Shown piece by piece: positions 1-64,000 of a stretch of 64,000 bases of DNA; positions within the stretch are counted from its first letter, which is position 1; the number at the start of each line of letters is the position of its first letter. The notes beneath the pieces are model-generated. The model was not told where the DNA came from, ran no database searches, and saw nothing but the letters and a program-made list of their open reading frames with translations. The stretch comes from Streptococcus infantis (GTDB taxonomy: Bacteria > Bacillota > Bacilli > Lactobacillales > Streptococcaceae), in NCBI RefSeq assembly GCF_000960085.1, contig NZ_JYGT01000010.1, positions 265,633 through 329,632 on the forward strand, in the 5' to 3' direction. The position numbers were made by a program, and so were the translations under genes.

Positions 1-1
1 G

Positions 2-337
2 ATTTTAAGAGCAATTCATCTAAATAACTATAATGATATTATGGATTGTGTTGATGGTTCAGAAGTTGATGATGTAAGAGAGTTACTTGAATATATTGAC
101 GATTCATTACAATTAAATGATTTTGATAAAATTGATGAATATGGTGTAGAATGTAATTTTCATCCGAATTATGAGTATTCTCAACTACAAGTTTATGAAT
201 TTAATGATCAAACTGGCTTTGTTGTTGAATATCAGATGACCTCCGAATCTGAATTAGTAGATTTAACCCTACAATTAGAATTTTTATACAATAATGATGG
301 TTACAAAATAACTTCTATAGATGTAGATCCTGGATAA
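2..337 (+). CDS. C-terminal part of a small acidic hypothetical protein (cut by window edge)
   Basis: The frame is open from base 2, through an internal ATG at 41, to a TAA at 335-337, so the gene probably starts before the window and only its last 112 or so codons are seen. The visible part is strongly acidic (runs such as SEVDDVRELLEYIDD) and ends in a beta-rich segment, NNDGYKITSIDVDPG. There is no membrane segment. No ribosome binding site precedes the ATG at 41, which argues for an upstream start. I do not recognise the family; size and acidity resemble immunity or antitoxin-type proteins, but that is a guess. Confidence 0.6.
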   Translation: MLRAIHLNNYNDIMDCVDGSEVDDVRELLEYIDDSLQLNDFDKIDEYGVECNFHPNYEYSQLQVYEFNDQTGFVVEYQMTSESELVDLTLQLEFLYNNDGYKITSIDVDPG

Positions 338-447
338 ACCAAACTTAATTATCTTCGTTATATGATAAATGCGTATATTAAGGATAGATAATTTGATTGT
401 AAGTTGCTTAAAACATCGGTTAGTTTTCAAATATTGAGAGATTAAAG

Positions 448-609
448 ATGTATCTATTGGAATTGTATCAAAATTATTATTTTAAAAATTTAGTCGCTTT
501 TGATTCTTTAGAAGAAGGGAAAGCCTTTGTATCTAAAATAACTGGATATACTCTAGAAAATGAAAATGATTTTGATCAAGGTAATAAAGTAGAAATAACG
601 AACATTTAG
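448..609 (+). CDS. Small ORF or truncated gene, 53 aa
   Basis: An ATG at 448 opens a 53-codon frame reading MYLLELYQNYYFKNLVAFDS and ending ...KVEITNI with TAG at 607-609. A weak GAGAG lies about 8 bases upstream. It sits just before the nucleotidyltransferase-like gene at 630. The composition looks like real protein rather than random sequence, and the abrupt end suggests either a very small gene or the N-terminal remnant of a longer one. Function unknown. Confidence 0.35.
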   Translation: MYLLELYQNYYFKNLVAFDSLEEGKAFVSKITGYTLENENDFDQGNKVEITNI

Positions 610-629
610 ATGAAAGGTTTAGAGTAAAC

Positions 630-1121
630 ATGAGTCTCTTATTTGAAGAATTTAAAACCATTTGTTTCCATTTAAATCGAGTCGGAATTACACCGACACT
701 GATGGGTTCTTTGGGATTGGAGTTTAGATCGAAAGAAAATTGGGTGCCGTCTGACATTGACATTCATGTACCTGGTGACCCAAGAGGTTGGGAAGCACCT
801 GACCATCTCAGAATTTATGACTGGGACAAGATAATGAAAGTGATGAAAGACTTAGGCTACGTCTTAATAGATATTCATGAGCATGAATTCCAAAAGGATA
901 GAGAGAGTGTTGAATTTGGAAGTATCGATTCCTTACTTGATTTTGCAGGAGTTTCGGAATCGGATATAGAGCTTATTCACATTGAAGGCATCACTTTTCG
1001 TCTTCCAAGTCTGGAGCAGTATCTAAGTATTTACAAAGCTTCTTCTCAAGACTCCTATCGAAATGAACAAAATAACAATAAGGATTTTAAAAAAATCGAG
1101 TGGCTGGAAAAACATTTGTAA
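630..1121 (+). CDS. Nucleotidyltransferase-fold-like protein (often misnamed phosphoribosylanthranilate isomerase)
   Basis: The 163-residue soluble protein carries MGSLGLEF (about residues 25-32) followed by SDIDIHV (about 41-47). This GS...DxD arrangement is that of the MNT/Pol-beta nucleotidyltransferase fold. Streptococcal relatives are common and are sometimes annotated as phosphoribosylanthranilate isomerase, a name not supported by anything visible here. Such proteins can be antitoxin-like or tRNA/protein nucleotidylating enzymes; which applies cannot be told from sequence. The start at 630 has only a weak upstream AAGG. It lies in an accessory region, followed by about 425 bases with no intact gene. 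Confidence 0.6.
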   Translation: MSLLFEEFKTICFHLNRVGITPTLMGSLGLEFRSKENWVPSDIDIHVPGDPRGWEAPDHLRIYDWDKIMKVMKDLGYVLIDIHEHEFQKDRESVEFGSIDSLLDFAGVSESDIELIHIEGITFRLPSLEQYLSIYKASSQDSYRNEQNNNKDFKKIEWLEKHL

Positions 1122-1546
1122 ATTATCATATGAAAAGTAGTAAGTTGTAAGACTGGCTGCTATGTTATTTTTATTGGTTATTTGATTTATACGATATTGG
1201 CTAGTAATAGAATTAGTAAGGAAACAACATTTAAATTTTAGATCAGCTTATCCATTATTGAAAGTAACGAATTTTAATTAGATGATTAATGTTAGAGAAT
1301 TATCAATTGTAATTTTAAGTGGAGTTATGGATGCCGTTTCTTTTGAGAGTGATGATAATCTTTCCGTTCCACAGTATCATTTTAAAATGATTTTCATTGC
1401 CTTTTGTTTATTAGTATAAAAGCAGAATATTACCACACGTGGAGTGTGTAAATTTATTAGTGAAACATAGTTAATCCTCAAACTAAAGAAACTAAAACTC
1501 CATTATTTAGAAATGAAAACCTAAACTGTTTTAAGGAGCTAAAATA
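1122..1546 (+). other. Gene-poor interval with one possible gene remnant
   Basis: This interval holds no convincing gene. A 45-codon open stretch at 1282-1419 (MINVRELSIV...FCLLV) contains protein-like sequence (VMDAVSFESDDNLSV) but has no ribosome binding site, so it may be the decayed remnant of a larger gene. The rest is AT-rich. The AAGGAG at 1533-1538 belongs to the next gene. Confidence 0.4.
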
Positions 1547-2164
1547 TTGATAGAAAGCAGACCTGAGTTTGATAAAGTCACATCCTTTGATGAATTTAAT
1601 AAATATTACTGGTATCGTGATGAACTTTCACAGATATGCAAGTCATTAGGGCTTGAATATAGAGGTACAAAACAAGAACTCAATGATATTATTGAGCAGT
1701 ACTTCAAGGGAAACTTGATTAAAAAACCATCAGTAAAAAGAAATAAGAAACGAGTAGAAGTCGTTACCTTAGATACGCCCTTACTTGAATGTAGATTTGC
1801 CTTTAATGCACACTTTAGAGAATATTTCTCTACTTTAACAGGTGTTTCGCCCTTTAAATTTACTGCTGATATGGCCACTGCCTGGAGAAAAGTAAAAAGG
1901 GAACATGATTTGAGTTTTACAATCCAAGACATGCTAAAAGTTTATTATGGAGATTCAGATTATGCCAAGTATGACCATTCGGTTTGTCAATGGAATCAAT
2001 TTTTAAAGGATTTCTGTGTAGACGAAAATAGTGCCAACTACTTGAATAAACTAAAAGTAGCTTCTATTCTTTGGAAAGAAGTTAGAAATTCAAGTAATGA
2101 AAAAATTTATTCAAAGAATCTTTTAACTAAATATGCAGATAAAATAAACGAGTATGGTGAGTAG
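1547..2164 (+). CDS. SAP-domain-containing protein
   Basis: The 205-residue soluble, basic protein has an N-terminal SAP-like helix-extended-helix segment (YYWYRDELSQICKSLGLEY at roughly residues 20-38, then GTKQELNDIIEQYF), then a lysine-rich linker (KKPSVKRNKKR) and a conserved C-terminal region with FNAHFREYFS and FTADMATAWRKVK. SAP motifs usually bind nucleic acid; relatives in Firmicutes are uncharacterised. The start is TTG at 1547, chosen because AAGGAG lies 8 bases upstream and there is no other start with a good ribosome binding site. It stands alone, with a gap of over 100 bases on each side. Confidence 0.65.
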   Translation: MIESRPEFDKVTSFDEFNKYYWYRDELSQICKSLGLEYRGTKQELNDIIEQYFKGNLIKKPSVKRNKKRVEVVTLDTPLLECRFAFNAHFREYFSTLTGVSPFKFTADMATAWRKVKREHDLSFTIQDMLKVYYGDSDYAKYDHSVCQWNQFLKDFCVDENSANYLNKLKVASILWKEVRNSSNEKIYSKNLLTKYADKINEYGE

Positions 2165-2279
2165 GATATTATTTATTTGCTTAATAAACAATTTAAAAAA
2201 GCCAATACAAAAAAAGTAAAACAAATAAGGTCTTTGATATAAGAATTAATTTAACTCTGATAAGATTTGAAAGGTGATT

Positions 2280-2942
2280 ATGAAAGTAAAATTTAAAGAA
2301 ACGAATAAGTTTTTTTTCAAAATAGTAGAAGTAGAGGGAGAAAAGTATATTCTAGATTTGACGACCGTTAGCCCCAAATCCTATTTCTGGGGTTCTATTC
2401 CTGATGAGATTACTGCAAAAATGCAAAAGTTAGATAAAAGAGATACGCGTTTTGAAAGTGTGGCTCCAACTATGAGTAAATCGATTGGGGTTGCAATTGG
2501 TACAGCAATAGGGGGTTCTGGCTATCGTCTAGTGACGAATTTTTTTAGAAACAATGGGATTAGTCACAACCTTCCTTTAAAGATAGGCTTATATGGCCTG
2601 TTCATCTTCCTAGCTTATCTTGTTTTCTGGTTCATTGCCATAAGAGCTCGTCATAGTGTCCAAAAAAGACTTGAGAATAAAGTTTCAAACTATCAAATAA
2701 CCTTTAAACCAGTAGGAAATAAACGTCAATTAAAACATTACAAACTTCTTCCTTTTATCCTTGTTCCGACTCTTGGATGTTTTGCATTCTATCTATATAC
2801 TGTTAATGGAACAGAGGGAGCCTTACTTGTTATTAATAGTATTCTATTGTTGGGATTCTTTACAGTGATTTTAGGCATGTCACCACTCCGAGAAAGTGTC
2901 GAAAAGCAAGAGATTATTTTTGAAAAAATCGAGCAGTTATAA
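2280..2942 (+). CDS. DUF443-like membrane protein
   Basis: This protein of about 220 residues has a polar N-terminal part (YILDLTTVSPKSYFWG, about residues 27-42) followed by about four hydrophobic segments: a weak Gly/Ala-rich one near 68-82, then clear ones near 103-124, 157-176 and 182-200. Layout and the IVEVEGEKYILDL opening recall the DUF443 tandem five-TM proteins known from staphylococci and streptococci; I assign this by resemblance only. A GTG at 2274 in frame would add two residues, but AAGGTG (2271-2276) is better read as the ribosome binding site for the ATG at 2280. Function unknown. Confidence 0.55.
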   Translation: MKVKFKETNKFFFKIVEVEGEKYILDLTTVSPKSYFWGSIPDEITAKMQKLDKRDTRFESVAPTMSKSIGVAIGTAIGGSGYRLVTNFFRNNGISHNLPLKIGLYGLFIFLAYLVFWFIAIRARHSVQKRLENKVSNYQITFKPVGNKRQLKHYKLLPFILVPTLGCFAFYLYTVNGTEGALLVINSILLLGFFTVILGMSPLRESVEKQEIIFEKIEQL

Positions 2943-3108
2943 GTTAAGATGAAAGCTATTTTATGATCCTCTTTTGCAGGTCACATTGGGTTATTTTATC
3001 AGAAAAAATTATGTAATAGCGAAGAAAGTGTTTATGTTGCTCAATAACTCATTTAAGGTTCAGAACTTCTCTCGTAATGACATTTTATAATTTAGAAAAG
3101 GTGTAAAA

Positions 3109-3870
3109 ATGAATTATTTAGAAATACGCAAGAAATATGGATTTTATAGAAAAGTCGTGATTGTTTTGGCTGTTCTTCTCATTCTTTCTGTAGCTTGGAT
3201 GGTGAAAGATAGGACTATTCAAACCCTTTGTATTTTATTCATAAATGCACTCTTATTTCTTTTCATTGCACTAATCAGAAGAGGGTATGTAAGGAGTGGT
3301 ACTAAGTTACTGTATATGGACTTAGATTTACCATCTTGGAAGCAATACATTGAATTGAAGAAAGATGCAAAAAGAGCTATTATAAAAATGGATGTGACAC
3401 TAACATCTGTTGGGTATTCCTATATGATTGGTGATTTCGATGCTGCCATTAAGGAGGCTTCTGAAGCAATGACTGATCAAAAACTGAAGCTGAAATATAG
3501 GGATTTTTTAGAAAGTTATCTTATTCGTTCGACAGTTCTTGCAAATCCTAACCTGACCAGGGACCAGCTTAATCTTATGCTAAACAAAATGTCCATCTCA
3601 GATTCCTCTCTAGCCGAGAAAACAAAAAGCGTGAGTATCGCACTTTACGATTTAACAATTGCTCATCAATCCAATGATTACTTTGAAGACTTGGAAAACG
3701 AATTTAAATATCAACAATTGGAAATCACTTACTATCAAGCTTTGAACTCTGAATTAAAAGGAGATATGACTAGGGCGAATGAATTGTTTAGAATACTCGC
3801 TCAAGAAGATGAACAGCTCTATATCGTCCAGAAGTCTAAAGGATTTTTAAATAGTGAATCTATTAATTAG
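3109..3870 (+). CDS. Membrane-anchored helical-repeat-like protein
   Basis: The 253-residue protein has two adjacent transmembrane segments (about residues 13-31 and 38-57) and a long C-terminal cytosolic-type region rich in amphipathic helices. Phrases such as GYSYMIGDFDAAIKEASEAM (about residues 101-120) and LNSELKGDMTRANELFRILA resemble TPR-type helix pairs. AAAAGGTG about 5 bases before the ATG supports the start. It is closely followed by another membrane protein gene at 3900, suggesting co-transcription. I do not recognise a named family. Confidence 0.6.
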   Translation: MNYLEIRKKYGFYRKVVIVLAVLLILSVAWMVKDRTIQTLCILFINALLFLFIALIRRGYVRSGTKLLYMDLDLPSWKQYIELKKDAKRAIIKMDVTLTSVGYSYMIGDFDAAIKEASEAMTDQKLKLKYRDFLESYLIRSTVLANPNLTRDQLNLMLNKMSISDSSLAEKTKSVSIALYDLTIAHQSNDYFEDLENEFKYQQLEITYYQALNSELKGDMTRANELFRILAQEDEQLYIVQKSKGFLNSESIN

Positions 3871-3899
3871 CAATGAATAAGTACAGAAAAGGATTGAAT

Positions 3900-4259
3900 A
3901 TGAAATCAAACAGTTTATTTTTTTTTAATGGAATTTTTGCTTTAACGTGCTCTCCCATTATTGCATTTGCATTTTTCTATAGATGGGAGATAAGATTTAT
4001 CAATGGGGCTCTTCGTTTTGTTGATAAACCAGCATGGGCTTTTTCAGTAAATTTAATTAGTTTTATATTTCTTGTTTGTTCTATACTTGCAATTTTCATT
4101 TATAGAAAAGAATCAAATGGTCGTAAGAAAAGCTTTTTGTTTCTTTTAGTTGCATCTATCACAGGTTTTATCCCCTTCCTTTCATTTTTTTCAGCAATTT
4201 TTGCTCTTATTGCTGGAATTTTATATCTGGTTGATTTTAATCGATTGGTAAAAGAATAA
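3900..4259 (+). CDS. Small hypothetical membrane protein with three or more TM segments
   Basis: The 119-residue product is almost entirely hydrophobic, with segments near residues 8-26, 46-68 and 78-110 and a short charged C-terminus (NRLVKE). The start at 3900 is chosen because AAAAGGA lies 6 bases upstream; an in-frame ATG at 3873, three bases after the preceding stop, has no ribosome binding site. It is probably translated from the same mRNA as the gene at 3109. Function unknown. Confidence 0.6.
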   Translation: MKSNSLFFFNGIFALTCSPIIAFAFFYRWEIRFINGALRFVDKPAWAFSVNLISFIFLVCSILAIFIYRKESNGRKKSFLFLLVASITGFIPFLSFFSAIFALIAGILYLVDFNRLVKE

Positions 4260-4431
4260 ACTAGAAGTTATTTATCATTTTCAGCATATCCAACCTTTTT
4301 TAGAACTGATTCTCTCAATCTCCAGTACGTCTGATTTCTATTTTCTGAGGTTTCATTTTATAATAGCATTATATGTAATGACTGATGTAGTTACACTAAC
4401 ATTTCTATTTAAAAATTAAGGAGTATTATCA

Positions 4432-5313
4432 ATGAAAAAAGCAATGTTAATTATAAACCCTACCTCTGGTGGGGAAAAGGCTTTGGATTATAAGGTCAAG
4501 CTGGAGAATAAGGCCAAAGATTATTTTGAGCACGTGGAAACCAAAATTACTGAAAAAGCGCTGGATGCAACACACTTTGCTGAGGAAGCCTCTCGTGAGC
4601 AGTACGATGCAGTCCTTGTTTTTGGTGGGGATGGTACTGTTAATGAAGTAATCTCTGGCATCGCTGAGAAAGACTACATTCCGAAACTTGCGATTATTCC
4701 AGGAGGAACTGGAAATCTCATCACGAAACTATTAGAAATCGATCAAGATATTGATGGTGCCATTGACGAGCTTGATTTTAGTTCTACCAACAAGATTGAT
4801 ATCGGAAAATCAAATGGAAACTATTTCGGTTATATCTTTAGTATTGGCTCTTTGCCAGAAGCTATCCACAACGTTGGGATAGAAGATAAAACAAAGTTTG
4901 GTATGCTCGCCTATGCGATTAATACCATGAAGTCTGTGGTTACAGATCAAGCATTTAACATTACAGTTGAGACTGAAAATGGAAATTACATTGGACCAGC
5001 CAGTCATGTTTTAGTTCTCCTCACCAATTATTTCGCTGACAAAAAGATCTTTGATGAAGACAAGGATGGTTATGCTAATATTTTGATTTTAAAAGATGAC
5101 TCAATCCTTACTAAATTGTCGGTTATCCCTGACTTATTAAAGGGTGATGTTGTAGAAAATGATAATATTGAGTATATAAAAGCTCGTCATATAAAAATTT
5201 CTTCAGATACTGAATTAGAAACGGATGTTGACGGCGACAAATCTGATAATTTACCAGTAGAAATCAAGGTTCTAGGGCAGCATATCGAAGTCTATTCTCA
5301 ACCGAAGGAATAA
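4432..5313 (+). CDS. Diacylglycerol/lipid kinase family protein (YegS/BmrU/DgkB-like)
   Basis: The 293-residue protein opens with the family signature KKAMLIINPTSGG, has the nucleotide-binding GGDGTVNEVISG (about residues 65-76) and PGGTGN a little further on, and a beta-rich C-terminal half. These are the marks of soluble ATP-dependent lipid kinases that phosphorylate diacylglycerol or related lipids in phospholipid turnover. The length is typical. AAGGAG lies about 9 bases before the ATG. The gene stands alone between an accessory membrane pair and a lipoprotein gene. The exact substrate cannot be told. Confidence 0.85.
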   Translation: MKKAMLIINPTSGGEKALDYKVKLENKAKDYFEHVETKITEKALDATHFAEEASREQYDAVLVFGGDGTVNEVISGIAEKDYIPKLAIIPGGTGNLITKLLEIDQDIDGAIDELDFSSTNKIDIGKSNGNYFGYIFSIGSLPEAIHNVGIEDKTKFGMLAYAINTMKSVVTDQAFNITVETENGNYIGPASHVLVLLTNYFADKKIFDEDKDGYANILILKDDSILTKLSVIPDLLKGDVVENDNIEYIKARHIKISSDTELETDVDGDKSDNLPVEIKVLGQHIEVYSQPKE

Positions 5314-5358
5314 TGATTCTCACTCTTAACAACAATTTTATTTAAAAAAGGAACGCCT

Positions 5359-6237
5359 ATGAAATATAAAAGATTAGCAGCTATTGGTCTTTGTTCAACG
5401 CTTCTTTTGACCTTAGTGGCTTGTAGTCAACCACAAAAGGCAAGCGATGCTACTTCGGAAAACTCAGTCACTCAATCACAGTCTAATCAGGTTTCTTGGA
5501 AAGCTACTTATAGCAATATGAACAGTAAACCAAGTGAAGAAGAAGTTCGAAAAGCCTTGGCTACTCATTTGGATAAAGAAAGTGTGGATGAATTTTTCAA
5601 TCTTGTCAATGACTACAATGAAACTGTTGGTTCAGTTGGTTTAACTGGAGATTTTTCTACATTTACAAAGACAGAATATGACGTAGAAAAGATTAGCAAT
5701 CTTTGGACACCCAAAAAAGGTGATTTTGTCGGCACTAACTGTCGTATTAACAGTTATTGTTTATTGAAAAATTCAATCGAAATTCCTAAGTTAGAGAAAG
5801 ATGATTCCCTATTGTTTGTCGATAATGATGCCATTGATAAAGGCGAGGTCTTTAGTGCAGATGACAAGGACGCTTTTGATATTCTATTTTCAAGAGTTAA
5901 AACCGAAGCAACAACTGATGTTAAGGTTCATGCTGCGAAGATGGAAAACTTCCTCTCTCAATTTAAGTTTAATGAACATGCAAGAATGTTGTCCGTAGTC
6001 GTCCATGATGACTTGGATGGGCAATCACTCTTTATCGGCCATGTGGGCATACTTGTGCCAAGCGAGGATGGCTATCTCTTTGTTGAAAAGTTGACCTTTG
6101 AGGAACCTTATCAAGCCATTAAATTTGCGACCAAGGAAGATTGTTACAAATATCTAGATACAAAATACGAAAACTATACAGGTGAAGGTCTAGCTAAGCC
6201 ATTTATTATGGATAATAATAAGTGGGTTCAATTTTAA
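5359..6237 (+). CDS. DUF4300-family lipoprotein
   Basis: The 292-residue protein begins with a lipoprotein signal: positive start, hydrophobic core and the lipobox LVAC with Cys22, so the mature protein should be tethered to the outer face of the membrane. After a Ser/Gln-rich linker comes WKATYSNMNSKPSEEEV, then DFVGTNCRINSYCLLKNSI and a C-terminal LTFEEPYQAIKFATKEDCYK. This layout matches the DUF4300 family of Firmicute lipoproteins, whose function is not known. AAAGGAA lies about 7 bases upstream of the ATG. It is followed closely by three small genes that may be on the same transcript. Confidence 0.75.
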   Translation: MKYKRLAAIGLCSTLLLTLVACSQPQKASDATSENSVTQSQSNQVSWKATYSNMNSKPSEEEVRKALATHLDKESVDEFFNLVNDYNETVGSVGLTGDFSTFTKTEYDVEKISNLWTPKKGDFVGTNCRINSYCLLKNSIEIPKLEKDDSLLFVDNDAIDKGEVFSADDKDAFDILFSRVKTEATTDVKVHAAKMENFLSQFKFNEHARMLSVVVHDDLDGQSLFIGHVGILVPSEDGYLFVEKLTFEEPYQAIKFATKEDCYKYLDTKYENYTGEGLAKPFIMDNNKWVQF

Positions 6238-6250
6238 GGGAGTAGACATT

Positions 6251-6433
6251 ATGGATGCATTGTTTGGACTGATAGTCTTGTTCCTAATAGGGGTATGGGC
6301 TGTTTGGATTATCAAGACAAATCAGCAGAGACCAAGAAATAATGAAAGATTTATTGGTTGTATCAATCGATACGATGAAGATGGAGAATCTTACCAAGCT
6401 GAAGTTTGGGAAGTGACAGAAGATGAGGAGTAG
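6251..6433 (+). CDS. Single-pass small membrane protein, 60 aa
   Basis: The protein has one transmembrane segment (about residues 4-22) and a short acidic C-terminal tail (DRYDEDGES-like, ending VTEDEE) that should face the cytoplasm. AAGGGAG about 8 bases before the ATG supports translation. It lies 13 bases after the DUF4300 lipoprotein gene and just ahead of the gene at 6438, so translational coupling is plausible. No known family recognised. Confidence 0.6.
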   Translation: MDALFGLIVLFLIGVWAVWIIKTNQQRPRNNERFIGCINRYDEDGESYQAEVWEVTEDEE

Positions 6434-6437
6434 ACAT

Positions 6438-6749
6438 ATGGAATTACAAGATTTTACAGAAAAAGAACAAGAAATGATTAAAAAGGGATTAACTTTTTCT
6501 AAACTTAGCGATAAGGAAACAGCCGATAAGATAATCGCTCTAATTCCTCAAGAGATGATTAAGCGTATCCCGTTTTTTGTTAGAAAACATGCCATTACAC
6601 GTACTGTCAAGAGAATTTCACTTGAGTATCCAGAATTATACGCCGTTGCTGAACAAGAAGGCCAACTTCCTGAAAAGGAAGCTCAAGAATTACGACAAAT
6701 TCTTACAGATATTTTCCAAGAGAAAATGAATAAGCATAAGATTAAATAA
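6438..6749 (+). CDS. Hypothetical cytosolic protein, 103 aa
   Basis: This is a small helical, charged protein: MELQDFTEKEQEMIKKGLTF, then ADKIIALIPQEMIKRIPFFVRKH and a Lys-rich end. No membrane segment is evident. The start at 6438 uses GAGGAG 7 bases upstream, which lies inside the end of the preceding gene; an ATG at 6423 in the same frame lacks such a site. Its tight spacing after the 60-residue membrane protein suggests a shared mRNA. Function unknown. Confidence 0.6.
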   Translation: MELQDFTEKEQEMIKKGLTFSKLSDKETADKIIALIPQEMIKRIPFFVRKHAITRTVKRISLEYPELYAVAEQEGQLPEKEAQELRQILTDIFQEKMNKHKIK

Positions 6750-6782
6750 GCTTTGAGATTTAAAAAGATATAGGAGTTGAGT

Positions 6783-7589
6783 ATGGCTATTGATGGCGTT
6801 AAAATCATTGACAGTGATCAAGGTTATGACATTTACAATGAAGTAGTCAGTCGCTATAGAGACGGTGAACAGGTGGCGAACATTATAAAGGATATCCTCG
6901 ATGAGGAGAAAGATTACTGCCAAACAGACTTATTTACAGAAATTTATTGGACAGCTCTTGCCTACTCACTGTGGAAGATTGGTCACCTGACAGATGATAT
7001 CAGAGATAAAACCTTGGAGCTTCTCAGAAAAGGGGCTGATCCATTTTGGTTGGAAATAGATCCAAAGGCTTTGAAGCAAAGGCAAAAGGTCTTGGAAAAA
7101 CTTGCAGTTCAGTTGCAAACTGAAAATCCTAGACCTCTAAAGGTCCCTAAAGCAAAAGCTAAACGCAAACCTTACTTTGAAGAAGGAGATATTCTTGCTG
7201 TTAAGTTCGAAGATGAGTATGGTCTTGTCTTTGTATCTATGGTTGAGCAGAGTCCTAGAAAGCTTGAGTACCATCTAGCTTGTACTCGCCTCTTACAAAC
7301 AAAAAAGCCCACCATCGATGATTTTTTGACCAGTCAAATCTCCTGTAAGATGGACAATACGAAGTTTGCTCTGGATACAGATTGCTGGTTCAATCACAAA
7401 GATTTAGGGCAATTATTAGAGAATATTGAAAAAATTGGACAGGTGAAACTTAGACCATTTAGTCTTTGGATGCTGGCATCTGCCCAAAATTTAGAAGATG
7501 TTTATGAAGAAATCACTAGAGATAAAGGCTCTTCTGGCCTACGGTTCATCGAAACCTATAAACTTGTCGATGATATTTTTTCAGTCTAA
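6783..7589 (+). CDS. Hypothetical protein, possibly with an Imm26-like C-terminal domain
   Basis: The 268-residue soluble protein has an all-helical N-terminal half (DIYNEVVSRYRDGEQVANII, later LLRKGADPFWLEIDPKAL), a basic linker (KVPKAKAKRKP, about residues 119-129) and a beta-rich C-terminal half starting FEEGDILAVKFEDEYGLVFV. That last segment recalls GDIFAI-type openings of Imm26-like immunity proteins; this is a resemblance only. The start at 6783 is placed by AGGAG six bases upstream; TTG at 6777 would add two residues. The next gene is convergent, with only 32 bases between the stops. Confidence 0.55.
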   Translation: MAIDGVKIIDSDQGYDIYNEVVSRYRDGEQVANIIKDILDEEKDYCQTDLFTEIYWTALAYSLWKIGHLTDDIRDKTLELLRKGADPFWLEIDPKALKQRQKVLEKLAVQLQTENPRPLKVPKAKAKRKPYFEEGDILAVKFEDEYGLVFVSMVEQSPRKLEYHLACTRLLQTKKPTIDDFLTSQISCKMDNTKFALDTDCWFNHKDLGQLLENIEKIGQVKLRPFSLWMLASAQNLEDVYEEITRDKGSSGLRFIETYKLVDDIFSV

Positions 7590-7621
7590 TGTCTATCTGA
7601 TAAGAGGAAAATAAGGGTTAA

Positions 7622-8641
7622 TCATTCCCATTGACTGTGTTGGGCTCTGACACCATAGCTATCTAGGGAACCATCTGAATTGAACTTGGATTCAATACGG
7701 TACCTTTTCCAGAGGTCGTAATCTGCTGTTTGGATGGTTAGGATAAAGTTGGTATCCTTATCAGTGACATTATAATCAGCAGGATTGACTTCAAAGATAT
7801 CGATTAATTTTCGTGTTTGAAAATCTTGAAGCTTGAGATTTGCTAACTTGACATGATTGATGGAAATTTCTTCTAGTTGATTCTTATCCTTAGGTGTTCT
7901 GTAATAGGTGATGATGCAGTTTTTTAGCAGATCAGTATCTTTACCTGTGGGAGTGAGGCTCATAAAGCCAAAGGACTGATTATTCCGCTTGACTTCGAGA
8001 AGCTGACCGTAGTAGAAGTGGTCGTTTTTGAGATTTGTGATGGAAGTCTCTGGACTTTTATCTTCAAAGCTAAAGCCTTTGTCCAAAAGCTCGGAAGCCT
8101 TGGTTTCCCCGATAATGATAGTGGTATCTTGAATGGTTACTGGAACAGGTTGAGCTGGAAAGCCACTCATCATCGTGCAAAACATAAAAACATAACTCGT
8201 TAAAAAAGCTGTCCCAATAAAAGCGTTGGTTGATGCATAGGTATGACTGTTATGAAAGTTTTTTCTTATAGCCAGTACAACAAATTTGCCAAGACTTTTT
8301 AAAATCATACTAACAAGCACAATAAAAAATTGTTTTTTCGAACATTCATAAACTGCTTGCGGGAAGCTATTGCCATGATAGTAGAAGCCAGCCAATAGGA
8401 GTAGATTGACGATTAAATAGATCAGCAAGAACCAATGAATCTCTTTAAGGGCATTAGCATCAGTGATTTCTTCATAGTCAACGTGAATTCTTCCTTGAAT
8501 TGCATGGCCAAGTTTATAAATCCATTTGGGAATGTCTTTGCCTTTTTTAACCGCAACTACAAGTCTAATATAGAGATAGATAGTAAAGGATAAGGATAGA
8601 AAGAAAAGAGCATAAAACCCCAAAACAATACTAGTGAACAT
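7622..8641 (-). CDS. Multi-pass membrane protein with extracytoplasmic domain; paralogue of the 10347-11363 product
   Basis: The 339-residue protein has about four hydrophobic segments (near residues 4-30, 69-88, 104-125 and 140-158) followed by a soluble C-terminal domain of about 180 residues. That domain begins IIIGETKASELLDKGF (about 175-190), which closely matches IILAETKASELMDAGF in the protein encoded at 10347-11363, so the two are diverged relatives flanking two other genes. AGAGGAAA precedes the ATG. It is the only reverse gene in this block. Function unknown; a membrane immunity or sensor role would fit the neighbours but is not shown. Confidence 0.6.
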   Translation of the reverse strand: MFTSIVLGFYALFFLSLSFTIYLYIRLVVAVKKGKDIPKWIYKLGHAIQGRIHVDYEEITDANALKEIHWFLLIYLIVNLLLLAGFYYHGNSFPQAVYECSKKQFFIVLVSMILKSLGKFVVLAIRKNFHNSHTYASTNAFIGTAFLTSYVFMFCTMMSGFPAQPVPVTIQDTTIIIGETKASELLDKGFSFEDKSPETSITNLKNDHFYYGQLLEVKRNNQSFGFMSLTPTGKDTDLLKNCIITYYRTPKDKNQLEEISINHVKLANLKLQDFQTRKLIDIFEVNPADYNVTDKDTNFILTIQTADYDLWKRYRIESKFNSDGSLDSYGVRAQHSQWE

Positions 8642-8762
8642 GACTGTTTCCTCTTATTTCCAATGAATACAGAACATTTTTGTTAGCTCCATTATAGCAC
8701 TTTCTTGGGAAATAGAGCTAGAAATATCCGTATTATATTAACTGATTCAAAGGAGTAAAATC

Positions 8763-9269
8763 ATGGGAATGATTGCAAATTATCAATATTTACCAGACAA
8801 CGAATTAGAACAAATAAAAGGTCTCTCGAATCAAGAAGATGACTTGTTAGATTTTGTCGAGAATTCCGCTGATAGTCATGATATCTTAATAGATATTGAC
8901 AAAATGTGGGATGCCTTGGTCTTTGTCATGACAGGATTTAGTAGTTCAGAATTTTTGGATGACAATACCTTGAGAGAGGCTGTTTTAGGGGTGACTCCTC
9001 TAGAGGATGTATCTGAATATATCGCCTATACTGAAAAAACAAAGCTAGCCGAGATTGTAGAAGCTTTAGAAAGTTTTGACATGGACAGATCCATGGCAGA
9101 CTTTAGTATGGTGGCCTGTAAGAAAGCCGACTTGTATCCTGATATTTGGGATTATCTTGAGGAAGAGGAAGAAATCAAAGATGATATTTCAATTTGCTTT
9201 GTCAAGATGAAAGAGTTTTATAAGGAAATCTTAGAGCTAAACGGGAATGTCTTAGTGACTATTTGTTAA
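8763..9269 (+). CDS. YfbM-like protein (DUF1877 family)
   Basis: The 168-residue acidic protein begins MGMIANYQYLPDNELEQI and contains LIDIDKMWDALVFVMTGFSS (about residues 42-61). Both are the conserved parts of the DUF1877/YfbM family, small cytosolic proteins of unknown biochemical function found in many bacteria. Length is typical for the family. AAAGGAG lies 8 bases before the ATG. It is followed after 31 bases by the cbrC-like gene, suggesting one mRNA. Confidence 0.75.
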   Translation: MGMIANYQYLPDNELEQIKGLSNQEDDLLDFVENSADSHDILIDIDKMWDALVFVMTGFSSSEFLDDNTLREAVLGVTPLEDVSEYIAYTEKTKLAEIVEALESFDMDRSMADFSMVACKKADLYPDIWDYLEEEEEIKDDISICFVKMKEFYKEILELNGNVLVTIC

Positions 9270-9300
9270 GGTTTTTATATTCCATTAGAAAGGTAATCCT

Positions 9301-10152
9301 ATGAATCCATTTTTAGAAAAATACATTACATTAAAAAAACAATACTTAGACCAAGATGGGCATCCTTCAAGTGTTGCAGCTCTTTATGATTTTGCTGATG
9401 AATTAGCTGAGTCAGATGATTTAGAAGCGAAGAAAGTCTTAGTTGACCTCTATGAACAATTGGGTCTCTACACTAGTGCCTATAGCTTATTTACCGAAAT
9501 CTTAGACAAACCTGATCGAAAACAGATAAAGAAACTGACCCGTTTACAAGAAATGAGTCAGAGTCATGGCGATCGTTTTGCCCTTCCTCGTCCTTTAAGA
9601 AAAAAAGAGAAGAAGCAGAGAAAAGAGCTATTACAGTCTTTACCACATTTTATCTATCATCCAGATCCGTTGGCTACAGGTTCATTTGTTGAAGGTGAAG
9701 CCAAGCTTTGTCCATCTTGTGGGAAAGAAAGCAATGTTTATTATGCCCTTATACCTTATAGTATAGAGGATATAGAATACCTTTGCCCATTTTGTATTGC
9801 AAACGGTCAAGCGGCCAAAAAATTTGATGCGGAATTTATCCAAGATGCCGAGTGGCAGGGTGAATTGGATCCAGAAAAGAATCAGCTGCTTTTTTGTCAG
9901 ACCCCAGGGTACTCTAGTTGGCAGGGAGAATATTGGCTTTCTTGTTGCCAAGATTATTGTGCTTACTTGGGTACAGTCGGAACTCGAGAATTGAAGGATA
10001 TGGGAATCGCTGAGCAAGTCTTGGCAGACTATGAAGCGCGTGAAGAATTTCAAGATATTGAAGAATACTTGGTTAAGGATGGCTCTCTCTGTGGCTACCT
10101 TTTCAGATGTCTCCACTGTCAAAAATACCAGATCTGGGTTGATGCAGATTAA
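9301..10152 (+). CDS. CbrC family protein with N-terminal helical extension
   Basis: The C-terminal 170 residues match the CbrC (UPF0167) family: FIYHPDPLATGSF, two Cys pairs (CPSCGKE and CPFC), AAKKFDAEF, TPGYSSWQGEYWLSCCQDYC and GYLFRCLHCQKYQIWVDAD. E. coli CbrC is linked to tolerance of colicin E2; the mechanism is unknown. The Cys clusters suggest zinc binding. This protein has an extra N-terminal region of about 110 residues (YDFADELAESDDLEAKKVLV) built of helical pairs, as often seen in Gram-positive members. GAAAGG precedes the ATG by 7 bases. Confidence 0.75.
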   Translation: MNPFLEKYITLKKQYLDQDGHPSSVAALYDFADELAESDDLEAKKVLVDLYEQLGLYTSAYSLFTEILDKPDRKQIKKLTRLQEMSQSHGDRFALPRPLRKKEKKQRKELLQSLPHFIYHPDPLATGSFVEGEAKLCPSCGKESNVYYALIPYSIEDIEYLCPFCIANGQAAKKFDAEFIQDAEWQGELDPEKNQLLFCQTPGYSSWQGEYWLSCCQDYCAYLGTVGTRELKDMGIAEQVLADYEAREEFQDIEEYLVKDGSLCGYLFRCLHCQKYQIWVDAD

Positions 10153-10170
10153 ATCTGAATGTGATTCACT

Positions 10171-10340
10171 ATGAAAATTAAAGAGAAGACTGTAGTTGGC
10201 GTCAAAAGCAAGTTAGTTTTTTGATGATTGCTCTACTGGCTATACCGATTGTACTGATAGAAGATAGTCCTTTCTTACTAATCGTTTTATTGGTTAGGAA
10301 TTTGCTTTTAATGAGAAAGAAAAGAATCATAAAGGAGTAG
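10171..10340 (+). pseudogene. Probable frameshifted remnant of a small membrane protein gene
   Basis: An ATG at 10171 opens MKIKEKTVVGVKSKLVF and stops at 10224, while the overlapping next frame continues as SFLMIALLAIPIVLIEDSPF and on through a hydrophobic stretch to RKKRIIKE and TAG at 10338-10340. Joined by one frameshift the two would make a short protein with one or two membrane segments. The second part alone (ATG at 10224) has no ribosome binding site. A degraded small gene is the simplest reading. Confidence 0.35.
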
Positions 10341-10346
10341 AGAGCC

Positions 10347-11363
10347 TTGGATAGAACGGTGATTATAGGTACTTTAATAGCTTTTGCAATCTTTAATCTG
10401 TTGCTAGGTCTGGGCTTTTATCTTTTTCTTAAGAAAAGGAGAGAAAATGGACAGTCATTGTACGAATCCCCTGTAAACCAACAAACTCGTACAGAAAAAC
10501 TGGGTCTTGGCGAGATTTTGGTTTACCTGACCTTGATTGCTATTGCTGGGGTCTTTGCTTTTCAGACCTTAAATAGAGGTGGTGTGGGGAATTCTATTTT
10601 AGCCAAAATGATTATCCTTCCAGCTCTAATGGCCCTCTTCAATGCTCGAAAAAGGACTGGAAAGTCTTTACTTGCCCTCCTTATAACCTTTATGGTCTTT
10701 CTGGTAGGAGTCATGTTTAATCTCACGATTGGTTTGCCACCTCAAGCACCAATTTTGCAAATTAATGAAAGTAAAATCATTTTAGCAGAAACTAAAGCCA
10801 GTGAGCTGATGGATGCTGGATTTGACATCTATGTAAGACAGAGCGATGGTGGTAGCGGCTACGAAGAGCTCCTGACAGATGGCAGTTTCCAAAAGTATCC
10901 AGGCAATAAAACAGTTACCATCGAAAAAGGCTTCAGACTTGATAGCAATGCTGTTCCTTACGCTCCCTATCTCCTAGCAAAAGACGGCATAGTACTGGGG
11001 AGTATTTCCTTTTACGGTGCTGAGGACCAGAATGTGGCTTTAGAAGATTCTAAGGTTATTCAGGTCCGATTTAACAAGGAAAGCATTGAAGCAGCTAAAG
11101 AACATTCTATAATTTTGAAATTGGATGAATTCGACTTGACTAGTCGACTGGATGTTCCACTTGTTCAAGAAACTTTCAAAAAGCATCTATGGTCAATTCC
11201 ACCAACAAATACAAGTGATGTCACTCAATTGTGGTATGGATTACAGTGGTCAAGTAACAGTGACTCTCTATTTTGGAATGAGTATTATAGTCTTATCCGT
11301 CTAGATGAAAATTATTTGATGATTGATTTTGAATTAGCAGTCCAAATAGCACGAGATGAGTAG
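10347..11363 (+). CDS. Multi-pass membrane protein with extracytoplasmic domain; paralogue of the 7622-8641 product
   Basis: The 338-residue protein has membrane segments near residues 4-27, 54-74, 84-100 and 107-127, then a soluble domain of about 200 residues starting IILAETKASELMDAGF (about 144-159), the motif shared with the reverse-strand protein at 7622-8641. Start is TTG at 10347 with AAAGGAG (10331-10337) 9 bases upstream; no nearby ATG has such a site. It is followed by a strong terminator and then the leader of the polyamine operon. Family and function not recognised. Confidence 0.6.
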   Translation: MDRTVIIGTLIAFAIFNLLLGLGFYLFLKKRRENGQSLYESPVNQQTRTEKLGLGEILVYLTLIAIAGVFAFQTLNRGGVGNSILAKMIILPALMALFNARKRTGKSLLALLITFMVFLVGVMFNLTIGLPPQAPILQINESKIILAETKASELMDAGFDIYVRQSDGGSGYEELLTDGSFQKYPGNKTVTIEKGFRLDSNAVPYAPYLLAKDGIVLGSISFYGAEDQNVALEDSKVIQVRFNKESIEAAKEHSIILKLDEFDLTSRLDVPLVQETFKKHLWSIPPTNTSDVTQLWYGLQWSSNSDSLFWNEYYSLIRLDENYLMIDFELAVQIARDE

Positions 11364-11402
11364 ATAGGATTTTGAATAGTTGACTGTAGTTATAACTAAT
11401 TA

Positions 11403-11431
11403 AGGAACTAATCGATTTAGTTCCTTTTTTT
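11403..11431 (+). terminator. Intrinsic terminator
   Basis: AGGAACTAA (11403-11411) pairs with TTAGTTCCT (11417-11425) around a 5-base loop and is followed by a run of seven T. It lies about 40 bases after the stop of the membrane protein gene and insulates it from the polyamine leader promoter. Confidence 0.9.
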
Positions 11432-11524
11432 ATTTCAATATAAATATGAAAAAGTTTTCATTTTTTCCAAATAGTAAATTCACGAACGAAAAATCAAATT
11501 ATTTATTAAAGTTTCACAAAATAC

Positions 11525-11553
11525 TTTACAAGATAGTGAAAACATGATATAGT
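11525..11553 (+). promoter_or_regulatory. Sigma-70-type promoter of the polyamine leader RNA
   Basis: TTTACA at 11525-11530 and TATAGT at 11548-11553 are separated by exactly 17 bases, close to the consensus housekeeping promoter. Transcription would begin near 11560, giving the structured RNA that follows. No other promoter of this quality is visible before speA. Confidence 0.8.
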
Positions 11554-11559
11554 AATGAA

Positions 11560-11890
11560 GCTTAGAAAATGAGATGATGTTTTCTAGCAAATATAAACCC
11601 GAGTAAAAAATGCCTACGGACAGGCAGGGTTGAATGCCGAAGCGTGGTTGGAAAGCCACATTATTGATAGGGTTAAAAGCCTACTTTTATAAGTTGATGT
11701 TAGGACACTTGTCCTAATTCGTATAGATTTGTTAGTGTGGTGAAAGCACACGTCATCTTGTGAAACGATCAATAAAGTACGTAATATTTGCTACTAGAGA
11801 GTTAGGAAACATCAGGAACAGACATACTCAAAAGAAACAAACATAAACACGTCAGTAGATTGTAGAGCAGGTGCCAACCTGCTCTTTTTT
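11560..11890 (+). ncRNA. Structured non-coding RNA / leader of the polyamine operon, about 330 nt
   Basis: Between the promoter above and the T-run at 11885-11890 there is no sizeable ORF but many helices: TGCCT/AGGCA (11611-11626), GTGGTT/AGCCAC closing a GGAA tetraloop (11644-11659), TTAGGAC/GTCCTAA (11700-11717), GTGTG/CACAC with a GAAA-type loop (11735-11751) and AGAAAA/TTTTCT (11564-11585). Long-range pairs are also possible: TAGCAAATAT (11585-11594) with ATATTTGCTA (11784-11793), GTTGATG (11693-11699) with CATCA/AAC (11810-11819), and GAGTA (11601-11605) with TACTC (11825-11829). The last two would form pseudoknots with the first. It ends in an intrinsic terminator 45 bases before speA. 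It does not match tmRNA, RNase P RNA, SRP RNA, T-box, lysine, SAM, TPP or glycine signatures as I remember them. It may be a free small RNA or a cis-acting attenuator; I cannot name it. Confidence 0.75.
11864..11890 (+). terminator. Intrinsic terminator at the end of the polyamine leader RNA
   Basis: AGAGCAGGT (11864-11872) and ACCTGCTCT (11877-11885) form a 9-bp stem with a GCCA loop followed by six T. As only 44 bases separate it from speA and no promoter is seen there, operon transcription probably depends on read-through, so this may be a regulated attenuator. I found no clear competing antiterminator strand by eye. Confidence 0.85.
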
Positions 11891-11934
11891 CATAAGTATC
11901 CTTTAGAGCCTTACATGGTTAAGGTGAGAAAACT

Positions 11935-13413
11935 ATGATAAAGGAGTATGTCTTTATAATGTTAAATCAAAACCAAGCTCCCATCTATGAGGGATTGGTC
12001 AAGTTACGAAAAAAAAGAATTGTCCCATTTGATGTACCAGGTCATAAGCGTGGCCGTGGAAATCCAGAGTTGGTCGAACTTTTAGGGGAGAAATGCGTTG
12101 GTATTGATGTCAATTCTATGAAGCCCTTGGATAATCTGGGACATCCTATTTCGATTATCCGAGAAGCAGAGGAGTTGGCTGCAGAAGCCTTTGGTGCTGC
12201 TCATGCCTTCTTAATGATTGGCGGAACAACATCATCAGTTCAAACCATGATTCTCTCTACCTGTAAAGCAGGTGACAAAATCATCCTTCCTCGAAACGTT
12301 CATAAATCAGCTATCAATGCACTCGTTTTATGTGGCGCCATTCCCATTTATATCGAGATGAGTGTGGATCCAAAAATCGGTATTGCACTGGGACTTGAAA
12401 ATGAGCGTGTAGCTCAAGCTATTAAGGAAAATCCAGATGCCAAGGCTATCCTAATCAACAATCCAACCTATTATGGGATTTGTTCAGACCTTAAGGGGCT
12501 AACAGAGATGGCTCACGCTGCAGGAATGAAAGTCTTAGTAGATGAAGCGCACGGGGCCCATCTACATTTTACAGATAAACTTCCCCTATCTGCTATGGAC
12601 GCAGGAGCTGATATGTCAGCTGTATCCATGCATAAGTCTGGTGGCAGCTTGACACAAAGTTCGCTTCTTTTAGTTGGGGATCAGATGAATCCTGAGTACG
12701 TTCGTCAAATTATTAACCTGACACAGTCAACATCAGCATCTTATCTGTTAATGGCTAGTCTAGATGTTTCTCGTAGAAACCTAGCCCTTCGTGGTAAGGA
12801 GTCCTTTGAGAAGGTCATTGAGCTGTCAGAGTATGCTCGTCGTGAAATCAATGCCATCGGTGGCTACTACGCCTACTCAAAAGAGTTAATAGACGGTGTC
12901 TCGGTTTGTGATTTTGATGTGACTAAGTTGTCAGTCTACACCCAAGGTATCGGTTTAACAGGGATTGAGGTTTATGATCTCCTACGAGACGAATATGACA
13001 TTCAGATTGAATTTGGCGACATTGGGAATATCTTGGCCTATATTTCGATTGGTGATCGGATTCAAGACATCGAGCGCTTGGTAGGTGCTTTGGCTGATAT
13101 CAAGAGACTTTACTCGAGAGATGGGAAGGACTTGATTGCTGGAGAATATATCCAGCCAGAGTTGGTGCTCTCTCCTCAGGAAGCCTTTTATTCAGAAAGA
13201 AAAAGTTTAACCTTGGATGAATCCGTTGGACAAGTCTGTGGGGAATTTGTCATGTGCTATCCTCCAGGAATTCCAATTCTAGCGCCAGGTGAACGGATTA
13301 CACGAGAAATTGTTGATTATATCCAATTTGCCAAAGAACGTGGTTGTTCCCTCCAAGGAACGGAAGATCCAGAGGTCAATCACATCAATGTTATTGAGAG
13401 AAAGGAGAACTAG
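11935..13413 (+). CDS. speA: Arginine decarboxylase, aminotransferase-fold (SpeA)
   Basis: The 492-residue PLP enzyme belongs to the Orn/Lys/Arg decarboxylase class of fold type I. It has FDVPGHKRGRGNPEL near the start (about 32-46), PRNVHKS (119-125), DEAHGAH (203-209) and the PLP lysine in SMHKSGGSLTQSS (Lys234). The family is often labelled lysine decarboxylase, but the pneumococcal orthologue is known as an arginine decarboxylase making agmatine, and the downstream aguA-aguB genes use agmatine. AAGGTGAG lies 6 bases before the ATG at 11935; an ATG at 11959 (MLNQNQAP) is an alternative. It is the first gene of a tightly packed six-gene operon. Confidence 0.9.
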   Translation: MIKEYVFIMLNQNQAPIYEGLVKLRKKRIVPFDVPGHKRGRGNPELVELLGEKCVGIDVNSMKPLDNLGHPISIIREAEELAAEAFGAAHAFLMIGGTTSSVQTMILSTCKAGDKIILPRNVHKSAINALVLCGAIPIYIEMSVDPKIGIALGLENERVAQAIKENPDAKAILINNPTYYGICSDLKGLTEMAHAAGMKVLVDEAHGAHLHFTDKLPLSAMDAGADMSAVSMHKSGGSLTQSSLLLVGDQMNPEYVRQIINLTQSTSASYLLMASLDVSRRNLALRGKESFEKVIELSEYARREINAIGGYYAYSKELIDGVSVCDFDVTKLSVYTQGIGLTGIEVYDLLRDEYDIQIEFGDIGNILAYISIGDRIQDIERLVGALADIKRLYSRDGKDLIAGEYIQPELVLSPQEAFYSERKSLTLDESVGQVCGEFVMCYPPGIPILAPGERITREIVDYIQFAKERGCSLQGTEDPEVNHINVIERKEN

Positions 13414-14274
13414 ATGGATTTATGGTTTTCTGAGGTTCACACTCCAGATGTGAAATTGTCCTTGAGAACAGCTAAGCAACTCTACGCTGGTAAAAGTGAA
13501 TGGCAGGATATTGAAGTTTTAGATACGCCTGCTTTTGGGAAGATATTGATTTTAAATGGGCATGTCTTGTTTTCAGATGCAGATGATTTTGTCTACAATG
13601 AAATGACAGTTCATGTTCCAATGGCTGTCCATCCTAATCCAAAGAAAGTTTTGGTTATCGGGGGTGGCGACGGTGGTGTTGCCCAAGTATTAACGCTTTA
13701 TCCTGAATTGGAACAAATCGATATCGTGGAACCGGATGAGATGTTGGTTGAGGTCTGTCGAGAGTATTTTCCAGACTTTGCTGCAGGGCTAGATGATCCT
13801 CGTGTTACCATCTACTACCAAAATGGACTTCGCTTTTTACGAAATTGCGAAGATGATTACGACATTATCATCAATGATGCGACTGATCCATTTGGACATA
13901 CAGAAGGTCTCTTTACAAAGGAATTTTACGGCAATAGTTACCGTGCTCTGAAAGAAGATGGTATTATGATTTACCAGCATGGTAGTCCTTTCTTTGACGA
14001 AGATGAGTCAGCTTGCCGAAGCATGCACCGCAAGGTCAATCAAGCCTTTCCAATCAGTCGGGTTTATCAGGCACATATCCCTACTAGTCCTGCTGGCTAT
14101 TGGTTATTTGGATTTGCATCAAAAAAATACCACCCTGTCAAAGATTTTGATAAAGAAGGCTGGAAAAAACGCCAGCTATTCACAGAATACTATACTGCAA
14201 ACTTACACGTTGGTGCCTTTATGTTGCCAAAATACGTTGAAGACATTTTAGAAGAAGAGGAAGGAAAAAAATGA
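13414..14274 (+). CDS. speE: Spermidine synthase-family aminopropyltransferase (SpeE)
   Basis: The 286-residue protein has the polyamine aminopropyltransferase layout: SDADDFVYNEMTVHVPM (about 54-70), the nucleotide-binding GGGDGG (83-88), the acidic IVEPDE (104-109) and the catalytic-loop NDATDPFGHTEGLF (154-167, with Asp155 and Asp158). The family transfers an aminopropyl group from decarboxylated SAM to putrescine. No speD (SAM decarboxylase) is in this window, so its donor supply here is unclear. The ATG follows the speA stop directly, with AAAGGAG inside the end of speA, and its stop overlaps the next gene by four bases. Confidence 0.9.
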   Translation: MDLWFSEVHTPDVKLSLRTAKQLYAGKSEWQDIEVLDTPAFGKILILNGHVLFSDADDFVYNEMTVHVPMAVHPNPKKVLVIGGGDGGVAQVLTLYPELEQIDIVEPDEMLVEVCREYFPDFAAGLDDPRVTIYYQNGLRFLRNCEDDYDIIINDATDPFGHTEGLFTKEFYGNSYRALKEDGIMIYQHGSPFFDEDESACRSMHRKVNQAFPISRVYQAHIPTSPAGYWLFGFASKKYHPVKDFDKEGWKKRQLFTEYYTANLHVGAFMLPKYVEDILEEEEGKK

Positions 14275-15530
14275 GTCGTTTATTAGTGATTGGATGTGGG
14301 GGCGTTGCCCAAGTTGCTATCTCAAAGATTTGTCAAGATAGCGAAACCTTTACAGAGATTATGATTGCCAGCCGTACCAAGTCAAAATGTGATGACTTGA
14401 AAGCTAAATTAGAGGGAAAAACAAGTACTAAAATTGAAACAGCTGCTCTTGATGCTGACAAGGTAGAAGAAGTCATTGCCTTGATTGAAAGCTACAAGCC
14501 AGAAGCTGTTTTGAACGTAGCTCTACCATACCAAGATTTGACCATTATGGACGCTTGCTTGGCAACGGGAGTTCACTATATCGACACAGCCAACTATGAG
14601 GCTGAAGACACAGAAGACCCTGAATGGCGTGCGATTTATGAGAAACGCTGCAAAGATCTTGGATTTACGGCTTACTTTGATTATTCATGGCAATGGGCTT
14701 ACCAAGAAAAATTCAAAGAAGCTGGCTTGACAGCTCTTCTTGGTTCTGGATTTGACCCAGGGGTAACTAGCGTCTTCTCAGCATACGCTCTGAAACACTA
14801 TTTTGATGAAATTCACTATATCGACATTTTAGACTGTAATGGTGGTGACCATGGTTATCCATTTGCAACTAACTTTAACCCAGAAATCAATCTTCGCGAG
14901 GTTTCTGCGCCAGGTTCTTACTGGGAAGATGGAAAATGGGTAGAAGTAGAAGCTATGTCTATCAAACGTGAGTATGATTTCCCTCAAGTTGGTGAAAAAG
15001 ACATGTATCTTCTTCACCACGAAGAAATTGAATCGCTGGCTAAAAACATCCCAGGAGTTAAACGTATTCGTTTCTTCATGACTTTTGGTCAATCTTATCT
15101 AACCCACATGAAATGCTTGGAAAACGTTGGGCTCCTTCGTACAGATACTATTAACTTTAACGGTCAAGAAATCGTGCCGATTCAATTTTTGAAAGCCTTG
15201 CTTCCAGATCCTGCAAGCCTTGGCCCACGTACCGTTGGAAAAACCAATATCGGATGTATCTTTACAGGTGTCAAAGATGGTATTGAAAAGACTATCTACA
15301 TCTACAATGTTTGCGACCATCAGGAGTGCTACGCAGAAGTTGGTTCGCAGGCTATCTCTTACACAACAGGTGTTCCTGCCATGATTGGGACAAAATTAGT
15401 GATGGATGGTACTTGGAAACAACCAGGAGTGTATAATCTTGAAGAGTTGGATCCAGATCCATTCATGGAAGCTTTGAATAAATACGGTTTACCATGGGTT
15501 GTGGTTGAAAATCCGCAAATGGTGGACTAA
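14271..15530 (+). CDS. Carboxy(nor)spermidine dehydrogenase/synthase, saccharopine-dehydrogenase family
   Basis: The 419-residue enzyme starts with a Rossmann nucleotide-binding motif (VIGCGGVAQVAISKI, about 5-19) and contains GSGFDPGVTSVFSAYA (about 157-172), both typical of the saccharopine dehydrogenase-like (Lys9) family. Followed by nspC, it is best read as the NADPH-dependent enzyme that condenses putrescine with aspartate-semialdehyde to carboxyspermidine, rather than a lysine-pathway enzyme. Its ATG overlaps the speE stop (ATGA) with AGGAAGGA upstream, and its TAA shares one base with the nspC ATG. Confidence 0.88.
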   Translation: MSRLLVIGCGGVAQVAISKICQDSETFTEIMIASRTKSKCDDLKAKLEGKTSTKIETAALDADKVEEVIALIESYKPEAVLNVALPYQDLTIMDACLATGVHYIDTANYEAEDTEDPEWRAIYEKRCKDLGFTAYFDYSWQWAYQEKFKEAGLTALLGSGFDPGVTSVFSAYALKHYFDEIHYIDILDCNGGDHGYPFATNFNPEINLREVSAPGSYWEDGKWVEVEAMSIKREYDFPQVGEKDMYLLHHEEIESLAKNIPGVKRIRFFMTFGQSYLTHMKCLENVGLLRTDTINFNGQEIVPIQFLKALLPDPASLGPRTVGKTNIGCIFTGVKDGIEKTIYIYNVCDHQECYAEVGSQAISYTTGVPAMIGTKLVMDGTWKQPGVYNLEELDPDPFMEALNKYGLPWVVVENPQMVD

Positions 15531-16657
15531 TGAAGTTAGAACAAGTACCAACACCATCCTATGTCATTGATTTAGCTAAACTAGAGGATAATTGCCGTAT
15601 TCTACAAGAGGTTCAAGAAAAGGCAGGCTGTAAGGTGTTGCTAGCTCAAAAGGCTTATTCCCTCTATAAAACCTATCCTTTGATTAGCCAGTATCTTTTT
15701 GGTACTACGGCTAGTGGTCTTTATGAAGCTAAGTTAGCTAGAGAAGAGTTCCCAGGGGAAGTCCATGTATTTGCTCCTGCTTTTAAAGAAGCAGATATGG
15801 AAGAGCTGCTTCAAATATCTAATCACATTGTTTTTAACTCAGAGAGACAACTACGAAAATATGGTCAAACTTGTCGTGAGGCTGGTATCAGTGTAGGTCT
15901 ACGCCTCAATCCTCAGTGTTCTACTCAGGGAGATCACGCGCTCTATGACCCTTGTGCTCCTGGATCCCGTTTTGGAGTGACTCAAGACAAAATACCAAGT
16001 GATTTGCTGGACTTGGTGGATGGGCTTCATTTTCATACTCTTTGTGAGCAAGGGGCAGATGATTTACAAACGACTTTGAAAGCAGTAGAAGACCAGTTTG
16101 GTGCCTATTTGCACCAAGTTAAATGGCTCAATATGGGTGGTGGACATCACATTACGAGAGATGACTACGATGTGGACTTACTGATTTCTGAGATTAAACG
16201 GATTCGAGAAACCTATAACCTTGATGTCTATATAGAACCAGGAGAAGCGATTGCACTCAATGCTGGTTATTTAGCTACTGAAGTTTTAGACATCGTTGAA
16301 AATGGGATTGAGACCCTAGTCTTAGATGCTTCAGCAAGCTGTCATATGCCAGATGTCCTTGAGATGCCCTATCGTCCTCCATTGAGAGATGGTTTTGAAG
16401 CCCAAGAAAAAACTTATACTTATAGACTTTCTTCCAATACCTGTCTAACAGGTGATATCATTGGTGACTATAGCTTTGAAAATCCAGTTGAGATTGGAGA
16501 TAGATTGTACTTCGAGGATATGGCAATCTACTCCTTTGTCAAAAATAATACCTTTAACGGGATTGGACTGCCAAGTTTGTATGTGATGGATAGAGAGGGT
16601 AAATGCAGTCTAGTCAAGGCCTTTGGCTACCAAGACTTTAAGGAGAGATTATCATGA
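15530..16657 (+). CDS. nspC: Carboxynorspermidine/carboxyspermidine decarboxylase (NspC)
   Basis: The 375-residue protein is a PLP-dependent alanine-racemase-fold decarboxylase. The PLP lysine lies in [15 protein letters not shown] (Lys41), the phosphate-binding segment is [13 protein letters not shown], and the second active-site part is [12 protein letters not shown] near the C-terminus. It removes the carboxyl group from carboxyspermidine to give spermidine. The ATG overlaps the preceding stop by one base (TAATG), so translation is probably coupled; no strong ribosome binding site is seen. Its TGA overlaps the aguA ATG. Confidence 0.9.
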
Positions 16658-17739
16658 TGGACAGTCCAAAGAAATTAGGTTATCGTATGCCTGCAGAGTA
16701 TGAATCCCATCATGGAACTCTCATGATATGGCCTACTCGACCAGGGTCTTGGCCATTTCAAGGCAAGGCTGCAAAAACAGCTTTTAGCCAGATTATCAAA
16801 ACCATTGCCCAAGGAGAAACAGTCTATCTTTTGGTAGAGGAGTACTATCTATCTGAAGCACAATCTTATCTTGGAGACAAGGTTGTTTATCTAGATATTC
16901 AGACAAATGATGCCTGGGCTCGTGATACTGGTCCAACTATTCTCCTCAATGATCAAAGGGAAAAGTTGGCGGTAGATTGGTCTTTCAATGCCTGGGGTGG
17001 TGTTGTTGATGGTCTCTACCAAGACTATGAAGCAGATGATCAAGTAGCTAGTCGCTTTGCTGAAGCCTTGGAAATACCTGTTTATAATGCCAAACCTTTT
17101 GTACTGGAAGGTGGAGCTATTCATAGTGACGGTCAAGGAACTATTCTTGTCACAGAAAGTTGCTTGCTCAGTCCTGGTCGTAATCCTCACCTGAGTAAAG
17201 AGCAGATTGAAAAGACCTTACTAGAGAGTCTTGGTGCTGAAAAAGTCATCTGGTTGCCTTATGGTATTTATCAAGATGAGACAAATGAACACGTCGATAA
17301 TGTTGCATCCTTTGTTGGTCCTGCAGAGCTTGTTTTAGCTTGGACGGACGACCAAGAAGATCCTCAGTATGCTATGTCTGCAGCAGATCTAGCTCTTTTA
17401 GAGAAGGAAACTGATGCAAAAGGCCGGAGTTTCACTATTCATAAGCTTCCAATCCCAGCTATTCACCAAGTAGTTACAGAAGAAGATTTGCCGGGCTATG
17501 CTTATGAAGAAGGCGAAGAGGAGCGTTATGCAGGTGAAAGACTAGCAGCTTCCTATGTGAATTTTTATATCGCCAATAAATCTGTCTTGGTACCACAATT
17601 TCAGGATGCTAACGACCAAGTGGCCTTGGATATTTTGAGCCAGTGTTTCCCAGACCGTGAAGTCGTAGGAATCCCAGCTAGAGATATTCTTTTAGGTGGT
17701 GGAAATATCCACTGCATTACCCAACAAATTCCAGAATAG
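16654..17739 (+). CDS. aguA: Agmatine deiminase (AguA)
   Basis: The 361-residue protein shows the peptidyl-arginine-deiminase fold signatures: [19 protein letters not shown] at the N-terminus, [11 protein letters not shown] (about 85-95), [22 protein letters not shown] and the catalytic cysteine in [12 protein letters not shown] (about Cys354). It hydrolyses agmatine to N-carbamoylputrescine and ammonia. Two ATG codons in tandem (16654 and 16657) are available; AAGGAGAG lies just upstream. The start overlaps nspC by four bases, and aguB follows after nine bases. Confidence 0.93.
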
Positions 17740-17748
17740 GAGAAAAAG

Positions 17749-18624
17749 ATGAGAAATGTAACGGTTGCAGCTATTCAGATGCAATGCTCTAAGGATGTGG
17801 AAACCAATATCCAAACAGCTGAACGTTTAGTCCGTCAAGCTGCTGAGCAAGGAGCCCAGATCATTCTTTTACCAGAATTATTTGAACGTCCCTATTTCTG
17901 TCAGGAGCGTCAGTATGACTTCTACCAGTATGCCCAGTCAGTGACAGAAAATACGGCCATTCAGCATTTTAAATTGATTGCCAAGGAACTAAAGGTCGTT
18001 TTACCAATCAGTTTCTATGAAAAAGATGGTAATGTCTTATACAATTCTATTGCTGTCATTGATTCGGATGGAGAAGTACTAGGAGTTTATCGTAAAATTC
18101 ATATACCAGATGACCATTATTATCAGGAGAAATTCTTCTTTACTCCTGGAAATACTGGTTTCAAGGTCTGGGACACTCGCTATGCCAAGATTGGTATCGG
18201 GATCTGTTGGGACCAATGGTTCCCTGAAACTGCCCGTTGTCTTGCGTTAAATGGTGCGGAATTACTCTTTTATCCAACTGCCATTGGATCAGAGCCGATT
18301 TTGGATACAGATAGTTGTGGTCATTGGCAACGTACCATGCAAGGACATGCAGCAGCAAATATTGTGCCAGTTATCGCAGCCAATCGTTATGGTTTAGAAG
18401 AAGTCACTCCTTGTGAAGAAAATGGAGGACAAAGTTCCAGTCTTAACTTCTACGGTTCATCCTTTATGACCGATGAAACAGGAGCTATTCTAGAGCGAGC
18501 TGAAAGACAAGGAGAAGCTGTTCTGCTAGTAACTTATGACCTTAACAAAGGAGCAAATGAGCGCCTAAATTGGGGCTTATTTAGAGATAGAAGACCAGAC
18601 ATGTATAAAGATATTGTCAGATGA
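17749..18624 (+). CDS. aguB: N-carbamoylputrescine amidase (AguB)
   Basis: The 291-residue nitrilase-superfamily amidase has the Glu-Lys-Cys catalytic triad in place: Glu43 in LLPELFERPYF, Lys116 in YRKIHIPDDHYY and Cys153 in GIGICWDQWFPE. It hydrolyses N-carbamoylputrescine to putrescine, CO2 and ammonia, completing the arginine-to-putrescine route with SpeA and AguA. AGGAG lies 6 bases before the ATG. It is the last gene of the operon and is followed at once by a terminator. Confidence 0.94.
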   Translation: MRNVTVAAIQMQCSKDVETNIQTAERLVRQAAEQGAQIILLPELFERPYFCQERQYDFYQYAQSVTENTAIQHFKLIAKELKVVLPISFYEKDGNVLYNSIAVIDSDGEVLGVYRKIHIPDDHYYQEKFFFTPGNTGFKVWDTRYAKIGIGICWDQWFPETARCLALNGAELLFYPTAIGSEPILDTDSCGHWQRTMQGHAAANIVPVIAANRYGLEEVTPCEENGGQSSSLNFYGSSFMTDETGAILERAERQGEAVLLVTYDLNKGANERLNWGLFRDRRPDMYKDIVR

Positions 18625-18626
18625 GA

Positions 18627-18649
18627 AAAGCCTAGTATAGGCTTTTTTC
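18627..18649 (+). terminator. Intrinsic terminator of the polyamine operon
   Basis: AAAAGCCTA and TAGGCTTTTTT flank a short loop two bases after the aguB stop, followed by a T-run. It ends the six-gene polyamine transcript. Confidence 0.85.
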
Positions 18650-18784
18650 TGTAAATACTATAATAATTTTTGATAAAGTATTAGTATAATGATAAAATGG
18701 ACTTAGTGTTAGCAAGGATAAAATAGACTGGAAAGAGCTAAATCATTTTTTCCTTGAAGAATTAGGCCACGACTGAGGGTTTTT

Positions 18785-19837
18785 ATGGGTAAATGGACAT
18801 GTAAATGTGGGCAAGCTATGAATGACCACCGAGCGCCCGATCCAAATGCTTATTCAGTTTATTCGGATGAGTTGCTTGAGGATATTTTTAACAATACTGA
18901 CGAACATGATAGAATTTCCTATGTAGACATTTCGAAGGCTTCCTTTTATATATGGAAGTGCCCAAATTGTGGTAGTTTCATGGTTTTTGGTGAAGAGGAT
19001 AATCCAAATTGTTTCACTTTTTATGAGCGCCAGACCAATGAAAAAGTTGAACCACTTTTCGATCCTGATCAGGAGTTGAATCTCGTTGTCGTTGAGTTTC
19101 AAGAAGGTGGAAATGGATATACTTATATCTGTGATGATCCAAGTATTCATATTGGGCATGGTGTGATTGTACCAACTGGAAAGAAAAATATTGAAAAAAT
19201 AGCTCTGGTAGTCCAGAAATATCATGCTTACCCAAGAGATATCACTTATCCCGTTGAAAAGTTAAAAAGGGTCATCCGTAGGTATTCTATTTTTGATCCT
19301 GAGACTTCGAAAATAGTTTGTAAAAATATACTTGAGCACGGAAGAATTCTAAATGCTTGCTCGAAAAAAGTAAAAATTGAGTCTAAACAAATTTACCATG
19401 CAATCAAAACTCCTCTAGGCTATTTTTGGTTGGAGTTAAATAGAGTTCCAATTCCGATGAAAATCACACAAATTCAAGTACAAGATAAAAAGTATCAGGT
19501 TGATGGAGCCTTTTATATAAAGCCTGCCAAGGTAAACTACAGAAAATTGTTAGAACTTGAATTATGTGCAGATTTTGATATTGATGCCTCTCGCTGGATT
19601 GACGTTCTATCAGACGAAAATGTTTGGGGAAATACCTGGGAATTGAATGGCCTTCAATTTGGAATTACTGCAGGAGAGTCCCCAGAATTTGAAGATGAAG
19701 TAGTTGCAAGAAAATTTAGCCGTATCCCACTTTATTATGACTGGCATCCAGAATTTGAAGACTATTATGGCTTTAGCCTAGCATGGAAAAAATACGAGTC
19801 TGATAGTGATTTGTCGATTGATTTCTATACGACATAA
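18785..19837 (+). CDS. Zinc-ribbon-containing hypothetical protein
   Basis: The 350-residue protein has an N-terminal treble of cysteines, WTCKCGQAM (about residues 4-12) and WKCPNCGSFM (about 57-66), which should bind one zinc as a ribbon. The middle contains LVVVEFQEGGNGYTYICDD and a beta-rich segment with HGVIVPTGKKN that resembles an SH3-like barrel. The C-terminal third is aromatic and acidic (RIPLYYDWHPEFEDYYGFSL). A GAGGG lies about 6 bases upstream of the ATG. It stands alone between two terminators. I do not recognise a named family. Confidence 0.55.
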   Translation: MGKWTCKCGQAMNDHRAPDPNAYSVYSDELLEDIFNNTDEHDRISYVDISKASFYIWKCPNCGSFMVFGEEDNPNCFTFYERQTNEKVEPLFDPDQELNLVVVEFQEGGNGYTYICDDPSIHIGHGVIVPTGKKNIEKIALVVQKYHAYPRDITYPVEKLKRVIRRYSIFDPETSKIVCKNILEHGRILNACSKKVKIESKQIYHAIKTPLGYFWLELNRVPIPMKITQIQVQDKKYQVDGAFYIKPAKVNYRKLLELELCADFDIDASRWIDVLSDENVWGNTWELNGLQFGITAGESPEFEDEVVARKFSRIPLYYDWHPEFEDYYGFSLAWKKYESDSDLSIDFYTT

Positions 19838-19915
19838 AAGAAATGCTCGGTATTATTGTGTAAATTATAAAACAGTATTTGAGATTTTAGATGAAAAGTG
19901 ATTTAATTTTACAAT

Positions 19916-19944
19916 AAAAAGTAGCCCAATTAGGCTACTTTTTT
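19916..19944. terminator. Bidirectional intrinsic terminator
   Basis: AGTAGCC (19920-19926) and GGCTACT (19933-19939) form a stem flanked by A-run and T-run on opposite sides, so it can work in both directions between the convergent genes ending at 19837 and 19943. Confidence 0.85.
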
Positions 19945-20758
19945 AAAATTCTTTATAAACATAAGGATTATCGGGTTTGTCGACCTTGATGAAAGACTGG
20001 ACTTCGAGGGTTGGGAGGATTTGGTTGAGTTCCTTGTGATAGTGTTTGCTAATCTTACCTTTGACTTTTACCCAGGTGTTATTTTCGTACTTATTAGTGT
20101 TTCCAGTGGTCAAAAGTCCAAAAACACCTGAATCAGCGATACAGTGCATGATACCAAAGCGAAAGACAAATTGACTATCGCTGTGACTAGGATCGTTATA
20201 GACAAAGCCAATAAACTCAATCTCTTTACCTTCAAATTCATTGGGATAATCATAGATAGCTTCCATGACCTCCAGGTAATTTTCATCATTTATAACTATA
20301 CTTGATTGATCTAAGTATTTATCAGCACTCTTCCGAATAATATTTTCATGAGCTGTTTGTGAATAAAATCGACTGGTATTCGGTTTGAGATACTGACTGC
20401 TCGTTCCTTCACTTGCTTGGATTGCCTTGTCAGTTCCTTCCGACAAAGGGAAATAATATCCTTTTGCCGATACTGTTTGTGAATCCAGAGTGACAGTTGG
20501 AAATGTAAATCCAACTAACAAGGGTAAACTTAAGAGGGCAAAACTAGCAAGCTTGGCTGAATAACTATGCAAGTGACTGTGTTCTTTCAAACGCTTGAAG
20601 AAAAGATAGGCTTGAACGATGGCTAGTAACAATGACAAAACCATGGTGATATAAGCCAGATAAGAGTAATGGAGGTTTAGATACTGATTGAGTTTACCTG
20701 ATATCTGCAGATAAAGGGTTAAGAAAAAATAACTCATCAGAATAAGAAATCGTATCAT
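19943..20758 (-). CDS. TIGR03943/DUF1980 family membrane protein (YcgQ-like)
   Basis: The 271-residue protein has membrane segments near residues 2-16, 28-50 and 62-84, then a soluble domain with SVVINDENYLEVMEAIYDYP-like sequence and EFIGFVYNDPS, FVFRFGIMHCIADSGVFGLL and WVKVKGKIS, typical of TIGR03943 (YcgQ) proteins. The start is placed at 20758 because the ATG overlaps the stop of the upstream permease gene (ATGA); a reading from 20824 would lie wholly inside that gene. YcgR/YcgQ pairs are thought to form a membrane complex, perhaps metal related; function unproven. Confidence 0.8.
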   Translation of the reverse strand: MIRFLILMSYFFLTLYLQISGKLNQYLNLHYSYLAYITMVLSLLLAIVQAYLFFKRLKEHSHLHSYSAKLASFALLSLPLLVGFTFPTVTLDSQTVSAKGYYFPLSEGTDKAIQASEGTSSQYLKPNTSRFYSQTAHENIIRKSADKYLDQSSIVINDENYLEVMEAIYDYPNEFEGKEIEFIGFVYNDPSHSDSQFVFRFGIMHCIADSGVFGLLTTGNTNKYENNTWVKVKGKISKHYHKELNQILPTLEVQSFIKVDKPDNPYVYKEF

Positions 20759-21660
20759 AGCATCACCCCGACTAAATAAGAATAGACAAGTACAACAAGA
20801 GTTACAATCATCATGAACTGCCAAATGAATCGCGTTTTGAGATAATTCTTCATCATGAGTAGATTTTTGACATCAAGCATTGGACCTATAACCAGAAAGG
20901 CTAAAACAGGAGCTAGACCAAAACTTGATAGAAGAGAAGACCCGATAAAAGCATCCGCTTCACTACAGAGTGATAGTAGGAAGGATAAGAGCATCAATAG
21001 AATAATAGCAAGCAGTGGGCTAGCGCTGATAGATGTCAAGATTCGAGTTGGTACATAGACTTGTACTAGGCTTGCAAAAAGACAGCCAAAGATCAAGTAA
21101 CGTCCCATATCAAAGAACTCATCAATAGCTTGGATAAAGACTTGAAGAAGTTTCTGACCTTTCGTTAAATGAGAAAAATCATGTTCATGACAAGCCAGCC
21201 TATTTTCCTTTTGAATCGATCCCTCCCAGAAAAATCCAAGAAAAATACCCAATATCGTAGCAATGAGTATTGCCCCTAAAGCTCTTAGAAGAACCATTTG
21301 AATGGAATTACCAAAAGCTGAATAGGTTGCAAAGAGTACGATAGGATTGATGATAGGAGCTGTAACTAGAAAGGGAACAGCTGTATAGCTTGGAACCTTC
21401 TTCTCCAAGAAACGATTAATGATAGGAACAATTCCACATTCACAAGAAGGAAAGAGAAATCCTATAAAGGTGCCAAAAAAGATTCTCCCCAAGCGATTTT
21501 TAGGGAGAAATTGATAAACTTTTTCTGGAGTGATGTAGACTTCAATAGCACCAGAGATGATGCTACCAATTAAGACAAAGGGTAAAGCTTCAAGGATAAT
21601 TGATAGAAAAATGGCACCAGCTTGTAAAACACTTGAAGGCAGGTTTTGAAAGAGATCCAT
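20755..21660 (-). CDS. Permease of the DUF318/YraQ (YcgR) family
   Basis: The 301-residue integral membrane protein has eight or so hydrophobic segments. It carries the family hallmarks LGRIFFGTFIGFLFPSCECG (about residues 57-76), FLVTAPIINPIV and LSLCSEADAFIGSSLL. Family members include ArsP organoarsenical exporters and YcgR. Its partner gene is the overlapping TIGR03943 gene downstream. The ATG follows directly after the TAG of the 43-codon gene at 21661, so translation may be coupled. Substrate is unknown. Confidence 0.85.
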   Translation of the reverse strand: MDLFQNLPSSVLQAGAIFLSIILEALPFVLIGSIISGAIEVYITPEKVYQFLPKNRLGRIFFGTFIGFLFPSCECGIVPIINRFLEKKVPSYTAVPFLVTAPIINPIVLFATYSAFGNSIQMVLLRALGAILIATILGIFLGFFWEGSIQKENRLACHEHDFSHLTKGQKLLQVFIQAIDEFFDMGRYLIFGCLFASLVQVYVPTRILTSISASPLLAIILLMLLSFLLSLCSEADAFIGSSLLSSFGLAPVLAFLVIGPMLDVKNLLMMKNYLKTRFIWQFMMIVTLVVLVYSYLVGVML

Positions 21661-21792
21661 CTATTTTTTCTTTTCTGCTTTTTCTTTCTTTTCTTTGTCA
21701 TCAGGAAATGTTACTTGTTTTAAATCAGGAAGTTTGGCAAACAATTCGAACATTTTATCTAAGTCATCAGTTTTTGTAAATTTAACAGCCAT
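21661..21792 (-). CDS. SPJ_0845-family small charged protein, 43 aa
   Basis: The product starts MAVKFTKTDDLDKMFELFAK, goes on LPDLKQVTFPDD and ends in a lysine-rich tail (KKEKAEKKK). This matches, from memory, the small conserved streptococcal SPJ_0845 family of unknown function. On the reverse strand GAGGT lies about 7 bases before the ATG, supporting translation. The TAG at 21661-21663 abuts the permease ATG at 21660, so it heads a three-gene unit with the permease and the YcgQ-like gene. A cytosolic adaptor role is conceivable but not shown. Confidence 0.7.
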   Translation of the reverse strand: MAVKFTKTDDLDKMFELFAKLPDLKQVTFPDDKEKKEKAEKKK

Positions 21793-21932
21793 AAGGCATA
21801 CCTCGATTCTTTGTGTTACCTCTATTATACTATTATTTCTGGGAAATAGTTATATTTTATAATCAACTTCCTTTTTATCTTTATAAAGTTGAAATAAAGC
21901 AACAAATTAATGAAAACAAGCTTTCCTGCTTA

Positions 21933-21950
21933 TGGTATAATAGTTTCATG
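21933..21950 (+). promoter_or_regulatory. Extended -10 promoter of tex, implying a leaderless mRNA
   Basis: TGGTATAAT has its TATAAT at 21936-21941 and the tex ATG begins at 21948, six bases later. Transcription would start on or next to the initiation codon, leaving no room for a ribosome binding site; none is visible upstream either. No good -35 is seen, as is usual for TGn-extended promoters. Confidence 0.65.
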
Positions 21951-24077
21951 GATAAAAAATATGAAAAAATTTCCCAAGATTTGGGTGTAACCTTAAAGCA
22001 AATTGATACTGTCTTATCTTTGACAGCTGAAGGAGCAACTATTCCCTTTATCGCTCGTTATCGGAAAGACATGACTGGAAGCTTGGATGAAGTAGCTATT
22101 AAGGCAATTATCGACCTTGATAAAAGCCTAACTGCTCTCAACGATCGTAAAGAAACTGTTTTAGCAAAAATCAAAGAGCAAGGCAAGTTAACCAAGGAAT
22201 TAGAAGAAGCAATTCTTTCTGCCGAAAAATTAGCGGATGTAGAAGAACTCTATCTTCCCTATAAGGAGAAACGTCGGACCAAGGCAACGATTGCGCGTGA
22301 GGCTGGACTTTTTCCACTTGCTCGTTTAATCTTACAAAATGTATCTGACCTAGAAAAAGAAGCAGAAACATTTGTCTGTGAAGGTTTTGAGACTCCACAA
22401 GATGCTTTAGCGGGTGCAGTTGATATCTTGGTTGAAGCACTATCTGAAGATGTCAACTTGCGTTCAATGACTTATCAAGAGGTCCTTAGACATTCTAAGA
22501 TTACTTCACAAGTCAAGGACGAAAGTTTGGATGAGAAGCAAGTCTTTCAGATTTATTACGATTTCTCAGAAACAGTTGCCAATATGCAGGGTTACCGTAC
22601 GCTTGCTCTTAATCGTGGTGAGAAGCTAGGCATTTTGAAGATTGGATTTGAGCATGCAGTTGATCGTATTCAAGCCTTCTTTGCTGCTCGTTTCAAGGTT
22701 AAGAATGCTTATATAGACGAAGTGATTCAACAATCTGTTAAGAAAAAAGTATTGCCAGCTATCGAGCGCCGTATTCGCACTGAATTGACAGAAAAGGCAG
22801 AAGAAGGAGCTATCCAACTCTTTTCAGAAAACCTTCGTAATCTCCTTCTCGTAGCACCACTAAAAGGACGCGTGGTTCTAGGTTTTGACCCAGCCTTTCG
22901 TACAGGTGCTAAGCTTGCAGTAGTTGATGCGACTGGTAAGATGTTGACAACACAAGTTATTTATCCAGTCAAACCAGCTTCAGCTCGTCAGATTGAGGAA
23001 GCCAAACGTGATTTAGCAGATTTGATTGGCCAATACGGTGTTGAAATCATCGCTATCGGAAATGGAACTGCCAGCCGTGAGAGTGAAGCCTTTGTTGCTG
23101 AAGTTCTCAAAGATTTTCCAGAAGTCAGCTATGTCATTGTTAGCGAAAGTGGAGCTTCTGTATACTCTGCCAGCGAACTTGCCCGTCAAGAGTTTCCTGA
23201 CTTAACCGTTGAAAAACGTTCAGCCATCTCAATCGCTCGTCGCTTGCAAGACCCACTTGCTGAATTGGTTAAAATCGATCCCAAATCCATAGGTGTCGGC
23301 CAGTACCAGCACGATGTAAGTCAGAAAAAACTATCTGAAAGTCTTGATTTCGTGGTGGATACAGTGGTTAACCAAGTCGGTGTCAATATCAATACAGCTA
23401 GTCCAGCCTTACTTTCACACGTTGCAGGACTTAACAAAACCATCTCTGAAAATATCGTTAAGTACCGTGAGGAAGAAGGTAAAATCACTTCACGCGCTCA
23501 AATCAAGAAGGTTCCTCGTCTAGGTGCTAAGGCTTTTGAACAAGCGGCAGGTTTCCTCCGTATTCCTGAAAGCAGCAATATACTTGACAATACAGGAGTT
23601 CACCCTGAAAACTATGCAGCGGTCAAGGAACTCTTCAAACGTTTGGATATTAAAGACCTAAATGAAGAAGCGCAAGCAAAACTCAAATCTGTTTCTATCA
23701 AAGAAATGGCTCAAGAGCTAGACCTCGGTCAAGAAACACTTAAAGACATTATCGCTGACCTTCTCAAACCAGGACGTGATTTCCGTGATTCTTTTGATGC
23801 TCCAGTCCTTCGTCAGGATGTCTTAGATATAAAAGACTTAAAAGTCGGACAGAAGCTTGAAGGTGTCGTTCGTAACGTTGTAGACTTCGGTGCCTTTGTT
23901 GATATCGGTATCCATGAGGATGGGCTGATTCATATTTCACACATGAGCAAGAAATTTATCAAGCATCCAAGTCAAGTCGTATCCGTCGGGGATTTGGTAA
24001 CTGTTTGGGTGAAGAAAATCGATGTCCAACGTGAAAAAGTAAATCTGTCGCTCCTTGCACCAGATGAATCTAACTGA
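21948..24077 (+). CDS. tex: Tex family RNA-binding transcription accessory protein
   Basis: The 709-residue protein starts [14 protein letters not shown]. It has the Tex-N helical region ([18 protein letters not shown], about residues 28-45), the YqgF/RNase H-like fold ([18 protein letters not shown]), a helix-hairpin-helix segment ([16 protein letters not shown]) and a C-terminal S1 RNA-binding domain ([20 protein letters not shown]). Tex proteins bind nucleic acid and influence transcription and toxin expression in some bacteria. A longer reading from 21813 would cross the promoter and is rejected. The end overlaps the sprT-like gene by 14 bases. Confidence 0.92.
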
Positions 24078-24513
24078 TTACGTTAGGCAAGTTTCTTTAG
24101 AAGACTTCGGAAAACCTTTCAAACACCAGGCTCAATGGAATACTCGTCTGCGGTCGACAGGTGGACGATTTTTCCCTAAGGATGGGCATTTGGATTTTAA
24201 TCCTAAAGTCTATCAAGAGCTAGGCTTAGAAGTTTTTCGGAAGATTGTTCGTCACGAACTCTGTCATTATCATCTCTATTATGAGGGAAAAGGTTATAAG
24301 CATAAAGATTTAACCTTTAAGGAACTGTTAAAAGAAGTGGACGGTCTCCGCTTTGTTCCTCCCTTATCAAGCACTCGTCAAAAGCCAGTTTTGGTTTATA
24401 AGTGTCACTCTTGTGGCCAAGCCTATCAGAGAAAACGTCGAATTGATACAAAACGTTATCGATGTGGTCTTTGTCATGGGAAGCTCATACTACAAAATCA
24501 GCCCAAGGACTGA
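24064..24513 (+). CDS. SprT-like metalloprotease-family protein
   Basis: The product (149 residues from [16 protein letters not shown]) has the zinc-protease signature HELCH in [17 protein letters not shown] and a C-terminal zinc ribbon with [10 protein letters not shown] and [10 protein letters not shown], as in the SprT/YdeI family. Bacterial members are of unknown substrate; eukaryotic relatives cleave DNA-protein crosslinks. The start at 24064, inside the end of tex, is chosen by family agreement over an ATG at 24055; no strong ribosome binding site is seen, so coupling to tex is likely. Confidence 0.85.
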
Positions 24514-24572
24514 TGCAGGGAGCTTTAGTTCATGTTATACTTACTTCAAGAATACCGAAAGAGGTACAAATC

Positions 24573-24845
24573 ATGAATAAAAATTTTTATAAAATGAGAC
24601 GAAATCGTATGATATCAGGAGTTCTTGCTGGACTATCTGATAGATGGGATCTTGATGTGACACTGGTGCGCTTCATTTTCGCTATCTTTACAATCGCAAA
24701 TTTTGGACTCGGAATCATCATCTACATCATCCTAGCCTATATCCTACCAACTAAGGAAGATATCGAAGCGGAGATGTACGGAACAGGCCCACGCAAGATC
24801 AAAGAAGCTCAACCTATCGATGATGATAAAGGTTGGTTTTGGTAA
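24573..24845 (+). CDS. PspC-domain membrane protein
   Basis: The 90-residue protein shows the PspC domain: FYKMRRNRMISGVLAGLSDR, then WDLDVTLVRFIFAIFTI and one strong membrane span up to YIILAYILPTKED. PspC proteins take part in envelope stress responses; in Gram-positive bacteria they are often stand-alone membrane proteins. GAGGT lies 8 bases before the ATG at 24573. It is followed by a terminator. Confidence 0.85.
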   Translation: MNKNFYKMRRNRMISGVLAGLSDRWDLDVTLVRFIFAIFTIANFGLGIIIYIILAYILPTKEDIEAEMYGTGPRKIKEAQPIDDDKGWFW

Positions 24846-24858
24846 ATAATAAAAAATC

Positions 24859-24888
24859 AAACCCTTGTAGAATCAAGGGTTTTTCTTT
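24859..24888 (+). terminator. Intrinsic terminator after the PspC gene
   Basis: AAACCCTTG (24859-24867) and CAAGGGTTT (24874-24882) form a 9-bp stem with a 6-base loop followed by a T-rich run. Confidence 0.88.
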
Positions 24889-24940
24889 TGCTTAAAAATT
24901 TGTGGTAAACTAATAGTAGTTCATATCAAAAAAATAATCC

Positions 24941-24962
24941 AATCTTACAAAAATGTAAGATT
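24941..24962 (+). promoter_or_regulatory. BceR-type operator (inverted repeat)
   Basis: AATCTTACA and TGTAAGATT are perfect 9-base inverted arms around AAAA. The core TTACA-N4-TGTAA equals the TNACA-N4-TGTAA consensus I recall for BceR-like response regulators that switch on peptide-antibiotic transporters. A further TTGTAAGG half-site lies at about 24975-24982. The site is about 85 bases upstream of the small ORF that leads into the BceAB-type genes. No histidine kinase or regulator gene is next to it, so the regulator would be encoded elsewhere. Confidence 0.75.
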
Positions 24963-25046
24963 ACAGACCTCTTTTGTAAGGTTATGTTATGGAACCAACT
25001 CTTTTTTTAGAGTACACTTATATCATAAAGATAAAGGAGCGAAACT

Positions 25047-25160
25047 ATGAAAAATATTATACAAAAGAAACAAACAAGTAAACCGAGTCCTAAGGATATC
25101 GAGCGAGTTGAGCTCGGCATCGAAATGATGCAAGCTCAGTTTCAATTAATGGGATATTAA
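25047..25160 (+). CDS. 37-residue small protein leading the BceAB-type operon
   Basis: The product reads MKNIIQKKQTSKPSPKDIER followed by a short amphipathic helix (VELGIEMMQAQFQLMGY). AAAGGAG lies 7 bases before the ATG, and AAGGAG for the next gene begins within bases of its TAA at 25158-25160, so it is very likely translated and co-transcribed with the transporter. It has no membrane segment and no leader-type GG site. It could be a small regulator or accessory protein of the transporter; no family is known to me. Confidence 0.65.
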   Translation: MKNIIQKKQTSKPSPKDIERVELGIEMMQAQFQLMGY

Positions 25161-25175
25161 AAAGGAGAAGTTAAA

Positions 25176-25934
25176 ATGACACTATTAGATGTAAAACACG
25201 TTCAAAAGATTTATAAAACTCGCTTTCAAGGCAACCAAGTAGAAGCCCTGAAAGATATTCACTTTACCGTTGAAAAAGGCGACTACGTTGCTATCATGGG
25301 TGAGTCTGGATCTGGTAAATCTACTCTACTCAATATTCTAGCTATGCTTGACAAGCCAACGCGTGGGCAGGTCTTCCTAAACGGAACTGACACAGCTATC
25401 ATTAAAAATTCTGAAGCATCAAGCTTCCGTCGTGAAAAGTTAGGCTTTGTCTTCCAAGACTTCAATTTGTTAGATACGCTTTCTGTTAAAGACAATATCT
25501 TACTCCCTTTGGTATTGTCTAGAAAGCCTATTACAGAAATGATGAAAAAATTGGTCGTGACGGCCGAAAATCTTGGCATCAATCAATTGCAGGAGAAGTA
25601 CCCTTATGAAATCTCTGGAGGGCAAAAACAAAGGGTAGCAGTTGCACGGGCTATCATCACAGAACCAGAAATTCTTCTTGCGGACGAGCCAACAGGAGCC
25701 CTAGACTCTAAATCATCTGCAGCCCTCCTTGATATCTTCGATCAGATCAACGAGCAAGGGCAAACCATTCTCATGGTGACCCACTCAACAGCAGCTGCTA
25801 GCCGTGCAAAACGTGTTCTTTTCATCAAGGACGGTATTCTCTATAATCAAATCTATCGTGGTGAAAAGACGGATCGTCAGATGTTCCAAGAAATCTCTGA
25901 CACTTTGACTGTTATGGCAAGTGAGGTGAACTAG
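25176..25934 (+). CDS. BceA-type ABC transporter ATP-binding protein
   Basis: The 252-residue ATPase has Walker [10 protein letters not shown] (42-50), the Q-loop in [10 protein letters not shown], the signature SGGQKQR, Walker [13 protein letters not shown] and the switch histidine in MVTHS. With the large FtsX-type permease downstream it forms a BceAB-type system, which protects cells from peptide antibiotics such as bacitracin; the pneumococcal SP_0912-0913 pair is the likely orthologue. AAGGAG precedes the ATG by 8 bases, and one base separates its stop from the permease start. Confidence 0.9.
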
Positions 25935-25935
25935 T

Positions 25936-27927
25936 ATGTTTCGATTAACCAATAAGTTGGCCATATCCAACTTAATCAAAAACCGCAAACTCTATTATCC
26001 GTTTGCTTTGTCTGTCATTTTGGCAGTCACTATCAGCTATCTCTTTTACTCCCTAGCCTTTAATCCTAAAATTGTGGATTTACGTGGTGCATCTGCTATA
26101 CAATTTACCCTACAACTAGGGCTTGTCGTTGTGACACTTGCATCTGCCATTATTGTGCTTTATGCCAACAGTTTTGTCATGAAAAATCGCTCAAAAGAAC
26201 TGGGTGTCTATGGTATGTTAGGATTAGAAAAGCGTCACTTGATTGGTATGACCTTCAAGGAACTCTTGATTTTTGGGATAGTAACAGTCACTGCTGGTAT
26301 TGGGATTGGTGCCCTCTTTGACAATCTCATCTTTGCATTATTGCTTAAACTTGCAAAGATGAAGGTAGAGCTAGCCGCAACCTTCCAATGGTCCGTAGTT
26401 CTTTCAATCCTTATTGTATTTGGTCTTATCTTTTTAGTCCTTGTGTCCCTAAATGCCCTACGTATCATCCGTATGGATGCACTCCAACTCTCTCGTGAGA
26501 AAGCAAAAGGTGAAAAGAAGGGGCGTTTCCTAGTTCTTCAAACACTTGTAGGGCTAATTGCACTAGGTAGTGGCTACTATCTAGCACAAAGCGTAAAAGA
26601 CCCAATTTCAGCAAGCCTTACTTTCTTTATTGCCGTCATGTTGGTAATAGTTGCGACCTATCTTTTATTCAATGCGGGTATTACAGTTTTCTTACAGTTA
26701 CTCAAGAAAAACAAAAGATATTACTATAAACCCAATAACCTCATCTCTGTATCTAACCTCATCTTTCGTATGAAGAAAAATGCTGTCGGTTTAGCAACCA
26801 TTGCCATACTTTCAACCATGGTTTTAGTTACTATGTCTGCAGCAACCAGCATCTACAACGGTTCTGAAAACATGAAAAAACTCATGTATCCTCACGATTT
26901 TGATGTTAAGGGAAAAAATGTAGAAGTTGAGGATTTAGAAAAGCTTTTGACTCAATATGCCAGTGAAAAGAACTTAACGATTAGCAACAAAGACGTTCTT
27001 AGATATGCCAGCTTCGGCATTTCCAGTCAAGATGGGACCAAATTAACCATCTTTGAAAAAGGGCAAACCAATGTCATGCCTAAGACAGTTTTCCTAGTTT
27101 TTGACCAAAAAGACTATGAAAAAATGACTGGACAAAAGCTTCATTTAACGGATAACGAAGTAGGTCTTTGGGTTAAAAATGACCAACTAAAAGGTCAGAA
27201 AGCATTTAGTCTTAACAAACAAGAGTACCGTATCAAGGAAGAAATCCAACAAGATTTTATCATCAATCATGTTTCAAACCAGTATGCTCTCTTGATTTCG
27301 GATTATAACTACCTTGTTGTTCCAAATTTACAGAGTTTTTTGGACAAATACCAGGATTCTGCTGTCTATACTCAGTTGTACGGTGGTATGGATGTAACCG
27401 CCAGTCAAGAGGAGCAGTTAAAACTAGCTAACGATTTTAATCGGTATGTGATCAACTTTAGTCATAATCTCAAGAGCGAAGACGGTATGGTATACGGTGG
27501 AGATACTGCAAGTGATGCAATTAGCCAAGCGAACGCTCTCTTTGGCGGAGTCCTCTTTATCGGTATTTTCCTCTCTATCATCTTTATGGTAGGTACTGTA
27601 CTGGTCATTTACTATAAACAAATCTCAGAAGGTTATGAAGACCGTGAACGCTTTGTTATCCTGCAAAAAGTTGGCTTAGACCAAAAACAAATCAAGCAAA
27701 CTATTAACAAGCAAGTCTTGACTGTCTTCTTCCTCCCTGTAATCTTCGCCTTTCTACATTTGGCATTTGCTTATCACATGTTAAGTTTGATTCTCAAGGT
27801 TATCGGGGTTATCGATACAGCCATGATGTTAACCGTAACACTTTCTATCTGTGGCGTCTTTGCTTTAGTCTATGTACTAATCTTTATAATTACTTCAAGA
27901 AGTTATCGCAAGATTGTTCAAATATAA
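25936..27927 (+). CDS. BceB-type ABC transporter permease (FtsX domains)
   Basis: The 663-residue permease has the BceB layout: one N-terminal span (about residues 23-43), FtsX-type groups of spans (about 57-180 and 200-310), a large extracytoplasmic domain of about 210 residues between about 310 and 525 (starting SIYNGSENMKKLMYPHDFDV), and three C-terminal spans. The large extracellular domain is the part that senses peptide antibiotics in BceAB systems. GAGGTG lies 8 bases before the ATG inside the ATPase gene. Resistance to bacitracin-like peptides is the expected role. Confidence 0.9.
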   Translation: MFRLTNKLAISNLIKNRKLYYPFALSVILAVTISYLFYSLAFNPKIVDLRGASAIQFTLQLGLVVVTLASAIIVLYANSFVMKNRSKELGVYGMLGLEKRHLIGMTFKELLIFGIVTVTAGIGIGALFDNLIFALLLKLAKMKVELAATFQWSVVLSILIVFGLIFLVLVSLNALRIIRMDALQLSREKAKGEKKGRFLVLQTLVGLIALGSGYYLAQSVKDPISASLTFFIAVMLVIVATYLLFNAGITVFLQLLKKNKRYYYKPNNLISVSNLIFRMKKNAVGLATIAILSTMVLVTMSAATSIYNGSENMKKLMYPHDFDVKGKNVEVEDLEKLLTQYASEKNLTISNKDVLRYASFGISSQDGTKLTIFEKGQTNVMPKTVFLVFDQKDYEKMTGQKLHLTDNEVGLWVKNDQLKGQKAFSLNKQEYRIKEEIQQDFIINHVSNQYALLISDYNYLVVPNLQSFLDKYQDSAVYTQLYGGMDVTASQEEQLKLANDFNRYVINFSHNLKSEDGMVYGGDTASDAISQANALFGGVLFIGIFLSIIFMVGTVLVIYYKQISEGYEDRERFVILQKVGLDQKQIKQTINKQVLTVFFLPVIFAFLHLAFAYHMLSLILKVIGVIDTAMMLTVTLSICGVFALVYVLIFIITSRSYRKIVQI

Positions 27928-27956
27928 TAAGAAGTGTTTGTGAAGGAATCATAGTA

Positions 27957-28082
27957 TTAACCCCAACGAATATTTTGGAAACTGCTAAAGTTTACGATAA
28001 AAAAGATTATAGATAAATATTTTCAAAAAAATCTTGGAACGATGTTCGATTAAATGCATATTGGGATTATTATAGATTTTAA
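27957..28082 (+). pseudogene. Possible decayed lactococcin-972-like bacteriocin gene
   Basis: Short frames here read ILETAKVYDKKDYR and, shifted, SWNDVRLNAYWDYYRF with TAA at 28080-28082. The aromatic Asn-Ala-Tyr-Trp-Asp-Tyr-Tyr ending resembles C-termini of lactococcin 972-family bacteriocins. The position just upstream of a lactococcin-972-type export set is where the bacteriocin gene usually lies. There is no intact ORF with a signal peptide, so at most a relic remains. The family match is weak and from memory. Confidence 0.3.
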
Positions 28083-28126
28083 AAATAATTTATGAAAACA
28101 AGAGACCCAATGAAAGGATAGGGTAG

Positions 28127-30115
28127 GTGCTTATGAAATTAAAATTATGTATCATTGGCTTTTTCTTTTGTTTGATCGCTGCAATTGGTCTGGTCACTAT
28201 TAGCGATACCGAAACTCCCATACCTTTACCAATTGATGGTGCTTTTTCTATTCAAGGGAAAAGCAATCTTTCAAATAATGAAATATACGAAATGCTTCGT
28301 GACCTATCAAAAACGGAAAAAGTTACCATTTACAAGCCCATCGTTCAGAGCTCGGGTCAGTTGAAGTATGTAAATGTCGATGATGTAAATAATGAACAAT
28401 TAAAGTCAGTACCGATAATAGGGATGTATTATACCCTTGGGGAAATGGATGTAGACAGTTTGAAACCACTTACGATGACAGGACTGCAAACTGTATATAT
28501 GGCTTATCCTTGGTATATAGGAGGAATATTACAATTCACTGGAACTTTAAGAATACTGTTAATGGGTTCCATTTACTTAACTTTATTAGTTGTTTTATTT
28601 GTTGTTAGGACGAGGCAGATTAAAGAAGGAGTGATACGACGTTCTTTGGGATTGCCTGTATACGATTTAAGAAGAGAGTATGTCATTTCTCTTATTTTTG
28701 AACTGATTATGATGTCTTTATTGATGATTTCTTACAGTTCTTTTTTGGGAAATGGTTTCTTCACCTATAGTTCTAAGTTATTTTTCTCTCTGCTTTTAAC
28801 GAATTTTATACTATTTCAAATCATTGATCTCATCACCTTTGTTTTATTTTGGTTGACGATTCAGATTGAAAAGCCCATTGAAATTATCAAAAACAAGGCA
28901 AAAAACAAGCTTATTTTTGTCGTATGGCTTGCCATTATTTCGATTATTATCGTTGTATCAGGAATTTTTTTACAAGAAACAAAGAGTAGTCAATCCAGTA
29001 TCAACATCCAGATACAGAATTTAGTACCATGGGACACAGTAAAGAACTGGAGAAGAATTGAGTTCCTTGGAATAGAAAATAACTTTGCTAAAAATGGAGA
29101 AGTAAGCGATTCGGATGGTCAGTATCTACAGATAGCTGCTTCCTTAAAAAACTTAGATTATTTATATATAGAACGATCCTCGGCCTATGTACCAGATCTT
29201 ATGAAAACATCTCATGTTTTAGAAGACTTTTCTAAACAATTAGAAAACGATGGAATAACGAATCCAGAAATAAATAAGGACCTGATTTATATCAATCAAA
29301 CAGGTGCTAACCTACAAAATAAAGTGAATGGAACAAACTATCATCTTTTAGATAATAAGATAGCAACCATTTATATTCCTGAGAAATGGAAAGAAAACCA
29401 AAAATCTATTGAGAATACAGTTGTAGCAGAACAATTTATTGGAACACACTATACAACAGAAGAGCTTGCAGTACAAATAATTCCTGATGGTGATAAAATT
29501 TTTTATTTCAATGAGGATGCTGATATCGATCATAAAAATAAAGATATTTTACCAATGGAAAGTGTAGCAGATAGCAAAGATAATATTGTTGTTGTGTTAG
29601 ACACAGACAAAATGATCGAAAACAACAAGTTTTCTTTGGCTAGTAATATACTATATAAATCTCTTTTTAGTCCTGAAGCGGTTAAAAAAATAAATGAGAT
29701 GACTATCCCGTTAAATTTTTCAATGAATCCAGTAGATGTTTACCAAATTGTGAAGTTGAAGATCCAATCCTTAGAGCACCAAATTCTACTGTCACAAATC
29801 TTGCAGAAGATAATTTACAGTATTGTCTTTATACTCATTTATCAATATGTCCAACTTTATATTGCCCTAAAACAGAATGAATATGTGAAAAAAATCATTT
29901 TGGGTCTGTCAAAAACATATATAGCAATTTCAAGTCTCAAGTACTTTATGATGACTATTACAATGGTTATTCTATTTACATTTCTTATGACAGGGCAAAT
30001 AGAGCTGCTATATATTGGTCTTGCTTCTATACTTGTTTTGATGTTGTCAATAACCATGAGTTTTAGAAAATTATCTGAAAGCTATACTAAAATTTTAAAA
30101 GGAGATGAAACATGA
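28127..30115 (+). CDS. Bacteriocin-associated integral membrane protein (DUF1430-type ABC permease)
   Basis: The 662-residue protein has one N-terminal membrane segment, a short extracytoplasmic loop, about four spans between residues 140 and 290, a large second outer domain, and three C-terminal spans (about 565-650). This layout matches the bacteriocin-associated seven-TM proteins found with lactococcin 972-type clusters. GTG at 28127 has AAAGGA 8 bases upstream; ATG at 28133 is the alternative. The stop overlaps the next ATPase gene (ATGA). Its role is probably self-protection or export with that ATPase. Confidence 0.75.
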   Translation: MLMKLKLCIIGFFFCLIAAIGLVTISDTETPIPLPIDGAFSIQGKSNLSNNEIYEMLRDLSKTEKVTIYKPIVQSSGQLKYVNVDDVNNEQLKSVPIIGMYYTLGEMDVDSLKPLTMTGLQTVYMAYPWYIGGILQFTGTLRILLMGSIYLTLLVVLFVVRTRQIKEGVIRRSLGLPVYDLRREYVISLIFELIMMSLLMISYSSFLGNGFFTYSSKLFFSLLLTNFILFQIIDLITFVLFWLTIQIEKPIEIIKNKAKNKLIFVVWLAIISIIIVVSGIFLQETKSSQSSINIQIQNLVPWDTVKNWRRIEFLGIENNFAKNGEVSDSDGQYLQIAASLKNLDYLYIERSSAYVPDLMKTSHVLEDFSKQLENDGITNPEINKDLIYINQTGANLQNKVNGTNYHLLDNKIATIYIPEKWKENQKSIENTVVAEQFIGTHYTTEELAVQIIPDGDKIFYFNEDADIDHKNKDILPMESVADSKDNIVVVLDTDKMIENNKFSLASNILYKSLFSPEAVKKINEMTIPLNFSMNPVDVYQIVKLKIQSLEHQILLSQILQKIIYSIVFILIYQYVQLYIALKQNEYVKKIILGLSKTYIAISSLKYFMMTITMVILFTFLMTGQIELLYIGLASILVLMLSITMSFRKLSESYTKILKGDET

Positions 30116-30735
30116 CAATTGACCTTTTGAACGTTTCAAAAAGTTTTGGCTCAAAAAAGATCTTTACAGACTTAAATTTAAGATTTGAATCTGGGAAAAG
30201 CTACGCATTGATTGGAGGTTCTGGCTCTGGTAAAAGTACTCTTCTTAATATTATAGGAAGATTAGAAAAAATTGACAGTGGGAACGTTTTAGTTGATGAA
30301 CAGGATATTTGGAAGATAAAAGAAAGAACCTTCTTTAAAAATACTGTTGGATATGTATTTCAGAATTATTCTTTAATAGAGAACAAAACAGTATATGATA
30401 ATTTGAAACTTATCACTAAAGACAAAAAAATAATAACTGATGTACTTGAAAAAGTAGGACTGTCGAGCGACCATTTACATCAAAAAATATATGAATTGTC
30501 TGGAGGGCAGGCTCAACGTGTAGCTATTGCCAGAATGTTAATGAAACCACGTAAAATTATCTTAGCAGATGAACCCACAGGAGCTTTAGATGGTGAGATT
30601 GGAAAAGAAATTATTCGTTTATTATTAAATGAAAGAGATGAAGACAAATATGTTATAATAGCGACGCATGATCCAGCTGTCTATAACAAAGTTGATGTGA
30701 TCATTGATATGAAAGATATAGGGGATAATGTATGA
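30112..30735 (+). CDS. Lactococcin-972-group ABC transporter ATP-binding protein
   Basis: The 207-residue ATPase has Walker A GGSGSGKST, the Q-loop VFQNYSLIENK, the signature LSGGQAQR and Walker [13 protein letters not shown]. Its short length and pairing with the DUF1430-type permease fit the putative bacteriocin export group TIGR03608. It overlaps both neighbours by four bases, so the three genes are translated as a unit. Confidence 0.85.
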   Translation: MTIDLLNVSKSFGSKKIFTDLNLRFESGKSYALIGGSGSGKSTLLNIIGRLEKIDSGNVLVDEQDIWKIKERTFFKNTVGYVFQNYSLIENKTVYDNLKLITKDKKIITDVLEKVGLSSDHLHQKIYELSGGQAQRVAIARMLMKPRKIILADEPTGALDGEIGKEIIRLLLNERDEDKYVIIATHDPAVYNKVDVIIDMKDIGDNV

Positions 30736-31232
30736 AAAAGATAATTTATATCGCTTTGATCTTTGTAGCTGGGCTACTTGCTATTTTCTTCTTTGGAAAA
30801 CAAATGATCATAAAAGAAAATACCAATAAACCAACACTGGAGTTAACAGTTTATACGGTTTCTTCTAGTGATACAGAAAAATGGAATAAAGTGAAAAAAG
30901 TAGAAACAGAAGAAGCTACATACTTCATAACTGTAAAAGAAGTAGCGTCTTCAGAAGAAGTATTTTCAAACATCATTGCAAATGGAGCTGCTATGGGGTT
31001 CGGAGTTCGTGAAGAAGAGGTGAAGCAATTTAATAATAATTTAGGAGATACTATTGAGGACTCTAAGCATAATAAACTCATTGAAATAGAATTTTTTACT
31101 TTTTCTAATGATGACGAGGGATTTGTAGTAGCAAATTTTGACTACGGTAAAGAAGAGTTGAATTCTCAGAAAAAAGATATAAAAGACTTATATAAAAAAT
31201 TATATGAATCTTTTAAAGAAAAAAGTAAGTGA
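30732..31232 (+). CDS. Membrane-anchored extracytoplasmic hypothetical protein
   Basis: The 166-residue protein has one N-terminal hydrophobic segment (about residues 4-22) and an outside domain rich in charged residues, with a beta-strand-type stretch TLELTVYTVSSSDTEKW and a C-terminal KKLYESFKEKSK. The hydrophobic part could be an uncleaved anchor. The ATG overlaps the ATPase stop, so it belongs to the lactococcin-972-type set and may be an immunity or accessory protein. No family recognised. Confidence 0.65.
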   Translation: MKKIIYIALIFVAGLLAIFFFGKQMIIKENTNKPTLELTVYTVSSSDTEKWNKVKKVETEEATYFITVKEVASSEEVFSNIIANGAAMGFGVREEEVKQFNNNLGDTIEDSKHNKLIEIEFFTFSNDDEGFVVANFDYGKEELNSQKKDIKDLYKKLYESFKEKSK

Positions 31233-31312
31233 TTGCGATTTATTTGCCTGTTTTGATAGAAAAAAGTCAATTTTTAATTCTAATATCTTATCTTGATAAT
31301 CGCGCTTTTTAG

Positions 31313-31516
31313 TTGATAAAACTTACAAATAGTCCTGAAGAAGACAATGACATTCAGTTTACTTATATGTATCATGTGCATACAAAGTTAGTTCCATCCC
31401 ATCATCAATTTATGTTTATCAATAATTGAGCAGTTGTTGCATCATTTAATATTTCAGAGGTTCAGTACCAGTATTTTATGAAAGAATCACTTTCTCATGT
31501 CATGGTTTATAATTAA
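31313..31516 (+). pseudogene. Short coding remnant with internal stop
   Basis: Read in one frame this gives IKLTNSPEEDNDIQFTYMYH, continues to FMFINN, meets TGA at 31427-31429, then AVVASFNISEVQYQYFMKES and ends in TAA at 31514-31516. The protein-like composition on both sides of the stop suggests the tail of a decayed gene. No ribosome binding site. The rest of 31233-31312 shows nothing recognisable. Confidence 0.35.
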
Positions 31517-31613
31517 TACTCTTCGAAAATCAAATTCAAACTGCATTAGCGTCGCCTTGATGTACTCAAGTACAGCCTGTGGCTAGTTTGCTCTTTGATT
31601 TTCATTGAGTATT
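31514..31613 (-). repeat. BOX-like intergenic repeat (boxA-boxC type)
   Basis: The ends AATACTC (31515) and GAGTATT (31613) are inverted. The interior read on the reverse strand has AATGAAAATCAAAGAGCAAA, a CTAGCCACAGGCTGT stretch and AAGGCGACGC, the core behind the well-known BOX repeat primer of pneumococcus. At about 100 bases it lacks the boxB part. Such elements are scattered through mitis-group genomes and can fold as RNA. Confidence 0.75.
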
Positions 31614-31714
31614 AGAGGCAAATAAGCCATTTAAACAGAGTTAGGATTCACCTTCACGACTATAAATCTAGCAAAATTGGCCAGTAGTTTAGACTCTAAA
31701 AGGTCTACTATTCA

Positions 31715-31776
31715 AAAACCACACAGTATTTCTTTCGGCTTGATGCTATTCAAGCTTGAAATCACTGTGTGGTTTT
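31715..31776. terminator. Long inverted repeat, probable bidirectional terminator
   Basis: AAAACCACACAGT with ATTTC pairs to GAAAT and CACTGTGTGGTTTT (one bulged base), and an inner GCTTGA/TCAAGC stem closes the loop, giving a hairpin of about 24 bp. T-rich tails lie on both sides. It follows the reverse VIT gene and could also stop forward transcription. Its length exceeds ordinary terminators, so a small inverted-repeat element is also possible. Confidence 0.65.
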
Positions 31777-31813
31777 ATTTTTAAGCTAGTTTTTCTCAGC
31801 ATTATTTTTTATC

Positions 31814-32509
31814 TTAAATACTAAACAACTGTCCAAATAGATAAGTGACACCCATGGTCAAAAGGCCGATACAAAGGTTACGAATCATAGCTGTTTTAGT
31901 TGGGGCTTTTCCAAGTTTGGCACTGGTGTAACCTGTAATCAATAGAGAAATCGCAACGATAAAAACAGTAGCAGGGATTCGATAGTCACTTGGAAAGATG
32001 GTGATGGAAAGCATTGGTGGTAAACTACCAAGAACAAAAGCGATGAAGCTAGATGCTGCAGCATGCCAAGGATTGGTAAACTCTTCATACTCGATTCCGT
32101 ATTTTTCCTCAACTAAGGCTTTAAGTGGATTTTTAAGAAAAGCTTTATTGACTAAAAGTTGAGCTGAAGTTTCACACTCACCATTTTGAAGATAAGCAGC
32201 ATATAGAGATTTCTTTGCAGCCTCGATATCCTTATCCAAAAGTAATTGCTCACGAGCTACTGCGGCTTCTTCGGTGTCTTTTTGAGTAGATACTGAAACA
32301 TATTCACCTCCAGCCATAGAGAAGGCACCCGCTAAGATGGCAGCCAAACCTGAAAGAAAGATTATCCAAATATTACTGGTTGCACTGGCAACGCCGATAA
32401 CAACTCCAGCGATGGAAATGATCCCGTCATTGGCTCCGAGCACACCAGCACGTAAAATGTTTAAACGACCAGCGAAGTTTGAATCAATTTCATGTGTAAT
32501 TTCTGACAT
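31814..32509 (-). CDS. VIT1/CCC1 family metal transporter
   Basis: The 231-residue membrane protein begins MSEITHEIDSNFAGRLNILR and has the family hallmark GVLGANDGIISIAGVVIGVA, a central charged region (ISTQKDTEEAAVAREQLLL-like, with many Glu) and three more spans at the C-terminus (AASSFIAFVLGSLPPMLSI). VIT proteins move Fe(II) or Mn(II) across membranes. AAGGAG lies 7 bases before the ATG at 32509; a reading from 32605 would add an unlikely N-terminus. It stands alone. Confidence 0.88.
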   Translation of the reverse strand: MSEITHEIDSNFAGRLNILRAGVLGANDGIISIAGVVIGVASATSNIWIIFLSGLAAILAGAFSMAGGEYVSVSTQKDTEEAAVAREQLLLDKDIEAAKKSLYAAYLQNGECETSAQLLVNKAFLKNPLKALVEEKYGIEYEEFTNPWHAAASSFIAFVLGSLPPMLSITIFPSDYRIPATVFIVAISLLITGYTSAKLGKAPTKTAMIRNLCIGLLTMGVTYLFGQLFSI

Positions 32510-32641
32510 AGTCTTCTCCTTTTTATCCATTATAAAGTATAGGAGAAGTAAAAACAAACTTTTTAAACTTTCTGAAAAAAGTTCTACAATTTTAATAATA
32601 GCCATAGCTATTACTTATGCCAATATATAACAAAGTTGTAT

Positions 32642-32670
32642 TTGTAACTGACTGACATAGATGATACAAT
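32642..32670 (+). promoter_or_regulatory. Promoter of the O-acetylhomoserine sulfhydrylase gene
   Basis: TTGTAA (32642-32647) and TACAAT (32665-32670) are 17 bases apart, and the GGAGG of the next gene follows about 20 bases later. No T-box or SAM-riboswitch leader fits in the short space, so methionine control, if any, would be by a protein. Confidence 0.65.
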
Positions 32671-32697
32671 TAAATTAATGAAATCTTTGGAGGTCTG

Positions 32698-33981
32698 ATG
32701 ATGACTCGTGAATTTAAATTTGAAACTCTTCAATTGCATGCAGGGCAAGTGGTAGATGCTACTACCAAGTCTCGTGCTGTACCAATTTACCAAACAACAT
32801 CTTTTGTATTTGATGATACACAGGAGGGTGCAGAACTCTTTGCACTTCAGAAGGCTGGTAATATCTATACTCGTATCACTAACCCAACAACTTCAGCCTT
32901 TGAAGAGCGTATTGCAGCACTAGAAGGCGGAGTAGGTGCACTTGCCACAGCTTCTGGGATGGCAGCTCTTACTTATACTATTCTTGGACTTGCTCATGCT
33001 GGTGATCATGTGGTTGCAGCTTCAACTATCTACGGTGGGACCTTTAACCTTTTGAAAGAAACCCTTCCTCGTTACGGAATCACCACAACTTTTGTTGATA
33101 TTGATAATCTAGAAGAAGTAGAGGCAGCGATTAAAGATAATACAAAACTTGTTTTGATTGAAACTTTGGGTAATCCAGTTATCAACATTCCTGATATTGA
33201 AAAAATAGCTGAAATTGCTCATAAACATCAGATTCCTTTGGTTTCAGACAATACCTTTGCAACGCCTTATCTTATCAATGTCTTTTCACACGGTGTAGAT
33301 ATCGCAGTTCACTCTGCAACTAAGTTTATCGGTGGACACGGTACAACTATTGGCGGTGTCATTGTTGATAGCGGTAAGTTTGACTGGGCTGCTTCAGGGA
33401 AATTCCCTCAATTAGTCGATGAAGATCCAAGCTACCACAATATCAGCTATACTCGTGATGTTGGTGCTGCAGCTTTTATCGTTGCTGCTCGCGTGCAATT
33501 GCTTCGCGATATGGGAGCTGCCCTTTCACCATTTAACTCATTCTTGCTCCTACAAGGTCTTGAGACACTATCTCTCCGTGTTGAACGTCATGTTCAAAAT
33601 GCTGAGAAAATCGTTGATTTCCTTGTGAACCATCCAAAAGTTGAAAAAGTCAATTATCCAAAATTAGCTGATAGCCCTTACCATGCCTTGGCGGAGAAAT
33701 ATTTACCAAAAGGTGTTGGTTCAATCTTTACCTTCCACGTTAAAGGCGGAGAAGCAGAAGCTCGTAAGGTGATTGATAGCTTAGAAATCTTTTCAAACCT
33801 TGCAAACGTAGCAGATGCCAAATCATTGGTCGTTCATCCAGCAACTACAACTCATTCTCAATTGTCTGACTCTGATCTAGAAGCAGCAGGAGTAACTAAA
33901 AATCAAATCCGTCTATCAATTGGACTAGAAAATGTCGATGATTTGATTGAAGATTTACGACTAGCTCTTGAAAAAATCTAA
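32698..33981 (+). CDS. O-acetylhomoserine aminocarboxypropyltransferase (sulfhydrylase)
   Basis: The 427-residue PLP enzyme of the Cys/Met metabolism family starts FKFETLQLHAGQVVDATTKS. It has ASGMAALTYTILGLAHAGDH, VSDNTFATPYL and the PLP lysine in HSATKFIGGHGT. Length and the insert around DEDPSYHNISY favour the MetY/Cys-D type that makes homocysteine from O-acetylhomoserine and sulfide, rather than cystathionine gamma-synthase. Tandem ATG codons at 32698 and 32701 follow GGAGG. It has its own promoter and ends in a terminator overlapping the radC ribosome binding site. Confidence 0.88.
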   Translation: MMTREFKFETLQLHAGQVVDATTKSRAVPIYQTTSFVFDDTQEGAELFALQKAGNIYTRITNPTTSAFEERIAALEGGVGALATASGMAALTYTILGLAHAGDHVVAASTIYGGTFNLLKETLPRYGITTTFVDIDNLEEVEAAIKDNTKLVLIETLGNPVINIPDIEKIAEIAHKHQIPLVSDNTFATPYLINVFSHGVDIAVHSATKFIGGHGTTIGGVIVDSGKFDWAASGKFPQLVDEDPSYHNISYTRDVGAAAFIVAARVQLLRDMGAALSPFNSFLLLQGLETLSLRVERHVQNAEKIVDFLVNHPKVEKVNYPKLADSPYHALAEKYLPKGVGSIFTFHVKGGEAEARKVIDSLEIFSNLANVADAKSLVVHPATTTHSQLSDSDLEAAGVTKNQIRLSIGLENVDDLIEDLRLALEKI

Positions 33982-34008
33982 AAATAACTTATATTTATCA
34001 AATTAAGC

Positions 34009-34044
34009 ATCCTTCTCACGAATAATAAAGTGAGGAGGATTTTT
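34009..34044 (+). terminator. Terminator hairpin that contains the radC ribosome binding site
   Basis: ATCCTTCTCAC (34009-34019) pairs with GTGAGGAGGAT (34030-34040), one G-U in 11 pairs, followed by TTTTT and at once the radC ATG at 34045. It can end the upstream transcript and would also hide the GAGGAGG needed by radC. Confidence 0.75.
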
Positions 34045-34725
34045 ATGTATAGTATTTCATTTCAAGAAGATTCGCTTTTACCAAGAGAGAGACTAGTCAA
34101 AGAAGGAGTAGAAGCACTCAGCAACCAAGAATTACTGGCAATATTACTAAGGACAGGCACAAAACAGGCTAATGTTTTTGAAATAGCGCAGAAGGTCTTA
34201 AATCAGCTGACATGTTTAACTGACCTCAAAAGAATGAGTCTACAGGAATTGCAGACTCTATCGGGTATTGGACGTGTTAAGGCTATCGAATTGCAAGCCG
34301 TTATTGAATTAGGCTACCGTATCCATAAAAAGGAAACAGTGGAAATGGAGAGTATTCTTAGCAGTCGTAAATTAGCTAAAAAGATGCAGTCTGAGCTTGG
34401 AGATAAAAAACAAGAGCACCTAGTGGCGCTCTATCTGAATACTCAAAATCAAATCATTCATCAGCAGACTATTTTTATCGGGTCTGCCACGAGAAGCATT
34501 GCTGAACCGAGGGAAATTCTCCACTACGCTTTGAAGCATATGGCAACATCTGTGATTCTGGTTCACAATCATCCATCAGGAGCAGTGGTTCCTAGCCCCA
34601 ATGATGACCATGTTACGAAGCTTGTTAAAGAAGCCTGTGAATTAATGGGATTGGTCTTATTGGACCATTTAATCGTCTCTCATTCTGATTATTTTAGTTA
34701 CCGCGAGAAGACGGACTTGATATAG
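34045..34725 (+). CDS. radC: RadC/YsxA family protein (JAB/MPN domain)
   Basis: The 226-residue protein starts [18 protein letters not shown]. It has a helix-hairpin-helix ([19 protein letters not shown], about residues 73-91) and the C-terminal JAB metal motif [15 protein letters not shown]. Despite the name, a DNA-repair role is not supported in pneumococcus, and the biochemical function of the family is uncertain. GAGGAGG lies 7 bases before the ATG. The gene is convergent with the one ending at 34728, leaving two bases between stops. Confidence 0.9.
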
Positions 34726-34727
34726 GA

Positions 34728-35240
34728 TTATTTTTTGAAGTTTAGGGAACCCTGCTCAAACGCTTGTAAAGCATAGGACTCAACTTCGTTCATATCAATT
34801 TTAGGAAGAGGATCAATTGTAGGGACCAGCAACTTTTCTTGTACGATAACGTCAATAATAGCATTGAAGTCTTCAATTTTATAATACTTTTTTGAGTGGA
34901 TCAAGATATCTCTGTAAAAAACAAGCGAAGAACGAAATCTGCCTTTAAATTTAGCATCTGCATTTTTACAAAATGGTTTTGCCTTTTTAGACATTTCTTT
35001 CAGTTCTTTTTGTTTGTCTTTTAGTGAGAGTTTGTCTAGATACTCTTTATTCTTAGAAAATGATTGGTAACTTTCTGCCGTTAAAAGACTATATAGATTA
35101 GAAAGTTGAAAATAAACTTCTATTTTCTTTTCCTTATAGGTTGAGAAATGGTCAATTTCCTTGCTCTTAACAGATGAGAAAACATTAACATCTAAATCTC
35201 TCAAAAGCTCATGAGTAGAAGGTGGGTTAAGTTCATTCAT
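34728..35240 (-). CDS. Hypothetical cytosolic protein, 170 aa
   Basis: The product is a helical, lysine-rich soluble protein (MNELNPPSTHELLRDLDVNV, then LSLKDKQKELKEMSKKAKPF and a C-terminal IDPLPKIDMNEVESYALQAF). It starts 24 bases after the glutamine-amidotransferase gene; no clear ribosome binding site is seen before the ATG at 35240. It probably belongs to the rex-led transcript. No known family recognised. Confidence 0.6.
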   Translation of the reverse strand: MNELNPPSTHELLRDLDVNVFSSVKSKEIDHFSTYKEKKIEVYFQLSNLYSLLTAESYQSFSKNKEYLDKLSLKDKQKELKEMSKKAKPFCKNADAKFKGRFRSSLVFYRDILIHSKKYYKIEDFNAIIDVIVQEKLLVPTIDPLPKIDMNEVESYALQAFEQGSLNFKK

Positions 35241-35264
35241 AATTAATTAACTAATTTATCGAAA

Positions 35265-35954
35265 TTATAATTCATTGACGACATAGTCGAAAAGTGTTTT
35301 ATCTTTGGGGCGATTTTCAAAGAGAAATTCAGGATGCCATTGAACACCAAGATAAGGGAAGCCGTCCGTAGTTGTAACAGCTTCAATAATACCATCTTTA
35401 GGATCATGTGCTACAACCTTAAGATTAGGAGCTAAATCTTTGATGCTCTGATGGTGGAAAGAATTGATATGAGAGATTTCTCCATAGATTTCTCTTAGAA
35501 TAGTATCTGGTTCGGTGACAAGCCGATGAGTAGTGTATTCAGCGGAAGTATCTTGCCAATGATCTTCGATATCTTGATAAAGAGACCCACCCATGGCTAC
35601 GTTAAAGAGCTGAGTACCACGACAGACAGAAAAAATAGGTTTCTTTTGCTTGATTGCTTCTTTAATGAGGGCTAACTCAAAAATATCACGTTGAACGTGG
35701 TAATCGTCGCTATCAATAGCTTTTGGTTCACCATAGTATTTAGGGTCAACGTTTTGTCCACCAGTTAAAATAAGTTTATCAATTAAACTAATGTAGTAAC
35801 CGGCCATTTCTTCATCACCAATTGGTAGGATAATGGGGATACCTCCAGCTTCCTTAACTCCTTCAACAAAGCCTTTGGCAGCATAACTCATCATAAGCTC
35901 ATCGTCTGGATGGGCTTTTTCGTTTCCTGTAATCCCAATAACTGGTTTTTTCAT
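35265..35954 (-). CDS. Gamma-glutamyl-gamma-aminobutyrate hydrolase family protein (class I GATase-like, PuuD-like)
   Basis: The 229-residue protein has KPVIGITGNEKAHPDDE at the start, the nucleophile in PIFSVCRGTQLFNVAMGG and the catalytic His-Glu pair in GVQWHPEFLF. This is peptidase family C26. PuuD cleaves gamma-glutamyl-GABA in putrescine breakdown, but related proteins hydrolyse other gamma-glutamyl compounds, and no other puu genes are nearby. It follows rex by 15 bases and is probably co-transcribed with it. Confidence 0.85.
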   Translation of the reverse strand: MKKPVIGITGNEKAHPDDELMMSYAAKGFVEGVKEAGGIPIILPIGDEEMAGYYISLIDKLILTGGQNVDPKYYGEPKAIDSDDYHVQRDIFELALIKEAIKQKKPIFSVCRGTQLFNVAMGGSLYQDIEDHWQDTSAEYTTHRLVTEPDTILREIYGEISHINSFHHQSIKDLAPNLKVVAHDPKDGIIEAVTTTDGFPYLGVQWHPEFLFENRPKDKTLFDYVVNEL

Positions 35955-35969
35955 AAATCAATTCGCTTT

Positions 35970-36611
35970 CTAATCCTCTTTTCGCATAAAATAGAGGAGG
36001 GTTTGAAGTTCGCTAGTAAGATCGACATACTGAACAACTACGTCTTTAGGAAGATGTAGATGAACAGGAGAAAAACTGAGGATACCTTTGATACCAGCAT
36101 CAACCAAAAGTTCCGCAACTTCTTGAGATTTAACACTAGGAACAGTAAGAATAGCAGTTTTAACATCACTATCCTTAATTTTATCCTTTATTTGAGAGAT
36201 TCCATAGATTGGAACACCGTCGGGTGTCTTGGTACCAACCTCAGGATGATCATCTAGGTCAAAAGCCATGATGATTTTCATTTTGTTACGCTCATGAAAG
36301 CGGTAGTGGAGGAGGGCATGTCCCATATTACCAATACCTACAAGCATCACATTGGTAATAGAATTATCATTTAAGAGATCAGCGAAAAAGTTCATGAGCT
36401 TTTTAACATCATATCCAAAACCACGTCGTCCAAGTTCCCCAAAGTAGGAGAAATCACGACGAACAGTCGCAGAATCAATACCAATTGCCTCCGCTATTTG
36501 TTTGGAATTAGCTCTTTCAATTTTTTCAGCATTAAATCTTTTAAAAATACGATAGTAGAGAGATAGTCTCTTTGCTGTTGCTTTAGGAATAGCAGACTGT
36601 TTTTCTTTCAC
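35970..36611 (-). CDS. rex: Redox-sensing transcriptional repressor Rex
   Basis: The 213-residue protein has a winged-helix DNA-binding half ([20 protein letters not shown], about residues 45-64) and a Rossmann half that binds NAD(H) ([18 protein letters not shown], about 89-106), ending in the swapped helix [11 protein letters not shown]. Rex represses fermentation and dehydrogenase genes until NADH rises. Start is GTG at 36611 with GAAAGG about 9 bases upstream. It heads a unit with the GATase and a hypothetical gene. Confidence 0.93.
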
Positions 36612-36648
36612 AAAATCACAACCTTTCTATCTACTATTTTATAGAAAG

Positions 36649-36668
36649 TTTGTGAAAAAAGCAACAAT
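36649..36668. promoter_or_regulatory. Candidate Rex-box-like site upstream of rex
   Basis: TTTGTGAAAAAAGCAACAAT lies about 40 bases upstream of the rex start. TTGTGAA matches the conserved half of the Rex operator TTGTGAA-N4-TTCACAA, and the other half (GCAACAA) is only partly preserved. A related sequence is found upstream of the acoA-type operon. Autoregulation is plausible but unproven. Confidence 0.35.
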
Positions 36669-36671
36669 AAC

Positions 36672-36698
36672 GAAAAAAAAACTAAGAAAAATCTTAGT
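36672..36698 (-). terminator. Intrinsic terminator of the cysteine desulfurase unit
   Basis: On the reverse strand ACTAAGA and TCTTAGT form a 7-bp stem with a 4-base loop, followed by a run of eight or more T. It lies directly after the DUF4649 gene stop and separates this unit from rex. Confidence 0.8.
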
Positions 36699-36908
36699 TT
36701 AGCTATTTTCGTGGTAAGATTTTAAAAAACGATAGAGATCACCAAGAAGCCCCTGATAGATTTCTACTCCATTATGTGTTAATGAAGTAATAAGGGTCGT
36801 ATCAGGAAGAGTTACACAACCTGATAGAGAAAGCATGAGTGCTTCATAATCTTCATATTCTTGCACACGTTCAACTTTATAAGGATCCTTGTAAGTTAAT
36901 CGAAACAT
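36699..36908 (-). CDS. DUF4649 family small protein
   Basis: The 69-residue protein reads MFRLTYKDPYKVERVQEYED, then LSLSGCVTLPDTTLITSLTH and GLLGDLYRFLK. This pattern matches DUF4649, a streptococcal family of unknown function usually next to the cysteine desulfurase and DUF1831 genes, as here. GAAGGT precedes the ATG. Confidence 0.8.
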   Translation of the reverse strand: MFRLTYKDPYKVERVQEYEDYEALMLSLSGCVTLPDTTLITSLTHNGVEIYQGLLGDLYRFLKSYHENS

Positions 36909-36917
36909 AACGACCTT

Positions 36918-37265
36918 CTATCTTTCGCTTTTTGTAAATACACCACGTTCAACCAGACTATCCATCAAGAAGTAGAATTTCTCTTGGTGAATATGTGTTT
37001 CCTCAGACTTAAAAATATCAACTAAGCGGAGTCCAGATTTATCAGTGATATTAATCTTTGCGCCTGATAGGTCTTTATTGATGATAATCTTAAGCTGGAA
37101 ACCTTCTCCACTATTTGGAACTTTTTCAAGTAGACGTGTGAGTTCATAATTACCAACTTTAGTTTCAAAGAAAGTATTATCTTTAAGAGTAAATTTCTTT
37201 ACAGTTGGGCTAAGTGTGTAATCGTAACGGCAATTTTTAAGTTTAATTGTTTGTTCGAATGCCAT
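36918..37265 (-). CDS. DUF1831 family protein
   Basis: The 115-residue protein begins MAFEQTIKLKNCRYDYTLSP. It contains KVGNYELTRLLEKVPNSGEG and KIIINKDLSGAKINIT, the pattern of DUF1831, found in lactic acid bacteria next to NifS/IscS-type genes. The start at 37265 is set by GGAGG 7 bases upstream. It follows the desulfurase gene by four bases, so a role linked to sulfur transfer is a fair inference. Confidence 0.82.
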   Translation of the reverse strand: MAFEQTIKLKNCRYDYTLSPTVKKFTLKDNTFFETKVGNYELTRLLEKVPNSGEGFQLKIIINKDLSGAKINITDKSGLRLVDIFKSEETHIHQEKFYFLMDSLVERGVFTKSER

Positions 37266-37269
37266 TGAG

Positions 37270-38385
37270 TTATCCTCCGATGATATTTTTAAGAGTTTTA
37301 GCAAGAGTTATCATTTCTTGTTCTGTATTTTGAGGTGAAATGCTGACGCGGACAGATTCGTGTAAGCGAGGCGAATCTTCTCCATAAAAAGCCTGAAGAA
37401 CATGACTGACTTGAACAACACCAGCAGTACAAGCAGAACCAGTCGAGATAGAAATTCCGTCAAGATCTAGACGAAGTAGCAGTAGGTCATTGCGTTGTCC
37501 TGGAAATCCAATGTTGAGGACATAGGGAAGTTGCTCTTTACCTTGGTTTAGATAGTAGTTTGATCCATCCATTTCACCTAAAAATGTTTCTTGTAGTTTT
37601 TGAACTTTTTCGAAATTAGGCTCTATATGTTCAAGATCATCCTTTAGAGCTGCGACCATCCCTATAATTGCAGGAAGGTTTTCTGTTCCTGCTCTTTTTT
37701 TCTGTTCTTGATCTCCACCGTGTAGATAAGAATCAAAATCTGTAGAAGCTGCATAGAGGAAACCAACGCCTTTAGGACCATAAAACTTATGAGCAGAAGC
37801 ACTGAGAAAATCAATCCCCAATTCTTCAGGGAGAATCTCTAATTTACCCACCGCCTGGACTGCATCAACATGATAAACAGCTGGATGATTTTTTAGAACA
37901 TCACCAATTTCATCAATCGGTAATAGAGTTCCTGTTTCATTGTTTGCAAACATAGTTGAAACTAGAATGGTATCTTCACGGAGTGCATTTTTGACTTGGT
38001 CTGCAGTGATTTCTTGATTTTCAGGTTCTAGAATTGTCACTTCAAACCCGAAATTTTCAACCAAATATTCAATTGGTTCAAGAACTGCGTGATGCTCAAT
38101 AGCAGTAGTAATGATGTGTTTCCCACGCCCTTGGTGGCGAAGGCAGTAACCAATAATTGCTGTATTATTACTTTCTGTACCACCAGAGGTGAAGAAAACG
38201 TGCTGTGGCTTTGTTCCTAGTAAACTCGCTAACTCTTGACGCGCTTCTCGTAATAATTTACCTGCTTGACGTCCATGGCTATGAATACTAGAAGGGTTCC
38301 CATATGTTTCTTGCATGACTTGAGTCATTGCTGAGATAGCTACAGGTGACATGGGTGTCGTAGCAGCATTATCCAAATAAATCAA
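37270..38385 (-). CDS. Cysteine desulfurase (NifS/IscS family)
   Basis: The 371-residue PLP enzyme has the PLP lysine in SASAHKFYGPKGVG (Lys200), the substrate histidine in TAIEHHAVLEP, and the active-site cysteine in STGSACTAG (Cys319) within a long flexible loop, as in group I IscS/NifS enzymes. It releases sulfur from cysteine for thio-modification of tRNA or cofactors. Start is TTG at 38385 with AGGTGAG just upstream. prs lies 15 bases upstream, so the two are likely in one operon. Confidence 0.9.
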   Translation of the reverse strand: MIYLDNAATTPMSPVAISAMTQVMQETYGNPSSIHSHGRQAGKLLREARQELASLLGTKPQHVFFTSGGTESNNTAIIGYCLRHQGRGKHIITTAIEHHAVLEPIEYLVENFGFEVTILEPENQEITADQVKNALREDTILVSTMFANNETGTLLPIDEIGDVLKNHPAVYHVDAVQAVGKLEILPEELGIDFLSASAHKFYGPKGVGFLYAASTDFDSYLHGGDQEQKKRAGTENLPAIIGMVAALKDDLEHIEPNFEKVQKLQETFLGEMDGSNYYLNQGKEQLPYVLNIGFPGQRNDLLLLRLDLDGISISTGSACTAGVVQVSHVLQAFYGEDSPRLHESVRVSISPQNTEQEMITLAKTLKNIIGG

Positions 38386-38400
38386 AAACTCACCTAATTT

Positions 38401-39351
38401 CTATTTAAATTTAAATAGTGGACTAACTGGTTTTCTTTCATGAATACGAACCATGGCATCACCAATTAATTCGCTTGCAGTAATGTATTGTACATTTTTT
38501 GGTTTTTTACTTTCTGTTACGACAGAATCTGTAACCAAAATTTCCTTGATATTAGCTGCATCAAGCAATTCTGCAGCACCGTCAACGAAAAGTCCGTGAC
38601 TTGAAACTGCATAGATTTCAGTCGCTCCATCGCGTTCTAAGATTTTGGCAGCTTCAGAGAAAGTACGACCTGTATTTAGAATATCATCAATCAAGATTGC
38701 TTTCTTGCCTTCAACCTCACCGATAATATATCCTTGGCTACGTTCAGAATCATCTTGAGCATAGTCGATGATAGCAATCGGTGCATCAAGGTACTCAGCA
38801 AGGCTACGAGCACGTTTTACACCTGAATTTTTAGGGCTAACAACAACCACATCTGAACCTGTCAAACCTTTATCACAATAATGTTTTGCAAAAAGAGGAA
38901 TTGTGTAGAGGTTATCAACAGGAATATCAAAGAAACCTTGAACCTGAACAGCGTGAAGATCAAGTGTCAATACACGACTAACTCCAGCTTTAACCAACAT
39001 ATTTGCAACAAGTTTAGCCGTAAGAGGTTCGCGAGAAGAAGCGATACGGTCTTGACGAGCGTAACCAAAATAAGGCATGACAACATTGATTGTATTTGCA
39101 CTAGCACGAACACAGGCATCAACAGTGATTAAAAGTTCCATCAAATGATTGCTAACAGGATAAGAAGTAGACTGGATGATATAAACATCATAGCCACGAA
39201 CACTTTCTTCTATGTTAACTTGGATTTCACCATCTGAAAATTGACGTGATGATAATTTTCCAAGTGGAACACCTGCAGCATCTGCAATTTTTTGAGCAAT
39301 TTCATGGTTTGATGAAAGTGAAAAAAGCTTCATATTCTTTGTATCTGACAT
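38401..39351 (-). CDS. prs: Ribose-phosphate pyrophosphokinase (PRPP synthetase)
   Basis: The 316-residue enzyme has [16 protein letters not shown], the flexible-loop [30 protein letters not shown] and the PRPP-binding loop [17 protein letters not shown]. It makes PRPP from ribose 5-phosphate and ATP for nucleotide, His and Trp synthesis. [11 protein letters not shown] replaces the commoner SPDxGGxxRA, as in the second PRPP synthetase of streptococci, so another prs gene may exist elsewhere in the genome. AGAGGACGG lies upstream of the ATG. Confidence 0.92.
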
Positions 39352-39474
39352 TGATAAACCGTCCTCTATAAACTAAGTGAATCAGCAAAAGGAAACAAAT
39401 TTAAAACAAGTGTTTTCTGTTACAGATTCTAATATTTTTTATCTCTTTTATTTTATCAAAAAAAGTTGATTATT

Positions 39475-40044
39475 TCAGGATTTTTTCATATTTTCTATAA
39501 ATCGAACTAATTTTGAAGGTGCATTCTTGTATTCGATATCATTTGCCTGTAAAAACTCCTGAAAATCAAGACTTCCCTGGTCTCCATTTTCGACTTCCAA
39601 CTCTAGTTCATAATCAACAACATCGAAGTAGCTACTTTGATCAAGTGCCATCAGTCCGATAGAGGTCTCTTTCTCATAACGAACAGTGGTTAAACAACCT
39701 AAAACAATCCATCCACTTGGTGAAACACCTCGATTTGAAAGTTCTTCTAAAATCATTCCCTGAGGAAGTTTACATTCTTCCAAACATTTCTTTGCCTCTT
39801 CTAGAGTGAGCGCTTGATTGTATTCCATATTTCCAACTTTTTGAGGGATTTTTATGGTTAATTCGGCACTATTTTCAAATGTACGAATGCGCATGGCAAT
39901 CTTATGTTGACGAAGATAAAAACCAGGTGTATCTAAGTAGTAATTTTTTTGTGTAATCGGTGAAATTTCTGAAAATTTGCCTTGCAATCTCTGATATTCT
40001 TCTTTACTGAGAAGTGTTTTCATTTCAATTTCTAAATGTTTCAT
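39475..40044 (-). CDS. CYTH domain protein (triphosphate tunnel family)
   Basis: The 189-residue protein starts MKHLEIEMKTLLSKEEYQRL, holding the ExExK signature of the CYTH/triphosphate tunnel fold. It has further basic strand motifs (MRIRTF, LTIKIPQKVG, TVRYEKET) and ends in SKLVRFIE. Members hydrolyse inorganic or thiamine triphosphate or bind nucleotides. AAAGG precedes the ATG. It is divergent from relQ and shares a short regulatory region with it. Confidence 0.85.
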   Translation of the reverse strand: MKHLEIEMKTLLSKEEYQRLQGKFSEISPITQKNYYLDTPGFYLRQHKIAMRIRTFENSAELTIKIPQKVGNMEYNQALTLEEAKKCLEECKLPQGMILEELSNRGVSPSGWIVLGCLTTVRYEKETSIGLMALDQSSYFDVVDYELELEVENGDQGSLDFQEFLQANDIEYKNAPSKLVRFIENMKKS

Positions 40045-40177
40045 TTTTTCAACCTTTTCTTTATATTTGAAAGCGATTTATGGTATAATAAGCATTGTAT
40101 TTATTGTATCTGATTTTCACTAGAAAATCAAAAACTAGATAAATTATAGTGTAGAGAGAATTGGACGTAAGAGTTAT

Positions 40178-40849
40178 ATGATTACAGAATGGGAAGAATT
40201 TTTAGATCCTTACATTCAAGCTGTCGGAGAATTGAAAATTAAACTCCGAGGTATCCGAAAACAATATCGAAAACAAAATAAACATTCTCCTATTGAGTTT
40301 GTCACAGGTCGCGTAAAGCCGATTGAAAGCATCAAAGAAAAAATGGCACGTCGTGGAATAACCTATGACACGCTTGAACAAGATTTGCAAGATATTGCAG
40401 GATTGCGTGTGATGGTTCAATTTGTAGACGACGTGAATGAGGTTGTATCTATCCTTCGTAAAAGACAGGATATGAGAGTTGTTCAAGAACGAGATTATAT
40501 CACTCATCGTAAGGCGTCAGGTTATCGTTCTTACCATGTAGTTATTGAATATACAGTCGATACTATAAATGGTGCAAAAACCATCTTAGTTGAGATTCAA
40601 ATTCGTACGTTGGCAATGAACTTTTGGGCGACGATTGAACATTCACTCAACTATAAATACCAAGGAGATTTCCCGGAAGAAATCAAGGAAAGACTTGAGA
40701 TTACTGCTAGAATTTCTCATCAGCTAGACGAAGAAATGAGTAAGATACGTGCTGATATCCAGGAAGCGCAAGCACTCTTTGATCCTTTGCACAGAAAATT
40801 AAATGACGGGGTAGGAAACAGTGACGATACCGATGAAGAATACAGGTAA
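40178..40849 (+). CDS. relQ: Small alarmone synthetase RelQ (GTP pyrophosphokinase)
   Basis: The 223-residue protein is a single RelA/SpoT synthetase domain: [52 protein letters not shown] and [19 protein letters not shown]. It has no HD hydrolase domain and no TGS/ACT regulatory part, so it makes (p)ppGpp but should not degrade it. An extended -10 (TATGGTATAAT, ending 40089) lies upstream. It leads a four-gene unit with NAD kinase, pseudouridine synthase and pta; it overlaps the NAD kinase gene by 17 bases. Confidence 0.92.
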
Positions 40850-41651
40850 ACGAATTGACCTAATTGCCAACCGTAAACCTCAGAGTCAAAAGGTTCTTTT
40901 TGAATTAAAAGATCGCTTAAAAAAGAATAATTTTATCCTGAATGATAAGAATCCAGACATCGTTATCTCTATTGGTGGAGATGGCATGTTACTGTCTGCA
41001 TTTCATAAATATGAAAACCAACTCGATAAGGTGCGTTTTATTGGGGTCCATACTGGTCACTTAGGTTTTTATACGGATTATCGTGATTTTGAGTTGGATC
41101 AATTAGTCACAAATTTACAGCTGGATAATGGAGCTCGAGTTTCTTATCCGCTCTTAAGTGTTAAAATATTTCTTGAAAATGGAGAAGTCAAGTCTTTCCG
41201 AGCACTAAATGAGGCTAGTATTCGTCGAGCGGATCGCACTATGGTTGCGGATGTTATTATTAATCATGTTCCTTTTGAACGTTTTCGAGGAGACGGCTTG
41301 ACGGTTTCAACGCCGACAGGAAGTACAGCTTATAATAAATCACTTGGTGGAGCAGTACTGCATCCAACCATAGAAGCCTTACAATTAGCTGAAATTGCCA
41401 GTTTGAACAACCGAATCTACCGCACACTTGGTTCTTCAATTATTGTTCCTAAGAAAGATAAAATCGAACTAATACCAACTCGAAATGATTATCATACTAT
41501 CTCTATCGATAATAGTATCTATTCTTTCCGAAATATTGAAAAAATAGAGTACCAAATCGACCACCACAAGATTCATTTCGTAGCCACTCCAAGCCACACC
41601 AGTTTTTGGAATCGTGTTAAAGATGCCTTTATTGGTGAGGTGGACGAATGA
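40833..41651 (+). CDS. ppnK: NAD kinase
   Basis: The 272-residue enzyme has [46 protein letters not shown] and the substrate motif [20 protein letters not shown]. It phosphorylates NAD to NADP. The ATG at 40833 ([16 protein letters not shown]) fits the family start, but GTG at 40821, with AGGA just upstream, is possible. It overlaps relQ at the front and the pseudouridine synthase gene (ATGA) at the end. Confidence 0.92.
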
Positions 41652-42547
41652 GGTTTCAATTTATTGCCGACGAACATGTTAAGGTAAAAACCTTTCTAAA
41701 GAAACATGAGGTTTCTAAAGGTTTACTTGCCAAGATTAAGTTTCGAGGTGGTGATATCCGAGTGAATGGGCATCCACAGAACGCTACCTATCTCTTAGAT
41801 ATTGGGGATGAGGTTGTCGTTGATATTCCTCCAGAAGAAGGTTTCGAGACACTGGAAGCAATTGATTATCCGCTAGATATTCTATTTGAAGATGATCATT
41901 TCTTGATTATTAATAAACCCTTTGGTGTTGCATCTATTCCTAGCGTCAATCATTCCAATACCATTGCCAACTTTATCAAGGGTTACTATGTCAAACAGAA
42001 CTATGAAAACCAACAAGTTCACATCGTTACTAGACTTGATAGAGATACCTCTGGCTTGATGCTTTTTGCAAAACATGGCTACGCGCATGCTAGATTAGAC
42101 AAGCAATTGCAGAGAAAGGCTATTGAAAAGCGTTATTACGCGCTAGTCAAGGGAGATGGACATCTGGAACCACAGGGAGAAATCATCGCTCCAATAGCCC
42201 GAGATGAAGATTCTATCATCACTCGACGAGTAGCAAAGGGTGGGAAATATGCTCATACGTCCTATCAAATCGTGGCATCTTACGGGAATATTCACTTAGT
42301 TGATATTCGTCTCCATACTGGGAGAACCCACCAGATTCGGGTTCATTTCTCGCATATTGGGTTTCCATTACTCGGAGATGACCTTTATGGTGGAAGTTTA
42401 GACCACGGCATAGAGCGCCAGGCTCTACATTGCCATTACTTATCGTTCTATCATCCGTTCTTAAAAGAACAGTTAGAGCTAGAAAGCCCACTACCGGATG
42501 ATTTCGACACACTTATTACACAGTTATCAAATAATAAATTATCTTAA
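41648..42547 (+). CDS. RluA/RluD family 23S rRNA pseudouridine synthase
   Basis: The 299-residue protein has an N-terminal S4-like RNA-binding part ([20 protein letters not shown]) and the catalytic core with [17 protein letters not shown] (catalytic Asp) and [20 protein letters not shown]. It isomerises uridines in rRNA. GAGGTGG lies just before the ATG, which overlaps the NAD kinase stop. The exact uridine target cannot be told from sequence. Confidence 0.9.
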
Positions 42548-42562
42548 AAGGAGTCAAAACTC

Positions 42563-43537
42563 ATGGAAGTTTTTGAAAGTTTGAAAGCCAACTTAGTTGG
42601 TAAAAATGCACGCATCGTTTTACCTGAAGGTGAAGAACCACGTATCCTTCAAGCTACGAAGCGTTTGGTAAAAGAAACAGAAGTTATCCCTGTCCTATTA
42701 GGAAACCCTGAAAAAATTAAAATCTATCTTGAAATCGAAGGAATTACAGAAGGTTACGAAATCATTGATCCAGAACACTACCCACAATTTGAAGAAATGG
42801 TAGCTGCGCTTGTTGAACGTCGTAAAGGAAAAATGACAGAAGAAGAAGCAAGAGAAGTGCTTGTTAATGATGTTAACTACTTTGGTGTAATGTTAGTCTA
42901 TATGGGCTTAGTAGACGGTATGGTTTCAGGAGCTATTCACTCTACAGCTTCAACAGTTCGTCCAGCTCTTCAAATCATTAAGACTCGTCCGAATGTGAGC
43001 CGTACATCAGGTGCCTTCCTTATGGTTCGTGGAACTGAACGTTACTTGTTTGGTGACTGTGCTATCAACATCAACCCCGATGCTGATGCCCTGGCTGAAA
43101 TCGCGATTAACTCAGCGATCACAGCTAAGATGTTTGGTATCGAACCTAAGATTGCTATGCTTAGCTATTCAACTAAGGGATCAGGCTTTGGTGAAAGTGT
43201 CGATAAGGTTGTTGAAGCAACAAAAATCGCTCATGAGCTTCGTCCAGACCTTGAAATTGATGGCGAATTGCAATTTGACGCTGCTTTTGTTCCAGAAACT
43301 GCAGCTCTTAAAGCACCTGGAAGTAATGTAGCTGGACAAGCTAATGTCTTTATCTTCCCAGGTATTGAAGCAGGTAATATCGGTTACAAGATGGCTGAAC
43401 GTCTCGGTGGATTTGCTGCAGTTGGACCTGTTTTGCAAGGTCTTAACAAACCAGTAAATGACCTTTCTCGCGGATGTAACTCTGACGATGTTTACAAATT
43501 AACTCTTATCACTGCAGCACAAGCTGTTCATCAATAA
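42563..43537 (+). CDS. pta: Phosphate acetyltransferase
   Basis: The 324-residue enzyme has VLPEGEEPRILQATKRLVKE near the start, MGLVDGMVSGAIHSTASTVR and AGQANVFIFPGIEAGNIGYK, the signatures of Pta. It converts acetyl-CoA and phosphate to acetyl phosphate, the step before acetate kinase in mixed-acid fermentation, and in streptococci uses acetyl-CoA from pyruvate formate-lyase or dehydrogenase. AAGGAG lies 9 bases before the ATG. It ends the relQ unit. Confidence 0.94.
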   Translation: MEVFESLKANLVGKNARIVLPEGEEPRILQATKRLVKETEVIPVLLGNPEKIKIYLEIEGITEGYEIIDPEHYPQFEEMVAALVERRKGKMTEEEAREVLVNDVNYFGVMLVYMGLVDGMVSGAIHSTASTVRPALQIIKTRPNVSRTSGAFLMVRGTERYLFGDCAININPDADALAEIAINSAITAKMFGIEPKIAMLSYSTKGSGFGESVDKVVEATKIAHELRPDLEIDGELQFDAAFVPETAALKAPGSNVAGQANVFIFPGIEAGNIGYKMAERLGGFAAVGPVLQGLNKPVNDLSRGCNSDDVYKLTLITAAQAVHQ

Positions 43538-43546
43538 GAATTTTAT

Positions 43547-43577
43547 CCCTCTTTTCCTCTTGGATAAAGGGGGATTT
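43547..43577 (+). terminator. Probable terminator after pta
   Basis: ATCCCTC and GGGGGAT flank a 17-base loop, followed by TTTCTCTTTTT. The stem is short and the tail imperfect, so its strength is uncertain. Confidence 0.5.
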
Positions 43578-43685
43578 CTCTTTTTACTGGCACAATTCAT
43601 CTGCAAAAATAGCTGAAATATGGTAAAATAGTCAATAATCATCTATGTTAATTAGAATAAGTTTGTATGAAGAAAAGGAAATAAA

Positions 43686-44537
43686 ATGGCAACTATTCAA
43701 TGGTTTCCTGGACACATGTCTAAGGCGCGTCGTCAGGTTCAGGAAAATTTAAAATTTGTTGATTTTGTGACGGTTTTAGTTGATGCACGTTTACCCTTGT
43801 CTAGTCAAAATCCGATGCTGACTAAAATCATCGGAGATAAACCAAGACTATTGATTTTGAACAAAGCAGACCTTGCGGACCCAGCATTAACTAAAGAGTG
43901 GCGTCAATACTTTGAATCACAAGGTATTCAGACACTTGCTATTAACTCTAAGGAACAAATAACAGTAAAAGTCGTAACGGAAGCTGCTAAGAAACTCATG
44001 GCAGATAAAATCGCTCGTCAGAAGGAACGTGGTATTCAAATCGAGACCTTGCGTACCATGATCGTTGGGATTCCAAACGCTGGTAAATCAACGCTGATGA
44101 ACCGTTTGGCTGGTAAGAAAATTGCTGTAGTTGGTAACAAACCAGGTGTGACAAAGGGCCAACAATGGCTCAAAACAAATAAAGATTTGGAAATCTTGGA
44201 CACTCCAGGGATTCTCTGGCCAAAATTCGAAGATGAAACTGTCGCTCTTAAACTTGCCCTTACAGGAGCCATCAAGGATCAGTTGCTTCCAATGGATGAA
44301 GTGACAATTTTTGGTCTTAATTACTTTAAAACACATTATCCTGAAAAGCTTCAAGAACGTTTTAAACAAATGAATCTGGACGACGAAGCTCCAGAAATCA
44401 TCATGGATATGACTCGTATTCTTGGTTTCCGTGATGATTACGATCGTTTTTACAACCTTTTTGTAAAAGAAGTTCGTGATGGAAAACTAGGCAACTATAC
44501 ATTAGATACATTGGAAGACCTCAATGGCAACAATTAA
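43686..44537 (+). CDS. rbgA: Ribosome biogenesis GTPase YlqF/RbgA
   Basis: The 283-residue protein is a circularly permuted GTPase: the G4 motif NKADL (about residues 59-63) comes before G1 [14 protein letters not shown] (about 124-137) and G3 DTPGILWP. It starts [20 protein letters not shown], typical for RbgA, which acts late in 50S subunit assembly. AAGGAAA precedes the ATG, and an extended -10 (TATGGTAAAAT) lies upstream. The end overlaps rnhB by 14 bases. Confidence 0.93.
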
Positions 44538-45306
44538 AGAAATAAAAGAAGAACTAGGAAAGATAACTGAACTTGATAGTCCTCTGTTTAAGGAGTTTGA
44601 AAAAGATTCTCGTTCAGGTGTTCAAAAAGAAATTGAAAAGCGCAAGAAAGCTATTCAAGCTGAAATTGATGAAAATCTGCGCTTAGAAGGCATGTTATCT
44701 TATGAAAAAGAGCTTTACGCTCAATGTATTAGCTTAATTGCAGGCGTAGATGAAGTTGGACGTGGACCTTTAGCTGGTCCTGTTGTTGCTGCAGCAGTCA
44801 TTCTTCCCCAAAATTGTAAGATTAAAGGTTTGAATGACAGTAAGAAGATTCCTAAGAAAAAACACGAGGAGATTTTTCAGGCTGTCAAAGAGAATGCTCT
44901 AGCAATCGGTATTGGGATTATGGATAATCATGTCATTGACCAAGTCAATATCTATGAAGCAACGAAACTAGCAATGAAAGAAGCTATCTCTCAGCTTGAA
45001 CCTCAACCAGAACATCTTTTGATTGATGCTATGAAGTTAGATTTGCCGATTTTTCAAACATCCATCATCAAAGGAGATGCAAACTCGCTTTCTATTGCAG
45101 CAGCATCCATCATTGCTAAGGTTACCAGAGATAAGATCATGGCTAACTATGACCAGGAATTTCCAGGTTATGATTTTTCTCAAAATGCTGGTTATGGAAC
45201 GGCTAAACATTTAGAAGGTTTAGAAAAGTACGGTGTTGCACCCATTCATCGCACAAGCTTTGAACCGATTAAAACGATCGTTTCAGAAGCTGAAAAAGAT
45301 AATTAA
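44524..45306 (+). CDS. rnhB: Ribonuclease HII
   Basis: The 260-residue enzyme has an N-terminal extension of about 70 residues and then [20 protein letters not shown] with the catalytic [30 protein letters not shown] and [12 protein letters not shown]. It removes RNA from RNA-DNA hybrids and single ribonucleotides. The gene begins inside the end of rbgA, a pairing that is conserved in streptococci. Confidence 0.93.
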
Positions 45307-45317
45307 AGGAGAAAATT

Positions 45318-46868
45318 ATGGAGGAACAGTCGGAAACACTTAGTTCCAAGAAAGAATTTGCCTTTGCGTCAAGTACAATTCTATCTCAAGTAGGGCGAGG
45401 AATTATCGTTGGATTAGTCGTAGGCCTTATTGTTGGGTCTTTTCGATTTTCTATTGAAAAAGGTTTTCATGTCATCCAAGGGCTTTATCGTGATCAAGAT
45501 AATCTTGTACGTAACCTGTTGATTATCTCCTTGCTTTATCTTGTTATTTGCTGGCTTAGTGCTAAATTAACACGCTCAGAAAAGGATATCAAAGGTTCTG
45601 GTATTCCTCAAGTTGAGGCGGAGTTAAAAGGTCTCATGTCACTCAACTGGTGGAGTGTGCTTTGGAAGAAATACATCCTTGGTATTTTAGCAATCGCTAG
45701 TGGACTCATGCTCGGTCGTGAAGGTCCAAGTATTCAACTAGGTGCCGTTGGAGGTAAAGGAATTGCTAAATGGCTGAAATCTAGCCCAGTAGAAGAGCGC
45801 TCTTTAATAGCTAGTGGAGCTGCTGCTGGACTTGCTGCAGCCTTTAACGCTCCAATAGCAGGTCTGCTTTTTGTAGTAGAAGAAGTTTACCATCACTTTT
45901 CAAGATTTTTCTGGGTTTCAACTCTGGCTGCCAGTCTGGTAGCAAACTTTGTCTCTCTTCTGATCTTCGGCTTAACACCTGTTCTGGATATGCCGGATGA
46001 TATCCCTCTCATGAGTTTGAGCCAATATTGGATTTATCTGGTAATGGGGATTTTTCTCGGGCTCTCAGGTTTTATTTATGAAAAAGCAGTTCTGAATGTA
46101 GGCAAGGTTTATGAATGGATTGGCCAAAGGCTTCACGTTGATAAAGCTTATCATCCGATTTTTGCTTTTATTCTTATTATTCCCGTAGGAATTTTTCTAC
46201 CACAGATTCTTGGTGGCGGGAATCAAGTTGTTTTATCCTTAACAGAACAAAATTTTAGTTTCCAAATTATCTTACTTTACTTTATCATTCGCTTTATCTG
46301 GAGCATGATCAGTTACGGAAGTGGACTGCCAGGTGGTATTTTCTTACCAATTTTAGCATTAGGTTCTATACTTGGTGCTCTAGTAGGCGTTATTTGTGTC
46401 AATCTTGGCCTTGTTAGCCAGCAGCAATTTCCTATTTTTGTAATTCTTGGAATGAGCGGTTATTTTGGGGCTATCTCAAAAGCACCTTTGACAGCTATGA
46501 TTCTTGTAACTGAAATGGTTGGTGACATCCGAAATCTAATGCCTTTAGGGATGGTGACCCTAGTAGCTTACATCGTCATGGATTTGCTCAAAGGAGCACC
46601 TGTCTATGAAGCCATGCTGGAGAAAATGTTACCTGAATCAGCAACTGATGACGGAGAAGTTACACTAATAGAAATCCCTGTTTCAGACAAAATAGCTGGA
46701 AAACAAGTACATGAACTCAATTTACCTCATAATGTGCTTATCACAACCCAAGTACATAATGGTAAAAGTAAGACAGTAAATGGATCTACAAGGATGTATC
46801 TAGGAGATATGATCCATCTCGTTATTCCAAAAAGTGAAATTGGAAAAGTAAAAGATTTGCTTTTATAA
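45318..46868 (+). CDS. ClC family chloride/proton transporter with C-terminal TrkA-C-like domain
   Basis: The 516-residue membrane protein has the ClC selectivity motifs GSGIP (93-97), GREGP (133-137, gating Glu135) and GSGLPGGIFLPILALG. The EE of FVVEEVYHH corresponds to the region of the inner proton glutamate. These favour an H+/anion exchanger rather than a channel. The last 75 residues (IPVSDKIAGKQVHELNLPHN to GDMIHLVIPK) form a TrkA-C-like regulatory domain. AAAGGAG lies upstream of the ATG. Confidence 0.9.
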   Translation: MEEQSETLSSKKEFAFASSTILSQVGRGIIVGLVVGLIVGSFRFSIEKGFHVIQGLYRDQDNLVRNLLIISLLYLVICWLSAKLTRSEKDIKGSGIPQVEAELKGLMSLNWWSVLWKKYILGILAIASGLMLGREGPSIQLGAVGGKGIAKWLKSSPVEERSLIASGAAAGLAAAFNAPIAGLLFVVEEVYHHFSRFFWVSTLAASLVANFVSLLIFGLTPVLDMPDDIPLMSLSQYWIYLVMGIFLGLSGFIYEKAVLNVGKVYEWIGQRLHVDKAYHPIFAFILIIPVGIFLPQILGGGNQVVLSLTEQNFSFQIILLYFIIRFIWSMISYGSGLPGGIFLPILALGSILGALVGVICVNLGLVSQQQFPIFVILGMSGYFGAISKAPLTAMILVTEMVGDIRNLMPLGMVTLVAYIVMDLLKGAPVYEAMLEKMLPESATDDGEVTLIEIPVSDKIAGKQVHELNLPHNVLITTQVHNGKSKTVNGSTRMYLGDMIHLVIPKSEIGKVKDLLL

Positions 46869-46930
46869 GTAGTATTAATTTACATAATTTTTATTACGAA
46901 AAGTTATAATATGTTTTGAAAGGTTTCTCT

Positions 46931-47674
46931 ATGAAAAAAAATAAGGCAATTTTGGTATATTTGCTAGGAACATTTATCCAATTAGTATCAGTTTGTCTAG
47001 TTTTCTTTCTATTGAATCGTTACTCTGTTCATTCTGATTTATTAACTATTTCAGGAATCATTCTAGGTGGAATTTCTTCAGCTCTCTGGGGAATAATTGT
47101 TGCTAATCGATATTTTCATATTCATTTTAAGAAGATTTTAAAAGATTTTTTTAACATTCATACTAGTTATAAACACTATTTATTATCTTTCTTCCTAATT
47201 ATATTTGATTTTTCTTTCATATTGTTTGGTGGGAAAATGTTAGAATTTAACTGGTATCTCCCTTTTTTGATGTTCTTCAAATTTATTTTATTTGGAGGAA
47301 TAGAAGAGATTGGATGGCGATATGTATTTCAACCAATTTTACAAGAACATTTGCCGTATTTCCTCTCCACAATCTTAACCTTTTTTAGTTGGGCTATTTG
47401 GCATCTGTTGTACTTTTACATAGATGGTTCTCTGGCAATATTACAATTGACGCCGTTTCTAATTGGATTACTGACAAATTCTTTCATACTATCAGCACTA
47501 TATATTAAAACAAACAATCTCTGGATTTGTGTAATGACTCATTCAATTATTAATGTCTTGTCTCAACTAACCATAGATACTAATCAATACGAAACTTACT
47601 TGATAAAAATCTTCGTCATCTTAGTTTCGTGCTATATGGTAATGAATAAAAAAGAAGAGTATAGTCGTAACTGA
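46931..47674 (+). CDS. CPBP-family intramembrane metalloprotease (CAAX protease-like)
   Basis: The 247-residue protein has seven or so membrane segments and the protease motifs EEIGWRYVFQP (EExxxR), FSWAIWHLLYF (FxxxH) and HSIIN. In streptococci such proteins often serve in bacteriocin immunity or peptide processing. The start at 46931 follows GAAAGGT by 7 bases; TTG at 46916 in frame is less likely. A TATAAT lies at 46905-46910. Base composition is more AT-rich than its neighbours. Confidence 0.85.
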   Translation: MKKNKAILVYLLGTFIQLVSVCLVFFLLNRYSVHSDLLTISGIILGGISSALWGIIVANRYFHIHFKKILKDFFNIHTSYKHYLLSFFLIIFDFSFILFGGKMLEFNWYLPFLMFFKFILFGGIEEIGWRYVFQPILQEHLPYFLSTILTFFSWAIWHLLYFYIDGSLAILQLTPFLIGLLTNSFILSALYIKTNNLWICVMTHSIINVLSQLTIDTNQYETYLIKIFVILVSCYMVMNKKEEYSRN

Positions 47675-47720
47675 TTGTATTAGTAAACTTTCATTTTAAT
47701 AAAATGAAATATAAAACTCC

Positions 47721-47750
47721 AAAACCAAATCAAATATGATTTGGTTTTTA
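47721..47750. terminator. Hairpin terminator after the CPBP gene
   Basis: AAAACCAAATCA and TGATTTGGTTTT form a perfect 12-bp stem with an AATA loop, with a T-run after it. About 45 bases follow the CPBP stop. Confidence 0.8.
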
Positions 47751-47926
47751 TGATAATAAGAATCAAATTTTACTTGAATTACATTTACTAGAGTTGAAGA
47801 TCGACAGAGGAGCATTTAGCAAAAAGTATAAAAAATTTTAATCATAATAAATTAATTAAAAGAAAAACTAAAAAAATTTTTGGTTACAATTGCAAAAATT
47901 TAGATATTGCATATATCACCTATTAC

Positions 47927-47980
<54 letters not shown>

Positions 47981-48008
47981 ACTAGTATAGAAAGATTTGG
48001 AGAAAAAC

Positions 48009-49079
48009 ATGAAACGCGAGATCTTATTAGAACGGATTGATAAACTCAAACAAGTGATGCCCTGGTATGTTCTGGAATATTATCAATCAAAATTAGCCGT
48101 CCCCTACAGTTTTACAACCTTGTACGAATATTTAAAGGAATACGATCGATTTTTCAGCTGGGTTTTAGAATCTGGTATATCGAATGCTGACACCATGGCA
48201 AATATACCTTTAGATGTACTTGAGAATATGACAAAGAAAGACATGGAATCTTTTATTCTTTACTTACGTGAACGCCCTTTGCTTAATGCTAATACGACAA
48301 AGAATGGTGTCTCCCAAACAACCATCAACCGTACTTTATCAGCGCTTTCTAGTCTTTATAAGTACTTGACTGAGGAAGTTGAAAATGAACAAGGGGAACC
48401 TTATTTCTATCGCAATGTTATGAAGAAAGTTGCTACCAAGAAAAAGAAAGAAACTTTGGCTGCTCGAGCCGAAAATATCAAGCAAAAGCTCTTTTTAGGC
48501 GATGAAACAGAGGGTTTTTTGAATTATATCGATGAGGAATACCCCAAAACTCTCTCAAATCGTGCCCTATCCTCTTTTAATAAGAATAAAGAGCGAGATT
48601 TGGCAATTATTGCACTCCTTCTTGCCTCTGGTGTACGTCTCTCTGAGGCAGTAAATCTGGATCTTCGAGACCTTAATCTCAAGATGATGGTGATTGATGT
48701 AACTCGAAAAGGTGGAAAACGAGACTCGGTCAATGTTGCTGCCTTTGCTAAACCTTATTTAGAGCAATATCTCGCTATTCGAGACAAACGTTATAAGACA
48801 GAAAAGACTGATACAGCTCTCTTTCTAACTTTATATAGAGGTGTTCCAAACCGTATTGACGCTTCTAGTGTCGAAAAGATGGTAGCCAAGTATTCAGAAG
48901 ACTTCAAAGTACGCGTAACACCCCATAAACTGCGTCATACACTAGCAACTCGTCTCTATGATGCGACCAAATCACAGGTTATGGTCAGTCACCAGCTAGG
49001 ACATGCTAGCACACAAGTTACCGACTTGTATACCCATATCGTTAATGATGAGCAGAAAAATGCCTTGGATAGTTTATAA
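48009..49079 (+). CDS. xerS: Tyrosine recombinase XerS
   Basis: The 356-residue recombinase has the catalytic residues of the tyrosine family: Arg in [13 protein letters not shown], Lys in TRKGGKRDS, His and Arg in [15 protein letters not shown], His in [10 protein letters not shown] and the nucleophile in DLYTH. The N-terminal SAM-like DNA-binding part spans residues 1-150. It resolves chromosome dimers at difSL alone, without a XerC/XerD pair. GGAG lies 7 bases before the ATG at 48009; TTG at 47997 is rejected. Length matches the family. Confidence 0.95.
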
Positions 49080-49113
49080 TGATACATAATATAGTTTATG
49101 TAATATTTAAAAT

Positions 49114-49151
49114 AGAGCGATAGATTTTTGATTATCTAACGCTCTTTTTTT
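49114..49151 (+). terminator. xerS terminator
   Basis: AGAGCG with TAGAT pairs to ATCTA and CGCTCT, followed by seven T. It ends xerS before the convergent reverse gene. Confidence 0.88.
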
Positions 49152-49155
49152 GTTA

Positions 49156-49797
49156 TTATAAAAATTCAATCCAATAATTTCTGTGTGGCTCAATTATAAC
49201 TGGCTTTCCCCAAAATGACTTTAGATAAGCCAGATTCGCAGGGGTTACGGGTCTTTTTTCTTCATTGTACTTCTCAGCACTTTCTTTCGTTAAAAAACAT
49301 TTAACAGCTTCATATGGCGTACCGTCACTAGCTGTACGATCAATATCCATATAAGCAATTTCATCACCTTTTTGAGGACTGTCAGTAAGAAGTTTTCCAA
49401 TAAAGTAGACTGTTTTATTTTTCATTAATTCATAAGCTTTACAATTTTCAAGTCGGTTATTCGCTGCTGCATACATAATACAAAAACTATCCACGATGTC
49501 TTTCATTGGCATTAACGCTTCTTTGCTTACGATGATTTCCTCAGGAGCAAGACCCCCAATAATCAAGTCTTTAAAATGAGCTTGCTGAATAACATTGTCT
49601 AAGGCCATTCCCAGAGGGATTTGTACAGCTTGAAAACCTAAAGGTTCTAACTCTTGTCTTTTCTTATCGAAGTGTTCTTGTGTGATACTGACATTCAAAT
49701 CGTATGGATTTGTAGTTTCTTGTTTCTTAAAAAATGCTACCACAGTACGATCTAACTGTTCAAATAGACCAAGATTTTCAACTGGAATCTTTATCAT
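49156..49797 (-). CDS. Hypothetical protein, possibly SseB-like
   Basis: The 213-residue soluble protein begins MIKIPVENLGLFEQLDRTVV. It has VYFIGKLLTDSPQKGDEIAY in the middle and a conserved-looking end AVKCFLTKESAEKYN, then FWGKPVIIEPHRNYWIEFL. The pairing of a stress-type N-terminal region with a CFLTKESAEKY-like segment loosely resembles SseB-type domains. GAGGAAAA lies before the ATG. Convergent with xerS. Function unknown. Confidence 0.55.
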   Translation of the reverse strand: MIKIPVENLGLFEQLDRTVVAFFKKQETTNPYDLNVSITQEHFDKKRQELEPLGFQAVQIPLGMALDNVIQQAHFKDLIIGGLAPEEIIVSKEALMPMKDIVDSFCIMYAAANNRLENCKAYELMKNKTVYFIGKLLTDSPQKGDEIAYMDIDRTASDGTPYEAVKCFLTKESAEKYNEEKRPVTPANLAYLKSFWGKPVIIEPHRNYWIEFL

Positions 49798-49874
49798 TAT
49801 TAATTTTTCCTCTATATATTTAAAATTTCCACTATATTATACTCTCATGATGATCGATTATCAAGTTTAAATAA

Positions 49875-49905
49875 AAAAGAAATCCACATTACATGGATCT
49901 CTCTT
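49875..49905 (-). terminator. lplA terminator
   Basis: Read on the reverse strand, ATCCA and TGGAT close a 7-base loop and are followed by TTTCTTTTTTATTT. It lies directly after the lplA stop. Confidence 0.6.
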
Positions 49906-49908
49906 TCT

Positions 49909-50898
49909 TTATTCCACCACTGCCTCAGCAATTTCTTCTGCAGTGATTCCTGCGAAGTAACGACCTAGGTTAATGGTTTGAAGTGCTTTAAGTACATCTT
50001 CGCGTTCGTATTTAACACCACGAAGGACATCTTCTACTGCTGCTACATCTTCGATACCAAAGAAGTCACCGTAAATCTTAATGTCTTGAATTTTTGATTC
50101 AATAACATTAGCAAAGATTTCTACCTTACCGCTTGGGAATTTTGTGCCACGACGGACATTGTATTCAGGAGACTTTCCATAGTTCCAGTCCCAAGTCCCA
50201 AACTTAGTTTCTTTGATTCGATTAATTTCAGCCAATTCCTCATCTGAGAAGACATACTCTGTCATTTCAGGGTATTCTTTTTTCATGTATTCCAAAAGTA
50301 AGTCACGAAATTCTTCTACAGTAATTTTTTCTGGCAATTCGTCTACGATATTGGTTACTCGTGCGCGAACTGATTTAAAACCTTTTGATTCGAACTTGTC
50401 TTTAGAAACCTTAAGTGCGTTAGCTAGGACTGACAAATCTACGTCAAATAGAAGACAACCATGGTGCATGATACGGCCATTGATATAGGCTTGTGCATTT
50501 CCACAGAATTTCTTACCGTCGATTTCTAAATCGTTACGGCCTGTAAATTCAGCTTTAACACCAAGTTCAGCTAAAGTATTGATAACTGGAGTAGAGAAGC
50601 TCTTGAAGTCAAAGGCCTTGTTTTCATCTTCTTTTGAAATGATTGTATAGTTAAGGTTGTTCAAATCATGGTAAACAGCTCCACCACCACTGATTCGACG
50701 GACTACTTCAATTCCATTTTCACGAACATAGTCACGGTTAATTTCTTCAACCGTATTTTGGTGACGTCCTACAATAATAGATGGTTTGTTAATCCAAAGA
50801 AGGAAGATTTGATCCTCGTCCAAAAGGTGTTTAAAAGCATATTCCTCTAAAGCAATATTAAAGGCAGTGTCGTTTGAATGATTGATAATGTATTTCAT
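49909..50898 (-). CDS. lplA: Lipoate-protein ligase A
   Basis: The 329-residue enzyme has ILWINKPSIIVGRHQNTVEE-type sequence near the start (IIVGRHQNTVEEINRDYV), RRISGGGAVYHDLNNLNY, GRNDLEIDGKKFCGNAQ and a C-terminal LplA accessory domain (KFPSGKVEIFANV). It attaches lipoate to lipoyl domains. It sits directly downstream of the dehydrogenase operon, whose LpdA carries the lipoyl domain that is its likely substrate. A terminator hairpin separates the two, so it is probably made from its own promoter. Confidence 0.92.
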   Translation of the reverse strand: MKYIINHSNDTAFNIALEEYAFKHLLDEDQIFLLWINKPSIIVGRHQNTVEEINRDYVRENGIEVVRRISGGGAVYHDLNNLNYTIISKEDENKAFDFKSFSTPVINTLAELGVKAEFTGRNDLEIDGKKFCGNAQAYINGRIMHHGCLLFDVDLSVLANALKVSKDKFESKGFKSVRARVTNIVDELPEKITVEEFRDLLLEYMKKEYPEMTEYVFSDEELAEINRIKETKFGTWDWNYGKSPEYNVRRGTKFPSGKVEIFANVIESKIQDIKIYGDFFGIEDVAAVEDVLRGVKYEREDVLKALQTINLGRYFAGITAEEIAEAVVE

Positions 50899-50963
50899 AG
50901 TATTTCCAAAAATCTAGTTTTTAAATTCTGTTCATAGCAATCCAATTTTCTAAAGTGGTAAAA

Positions 50964-50993
50964 AGAAATGTAACGATAACACGTTACATTTCT
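50964..50993 (-). terminator. Terminator of the E1-E2-E3 operon
   Basis: AGAAATGTAACG and CGTTACATTTCT are perfect 12-base inverted arms around ATAACA, and the reverse strand continues into a T-rich run. It lies between the end of lpdA and the start of lplA. Confidence 0.8.
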
Positions 50994-51092
50994 CGGAAAA
51001 ATTGAGACAAGAGGCTCAATTTTAAGGCATGGAACTCTAATAGAGGTCGCTGCCGTCCGTACTACTTTAAGAAAATTTAGTTAAAAACTTAT

Positions 51093-52796
51093 TTATTTTT
51101 TCTTAGGTGAATGGATGGCCATTCCAAGAACATCAGCAAATGCTTCGTACATAACTTCTGAGTATGTTGGGTGTCCGTGGATTGTCTTAAGCATTTCTTC
51201 AACAGTGATTTCCATTTCAATGATACTTGACGCTTCATTGATCAACTCTGCTGCTGCAGGACCAATGATATGAACACCAAGGATTTCACCATATTTCTTG
51301 TCTGCAATGACTTTAACGAAACCTTGAGCCGCATCTGATGCAATGGCACGACCGTTAGCCGCAAAGTTGAATTTACCAATTTGAACATCATATTTTTCAC
51401 GAGCTTGTTCTTCTGTCAAACCAACTGCTGCTACTTCTGGAAGTGTGTAGATAGCTGCAGGAGTTAAGTTCAATTTGGCAACAGCGTGGTTTCCTTTAAG
51501 GGCATTTTCAGCGGCAACTTCACCCATACGGAAGGCAGCGTGAGCCAACATCTTAGTACCGTTGATATCACCTGGTGCATAGATACCTGGAACAGAAGTT
51601 TCCATGTATTCATTAACCTTGATACGACCACGGTCTAATTCAAACTCAACATCTCCGATACCTTCAAGATCTGGAACACGACCGATTGAAAGAAGGGCTT
51701 TATCCGCGATGATATCATCTTTTCCTTCAACCTTGATACGGAGCTTGCCATCTTCTTCGATAATTTCTTGGAGTTTTGTATCAGTCAAGATTGTCATACC
51801 TTTACGTTCAAGGATTAAACGAAGGTTCTTAGATACTTCCGCATCCATAGCTGGAACAATACGATCCATCATTTCGATAACAGTAACTTTTGAACCAAAT
51901 GTCATGAAAGCTTGTCCAAGTTCGATTCCGACAACACCGCCACCAATGATGACAAGGCTTTCTGGAACTTCATTCATTTCAAGGATATCATCACTAGTCA
52001 TCACAAGAGATGATTCCATACCAGGAACGTTGATTTTGCTTACTTTTGAACCACCAGCAAGGATGATCTTCTTAGTTTCAAGCAATTCAGAACCATTTAC
52101 CAAGACATTCTTATCTTTAGTAATAGTACCGATACCTTTATGAACATCAACGCCGTAGCTACGAAGTAGTCCTGCAACACCACCAACAAGAGTATTAACA
52201 ACTTTAGATTTTGTTTCTAAAAGTTTGTCCATATCAACTGTGAAGTTAGGATTTTCAATCACGATACCTCGATTTGCAGCATGACCGATATTCTCGATAA
52301 TTTCAGCGTTATGGAGGTAAGTCTTAGTTGGGATACATCCGCGGTTCAAGCATGTTCCACCAAGTTCAGATTTCTCAACAAGAGCAACCTTACCACCTAA
52401 TTGAGCTGCTTTAATAGCAGATACATAACCAGCAGGTCCACCACCAATAACAACGATATCGTAAGCATCATCGCTCTTACCATCATCGTTTGAAGCACTT
52501 GCAGCAGGTGCTGGACTAGCTTCAGGTGCTGCTGCGCCAGCTGTTGGGATATTTTCCCCTTCCTCACCAAGATAACCGATAACTTCAGTAACAGGAACAG
52601 TTTCACCATCACCTTTAAGGATAGCGATCAAGTATCCATCTTCTTCTGCTTCTAATTCCATGCTGACTTTGTCAGTCATGATTTCCAAAAGGATTTCTCC
52701 TTCTTTTACAAATTCTCCGACTTTTTTATTCCATTGGACGATTTGTCCTTCTGTCATATCCACGCCGGCTTTTGGCATAATTACTTCTAAGGCCAT
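51093..52796 (-). CDS. lpdA: Dihydrolipoamide dehydrogenase (E3) with N-terminal lipoyl domain
   Basis: The 567-residue protein starts with a lipoyl domain (MALEVIMPKAGVDMTEG, lipoyl Lys43 in MTDKVSMELE), then an Ala/Pro-rich linker (about 82-103), then the flavoprotein: FAD motif VVIGGGPAGYVSAI, redox disulfide GGTCLNRGCIP, NAD motif VIIGGGVVGIELGQ and the C-terminal HGHPTYSEV. It reoxidises dihydrolipoamide with NAD. Lipoyl domains normally sit on E2, but the E2 here has none, so this one must serve the whole complex. AAAGGAAG precedes the ATG. Confidence 0.94.
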   Translation of the reverse strand: MALEVIMPKAGVDMTEGQIVQWNKKVGEFVKEGEILLEIMTDKVSMELEAEEDGYLIAILKGDGETVPVTEVIGYLGEEGENIPTAGAAAPEASPAPAASASNDDGKSDDAYDIVVIGGGPAGYVSAIKAAQLGGKVALVEKSELGGTCLNRGCIPTKTYLHNAEIIENIGHAANRGIVIENPNFTVDMDKLLETKSKVVNTLVGGVAGLLRSYGVDVHKGIGTITKDKNVLVNGSELLETKKIILAGGSKVSKINVPGMESSLVMTSDDILEMNEVPESLVIIGGGVVGIELGQAFMTFGSKVTVIEMMDRIVPAMDAEVSKNLRLILERKGMTILTDTKLQEIIEEDGKLRIKVEGKDDIIADKALLSIGRVPDLEGIGDVEFELDRGRIKVNEYMETSVPGIYAPGDINGTKMLAHAAFRMGEVAAENALKGNHAVAKLNLTPAAIYTLPEVAAVGLTEEQAREKYDVQIGKFNFAANGRAIASDAAQGFVKVIADKKYGEILGVHIIGPAAAELINEASSIIEMEITVEEMLKTIHGHPTYSEVMYEAFADVLGMAIHSPKKK

Positions 52797-52835
52797 ATCT
52801 TACTTCCTTTATCTATATTTCTAATAATAAATACT

Positions 52836-53879
52836 TTAAACCAACATTGAGATTGGGTTTTCAATCAAAGCTTTCAGGTCTTTCATAAACTTAGCACCAG
52901 CCATACCATCTACGACACGGTGGTCAATTGTCAATCCAAGACTCATAATTGGACGAATCACGATTTCACCATTTACTACAACAGGTTTTTCAACTGTTGA
53001 GCTAACACCGAGGATGGCTGAGTTCGGTTGGTTGATGATAGGACCAAATGATTGAACACCAAACATTCCCAAGTTACTGATAGTGAAAGTTGAATTTTGC
53101 AATTCGCTAGGAGCTAGTTTACCATCCAAAGTACGTCCGATAACATCTTTAAATGCAACAACCAATTCAGACAAGGTCATCTTTTCAGCATTGTAGACAA
53201 CTGGTGTCATAAGACCATTATCCATACCAACAGCCATCGCAAGGTTGACGTAGTTGTGGGTGATAATTGTCTTACCATCTTCCGTTAATGACGCGTTAAT
53301 GTATGGGTGTTTCATAAGAGTCTTAACAACCGCTAGAGAAAGCAAGTCTGTAACAGTGATTTTCTTACCAGTTGCTTCCATAATTGGATCAAGAACTTTC
53401 TTACGAAGGGCAAGCAATTCAGACATATCTACATCATAGTTAAGCGTAAAGGTTGGAGCAGTTAAGTATGACTCAACCATACGTTGAGCAATAACCTTAC
53501 GCATAGGAGTCATCGGAATGCGTTCGATTTCTCCATAAGGCGTTACGTTGTCTGGAACTTCTTCCACTTTCTCAATTTGAGCAGGTGATTTAATGGTGTC
53601 ATTTTCGATATTTTCAGGAAGATAGGCCAAAACGTCCTTCTTCATGATTTTACCACGATGACCTGTTCCTTGGATTTCTTGCCAAGCAATATTATGTTCT
53701 AATGCAATTCGTTTTGCGAGTGGTGAAATGCGAACCACGTTAGTGTCTTTATATGTTTCCACGTCTTCTTTGTGGACACGACCGTTTGCGCCTGAGCCAG
53801 AAATGTCATAGAGATTAATTCCTAAATCATCCGCTAATTTTCTAGCTGCAGGAGTCGCTCTTAGCTTATCATCAGCCAT
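52836..53879 (-). CDS. acoC: E2 dihydrolipoamide acyltransferase without a lipoyl domain
   Basis: The 347-residue protein starts MADDKLRATPAARKLADDLG. It has two subunit-binding-type segments in a row (about residues 8-44 and 50-84, the second ISPLAKRIALEHNIAW to GKIMKKDVLAYL), then the catalytic acyltransferase domain from RIPMTPMRKVIAQRMV to DHRVVDGMAGAKFM with the active-site His-Asp. No lipoyl domain is present. The start at 53879 is set by AGGAGAGG and family agreement, over a reading from 53924. It forms the core of a pyruvate or acetoin dehydrogenase. Confidence 0.92.
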   Translation of the reverse strand: MADDKLRATPAARKLADDLGINLYDISGSGANGRVHKEDVETYKDTNVVRISPLAKRIALEHNIAWQEIQGTGHRGKIMKKDVLAYLPENIENDTIKSPAQIEKVEEVPDNVTPYGEIERIPMTPMRKVIAQRMVESYLTAPTFTLNYDVDMSELLALRKKVLDPIMEATGKKITVTDLLSLAVVKTLMKHPYINASLTEDGKTIITHNYVNLAMAVGMDNGLMTPVVYNAEKMTLSELVVAFKDVIGRTLDGKLAPSELQNSTFTISNLGMFGVQSFGPIINQPNSAILGVSSTVEKPVVVNGEIVIRPIMSLGLTIDHRVVDGMAGAKFMKDLKALIENPISMLV

Positions 53880-54300
53880 GACCTCTCCTATTCTATTTAT
53901 GATGCAAAGGGCATCAAAAGTCACAGTGAAAATGGGAAAATTGACGAAGAAACTTTAGTTTCTAAGAAAGTTTATCTTTTTCACACAGACTTTAGCCCGA
54001 GTTCATTTTTAAGATATCAAGAACGTAGAGGACAAAGAAAAAATAGGAGATTGAGGCTGTGTTCGATGAACACAAGGAAATCTATCTTTTTTCACAGTCC
54101 TCCGTCCGGATTCAATTCTACAAGCAACTTGGATACACACGTATCTCAAGTTGCTACGATTGCCGCTATCAGGCGGTCAACCTAGTAGACTTACTAATTC
54201 GTTCGTCGAATAGAATCGATTCGACTCACTCATGTCGCATTTTATCTATTTCAAAATGAAAGATAAAACCACGAATATGTTACATAATTTATTTTATGTA
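53880..54300 (-). ncRNA. Structured 420-nt spacer inside the dehydrogenase operon
   Basis: No gene fits between E1beta and E2, but strong hairpins do: AGAAAC/GTTTCT (53948-53963), GTGTTC/GAACAC (54059-54073), AGCAACTTG plus GATAC pairing to GTATC plus CAAGTTGCT (54123-54155), CCGC/GCGG (54162-54175) and GTCGAAT/ATTCGAC (54205-54225). Two imperfect copies of a TATCTTTTTCACA...GATTCA-like stretch occur near 53970 and 54080. It may be an RNA processing site, attenuator, or inserted repeat. No identity is claimed. Confidence 0.45.
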
Positions 54301-55293
54301 TTATTGTTTGTTATGAGTTTTACGGATTGCATCTTTGATGCTTTCAACTGTCGGAATCATTGCATTTTCAAGATTTTGTGCATAAGGCATTGGTACATCC
54401 TCACCTGCACAACGGCGAATAGGTGCATCTAAATAATCGAACGCTTCTGATTCTGAAATAATAGCTGAGATTTCACCGATAAAACCACTTGTCTTGTGGG
54501 CATCGTTGACAAGAACTACTTTTCCAGTCTTCTTAACTGAATTAATAATGATGTCTTTATCAAGTGGAACCAAAGTACGTGGGTCTACTACTTCTACTGA
54601 GATGCCTTCTTCGGCCAATTCTTCAGCTGCTTGCATAACACGACGAAGCATTTTTCCGTATGTTACTACTGTTACATCAGTTCCTTCACGTTTGATTTCT
54701 CCGACACCAAGTGGGATAGTATAGTCTGGGTCAACAGGTACTTCACCTTTTTGGTTAAATTCTGATTTGTATTCAAGAATGATAACAGGGTTGTTGTCAC
54801 GGATAGAAGACTTAAGAAGTCCCTTCATATCAGCTGGTGTACCTGGAGCTACAACCTTCAATCCTGGGATATGCGTAAACCAAGATTCCAATGATTGTGA
54901 GTGTTGAGCTGCAGAACCAACTCCATTACCGGCCGCACAGCGGATTGTCATTGGTACTTGCCCTTTTCCACCAAACATGTAACGAGTTTTAGCTGCTTGG
55001 TTGACGATATTATCCATGGCAATAACTGAAAAGTCCATGAAAGTCATATCAACGATTGGACGAAGTCCAGTCATAGCAGCACCAGCAGCAGCACCAGAAA
55101 TTGCAGCTTCTGAAATTGGACAGTCACGTACACGTTCTGGTCCAAATTCTTCAAGCATACCTACAGATGTACCAAAGTCTCCACCAAAGACACCGACATC
55201 TTCACCCATCAAGAGTACATTTTCATCACGACGCATTTCCTCAGACATTGCAAGGATAATGGTATCGCGGAAAGACATTAATTTTGTTTCCAT
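54301..55293 (-). CDS. acoB: E1 beta subunit of 2-oxo acid (pyruvate/acetoin) dehydrogenase
   Basis: The 330-residue protein starts METKLMSFRDTIILAMSEEM. It has MGEDVGVFGGDFGTSVGM, FMDFSVIAMDNIVNQAAKTR and the C-terminal transketolase-like GKVVLVNDAHKTSGFIGEIS. With E1 alpha it forms the thiamin-diphosphate decarboxylase. Streptococcal versions are called acoB or pdhB; whether the substrate is pyruvate or acetoin is not settled by sequence. It follows E1 alpha by 16 bases. Confidence 0.92.
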   Translation of the reverse strand: METKLMSFRDTIILAMSEEMRRDENVLLMGEDVGVFGGDFGTSVGMLEEFGPERVRDCPISEAAISGAAAGAAMTGLRPIVDMTFMDFSVIAMDNIVNQAAKTRYMFGGKGQVPMTIRCAAGNGVGSAAQHSQSLESWFTHIPGLKVVAPGTPADMKGLLKSSIRDNNPVIILEYKSEFNQKGEVPVDPDYTIPLGVGEIKREGTDVTVVTYGKMLRRVMQAAEELAEEGISVEVVDPRTLVPLDKDIIINSVKKTGKVVLVNDAHKTSGFIGEISAIISESEAFDYLDAPIRRCAGEDVPMPYAQNLENAMIPTVESIKDAIRKTHNKQ

Positions 55294-55309
55294 ATTTCTC
55301 TACTTCTCC

Positions 55310-56278
55310 TTAGTCTGCGTAAATATCTTCAAAAGCTGATTCTAGTGGAGGGAATGGACTTTCTTCTGCAAACTTAACAGATGCTTCCACTGCTTCCTTG
55401 ACTTGAGCCTGAATTTCTTCAAGTTCTTCTGCACTAGCAATTTTATTTTCGACTAGGTACTTGCGGAGGTTTTCGATTGGATCTTTTTCCTTCCACTCAT
55501 CGACTTCTTCACGTGTACGGTATTTACCAGGGTCTGATGATGAGTGACCAAGCCAACGGTAAGTTACGCTTTCGATTAAGACAGGGCCTTTACCAGAACG
55601 AACATGGTCAACTGCTTTCTTAAATCCTTCATATACATCAATTACATTGTTTCCGTCAGGAATAAACATACCAGGAATACCGTAAGCAGCGCTACGCTCG
55701 TGAATATGCTGAACATTAGTCATTTTCTTGATGTCAGCAGAAATTCCATAACCGTTATTGATACAGTAGAAAATAACTGGAAGATTCCAAATTGAGGCCA
55801 TATTAACAGCTTCGTGGAATACACCTTCGTTAGTCGCTCCATCACCAAAGAAGCAGACAACGATTTTACCAGTATTTTTCATTTGTTGAGTAAGGGCAGC
55901 ACCTACTGCAATCCCCATACCACCACCAACAATACCGTTGGCACCAAGGTTACCTGCATCAAGGTCAGCGATGTGCATTGATCCACCTTTACCTTTACAA
56001 GTTCCAGTATACTTACCAAGGATTTCAGCCATCATACCATTAAGGTCGATTCCTTTAGCAATGGCTTGACCGTGACCACGGTGGTTTGATGTGATAAGGT
56101 CATCTTCATTAAGAGCTAACATAGCCCCAACGTTAGCAGCCTCCTCACCAACAGAAAAGTGCGTCATTCCTGGCACTTTCCCTTTTTTTACTAATTGAGC
56201 AATTTTTAAATCCATACGACGAATTTCTTCCATCTTACGGAACATCTCAAGCAAAAGATTTTTATCTAAAGTTGACAT
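55310..56278 (-). CDS. acoA: E1 alpha subunit of 2-oxo acid (pyruvate/acetoin) dehydrogenase
   Basis: The 322-residue protein has HFSVGEEAANVGAMLALNED, ITSNHRGHGQAIAKG, KGGSMHIADLDAGNLGANGI and the thiamin-diphosphate motif GDGATNEGVFHEAVN followed by INNGYG. The regulatory loop YRWLGHSSSDPGKYR is present. AAAGG lies before the ATG. First gene of the operon, with TTGACT-N17-TAGAAT upstream. Confidence 0.93.
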   Translation of the reverse strand: MSTLDKNLLLEMFRKMEEIRRMDLKIAQLVKKGKVPGMTHFSVGEEAANVGAMLALNEDDLITSNHRGHGQAIAKGIDLNGMMAEILGKYTGTCKGKGGSMHIADLDAGNLGANGIVGGGMGIAVGAALTQQMKNTGKIVVCFFGDGATNEGVFHEAVNMASIWNLPVIFYCINNGYGISADIKKMTNVQHIHERSAAYGIPGMFIPDGNNVIDVYEGFKKAVDHVRSGKGPVLIESVTYRWLGHSSSDPGKYRTREEVDEWKEKDPIENLRKYLVENKIASAEELEEIQAQVKEAVEASVKFAEESPFPPLESAFEDIYAD

Positions 56279-56314
56279 AATCTTGCCTTTCTATGTTTAA
56301 TTTCTTACATTTCT

Positions 56315-56343
56315 ATTCTAACTTATAGGTTAATGAGAGTCAA
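56315..56343 (-). promoter_or_regulatory. Promoter of the acoA-type operon
   Basis: On the reverse strand TTGACT (56343-56338) and TAGAAT (56320-56315) are 17 bases apart, and the acoA ATG follows 37 bases after the -10. Confidence 0.75.
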
Positions 56344-56352
56344 AGAATATGC

Positions 56353-56370
56353 TTGCTATTTTTTCACAAT
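56353..56370 (-). promoter_or_regulatory. Candidate Rex-box-like site upstream of acoA
   Basis: On the reverse strand ATTGTGAAAAAATAGCAA lies about 10 bases upstream of the acoA -35. Its TTGTGAA half matches the Rex operator, and the whole resembles the site before rex in this window. The second half is degenerate, so binding is only a possibility. Confidence 0.35.
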
Positions 56371-56376
56371 ATAAAA

Positions 56377-56409
56377 AAAGAAAAGTCAATGAAATCAAGA
56401 CTTTTCTTT
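56377..56409 (-). terminator. Terminator of the MATE gene
   Basis: AAAGAAAAGTC and GACTTTTCTTT form an 11-bp stem around an 11-base loop, with a T-run on the reverse strand. It lies about 50 bases after the MATE stop. Confidence 0.75.
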
Positions 56410-56459
56410 ACATAAAATGACTATTTCACAAAGTGATTTTCAAGGATACTTTCAACGAA

Positions 56460-57800
56460 TTATTTGAATCTTTTCATAATAACTTGTAAACGCCACTGAT
56501 AGAGTAAACCACTGATTACTAAACTTATGATAAGACCAATCCAGTACGAATAAGCGCCTAGATTTGTCGAATAGTCCAAAAGCCATCCAAGAGGAATAGC
56601 TACCCCCCAGTAACCAAGGAGACCGAGATAGAAAGGTATGCCTGTATCTTTATAGCCTCGTAAAATACCTTGTAACGGAGCAGCAAATGTATCAGCCAAC
56701 TGGAAAAATAGGCTATAGGTCATAAAACTTGCAGTTAATTGAATAAATTCAGGATCATAACCGTAAAGTCTCGCAACATTTTCTCGGAAAATATACAAAA
56801 AGGAGAGAGTCAAAACTGCGAATACCATAGCAGATAAACGCCCAATTTTGATGTATTTCTTAGCATCTTCTAGCCTTTTGGCTCCAACTTCGTAAGACAC
56901 CACAATCGCCATTGCTGTTGAAATACTCATAGGAAAGGCGTACATGAGAGATGAAAAGTTCATAGCAGACTGATGACTAGCTATTATCAATGATGAAAAC
57001 TTCGCCATAATCAAGCCAACTGATGAAAAAATAGCAACCTCTGCAAATACGGTTCCACCTATCGGTAGTCCTAATCTAATTGCTTCTTTTATCTTAGCCT
57101 TATCTAAGGGTAAACGTTTCTCTAAATGCAGCTCTTTCAGTTTTTCTTGTTTAAGAAGAACTAGTATAGAAATTAACAACAAAGCCCAATAAGCCAAGGA
57201 AGTCCCAAGTCCTGCTCCTGCACCTCCTAACTCAGGTAAACCAAAGGCTCCATAGATTAGTAAATAGTTAAAACCACTATTGAGAGGTAGCAATAAAAGC
57301 ATTAAATACATGGATAGTTTGGTCAGTCCCAGCGCATCAAGTAATGAACGAATAACACTAAAGAGTAAAAGTGGAATAATCCCGATTGCTAAAAACCATA
57401 GATAGCGTACTGCTATATCAGCTACTGCTGCTTCTAAACCCATATTGTTTAGAATTAGTGGCGCAGCAAGAAAAACTAAAGCAAATAGAACAATTGATAA
57501 ACCAAGTGAAAGATAAAGAAATTGATAAAAATCAGAAGCCACTTCATTTTTCTTTCCTCGACCCAAATGATGTCCAACTATAGGAACCAAGGCTGAGACA
57601 ATACCAGTTAGGAAGGTGAAAAAGGGATTCCATAGACTTGTCGCCATTGATACCCCAGCCAAATCTATAGTATTATACTGGCCAGTCATGGTCGTATCGA
57701 CAAAAGAAGCGGAATAATTGGCAAATTGATAGACTAGAATTGGAAAGAAAATCTTAAGAAATAAGATAAATTTGTCTTTAAAATGATGGGTTGGGTACAT
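56460..57800 (-). CDS. MATE family efflux transporter
   Basis: The 446-residue membrane protein has about twelve spans in two halves. It shows FVDTTMTGQYNTIDLAGVSM (about residues 32-51), FLTGIVSALVPIVGHHLGRG and, in the second half, GTVFAEVAIFSSVGLIMAKF and FAAPLQGILRGYKDTGIPFY, all typical of MATE cation-coupled drug exporters. A GAGAG lies upstream of the ATG. It stands alone between pyrC and the dehydrogenase operon. Substrates cannot be predicted. Confidence 0.92.
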   Translation of the reverse strand: MYPTHHFKDKFILFLKIFFPILVYQFANYSASFVDTTMTGQYNTIDLAGVSMATSLWNPFFTFLTGIVSALVPIVGHHLGRGKKNEVASDFYQFLYLSLGLSIVLFALVFLAAPLILNNMGLEAAVADIAVRYLWFLAIGIIPLLLFSVIRSLLDALGLTKLSMYLMLLLLPLNSGFNYLLIYGAFGLPELGGAGAGLGTSLAYWALLLISILVLLKQEKLKELHLEKRLPLDKAKIKEAIRLGLPIGGTVFAEVAIFSSVGLIMAKFSSLIIASHQSAMNFSSLMYAFPMSISTAMAIVVSYEVGAKRLEDAKKYIKIGRLSAMVFAVLTLSFLYIFRENVARLYGYDPEFIQLTASFMTYSLFFQLADTFAAPLQGILRGYKDTGIPFYLGLLGYWGVAIPLGWLLDYSTNLGAYSYWIGLIISLVISGLLYQWRLQVIMKRFK

Positions 57801-57842
57801 ATCGTCTCTCTCTAATTAATGATTCGAAAGAGCAGATTTCAC

Positions 57843-59111
57843 CTAGTTCTTATAGACAATCTGTCCATTACAGATTGTGTATTTGACCTGCCCTTTCAAA
57901 GATTCACCGATAAATGGTGAATTCGCTGCTTTAGAAGCAAAATGACTATCCACGATTCGGTCCGCTTTATCATCAAAAATTGTAATATCCGCTGGACCGT
58001 TTTCTGATAGATAACCTGCTTCAAAGTTATAAAGTTTTGCTGGGTTGTAGGACATTTTTTCTAACAATTGCATTAAACTCAACTCGCCAGCTTCCACCAA
58101 ATAGGTTAAACCTAGTGACAAAGAAGTTTCCAAGCCTGTCATACCTGATGGCGCTTTGGTAATATCCTCAACATTTTTCTCGTCAGCATGGTGAGGCGCG
58201 TGGTCAGTAGCAATGACAGAAATGACTCCAGATTTTAAACCTTCAATGACAGCACGACGGTCTGATTCCAAACGAAGAGGTGGATTCATCTTAGCGTTAC
58301 TTCCTTTAGTCAAAAGCAGAGCTTCAGTCTTCGAAAAATGCTGTGGAGCAACTTCTGCAGTTACGTTTGCTCCCATATTTTGAGCAAACTCTACAACTTT
58401 AACACTCTCTTCCTTAGACAAATGCTGGATATGAACATGGGCTTTTGTTGCATAGGCGATCATGACATCACGTGCAATCATTGCATACTCTGCAACCCCT
58501 GTAGCGCCACAAATATGGAAGTGTTCTTTAGCAATGTTTTCATTAAAACCTAGCGTACCATTAAGACCAGGATCTTCTTCGTGCAGACTGATAAAAGTGT
58601 TGAGTTTTTTAGCCTCTTCCATAGCTTCTTTAACTACTTTACTACTTTCAAGAGGAATTCCGTCATCAGAAAAACCAACTGCCCCTGCTTCTAAAAGGGC
58701 TTTAAAATCAGTTAAGTCTTGACCATTAAAGTTTTTGGTAATTGTAGCCACAGACTTAACGTTAATTTTTTCCTTGGCTGCTGATTGAAGAACTTCCTCT
58801 AAAGTCTCAACATCGGAGATAGTTGGATTGGTATTAGCCATCATAACGACAGTTGTAAAACCACCTGCAGCTGCTGCTAAAGCACCTGTATGAATGTCTT
58901 CTTTATGTGTTTGACCTGGTTCACGGAAATGAACATGGATATCTACCAATCCAGGTGCTACAACTAAGCCTGTTGCATCAATGACTTCTGCACCTTCTTC
59001 ACTAATTTGTGATGCAATTTTTATAATTTTCCCTTCATCAACCAAAACATCACAAACTTGATCCAAACCAGACTTTGGATCCATTACACGGCCATTTTTG
59101 ATTAGTAACAT
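57843..59111 (-). CDS. pyrC: Dihydroorotase
   Basis: The 422-residue amidohydrolase has the metal motif [20 protein letters not shown] (about residues 57-76), [11 protein letters not shown], the metal His in [10 protein letters not shown] and the catalytic Asp in [14 protein letters not shown]. It makes dihydroorotate from carbamoyl aspartate in pyrimidine synthesis. AAAGGAG lies before the ATG. It is 12 bases after mutX and not beside other pyr genes, as in pneumococcus. Confidence 0.95.
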
Positions 59112-59123
59112 ATCTATACTCCT

Positions 59124-59588
59124 TTACTCGTAGAAATCCACTTGTGTGTCCAATAATTTATCACCATCATAGACAAACTTGGCTGAAAAGAAGGGTTTAT
59201 CCTCTAAGAGCCACTCAACAAAGGTGTGGTCACCTTCCCAGGTCGGCTTGCTAAGAACTTCATCATAAGGAACCCATTCTAAGGTACCTTCATTACAATC
59301 AATCAATTCACCCTCAAATTCAGTCACCTTAAATACATAGGTGTACCAGTCTAAATCTGGTGTGAATTCAGGAAAAGTGATAACTCCCTTTAAAACCGGC
59401 TTAGCCTTCAACCCTGTTTCTTCTAATATCTCACGTGCAGCACATTCTTGTGGAGTTTCCCCGCGTTCTAACTTACCACCTACACCGATCCATTTTCCTT
59501 CATGAACATCATTAGGCTTTTTATTGCGATGAAGCATGAGCAATTCTTTTCCATTATCAATATAGCAAATTGTCGCTAACTGAGGCAT
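59124..59588 (-). CDS. mutX: 8-oxo-dGTP diphosphatase MutX (Nudix hydrolase)
   Basis: The 154-residue protein contains the Nudix box from GGKLERGETPQECAAREI to LEETGL (about residues 37-60) and starts MPQLATICYIDNGKELLMLH. It hydrolyses oxidised nucleotides to prevent A:T to C:G changes. AAGGAG precedes the ATG. It lies in the ung-mutX-pyrC unit, so two DNA-repair or sanitation genes are co-transcribed. Confidence 0.93.
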   Translation of the reverse strand: MPQLATICYIDNGKELLMLHRNKKPNDVHEGKWIGVGGKLERGETPQECAAREILEETGLKAKPVLKGVITFPEFTPDLDWYTYVFKVTEFEGELIDCNEGTLEWVPYDEVLSKPTWEGDHTFVEWLLEDKPFFSAKFVYDGDKLLDTQVDFYE

Positions 59589-59597
59589 TTTCTCTCC

Positions 59598-60251
59598 TTA
59601 TCTAAGCCATTCGATTGGCTCTTGTCCTGTCTCTTTTAAAAATGCATTGGCCTTAGAAAAAGGCTTGGAACCCCAAAATCCTCTGTAAACAGAAAGAGGA
59701 CTTGGATGGGCTGATTCGATAATCAAGTGGTGAGGGTTGGTAACCAAGGCCTTCTTTTTACGTGCATATGCTCCCCAGAGTACAAAGACCACTGACCTAT
59801 CTAGATCATTGACAACCCGAATCACGGCATCAGTAAAAGGCTCCCATATCTGCCCAGCATGACCATTGGCCTGCCCAGCAGGAACCGTCAAGCAAGCATT
59901 GAGAAGTAAGACACCTTGCTCAGCCCAAGACGTTAAATCATGGGACTTCTTAGCTCCGATGTCATCCGACAATTCTTTCAAGATATTTTGCAAGGACGGC
60001 GGCGCTGGGATAGCATCGGGTACAGAAAAACTCAAACCCTGCGCTTGATCTGGCCCGTGATAGGGGTCTTGCCCTAGAATCACCACCTTCACTTCTTCAA
60101 GCGGTGTTGTCAAGAGAGCCTGAAAAACCTTCTCCTTAGGTGGATAAACAGTTCCCTGAGCATAGACCTGTTCCATAAATTGATTGATTTTCCCAAAATA
60201 ACCTTCAGTTAATTGCTCCTTAATCAAAGCATGCCAAGATGAGTGTTGCAT
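59598..60251 (-). CDS. ung: Uracil-DNA glycosylase
   Basis: The 217-residue enzyme has the water-activating loop [11 protein letters not shown], the uracil-binding [12 protein letters not shown] and the [13 protein letters not shown] loop. It removes uracil from DNA. The start at 60251 ([14 protein letters not shown]) follows AAAGGAG by 7 bases; a reading from 60275 adds eight residues without a ribosome binding site and overlaps the upstream gene. Confidence 0.95.
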
Positions 60252-60262
60252 CGCCAACTCCT

Positions 60263-61021
60263 TTATCGTATCCATCTAAAGGCACGTCTTAATTCATCCG
60301 TACCATTTTTAAAAAAGCATAAACCATGTGCAAGAATGATCTTATCCGGTTTCCAGTTTAACATACGGGCAAAGGAAACCTTTGCTTCCCTTTGCCTTCC
60401 TATAAAAGTCATCCGATAGTCAATAGGAGTTTGACCATCAGGAGCTGTTACACGAGCTAAACGATAGAATCTTCTGCGAATTGGACTAGCTATTTTTTCA
60501 GGTTCAAAATTCTCTATAAGGTCTGTTAAAATAAGTGTTTTAGTTGATTTATGAAAAAACACCACCTCTTCGATGACAGAACTTCCCTTAAAAATAAGCT
60601 GTTCAATCTCATCAGACCATAGGTCGGGAGCCATATCTGTTAAAGGAGCATCAAATTTTACCTTGACATTCTGACTTTTCGCTCTCTCTTCAACTCCTGG
60701 ACTAGACCATGCTTGTGCATGAGGATATCTTTTTCTCCAATCTGAAATATAGGCGTAGTGAATCTTATTTGGTGAAATCAGGTAAGCGACTTTGCCCAAA
60801 GCGTCCAGTTCAGTAAACAGTCCCTCATTTGGCGCAATCGGAGAGTGAATCCAAAGTTTGCCATCATTTAACTTAACCACCGTCATACGTGTCTGAAAAG
60901 GAAGTTTGAAGATCTTCACGTCCATTTGAATCAAATCACCATCTACTATCCAGATATTTTGATCAACTTCCTTTAGTGAATACAACGGTTCATAAAGAGA
61001 AAGAATTGGCCTAGACATCAT
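60263..61021 (-). CDS. DUF4336 domain-containing protein
   Basis: The 252-residue protein has [52 protein letters not shown] and a C-terminal [16 protein letters not shown]. These fit DUF4336, a metallo-beta-lactamase-fold relative of unknown function. Only part of the usual metal histidines is evident. The ATG at 61021 is followed by a second ATG; GAAGGAG is 13 bases upstream, a long spacing. Ung follows after 11 bases, so co-transcription is likely. Confidence 0.78.
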
Positions 61022-61088
61022 TTACTGCTACCGCTCCTTCATTTATACTGCCTCTATTATAGCAAAAAGTGGCTATCTAAACCACTTT

Positions 61089-61781
61089 TTACAGTTTATC
61101 TAAGATTTCTAGCAAAGCCTGATAAGAGTCGACTTCATAAGTTGGATGAGCTTGGGTCATATTTTCCAGATGATGAGGATTGTACCAGATAGTATCGATG
61201 CCAGCATTATTCCCCCCCTGAATATCAGCTGATAAGGAGTCGCCAATCATAAGGGCATGATCTTTATCAAAGTTAGGGATTCGAGCTCCAATTTTCTCAT
61301 AAAATGCTGCATCTGGTTTTTGGGTATGGAGTTGCTCTGAAATGAAGATTTCCTTGAAAAATGGTGCAATACCAGATTGTTCCAAACGTCCTGTCTGAAT
61401 AAAGGTAATTCCATTTGTAGCACCATAGAGTTCATAGCCCTTTCTTATCAATTTTTTTAATAAATCTTCTACACCTGGGAAAGTCTGCCCCTGTTTCGAT
61501 AGGAAAAACTGGTAGCGCCCTGCTAAGTAGGCCCCATCTTTTTCAATACCAAAATGAGCAAACAATTTTGCAAAACGTGTATTGACCAATTCTTTTTTTG
61601 TAATCTTTTTTAGCTCCAAGTCCTTCCAAAGTAATTTGTTCATAGGTACATAATAATCCTTGTACGCTTGGATATCCTCTACTCCTTCTTCTTCTAAGAG
61701 TTGCGTCAGAGCTATATCCTCACCAGCATCAAAATCGAGTAGTGTGTGATCGAGGTCGAAAAGTAAAAATTTATAATACAA
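61089..61781 (-). CDS. HAD-superfamily phosphatase (YjjG/YfnB type)
   Basis: The product is about 231 residues and reads YYKFLLFDLDHTLLDFDAGE at the start, with the DxDxT motif. It continues with YGATNGITFIQTGRLEQSGI (motif II Thr/Asn) and MIGDSLSADIQGGNNAGIDT (motif IV), ending in a cap-type YjjG nucleotidase layout. Likely a pyrimidine nucleotidase or house-cleaning phosphatase. The start is TTG at 61781 with AAAGGA about 11 bases upstream; a reading from 61847 adds an N-terminus not seen in relatives. Confidence 0.88.
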   Translation of the reverse strand: MYYKFLLFDLDHTLLDFDAGEDIALTQLLEEEGVEDIQAYKDYYVPMNKLLWKDLELKKITKKELVNTRFAKLFAHFGIEKDGAYLAGRYQFFLSKQGQTFPGVEDLLKKLIRKGYELYGATNGITFIQTGRLEQSGIAPFFKEIFISEQLHTQKPDAAFYEKIGARIPNFDKDHALMIGDSLSADIQGGNNAGIDTIWYNPHHLENMTQAHPTYEVDSYQALLEILDKL

Positions 61782-61980
61782 TTTAGAAATTTTCCTTTCT
61801 AAAAATACATTTAAAATATTATAGCATAATTGCATTTCTATAGACAAATAGCTATTGCTATTAGCAATGATTACATAAAATAAGTTTTTGTTAAACGAAT
61901 ATCAACTTTTAAAACTATAGAAATTATTTAAAAATTTCTTAAAAAAATATATACTCAACTTCCATTTCACATATTTAAAT

Positions 61981-62009
61981 TTGCTGTTAATATTATTTTG
62001 TGATATAAT
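61981..62009 (+). promoter_or_regulatory. Promoter of the surface-protein gene
   Basis: TTGCTG (61981-61986) and TATAAT (62004-62009) are 17 bases apart. Transcription from about 62016 gives a 5' leader of about 155 bases. Confidence 0.75.
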
Positions 62010-62015
62010 TCACCT

Positions 62016-62081
62016 ATAGGATAGTTTTAGTAATAGACTAGGAGGAGGCCAGTAATAAGGGTGTCTATAAAATCATCCTAT
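62016..62081 (+). promoter_or_regulatory. Hairpin in the 5' leader of the surface-protein mRNA
   Basis: ATAGGAT (62016-62022) pairs with ATCCTAT (62075-62081) and ATAGAC (62033-62038) with GTCTAT (62063-62068), enclosing a purine-rich loop with GGAGGAGG. The stem starts at the predicted 5' end of the mRNA, so it may stabilise it. The loop's GGAGGAGG is not followed by a usable start and is over 100 bases from the real one. Confidence 0.45.
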
Positions 62082-62170
62082 ATAAAATAATTGATTCAGG
62101 GAGTATTACTTAAAGTACAATATTTTTTTGTATCTTAAGAATACCAATCTAACAAAAGGGAAGGAAAATA

Positions 62171-64000
62171 ATGAATAACAAAAAGAAATTGGGAATCTTT
62201 TCTTTTATTATTTGCTTATTGACAACTGTCTTTGTATTTAGTTTGAATAAAACTTTTGCTGAAACTCCTGAGATTTCAGTAACTGGAAAATTTGTAGATG
62301 CAATTACAGATGTCAAAGTTGTAAATAATGAAGGTGGAGATTTAACTTGGGATTTAGCGCAATGGGCTACATTCCGTATCAATGCAAATTTTGATTTATC
62401 TGGAAAAAATGTCAAAGCAGGGGATACTACTGTTATGACTGTACCAGACGCTTTGGTGATTAATTCACAATCATTCGAAATTCGTGATATCAATACAAAT
62501 GAGATTATCGCTTACGCTAAAGTAAATGCGGATAACAAGTCCATTTCTTTAACTTATACAGATTATGTTGAAAAACATGACGATACAAAAGGCTCTTTCT
62601 TCTTCTATGCTCGTGTTGATTTCAAAAAACACCCTCAACAAGGAGAAATTCCTGTTGAAATTACGATAAACAAAGAAACAAAACCTGCTGGGAAGATTAC
62701 ATTTAAAGGTATCGGAGATGGAGATCCAAAAGTTTTAACAAAGACTAGTTGGGTTAACGAGGGAGACAAAAGAGAGGTCCAATACACTATTTCAGTCAAT
62801 CGTACAAAACAAAACATCAAAGATGTAACGATTGAGGACCACTTGCAATTTACAAATGCTAGCTATGTAAAAGATAGTATTAAAGTTATCAAAGGTAAAT
62901 TCTCTTTCGAAACTGGTGAATGGGTATTCTCGAATCGTGTTGATGTAACTGACCAACACAAGATTACCGTTAGTGAAGACGGTCAATCCTTCGTTATTGA
63001 ACTAGGGAACATTACAGAAGAAGACCAGTATCGTATTTCTTATAACGTTCGTTTAAATTATGATCCTGTAGATGGTGAGGTCTTGAGAAATGAAGCAACT
63101 CTTAAAGGTGTTGGTATTGAAAGTAACAGCGTAACTAATGCTGCTGCAGTTCAAATTGCTGGTGGTGCTGGTCTTGGTTATGTATACTCAATCAATATCC
63201 ATAAAGTAGATGAAGCGAATCAACCACTTAAGGGTGCTAAATTTAAAGTAGTTCGTCAAGCTAACAATCAAGTTATTGGTGAGTTTGTATCAGATGATAA
63301 TGGTAATATTGCTGTTAACAAACTGTTGAAAGATAAATATATCATCTCCGAGGTTGAAGCACCATCCGGCTATGTCATCAAGGATGCGGATACAGAAGTT
63401 AACGTTGAAGATTTTGGAGCTGATCGTTCAGTAACTAAAACAATTGTGAATCCAAAAGAAGAAACCACTACTACGACAACTACTACGACAACAACTGAAG
63501 AGCCTACAACTACTTCAACTACGACAACAGAAGCTCCTACAACAACAGAAGCTCCTACAACAACAGAAGCTCCTACAACAACAGAAGCTCCTACAACGAC
63601 AGAAGCTCCTACAACAACAGAAGCTCCTACAACAACAGAAGCTCCTACAACAACAGAAGCTCCTACAACAACAGAAGCTCCTACAACGACAGAAGCTCCT
63701 ACAACGACAGAAGCTCCTACAACAACAGAAGCTCCTACAACAACAGAAGCTCCTACAACAACAGAAGCTCCTACAACAACAGAAGCTCCTACAACGACAG
63801 AAGCTCCTACAACGACAGAAGCTCCTACAACGACAGAAGCTCCTACAACAACAGAAGCTCCTACAACGACAGAAGCTCCTACAACGACAGAAGCTCCTAC
63901 AACGACAGAAGCTCCTACAACGACAGAAGCTCCTACAACGACAGAAGCTCCTACAACGACAGAAGCTCCTACAACGACAGAAGCTCCTACAACAACAGAA
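62171..64000 (+). CDS. Large cell-surface adhesin with Cna-like domains and PTTTEA-repeat stalk (3' end beyond window)
   Basis: The frame is open from ATG at 62171 (AAGGGAAGGAAAA just upstream) to the last base, 610 codons with no stop. Residues 1-30 are a signal peptide ending TFA-ET. Next come collagen-binding/SdrG-type Ig-like domains (ISVTGKFVDAITDVKVVNNE, later KTSWVNEGDKREVQYTISVN), then a SpaA/Cna-B prealbumin-like domain (INIHKVDEANQPLKGAKFKV to EVEAPSGYVIKD), which often carries an intramolecular isopeptide bond. From about residue 432 a Thr-rich mucin-like stalk begins, followed by PTTTEA repeats. An LPxTG sorting signal is expected beyond the window. Likely a host or salivary-ligand adhesin. 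Confidence 0.85.
   Translation, partial: MNNKKKLGIFSFIICLLTTVFVFSLNKTFAETPEISVTGKFVDAITDVKVVNNEGGDLTWDLAQWATFRINANFDLSGKNVKAGDTTVMTVPDALVINSQSFEIRDINTNEIIAYAKVNADNKSISLTYTDYVEKHDDTKGSFFFYARVDFKKHPQQGEIPVEITINKETKPAGKITFKGIGDGDPKVLTKTSWVNEGDKREVQYTISVNRTKQNIKDVTIEDHLQFTNASYVKDSIKVIKGKFSFETGEWVFSNRVDVTDQHKITVSEDGQSFVIELGNITEEDQYRISYNVRLNYDPVDGEVLRNEATLKGVGIESNSVTNAAAVQIAGGAGLGYVYSINIHKVDEANQPLKGAKFKVVRQANNQVIGEFVSDDNGNIAVNKLLKDKYIISEVEAPSGYVIKDADTEVNVEDFGADRSVTKTIVNPKEETTTTTTTTTTTEEPTTTSTTTTEAPTTTEAPTTTEAPTTTEAPTTTEAPTTTEAPTTTEAPTTTEAPTTTEAPTTTEAPTTTEAPTTTEAPTTTEAPTTTEAPTTTEAPTTTEAPTTTEAPTTTEAPTTTEAPTTTEAPTTTEAPTTTEAPTTTEAPTTTEAPTTTEAPTTTEAPTTTE
63536..64000 (+). repeat. Tandem 18-bp repeat coding for PTTTEA
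   Basis: From 63536 an 18-base unit (CCTACAACAACAGAAGCT, or ACG as the middle Thr codon) is repeated in frame to the window end, 25 full units plus 15 bases. Only that one wobble base varies. The order of A and G variants is AAAGAAAAGGAAAAGGGAGG then GGGGGA. The array codes for the surface stalk and should expand and contract by slippage or recombination. Confidence 0.95.

Follow-up and report, generated by a model that had tools for sequence, protein, structure and literature searches.

A conserved terminator-bearing leader RNA ahead of spermidine genes in Bacillota, with a putative role as a polyamine-responsive attenuator

Introduction

What is a folded RNA of some 330 nt doing ahead of the spermidine operon of Streptococcus infantis, with a promoter in front of it and a terminator between it and the first gene? 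The original prediction, made on the window analysed here (the whole stretch of DNA, 64,000 nt), offered two readings, an independent structured RNA or a metabolite- or polyamine-responsive attenuator of spermidine synthesis. The locus, its fold, its relatives and its neighbouring genes were compared within Streptococcus, the class and the phylum, and the readings were weighed on that basis.

Promoter, terminator and operon

The promoter, the folded RNA and the terminator ahead of speA were all confirmed, the near-consensus promoter having the predicted 17-bp spacing and the strong terminator a stem with a following U-run. The features are:

11525..11553, + strand: promoter of the leader RNA, TTTACA-17-TATAGT with extended -10 TGATATAGT (10/12 matches)
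11560..11890, + strand: leader RNA, about 330 nt, with predicted ends set by promoter and terminator
11864..11890, + strand: intrinsic terminator, stem 11864-11885 and U-run to 11890
11940..11946, + strand: Shine-Dalgarno sequence AAAGGAG of speA
11959..13413, + strand: speA, decarboxylase of the Orn/Lys/Arg fold (Pfam OKR_DC_1; the longest reading frame starts at 11935)
13414..14274, + strand: speE, spermidine synthase family (NCBIfam above cut-off)
14271..15530, + strand: carboxyspermidine dehydrogenase (CASDH); best NCBIfam match carboxynorspermidine synthase (408 bits, equivalog cut-off 800), Pfam saccharopine dehydrogenase domains
15530..16657, + strand: nspC, carboxy(nor)spermidine decarboxylase (NCBIfam above cut-off)
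16654..17739, + strand: aguA, agmatine deiminase (NCBIfam above cut-off)
17749..18624, + strand: aguB, N-carbamoylputrescine amidase (NCBIfam above cut-off)

The predicted gap of 45 bases between terminator and speA holds for the reading-frame start at 11935; the ATG at 11959 is the more likely start because of the Shine-Dalgarno sequence at 11940-11946, and from there the gap is 68 nt. The pneumococcal SP0916 protein is reported to prefer arginine (PMC7990898). Positions 11559-11893 folded with a minimum free energy of -91.3 kcal/mol, compared with -70.7 ± 5.1 kcal/mol for dinucleotide-shuffled sequences (z -4.0; 0/100 as low), and the leader RNA is present in a single copy in the S. infantis genome.

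Among 95 distinct Streptococcus copies, a promoter with at least 9/12 matches preceded the RNA in 88 and an extended -10 in 93. The gap between terminator and speA was measurable in 90 of the 95 sequences and came to 44-71 nt in 80 of these 90, with extremes up to 583 nt. A 9/12 promoter score was reached by 6/84 of the real Streptococcus spacers and by 9/84 of the shuffled ones, and none of the spacers of 44-52 nt (n=16) scored as a promoter. That speA has no other visible promoter, as had been claimed, is therefore borne out for the group, but it is not absolute in the window, where one 9/12 match (11910-11939) overlaps the Shine-Dalgarno sequence of speA. Because a promoter is kept before the RNA and none is enriched between terminator and speA, read-through from the leader promoter would be the simplest route to speA expression.

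Structure and covariation

The helices are listed with their support in A9, an alignment of 45 chosen cores from all lineages; two-sided changes are those seen in that alignment.

11561..11587, + strand: P0, putative 5' hairpin CTTAGAAAA/TTTTCTAG, seen in the sequence and in Streptococcus representatives
11585..11594, + strand: P1, 5' strand, paired with 11784-11793
11784..11793, + strand: P1, 3' strand, also the proposed alternative partner of the terminator 5' arm
11576-11584 with 11805-11813, + strand: P1 extension in Streptococcus, part of the best duplex in the P1 test
11596..11631, + strand: P2 (11596-11600/11627-11631; two-sided changes at 5/5 pairs) enclosing hairpin P3 (11612-11614/11623-11625; 2/3 pairs)
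11644..11659, + strand: P4 hairpin, two-sided changes at 5/6 pairs
11661-11668/11768-11775, + strand: P5, closing the P6-P9 domain; 99.2% of cells paired, scarcely variable, no two-sided change
11670..11682, + strand: P6 hairpin around GUUAAAAG, two-sided changes at 2/4 pairs
11685-11698/11752-11765, + strand: P7, 94.8% of cells paired, no two-sided change
11700..11717, + strand: variable hairpin within P7 in this lineage, missing from loci L054-L056
11735..11751, + strand: P9 hairpin, two-sided changes at 3/5 pairs

The 10-bp long-range pairing noted originally (11585-11594/11784-11793, TAGCAAATAT/ATATTTGCTA) is exact. P0 overlaps P1 and the P1 extension and is incompatible with both, and a weak knot candidate was seen by eye between AGTA (11776-11779) and TACT (11792-11795). 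P1 lies outside covariance model R3. All three lineages form it, although its sequence differs between them (locus L240, for instance, pairs GAACTACT with AGTAGTTC), and in 20 of 26 RNAs from these lineages it outperformed shuffled sequence at p<0.05; the 26 included 11 of the 17 Bacilli loci described below and nine streptococci, whose duplex took in the P1 extension.

In A9, which was aligned to R3 and is biased towards it, 94.1% of the cells of the core were paired and 25/51 pairs had two-sided changes. When the partners were slid by 1-3 columns, pairing fell to 39-46.1% and the two-sided pairs to at most 16. The compensatory changes are carried by P2, P3, P4, P6, P8, P9 and P2a, a small hairpin within P2 that is absent from the S. 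infantis copy. In A8, aligned with MAFFT, 12/51 pairs had two-sided changes and four of five measures lay above all 500 shuffles; the fifth, the count of further pair types, was reached by 498 of the 500 shuffles. P5, P7 and several junctions scarcely change throughout the phylum, and for P5 and P7 covariation is uninformative for that reason. Locus L190, which the search pattern did not match, and loci L033, L182 and L058, which have large insertions, were left out of one sequence set.

Within Streptococcus alone, no pair reached E 0.5 in a G-test covariation scan with an R-scape-like null, and a helix-window scan found 3 windows, where the null had a mean of 1.25 and a maximum of 6; both scans, made on an automatically built alignment in which the P2 arms had slipped, are counted as negative. 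Compensatory changes are found across lineages, but the covariation nulls were not beaten in Streptococcus by itself.

Distribution

BLAST matches were obtained in 83 of 197 Streptococcus genomes, one of which (G140) gave a 27-nt match only and was set aside; covariance model R1, based on a computed structure without P2, found the RNA in 82/197. SpeA was present in 80/197 (3 matches at E 4e-5 to 2e-4 set aside). RNA and speA occurred together in 79 genomes and were both absent from 114, an agreement in 193/197. The remaining genomes comprise three with the RNA and neither speA nor CASDH (G015, G109, G149; the operon is absent from G109 and G149 and the RNA kept) and G026, which has a speA of 63% identity and no RNA. 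In G120 the RNA has an internal deletion, speA lies in two pieces and CASDH is absent; in G067, G098, G108 and G193 speA is split and both RNA and CASDH are retained. A phage origin was rejected, as one exact RNA pattern had no matches in viral contigs. The same pattern matched at least 80 loci in genome contigs, 78 of the matches listed being from Streptococcus and two from elsewhere, neither of which R1 matched.

R1 had no match outside Streptococcus in 395 genomes of the order. R2, built on a hand-corrected fold, was run on 398 class genomes. It gave 37 good matches, of which 27 lay outside Streptococcus (E 1.6e-21 to 2.8e-16), and another six at E 0.3 to 6.7 that were set aside as chance. 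Seventeen of the 27 non-streptococcal loci were fetched and read, and the RNA was followed by CASDH in 16 and by SpeA-SpeE-CASDH in one. R3, built from 12 Bacilli and 4 streptococcal cores, found the RNA in 10 of the 249 genomes sampled across the phylum; these include the window's own genome and one already seen (G567), leaving 8 new loci with SpeD (3), SpeA (3) or CASDH (2) as the next gene. The SpeD calls rest on Pfam AdoMet_dc in 3/3 and on NCBIfam adenosylmethionine decarboxylase in the one scanned. Over the 25 non-streptococcal loci read, the next gene is CASDH in 18, speA in 4 and speD in 3. The presence of the leader RNA outside Streptococcus, in 27 genomes of the class sample and 8 further genomes of the phylum sample, is new here.

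CASDH was found in 31/249 phylum genomes, and all 10 RNA-positive genomes are among those 31 (hypergeometric 2e-10; 2e-9 with the window's own genome left out; a calculation that ignores relatedness and overstates independence). Nine of the 10 carry CASDH on the same strand downstream of the RNA, and G970 carries it on another contig. The other 21 CASDH-positive genomes have no RNA, and a laxer search of them gave one match, at E 0.37; many CASDH operons therefore run without the leader RNA. Nearly all matching genomes carry one copy, and no second target gene was found.

Terminator and antiterminator

A predicted terminator lies between RNA and gene in 17/17 of the other Bacilli by pattern search and, beyond those 17, in six loci by folding and in loci L244 and L247 by eye. 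The terminator 5' arm is AGCAAGTG in all 17, each of which was matched by a search pattern that itself began with AGCAAGTG; the 3' arm has 7 forms among the same 17. A constant 5' arm facing a variable 3' arm would be expected of a 5' arm that also pairs elsewhere. In the other Bacilli the P1 3' strand TATTTGCT is complementary to this arm, and complementary antiterminator strands were present in 17/17 of those examined. The antiterminator energy had a mean z of -1.49 in the other Bacilli (4/17 at p<0.05), -0.37 in Streptococcus (0/40) and +0.32 in RNAs outside the class (0/6). By these computed energies the proposed terminator switch has modest support in the other Bacilli; Streptococcus and the RNAs from outside the class give it none, and because statistical support is missing in these last two groups, the switching element is probably lineage-specific.

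Relation to RF02440 and pneumococcal srn235/F59

An Rfam scan of the window gave no match at cut-off, and a permissive scan of the locus found one match of 46 nt:

11595..11640, + strand: stretch matching RF02440 below the cut-off (28.5 bits, E 0.0034, cut-off 37.2)

The earlier statement that the RNA matches no known class is accordingly right as regards matches at cut-off, but part of the RNA does match RF02440. The S. infantis copy falls short of the curated cut-off of this family (28.5 vs 37.2 bits), which was exceeded in 18 of 19 RNA-bearing loci scanned outside Streptococcus (12/12 and 6/7), so the copy is a homologue missed by the Rfam model.

The pneumococcal counterpart is a candidate sRNA named srn235, F59, SN20, Spd_sr49 or M7, described as 327 nt long in TIGR4 (PMC12323649) and as lying between SP0915 and SP0916 (PMC3395615). 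The annotation of SP0916 has since been changed from lysine to arginine decarboxylase (PMC7990898), and the former annotation is the probable origin of the name 'ldcC RNA'. The available parts of the literature on srn235/F59 give no structure, ligand or leader role for it; nothing on the leader RNA stands in the accessible part of PMC7196914, and a term search of PMC6296669 and PMC10942264 gave 0 matches. In the main texts of the open-access literature, no paper was found that ties the RNA to spermidine genes outside pneumococcus.

Discussion

Of the two readings offered originally, the metabolite- or polyamine-responsive attenuator is favoured and the independent structured RNA disfavoured, as the order promoter, RNA, terminator, operon is conserved and linked to spermidine genes in operons of three types. 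The leader is probably a riboswitch-type attenuator of spermidine synthesis, which would stop transcription before speA at high polyamine, probably spermidine. For the parts of this reading, the RNA is likely to act in cis as a leader and has a better than even prospect of being a metabolite riboswitch, and the chance that spermidine is the ligand, as the neighbouring genes suggest, is about even. As with riboswitches in general, a structured RNA is conserved here ahead of genes of one metabolic pathway, its place in their 5' leader being taken from gene order and promoter prediction. In the proposed mechanism the operon would be reached by read-through past the terminator. Ligand binding would stabilise the core together with P1 and let the terminator form; in the unbound RNA, the P1 3' strand would pair with the terminator 5' arm and the polymerase would pass. 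Candidate sites for a pocket would be AAUGCCGA and the P5-P7 junctions, and the near-invariant P5, P7 and junctions may resemble a ligand pocket. Many riboswitches control several loci, and the single copy with a single target counts against this assignment.

A cis-acting leader could also have its termination controlled by a sensor other than the RNA itself, namely a protein, translation or another RNA. Such a sensor would explain the genomic layout equally well, the aptamer is putative, and the antiterminator of a simple riboswitch is unsupported in two of the three lineages; this explanation is nevertheless rather unlikely, since no T-box or other known leader family was matched in the loci scanned and the near-invariance of P5, P7 and several junctions across the phylum seems pocket-like. 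A leader peptide was rejected, as the short 5' reading frame of this lineage is, judged by eye, not conserved among the other Streptococcus types. It is very improbable that the leader is structured and unregulated, acting as a fixed leaky terminator or as a stability element that polyamines unselectively help to fold. Polyamines are reported to bind RNA broadly (PMC10853860), and outside the other Bacilli nothing conserved was found that would compete with the strong terminator, but the near-invariance of P5, P7 and the junctions appears to go beyond what stability needs.

That srn235/F59 is an independent trans-acting sRNA merely adjoining speA, which would then be expressed by leaky termination or from elsewhere, is distinctly improbable, although several observations fit it. 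Pneumococcal catalogues list the RNA as an sRNA (PMC12323649, PMC3395615), and it has a predicted promoter and terminator of its own, as a trans-acting sRNA would; two S. suis-type genomes hold it without speA or CASDH, and it is still found in the four genomes with a split speA. The srn235 and SN20 mutants are reported with a lung fitness of 0.05 (PMC3395615), but this phenotype may be due to polarity on speA, and the sRNA lists that name srn235/F59 also hold T-box, FMN and pyr leaders (PMC12323649). Operon linkage disfavours independence: spermidine genes follow the RNA in 25/25 non-streptococcal loci read, the shortest spacers (44-52 nt) hold no speA promoter signal, and with only 4 discordant genomes in 197 the RNA is not retained independently of the neighbouring operon in Streptococcus. 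A cis role is further indicated by the three RNA-only Streptococcus genomes, which have no CASDH, and by G120, in which CASDH is absent and the RNA deleted in part.

If its ligand is confirmed, the riboswitch-type leader would be the sensor for feedback on the carboxyspermidine route to spermidine, a route described as common to many gut bacteria; no named feedback sensor of this route was found in the main texts of the open-access literature. If the reading is true, a 54-nt 'sRNA' family would become a full regulatory class, an infection-attenuated pneumococcal 'sRNA' mutant may turn out to be a lesion in the leader of the spermidine operon, and a large, well-conserved RNA would become available for studying how RNA distinguishes polycations.

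Among known systems, T-box and other large biosynthetic leaders have the same arrangement of promoter, large structured leader, intrinsic terminator and biosynthetic operon, and T-box leaders, like srn235/F59, also appear in sRNA lists; a T-box leader was rejected here, as that family had no Rfam match in the window, in the permissive locus scan or in the relatives' loci scanned. RF02440 (SpF59_sRNA, 'Streptococcus sRNA SpF59 (ldcC RNA)') is the same locus and the same RNA, but it covers 54 positions and is typed 'Gene; sRNA', whereas the leader has P1, a P5-P9 domain, a terminator and a spermidine operon. On the present reading the spermidine riboswitch, a variant of the SAM-I aptamer, works in a similar way, as a terminating leader of polyamine-synthesis genes (PMC10853860); it is described as an OFF switch for spermidine, with 13 examples, all from genera other than Streptococcus, and its authors expect further polyamine classes (PMC10853860). 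The leader RNA differs from it in having another fold and no SAM riboswitch match: these families gave no Rfam match at cut-off in the window or in 24 relatives and none in the permissive locus scan, and the SAM-I spermidine riboswitch was rejected on this ground, with the qualification that a degenerate variant could fall below the cut-off. The wider proposal, evenly balanced between right and wrong, is of a second natural polyamine riboswitch class, Bacillota-wide and unrelated to the SAM-I variant, in which a core of unusual size would sense spermidine (or carboxyspermidine) and shut down the operon that makes it, RF02440 would be a fragment and F59 the terminated product. Set beside these systems, the RNA appears to be a new class of terminator-bearing leader with a putative ligand.

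Possible further control elements in Streptococcus

Within the leader RNA, the 5' hairpin P0 and the extension of the long-range helix P1 vie for the same bases (window 11561-11594 and 11805-11813), and this competition is present in both mitis-type and suis-type copies, with sequences that differ between the two; it may constitute a second switch element in this genus. Downstream, in window 11901-11946, the motif TCCTTTA lies directly 3' of the terminator and is complementary to TAAAGGA of the speA Shine-Dalgarno sequence; similar pairs were seen by eye in other mitis-group copies. Such pairing could provide an extra layer of translation control of speA.

Variation in leader RNA and operon

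Insertions of more than 100 nt were found in the loop of hairpin P4 at two loci (L033 and L182) and in the loop of P6 at a third (L058); these copies, from records of S. henryi, S. porci and S. entericus, were conserved apart from the loop insertions. In two S. suis-type genomes (G149, locus L035; G109, locus L050) the leader RNA was intact while speA and the carboxyspermidine dehydrogenase (CASDH) gene were lost, and the adjoining short ORF appears to resemble an IS200-type transposase. Among 197 Streptococcus genomes, speA without the leader RNA occurred only in G026 (locus L126), whose operon is distant (63% identity for speA, 45% for speE).

Other RNAs at spermidine operons

Known RNAs were located at two spermidine operon loci without the leader RNA:

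L246:6312-6478 (+), Clostridiales-1 RNA (RF01699), 130.9 bits
L245:5691-5773 (-), ZMP/ZTP riboswitch, 55.7 bits

The riboswitch lies upstream of the spermidine operon, approximately 1.5 kb from speA. The Clostridiales-1 RNA, in a genome from which the leader RNA is absent, sits inside the operon with SpeE on one side and CASDH on the other, and is thereby a further RNA associated with this type of operon.
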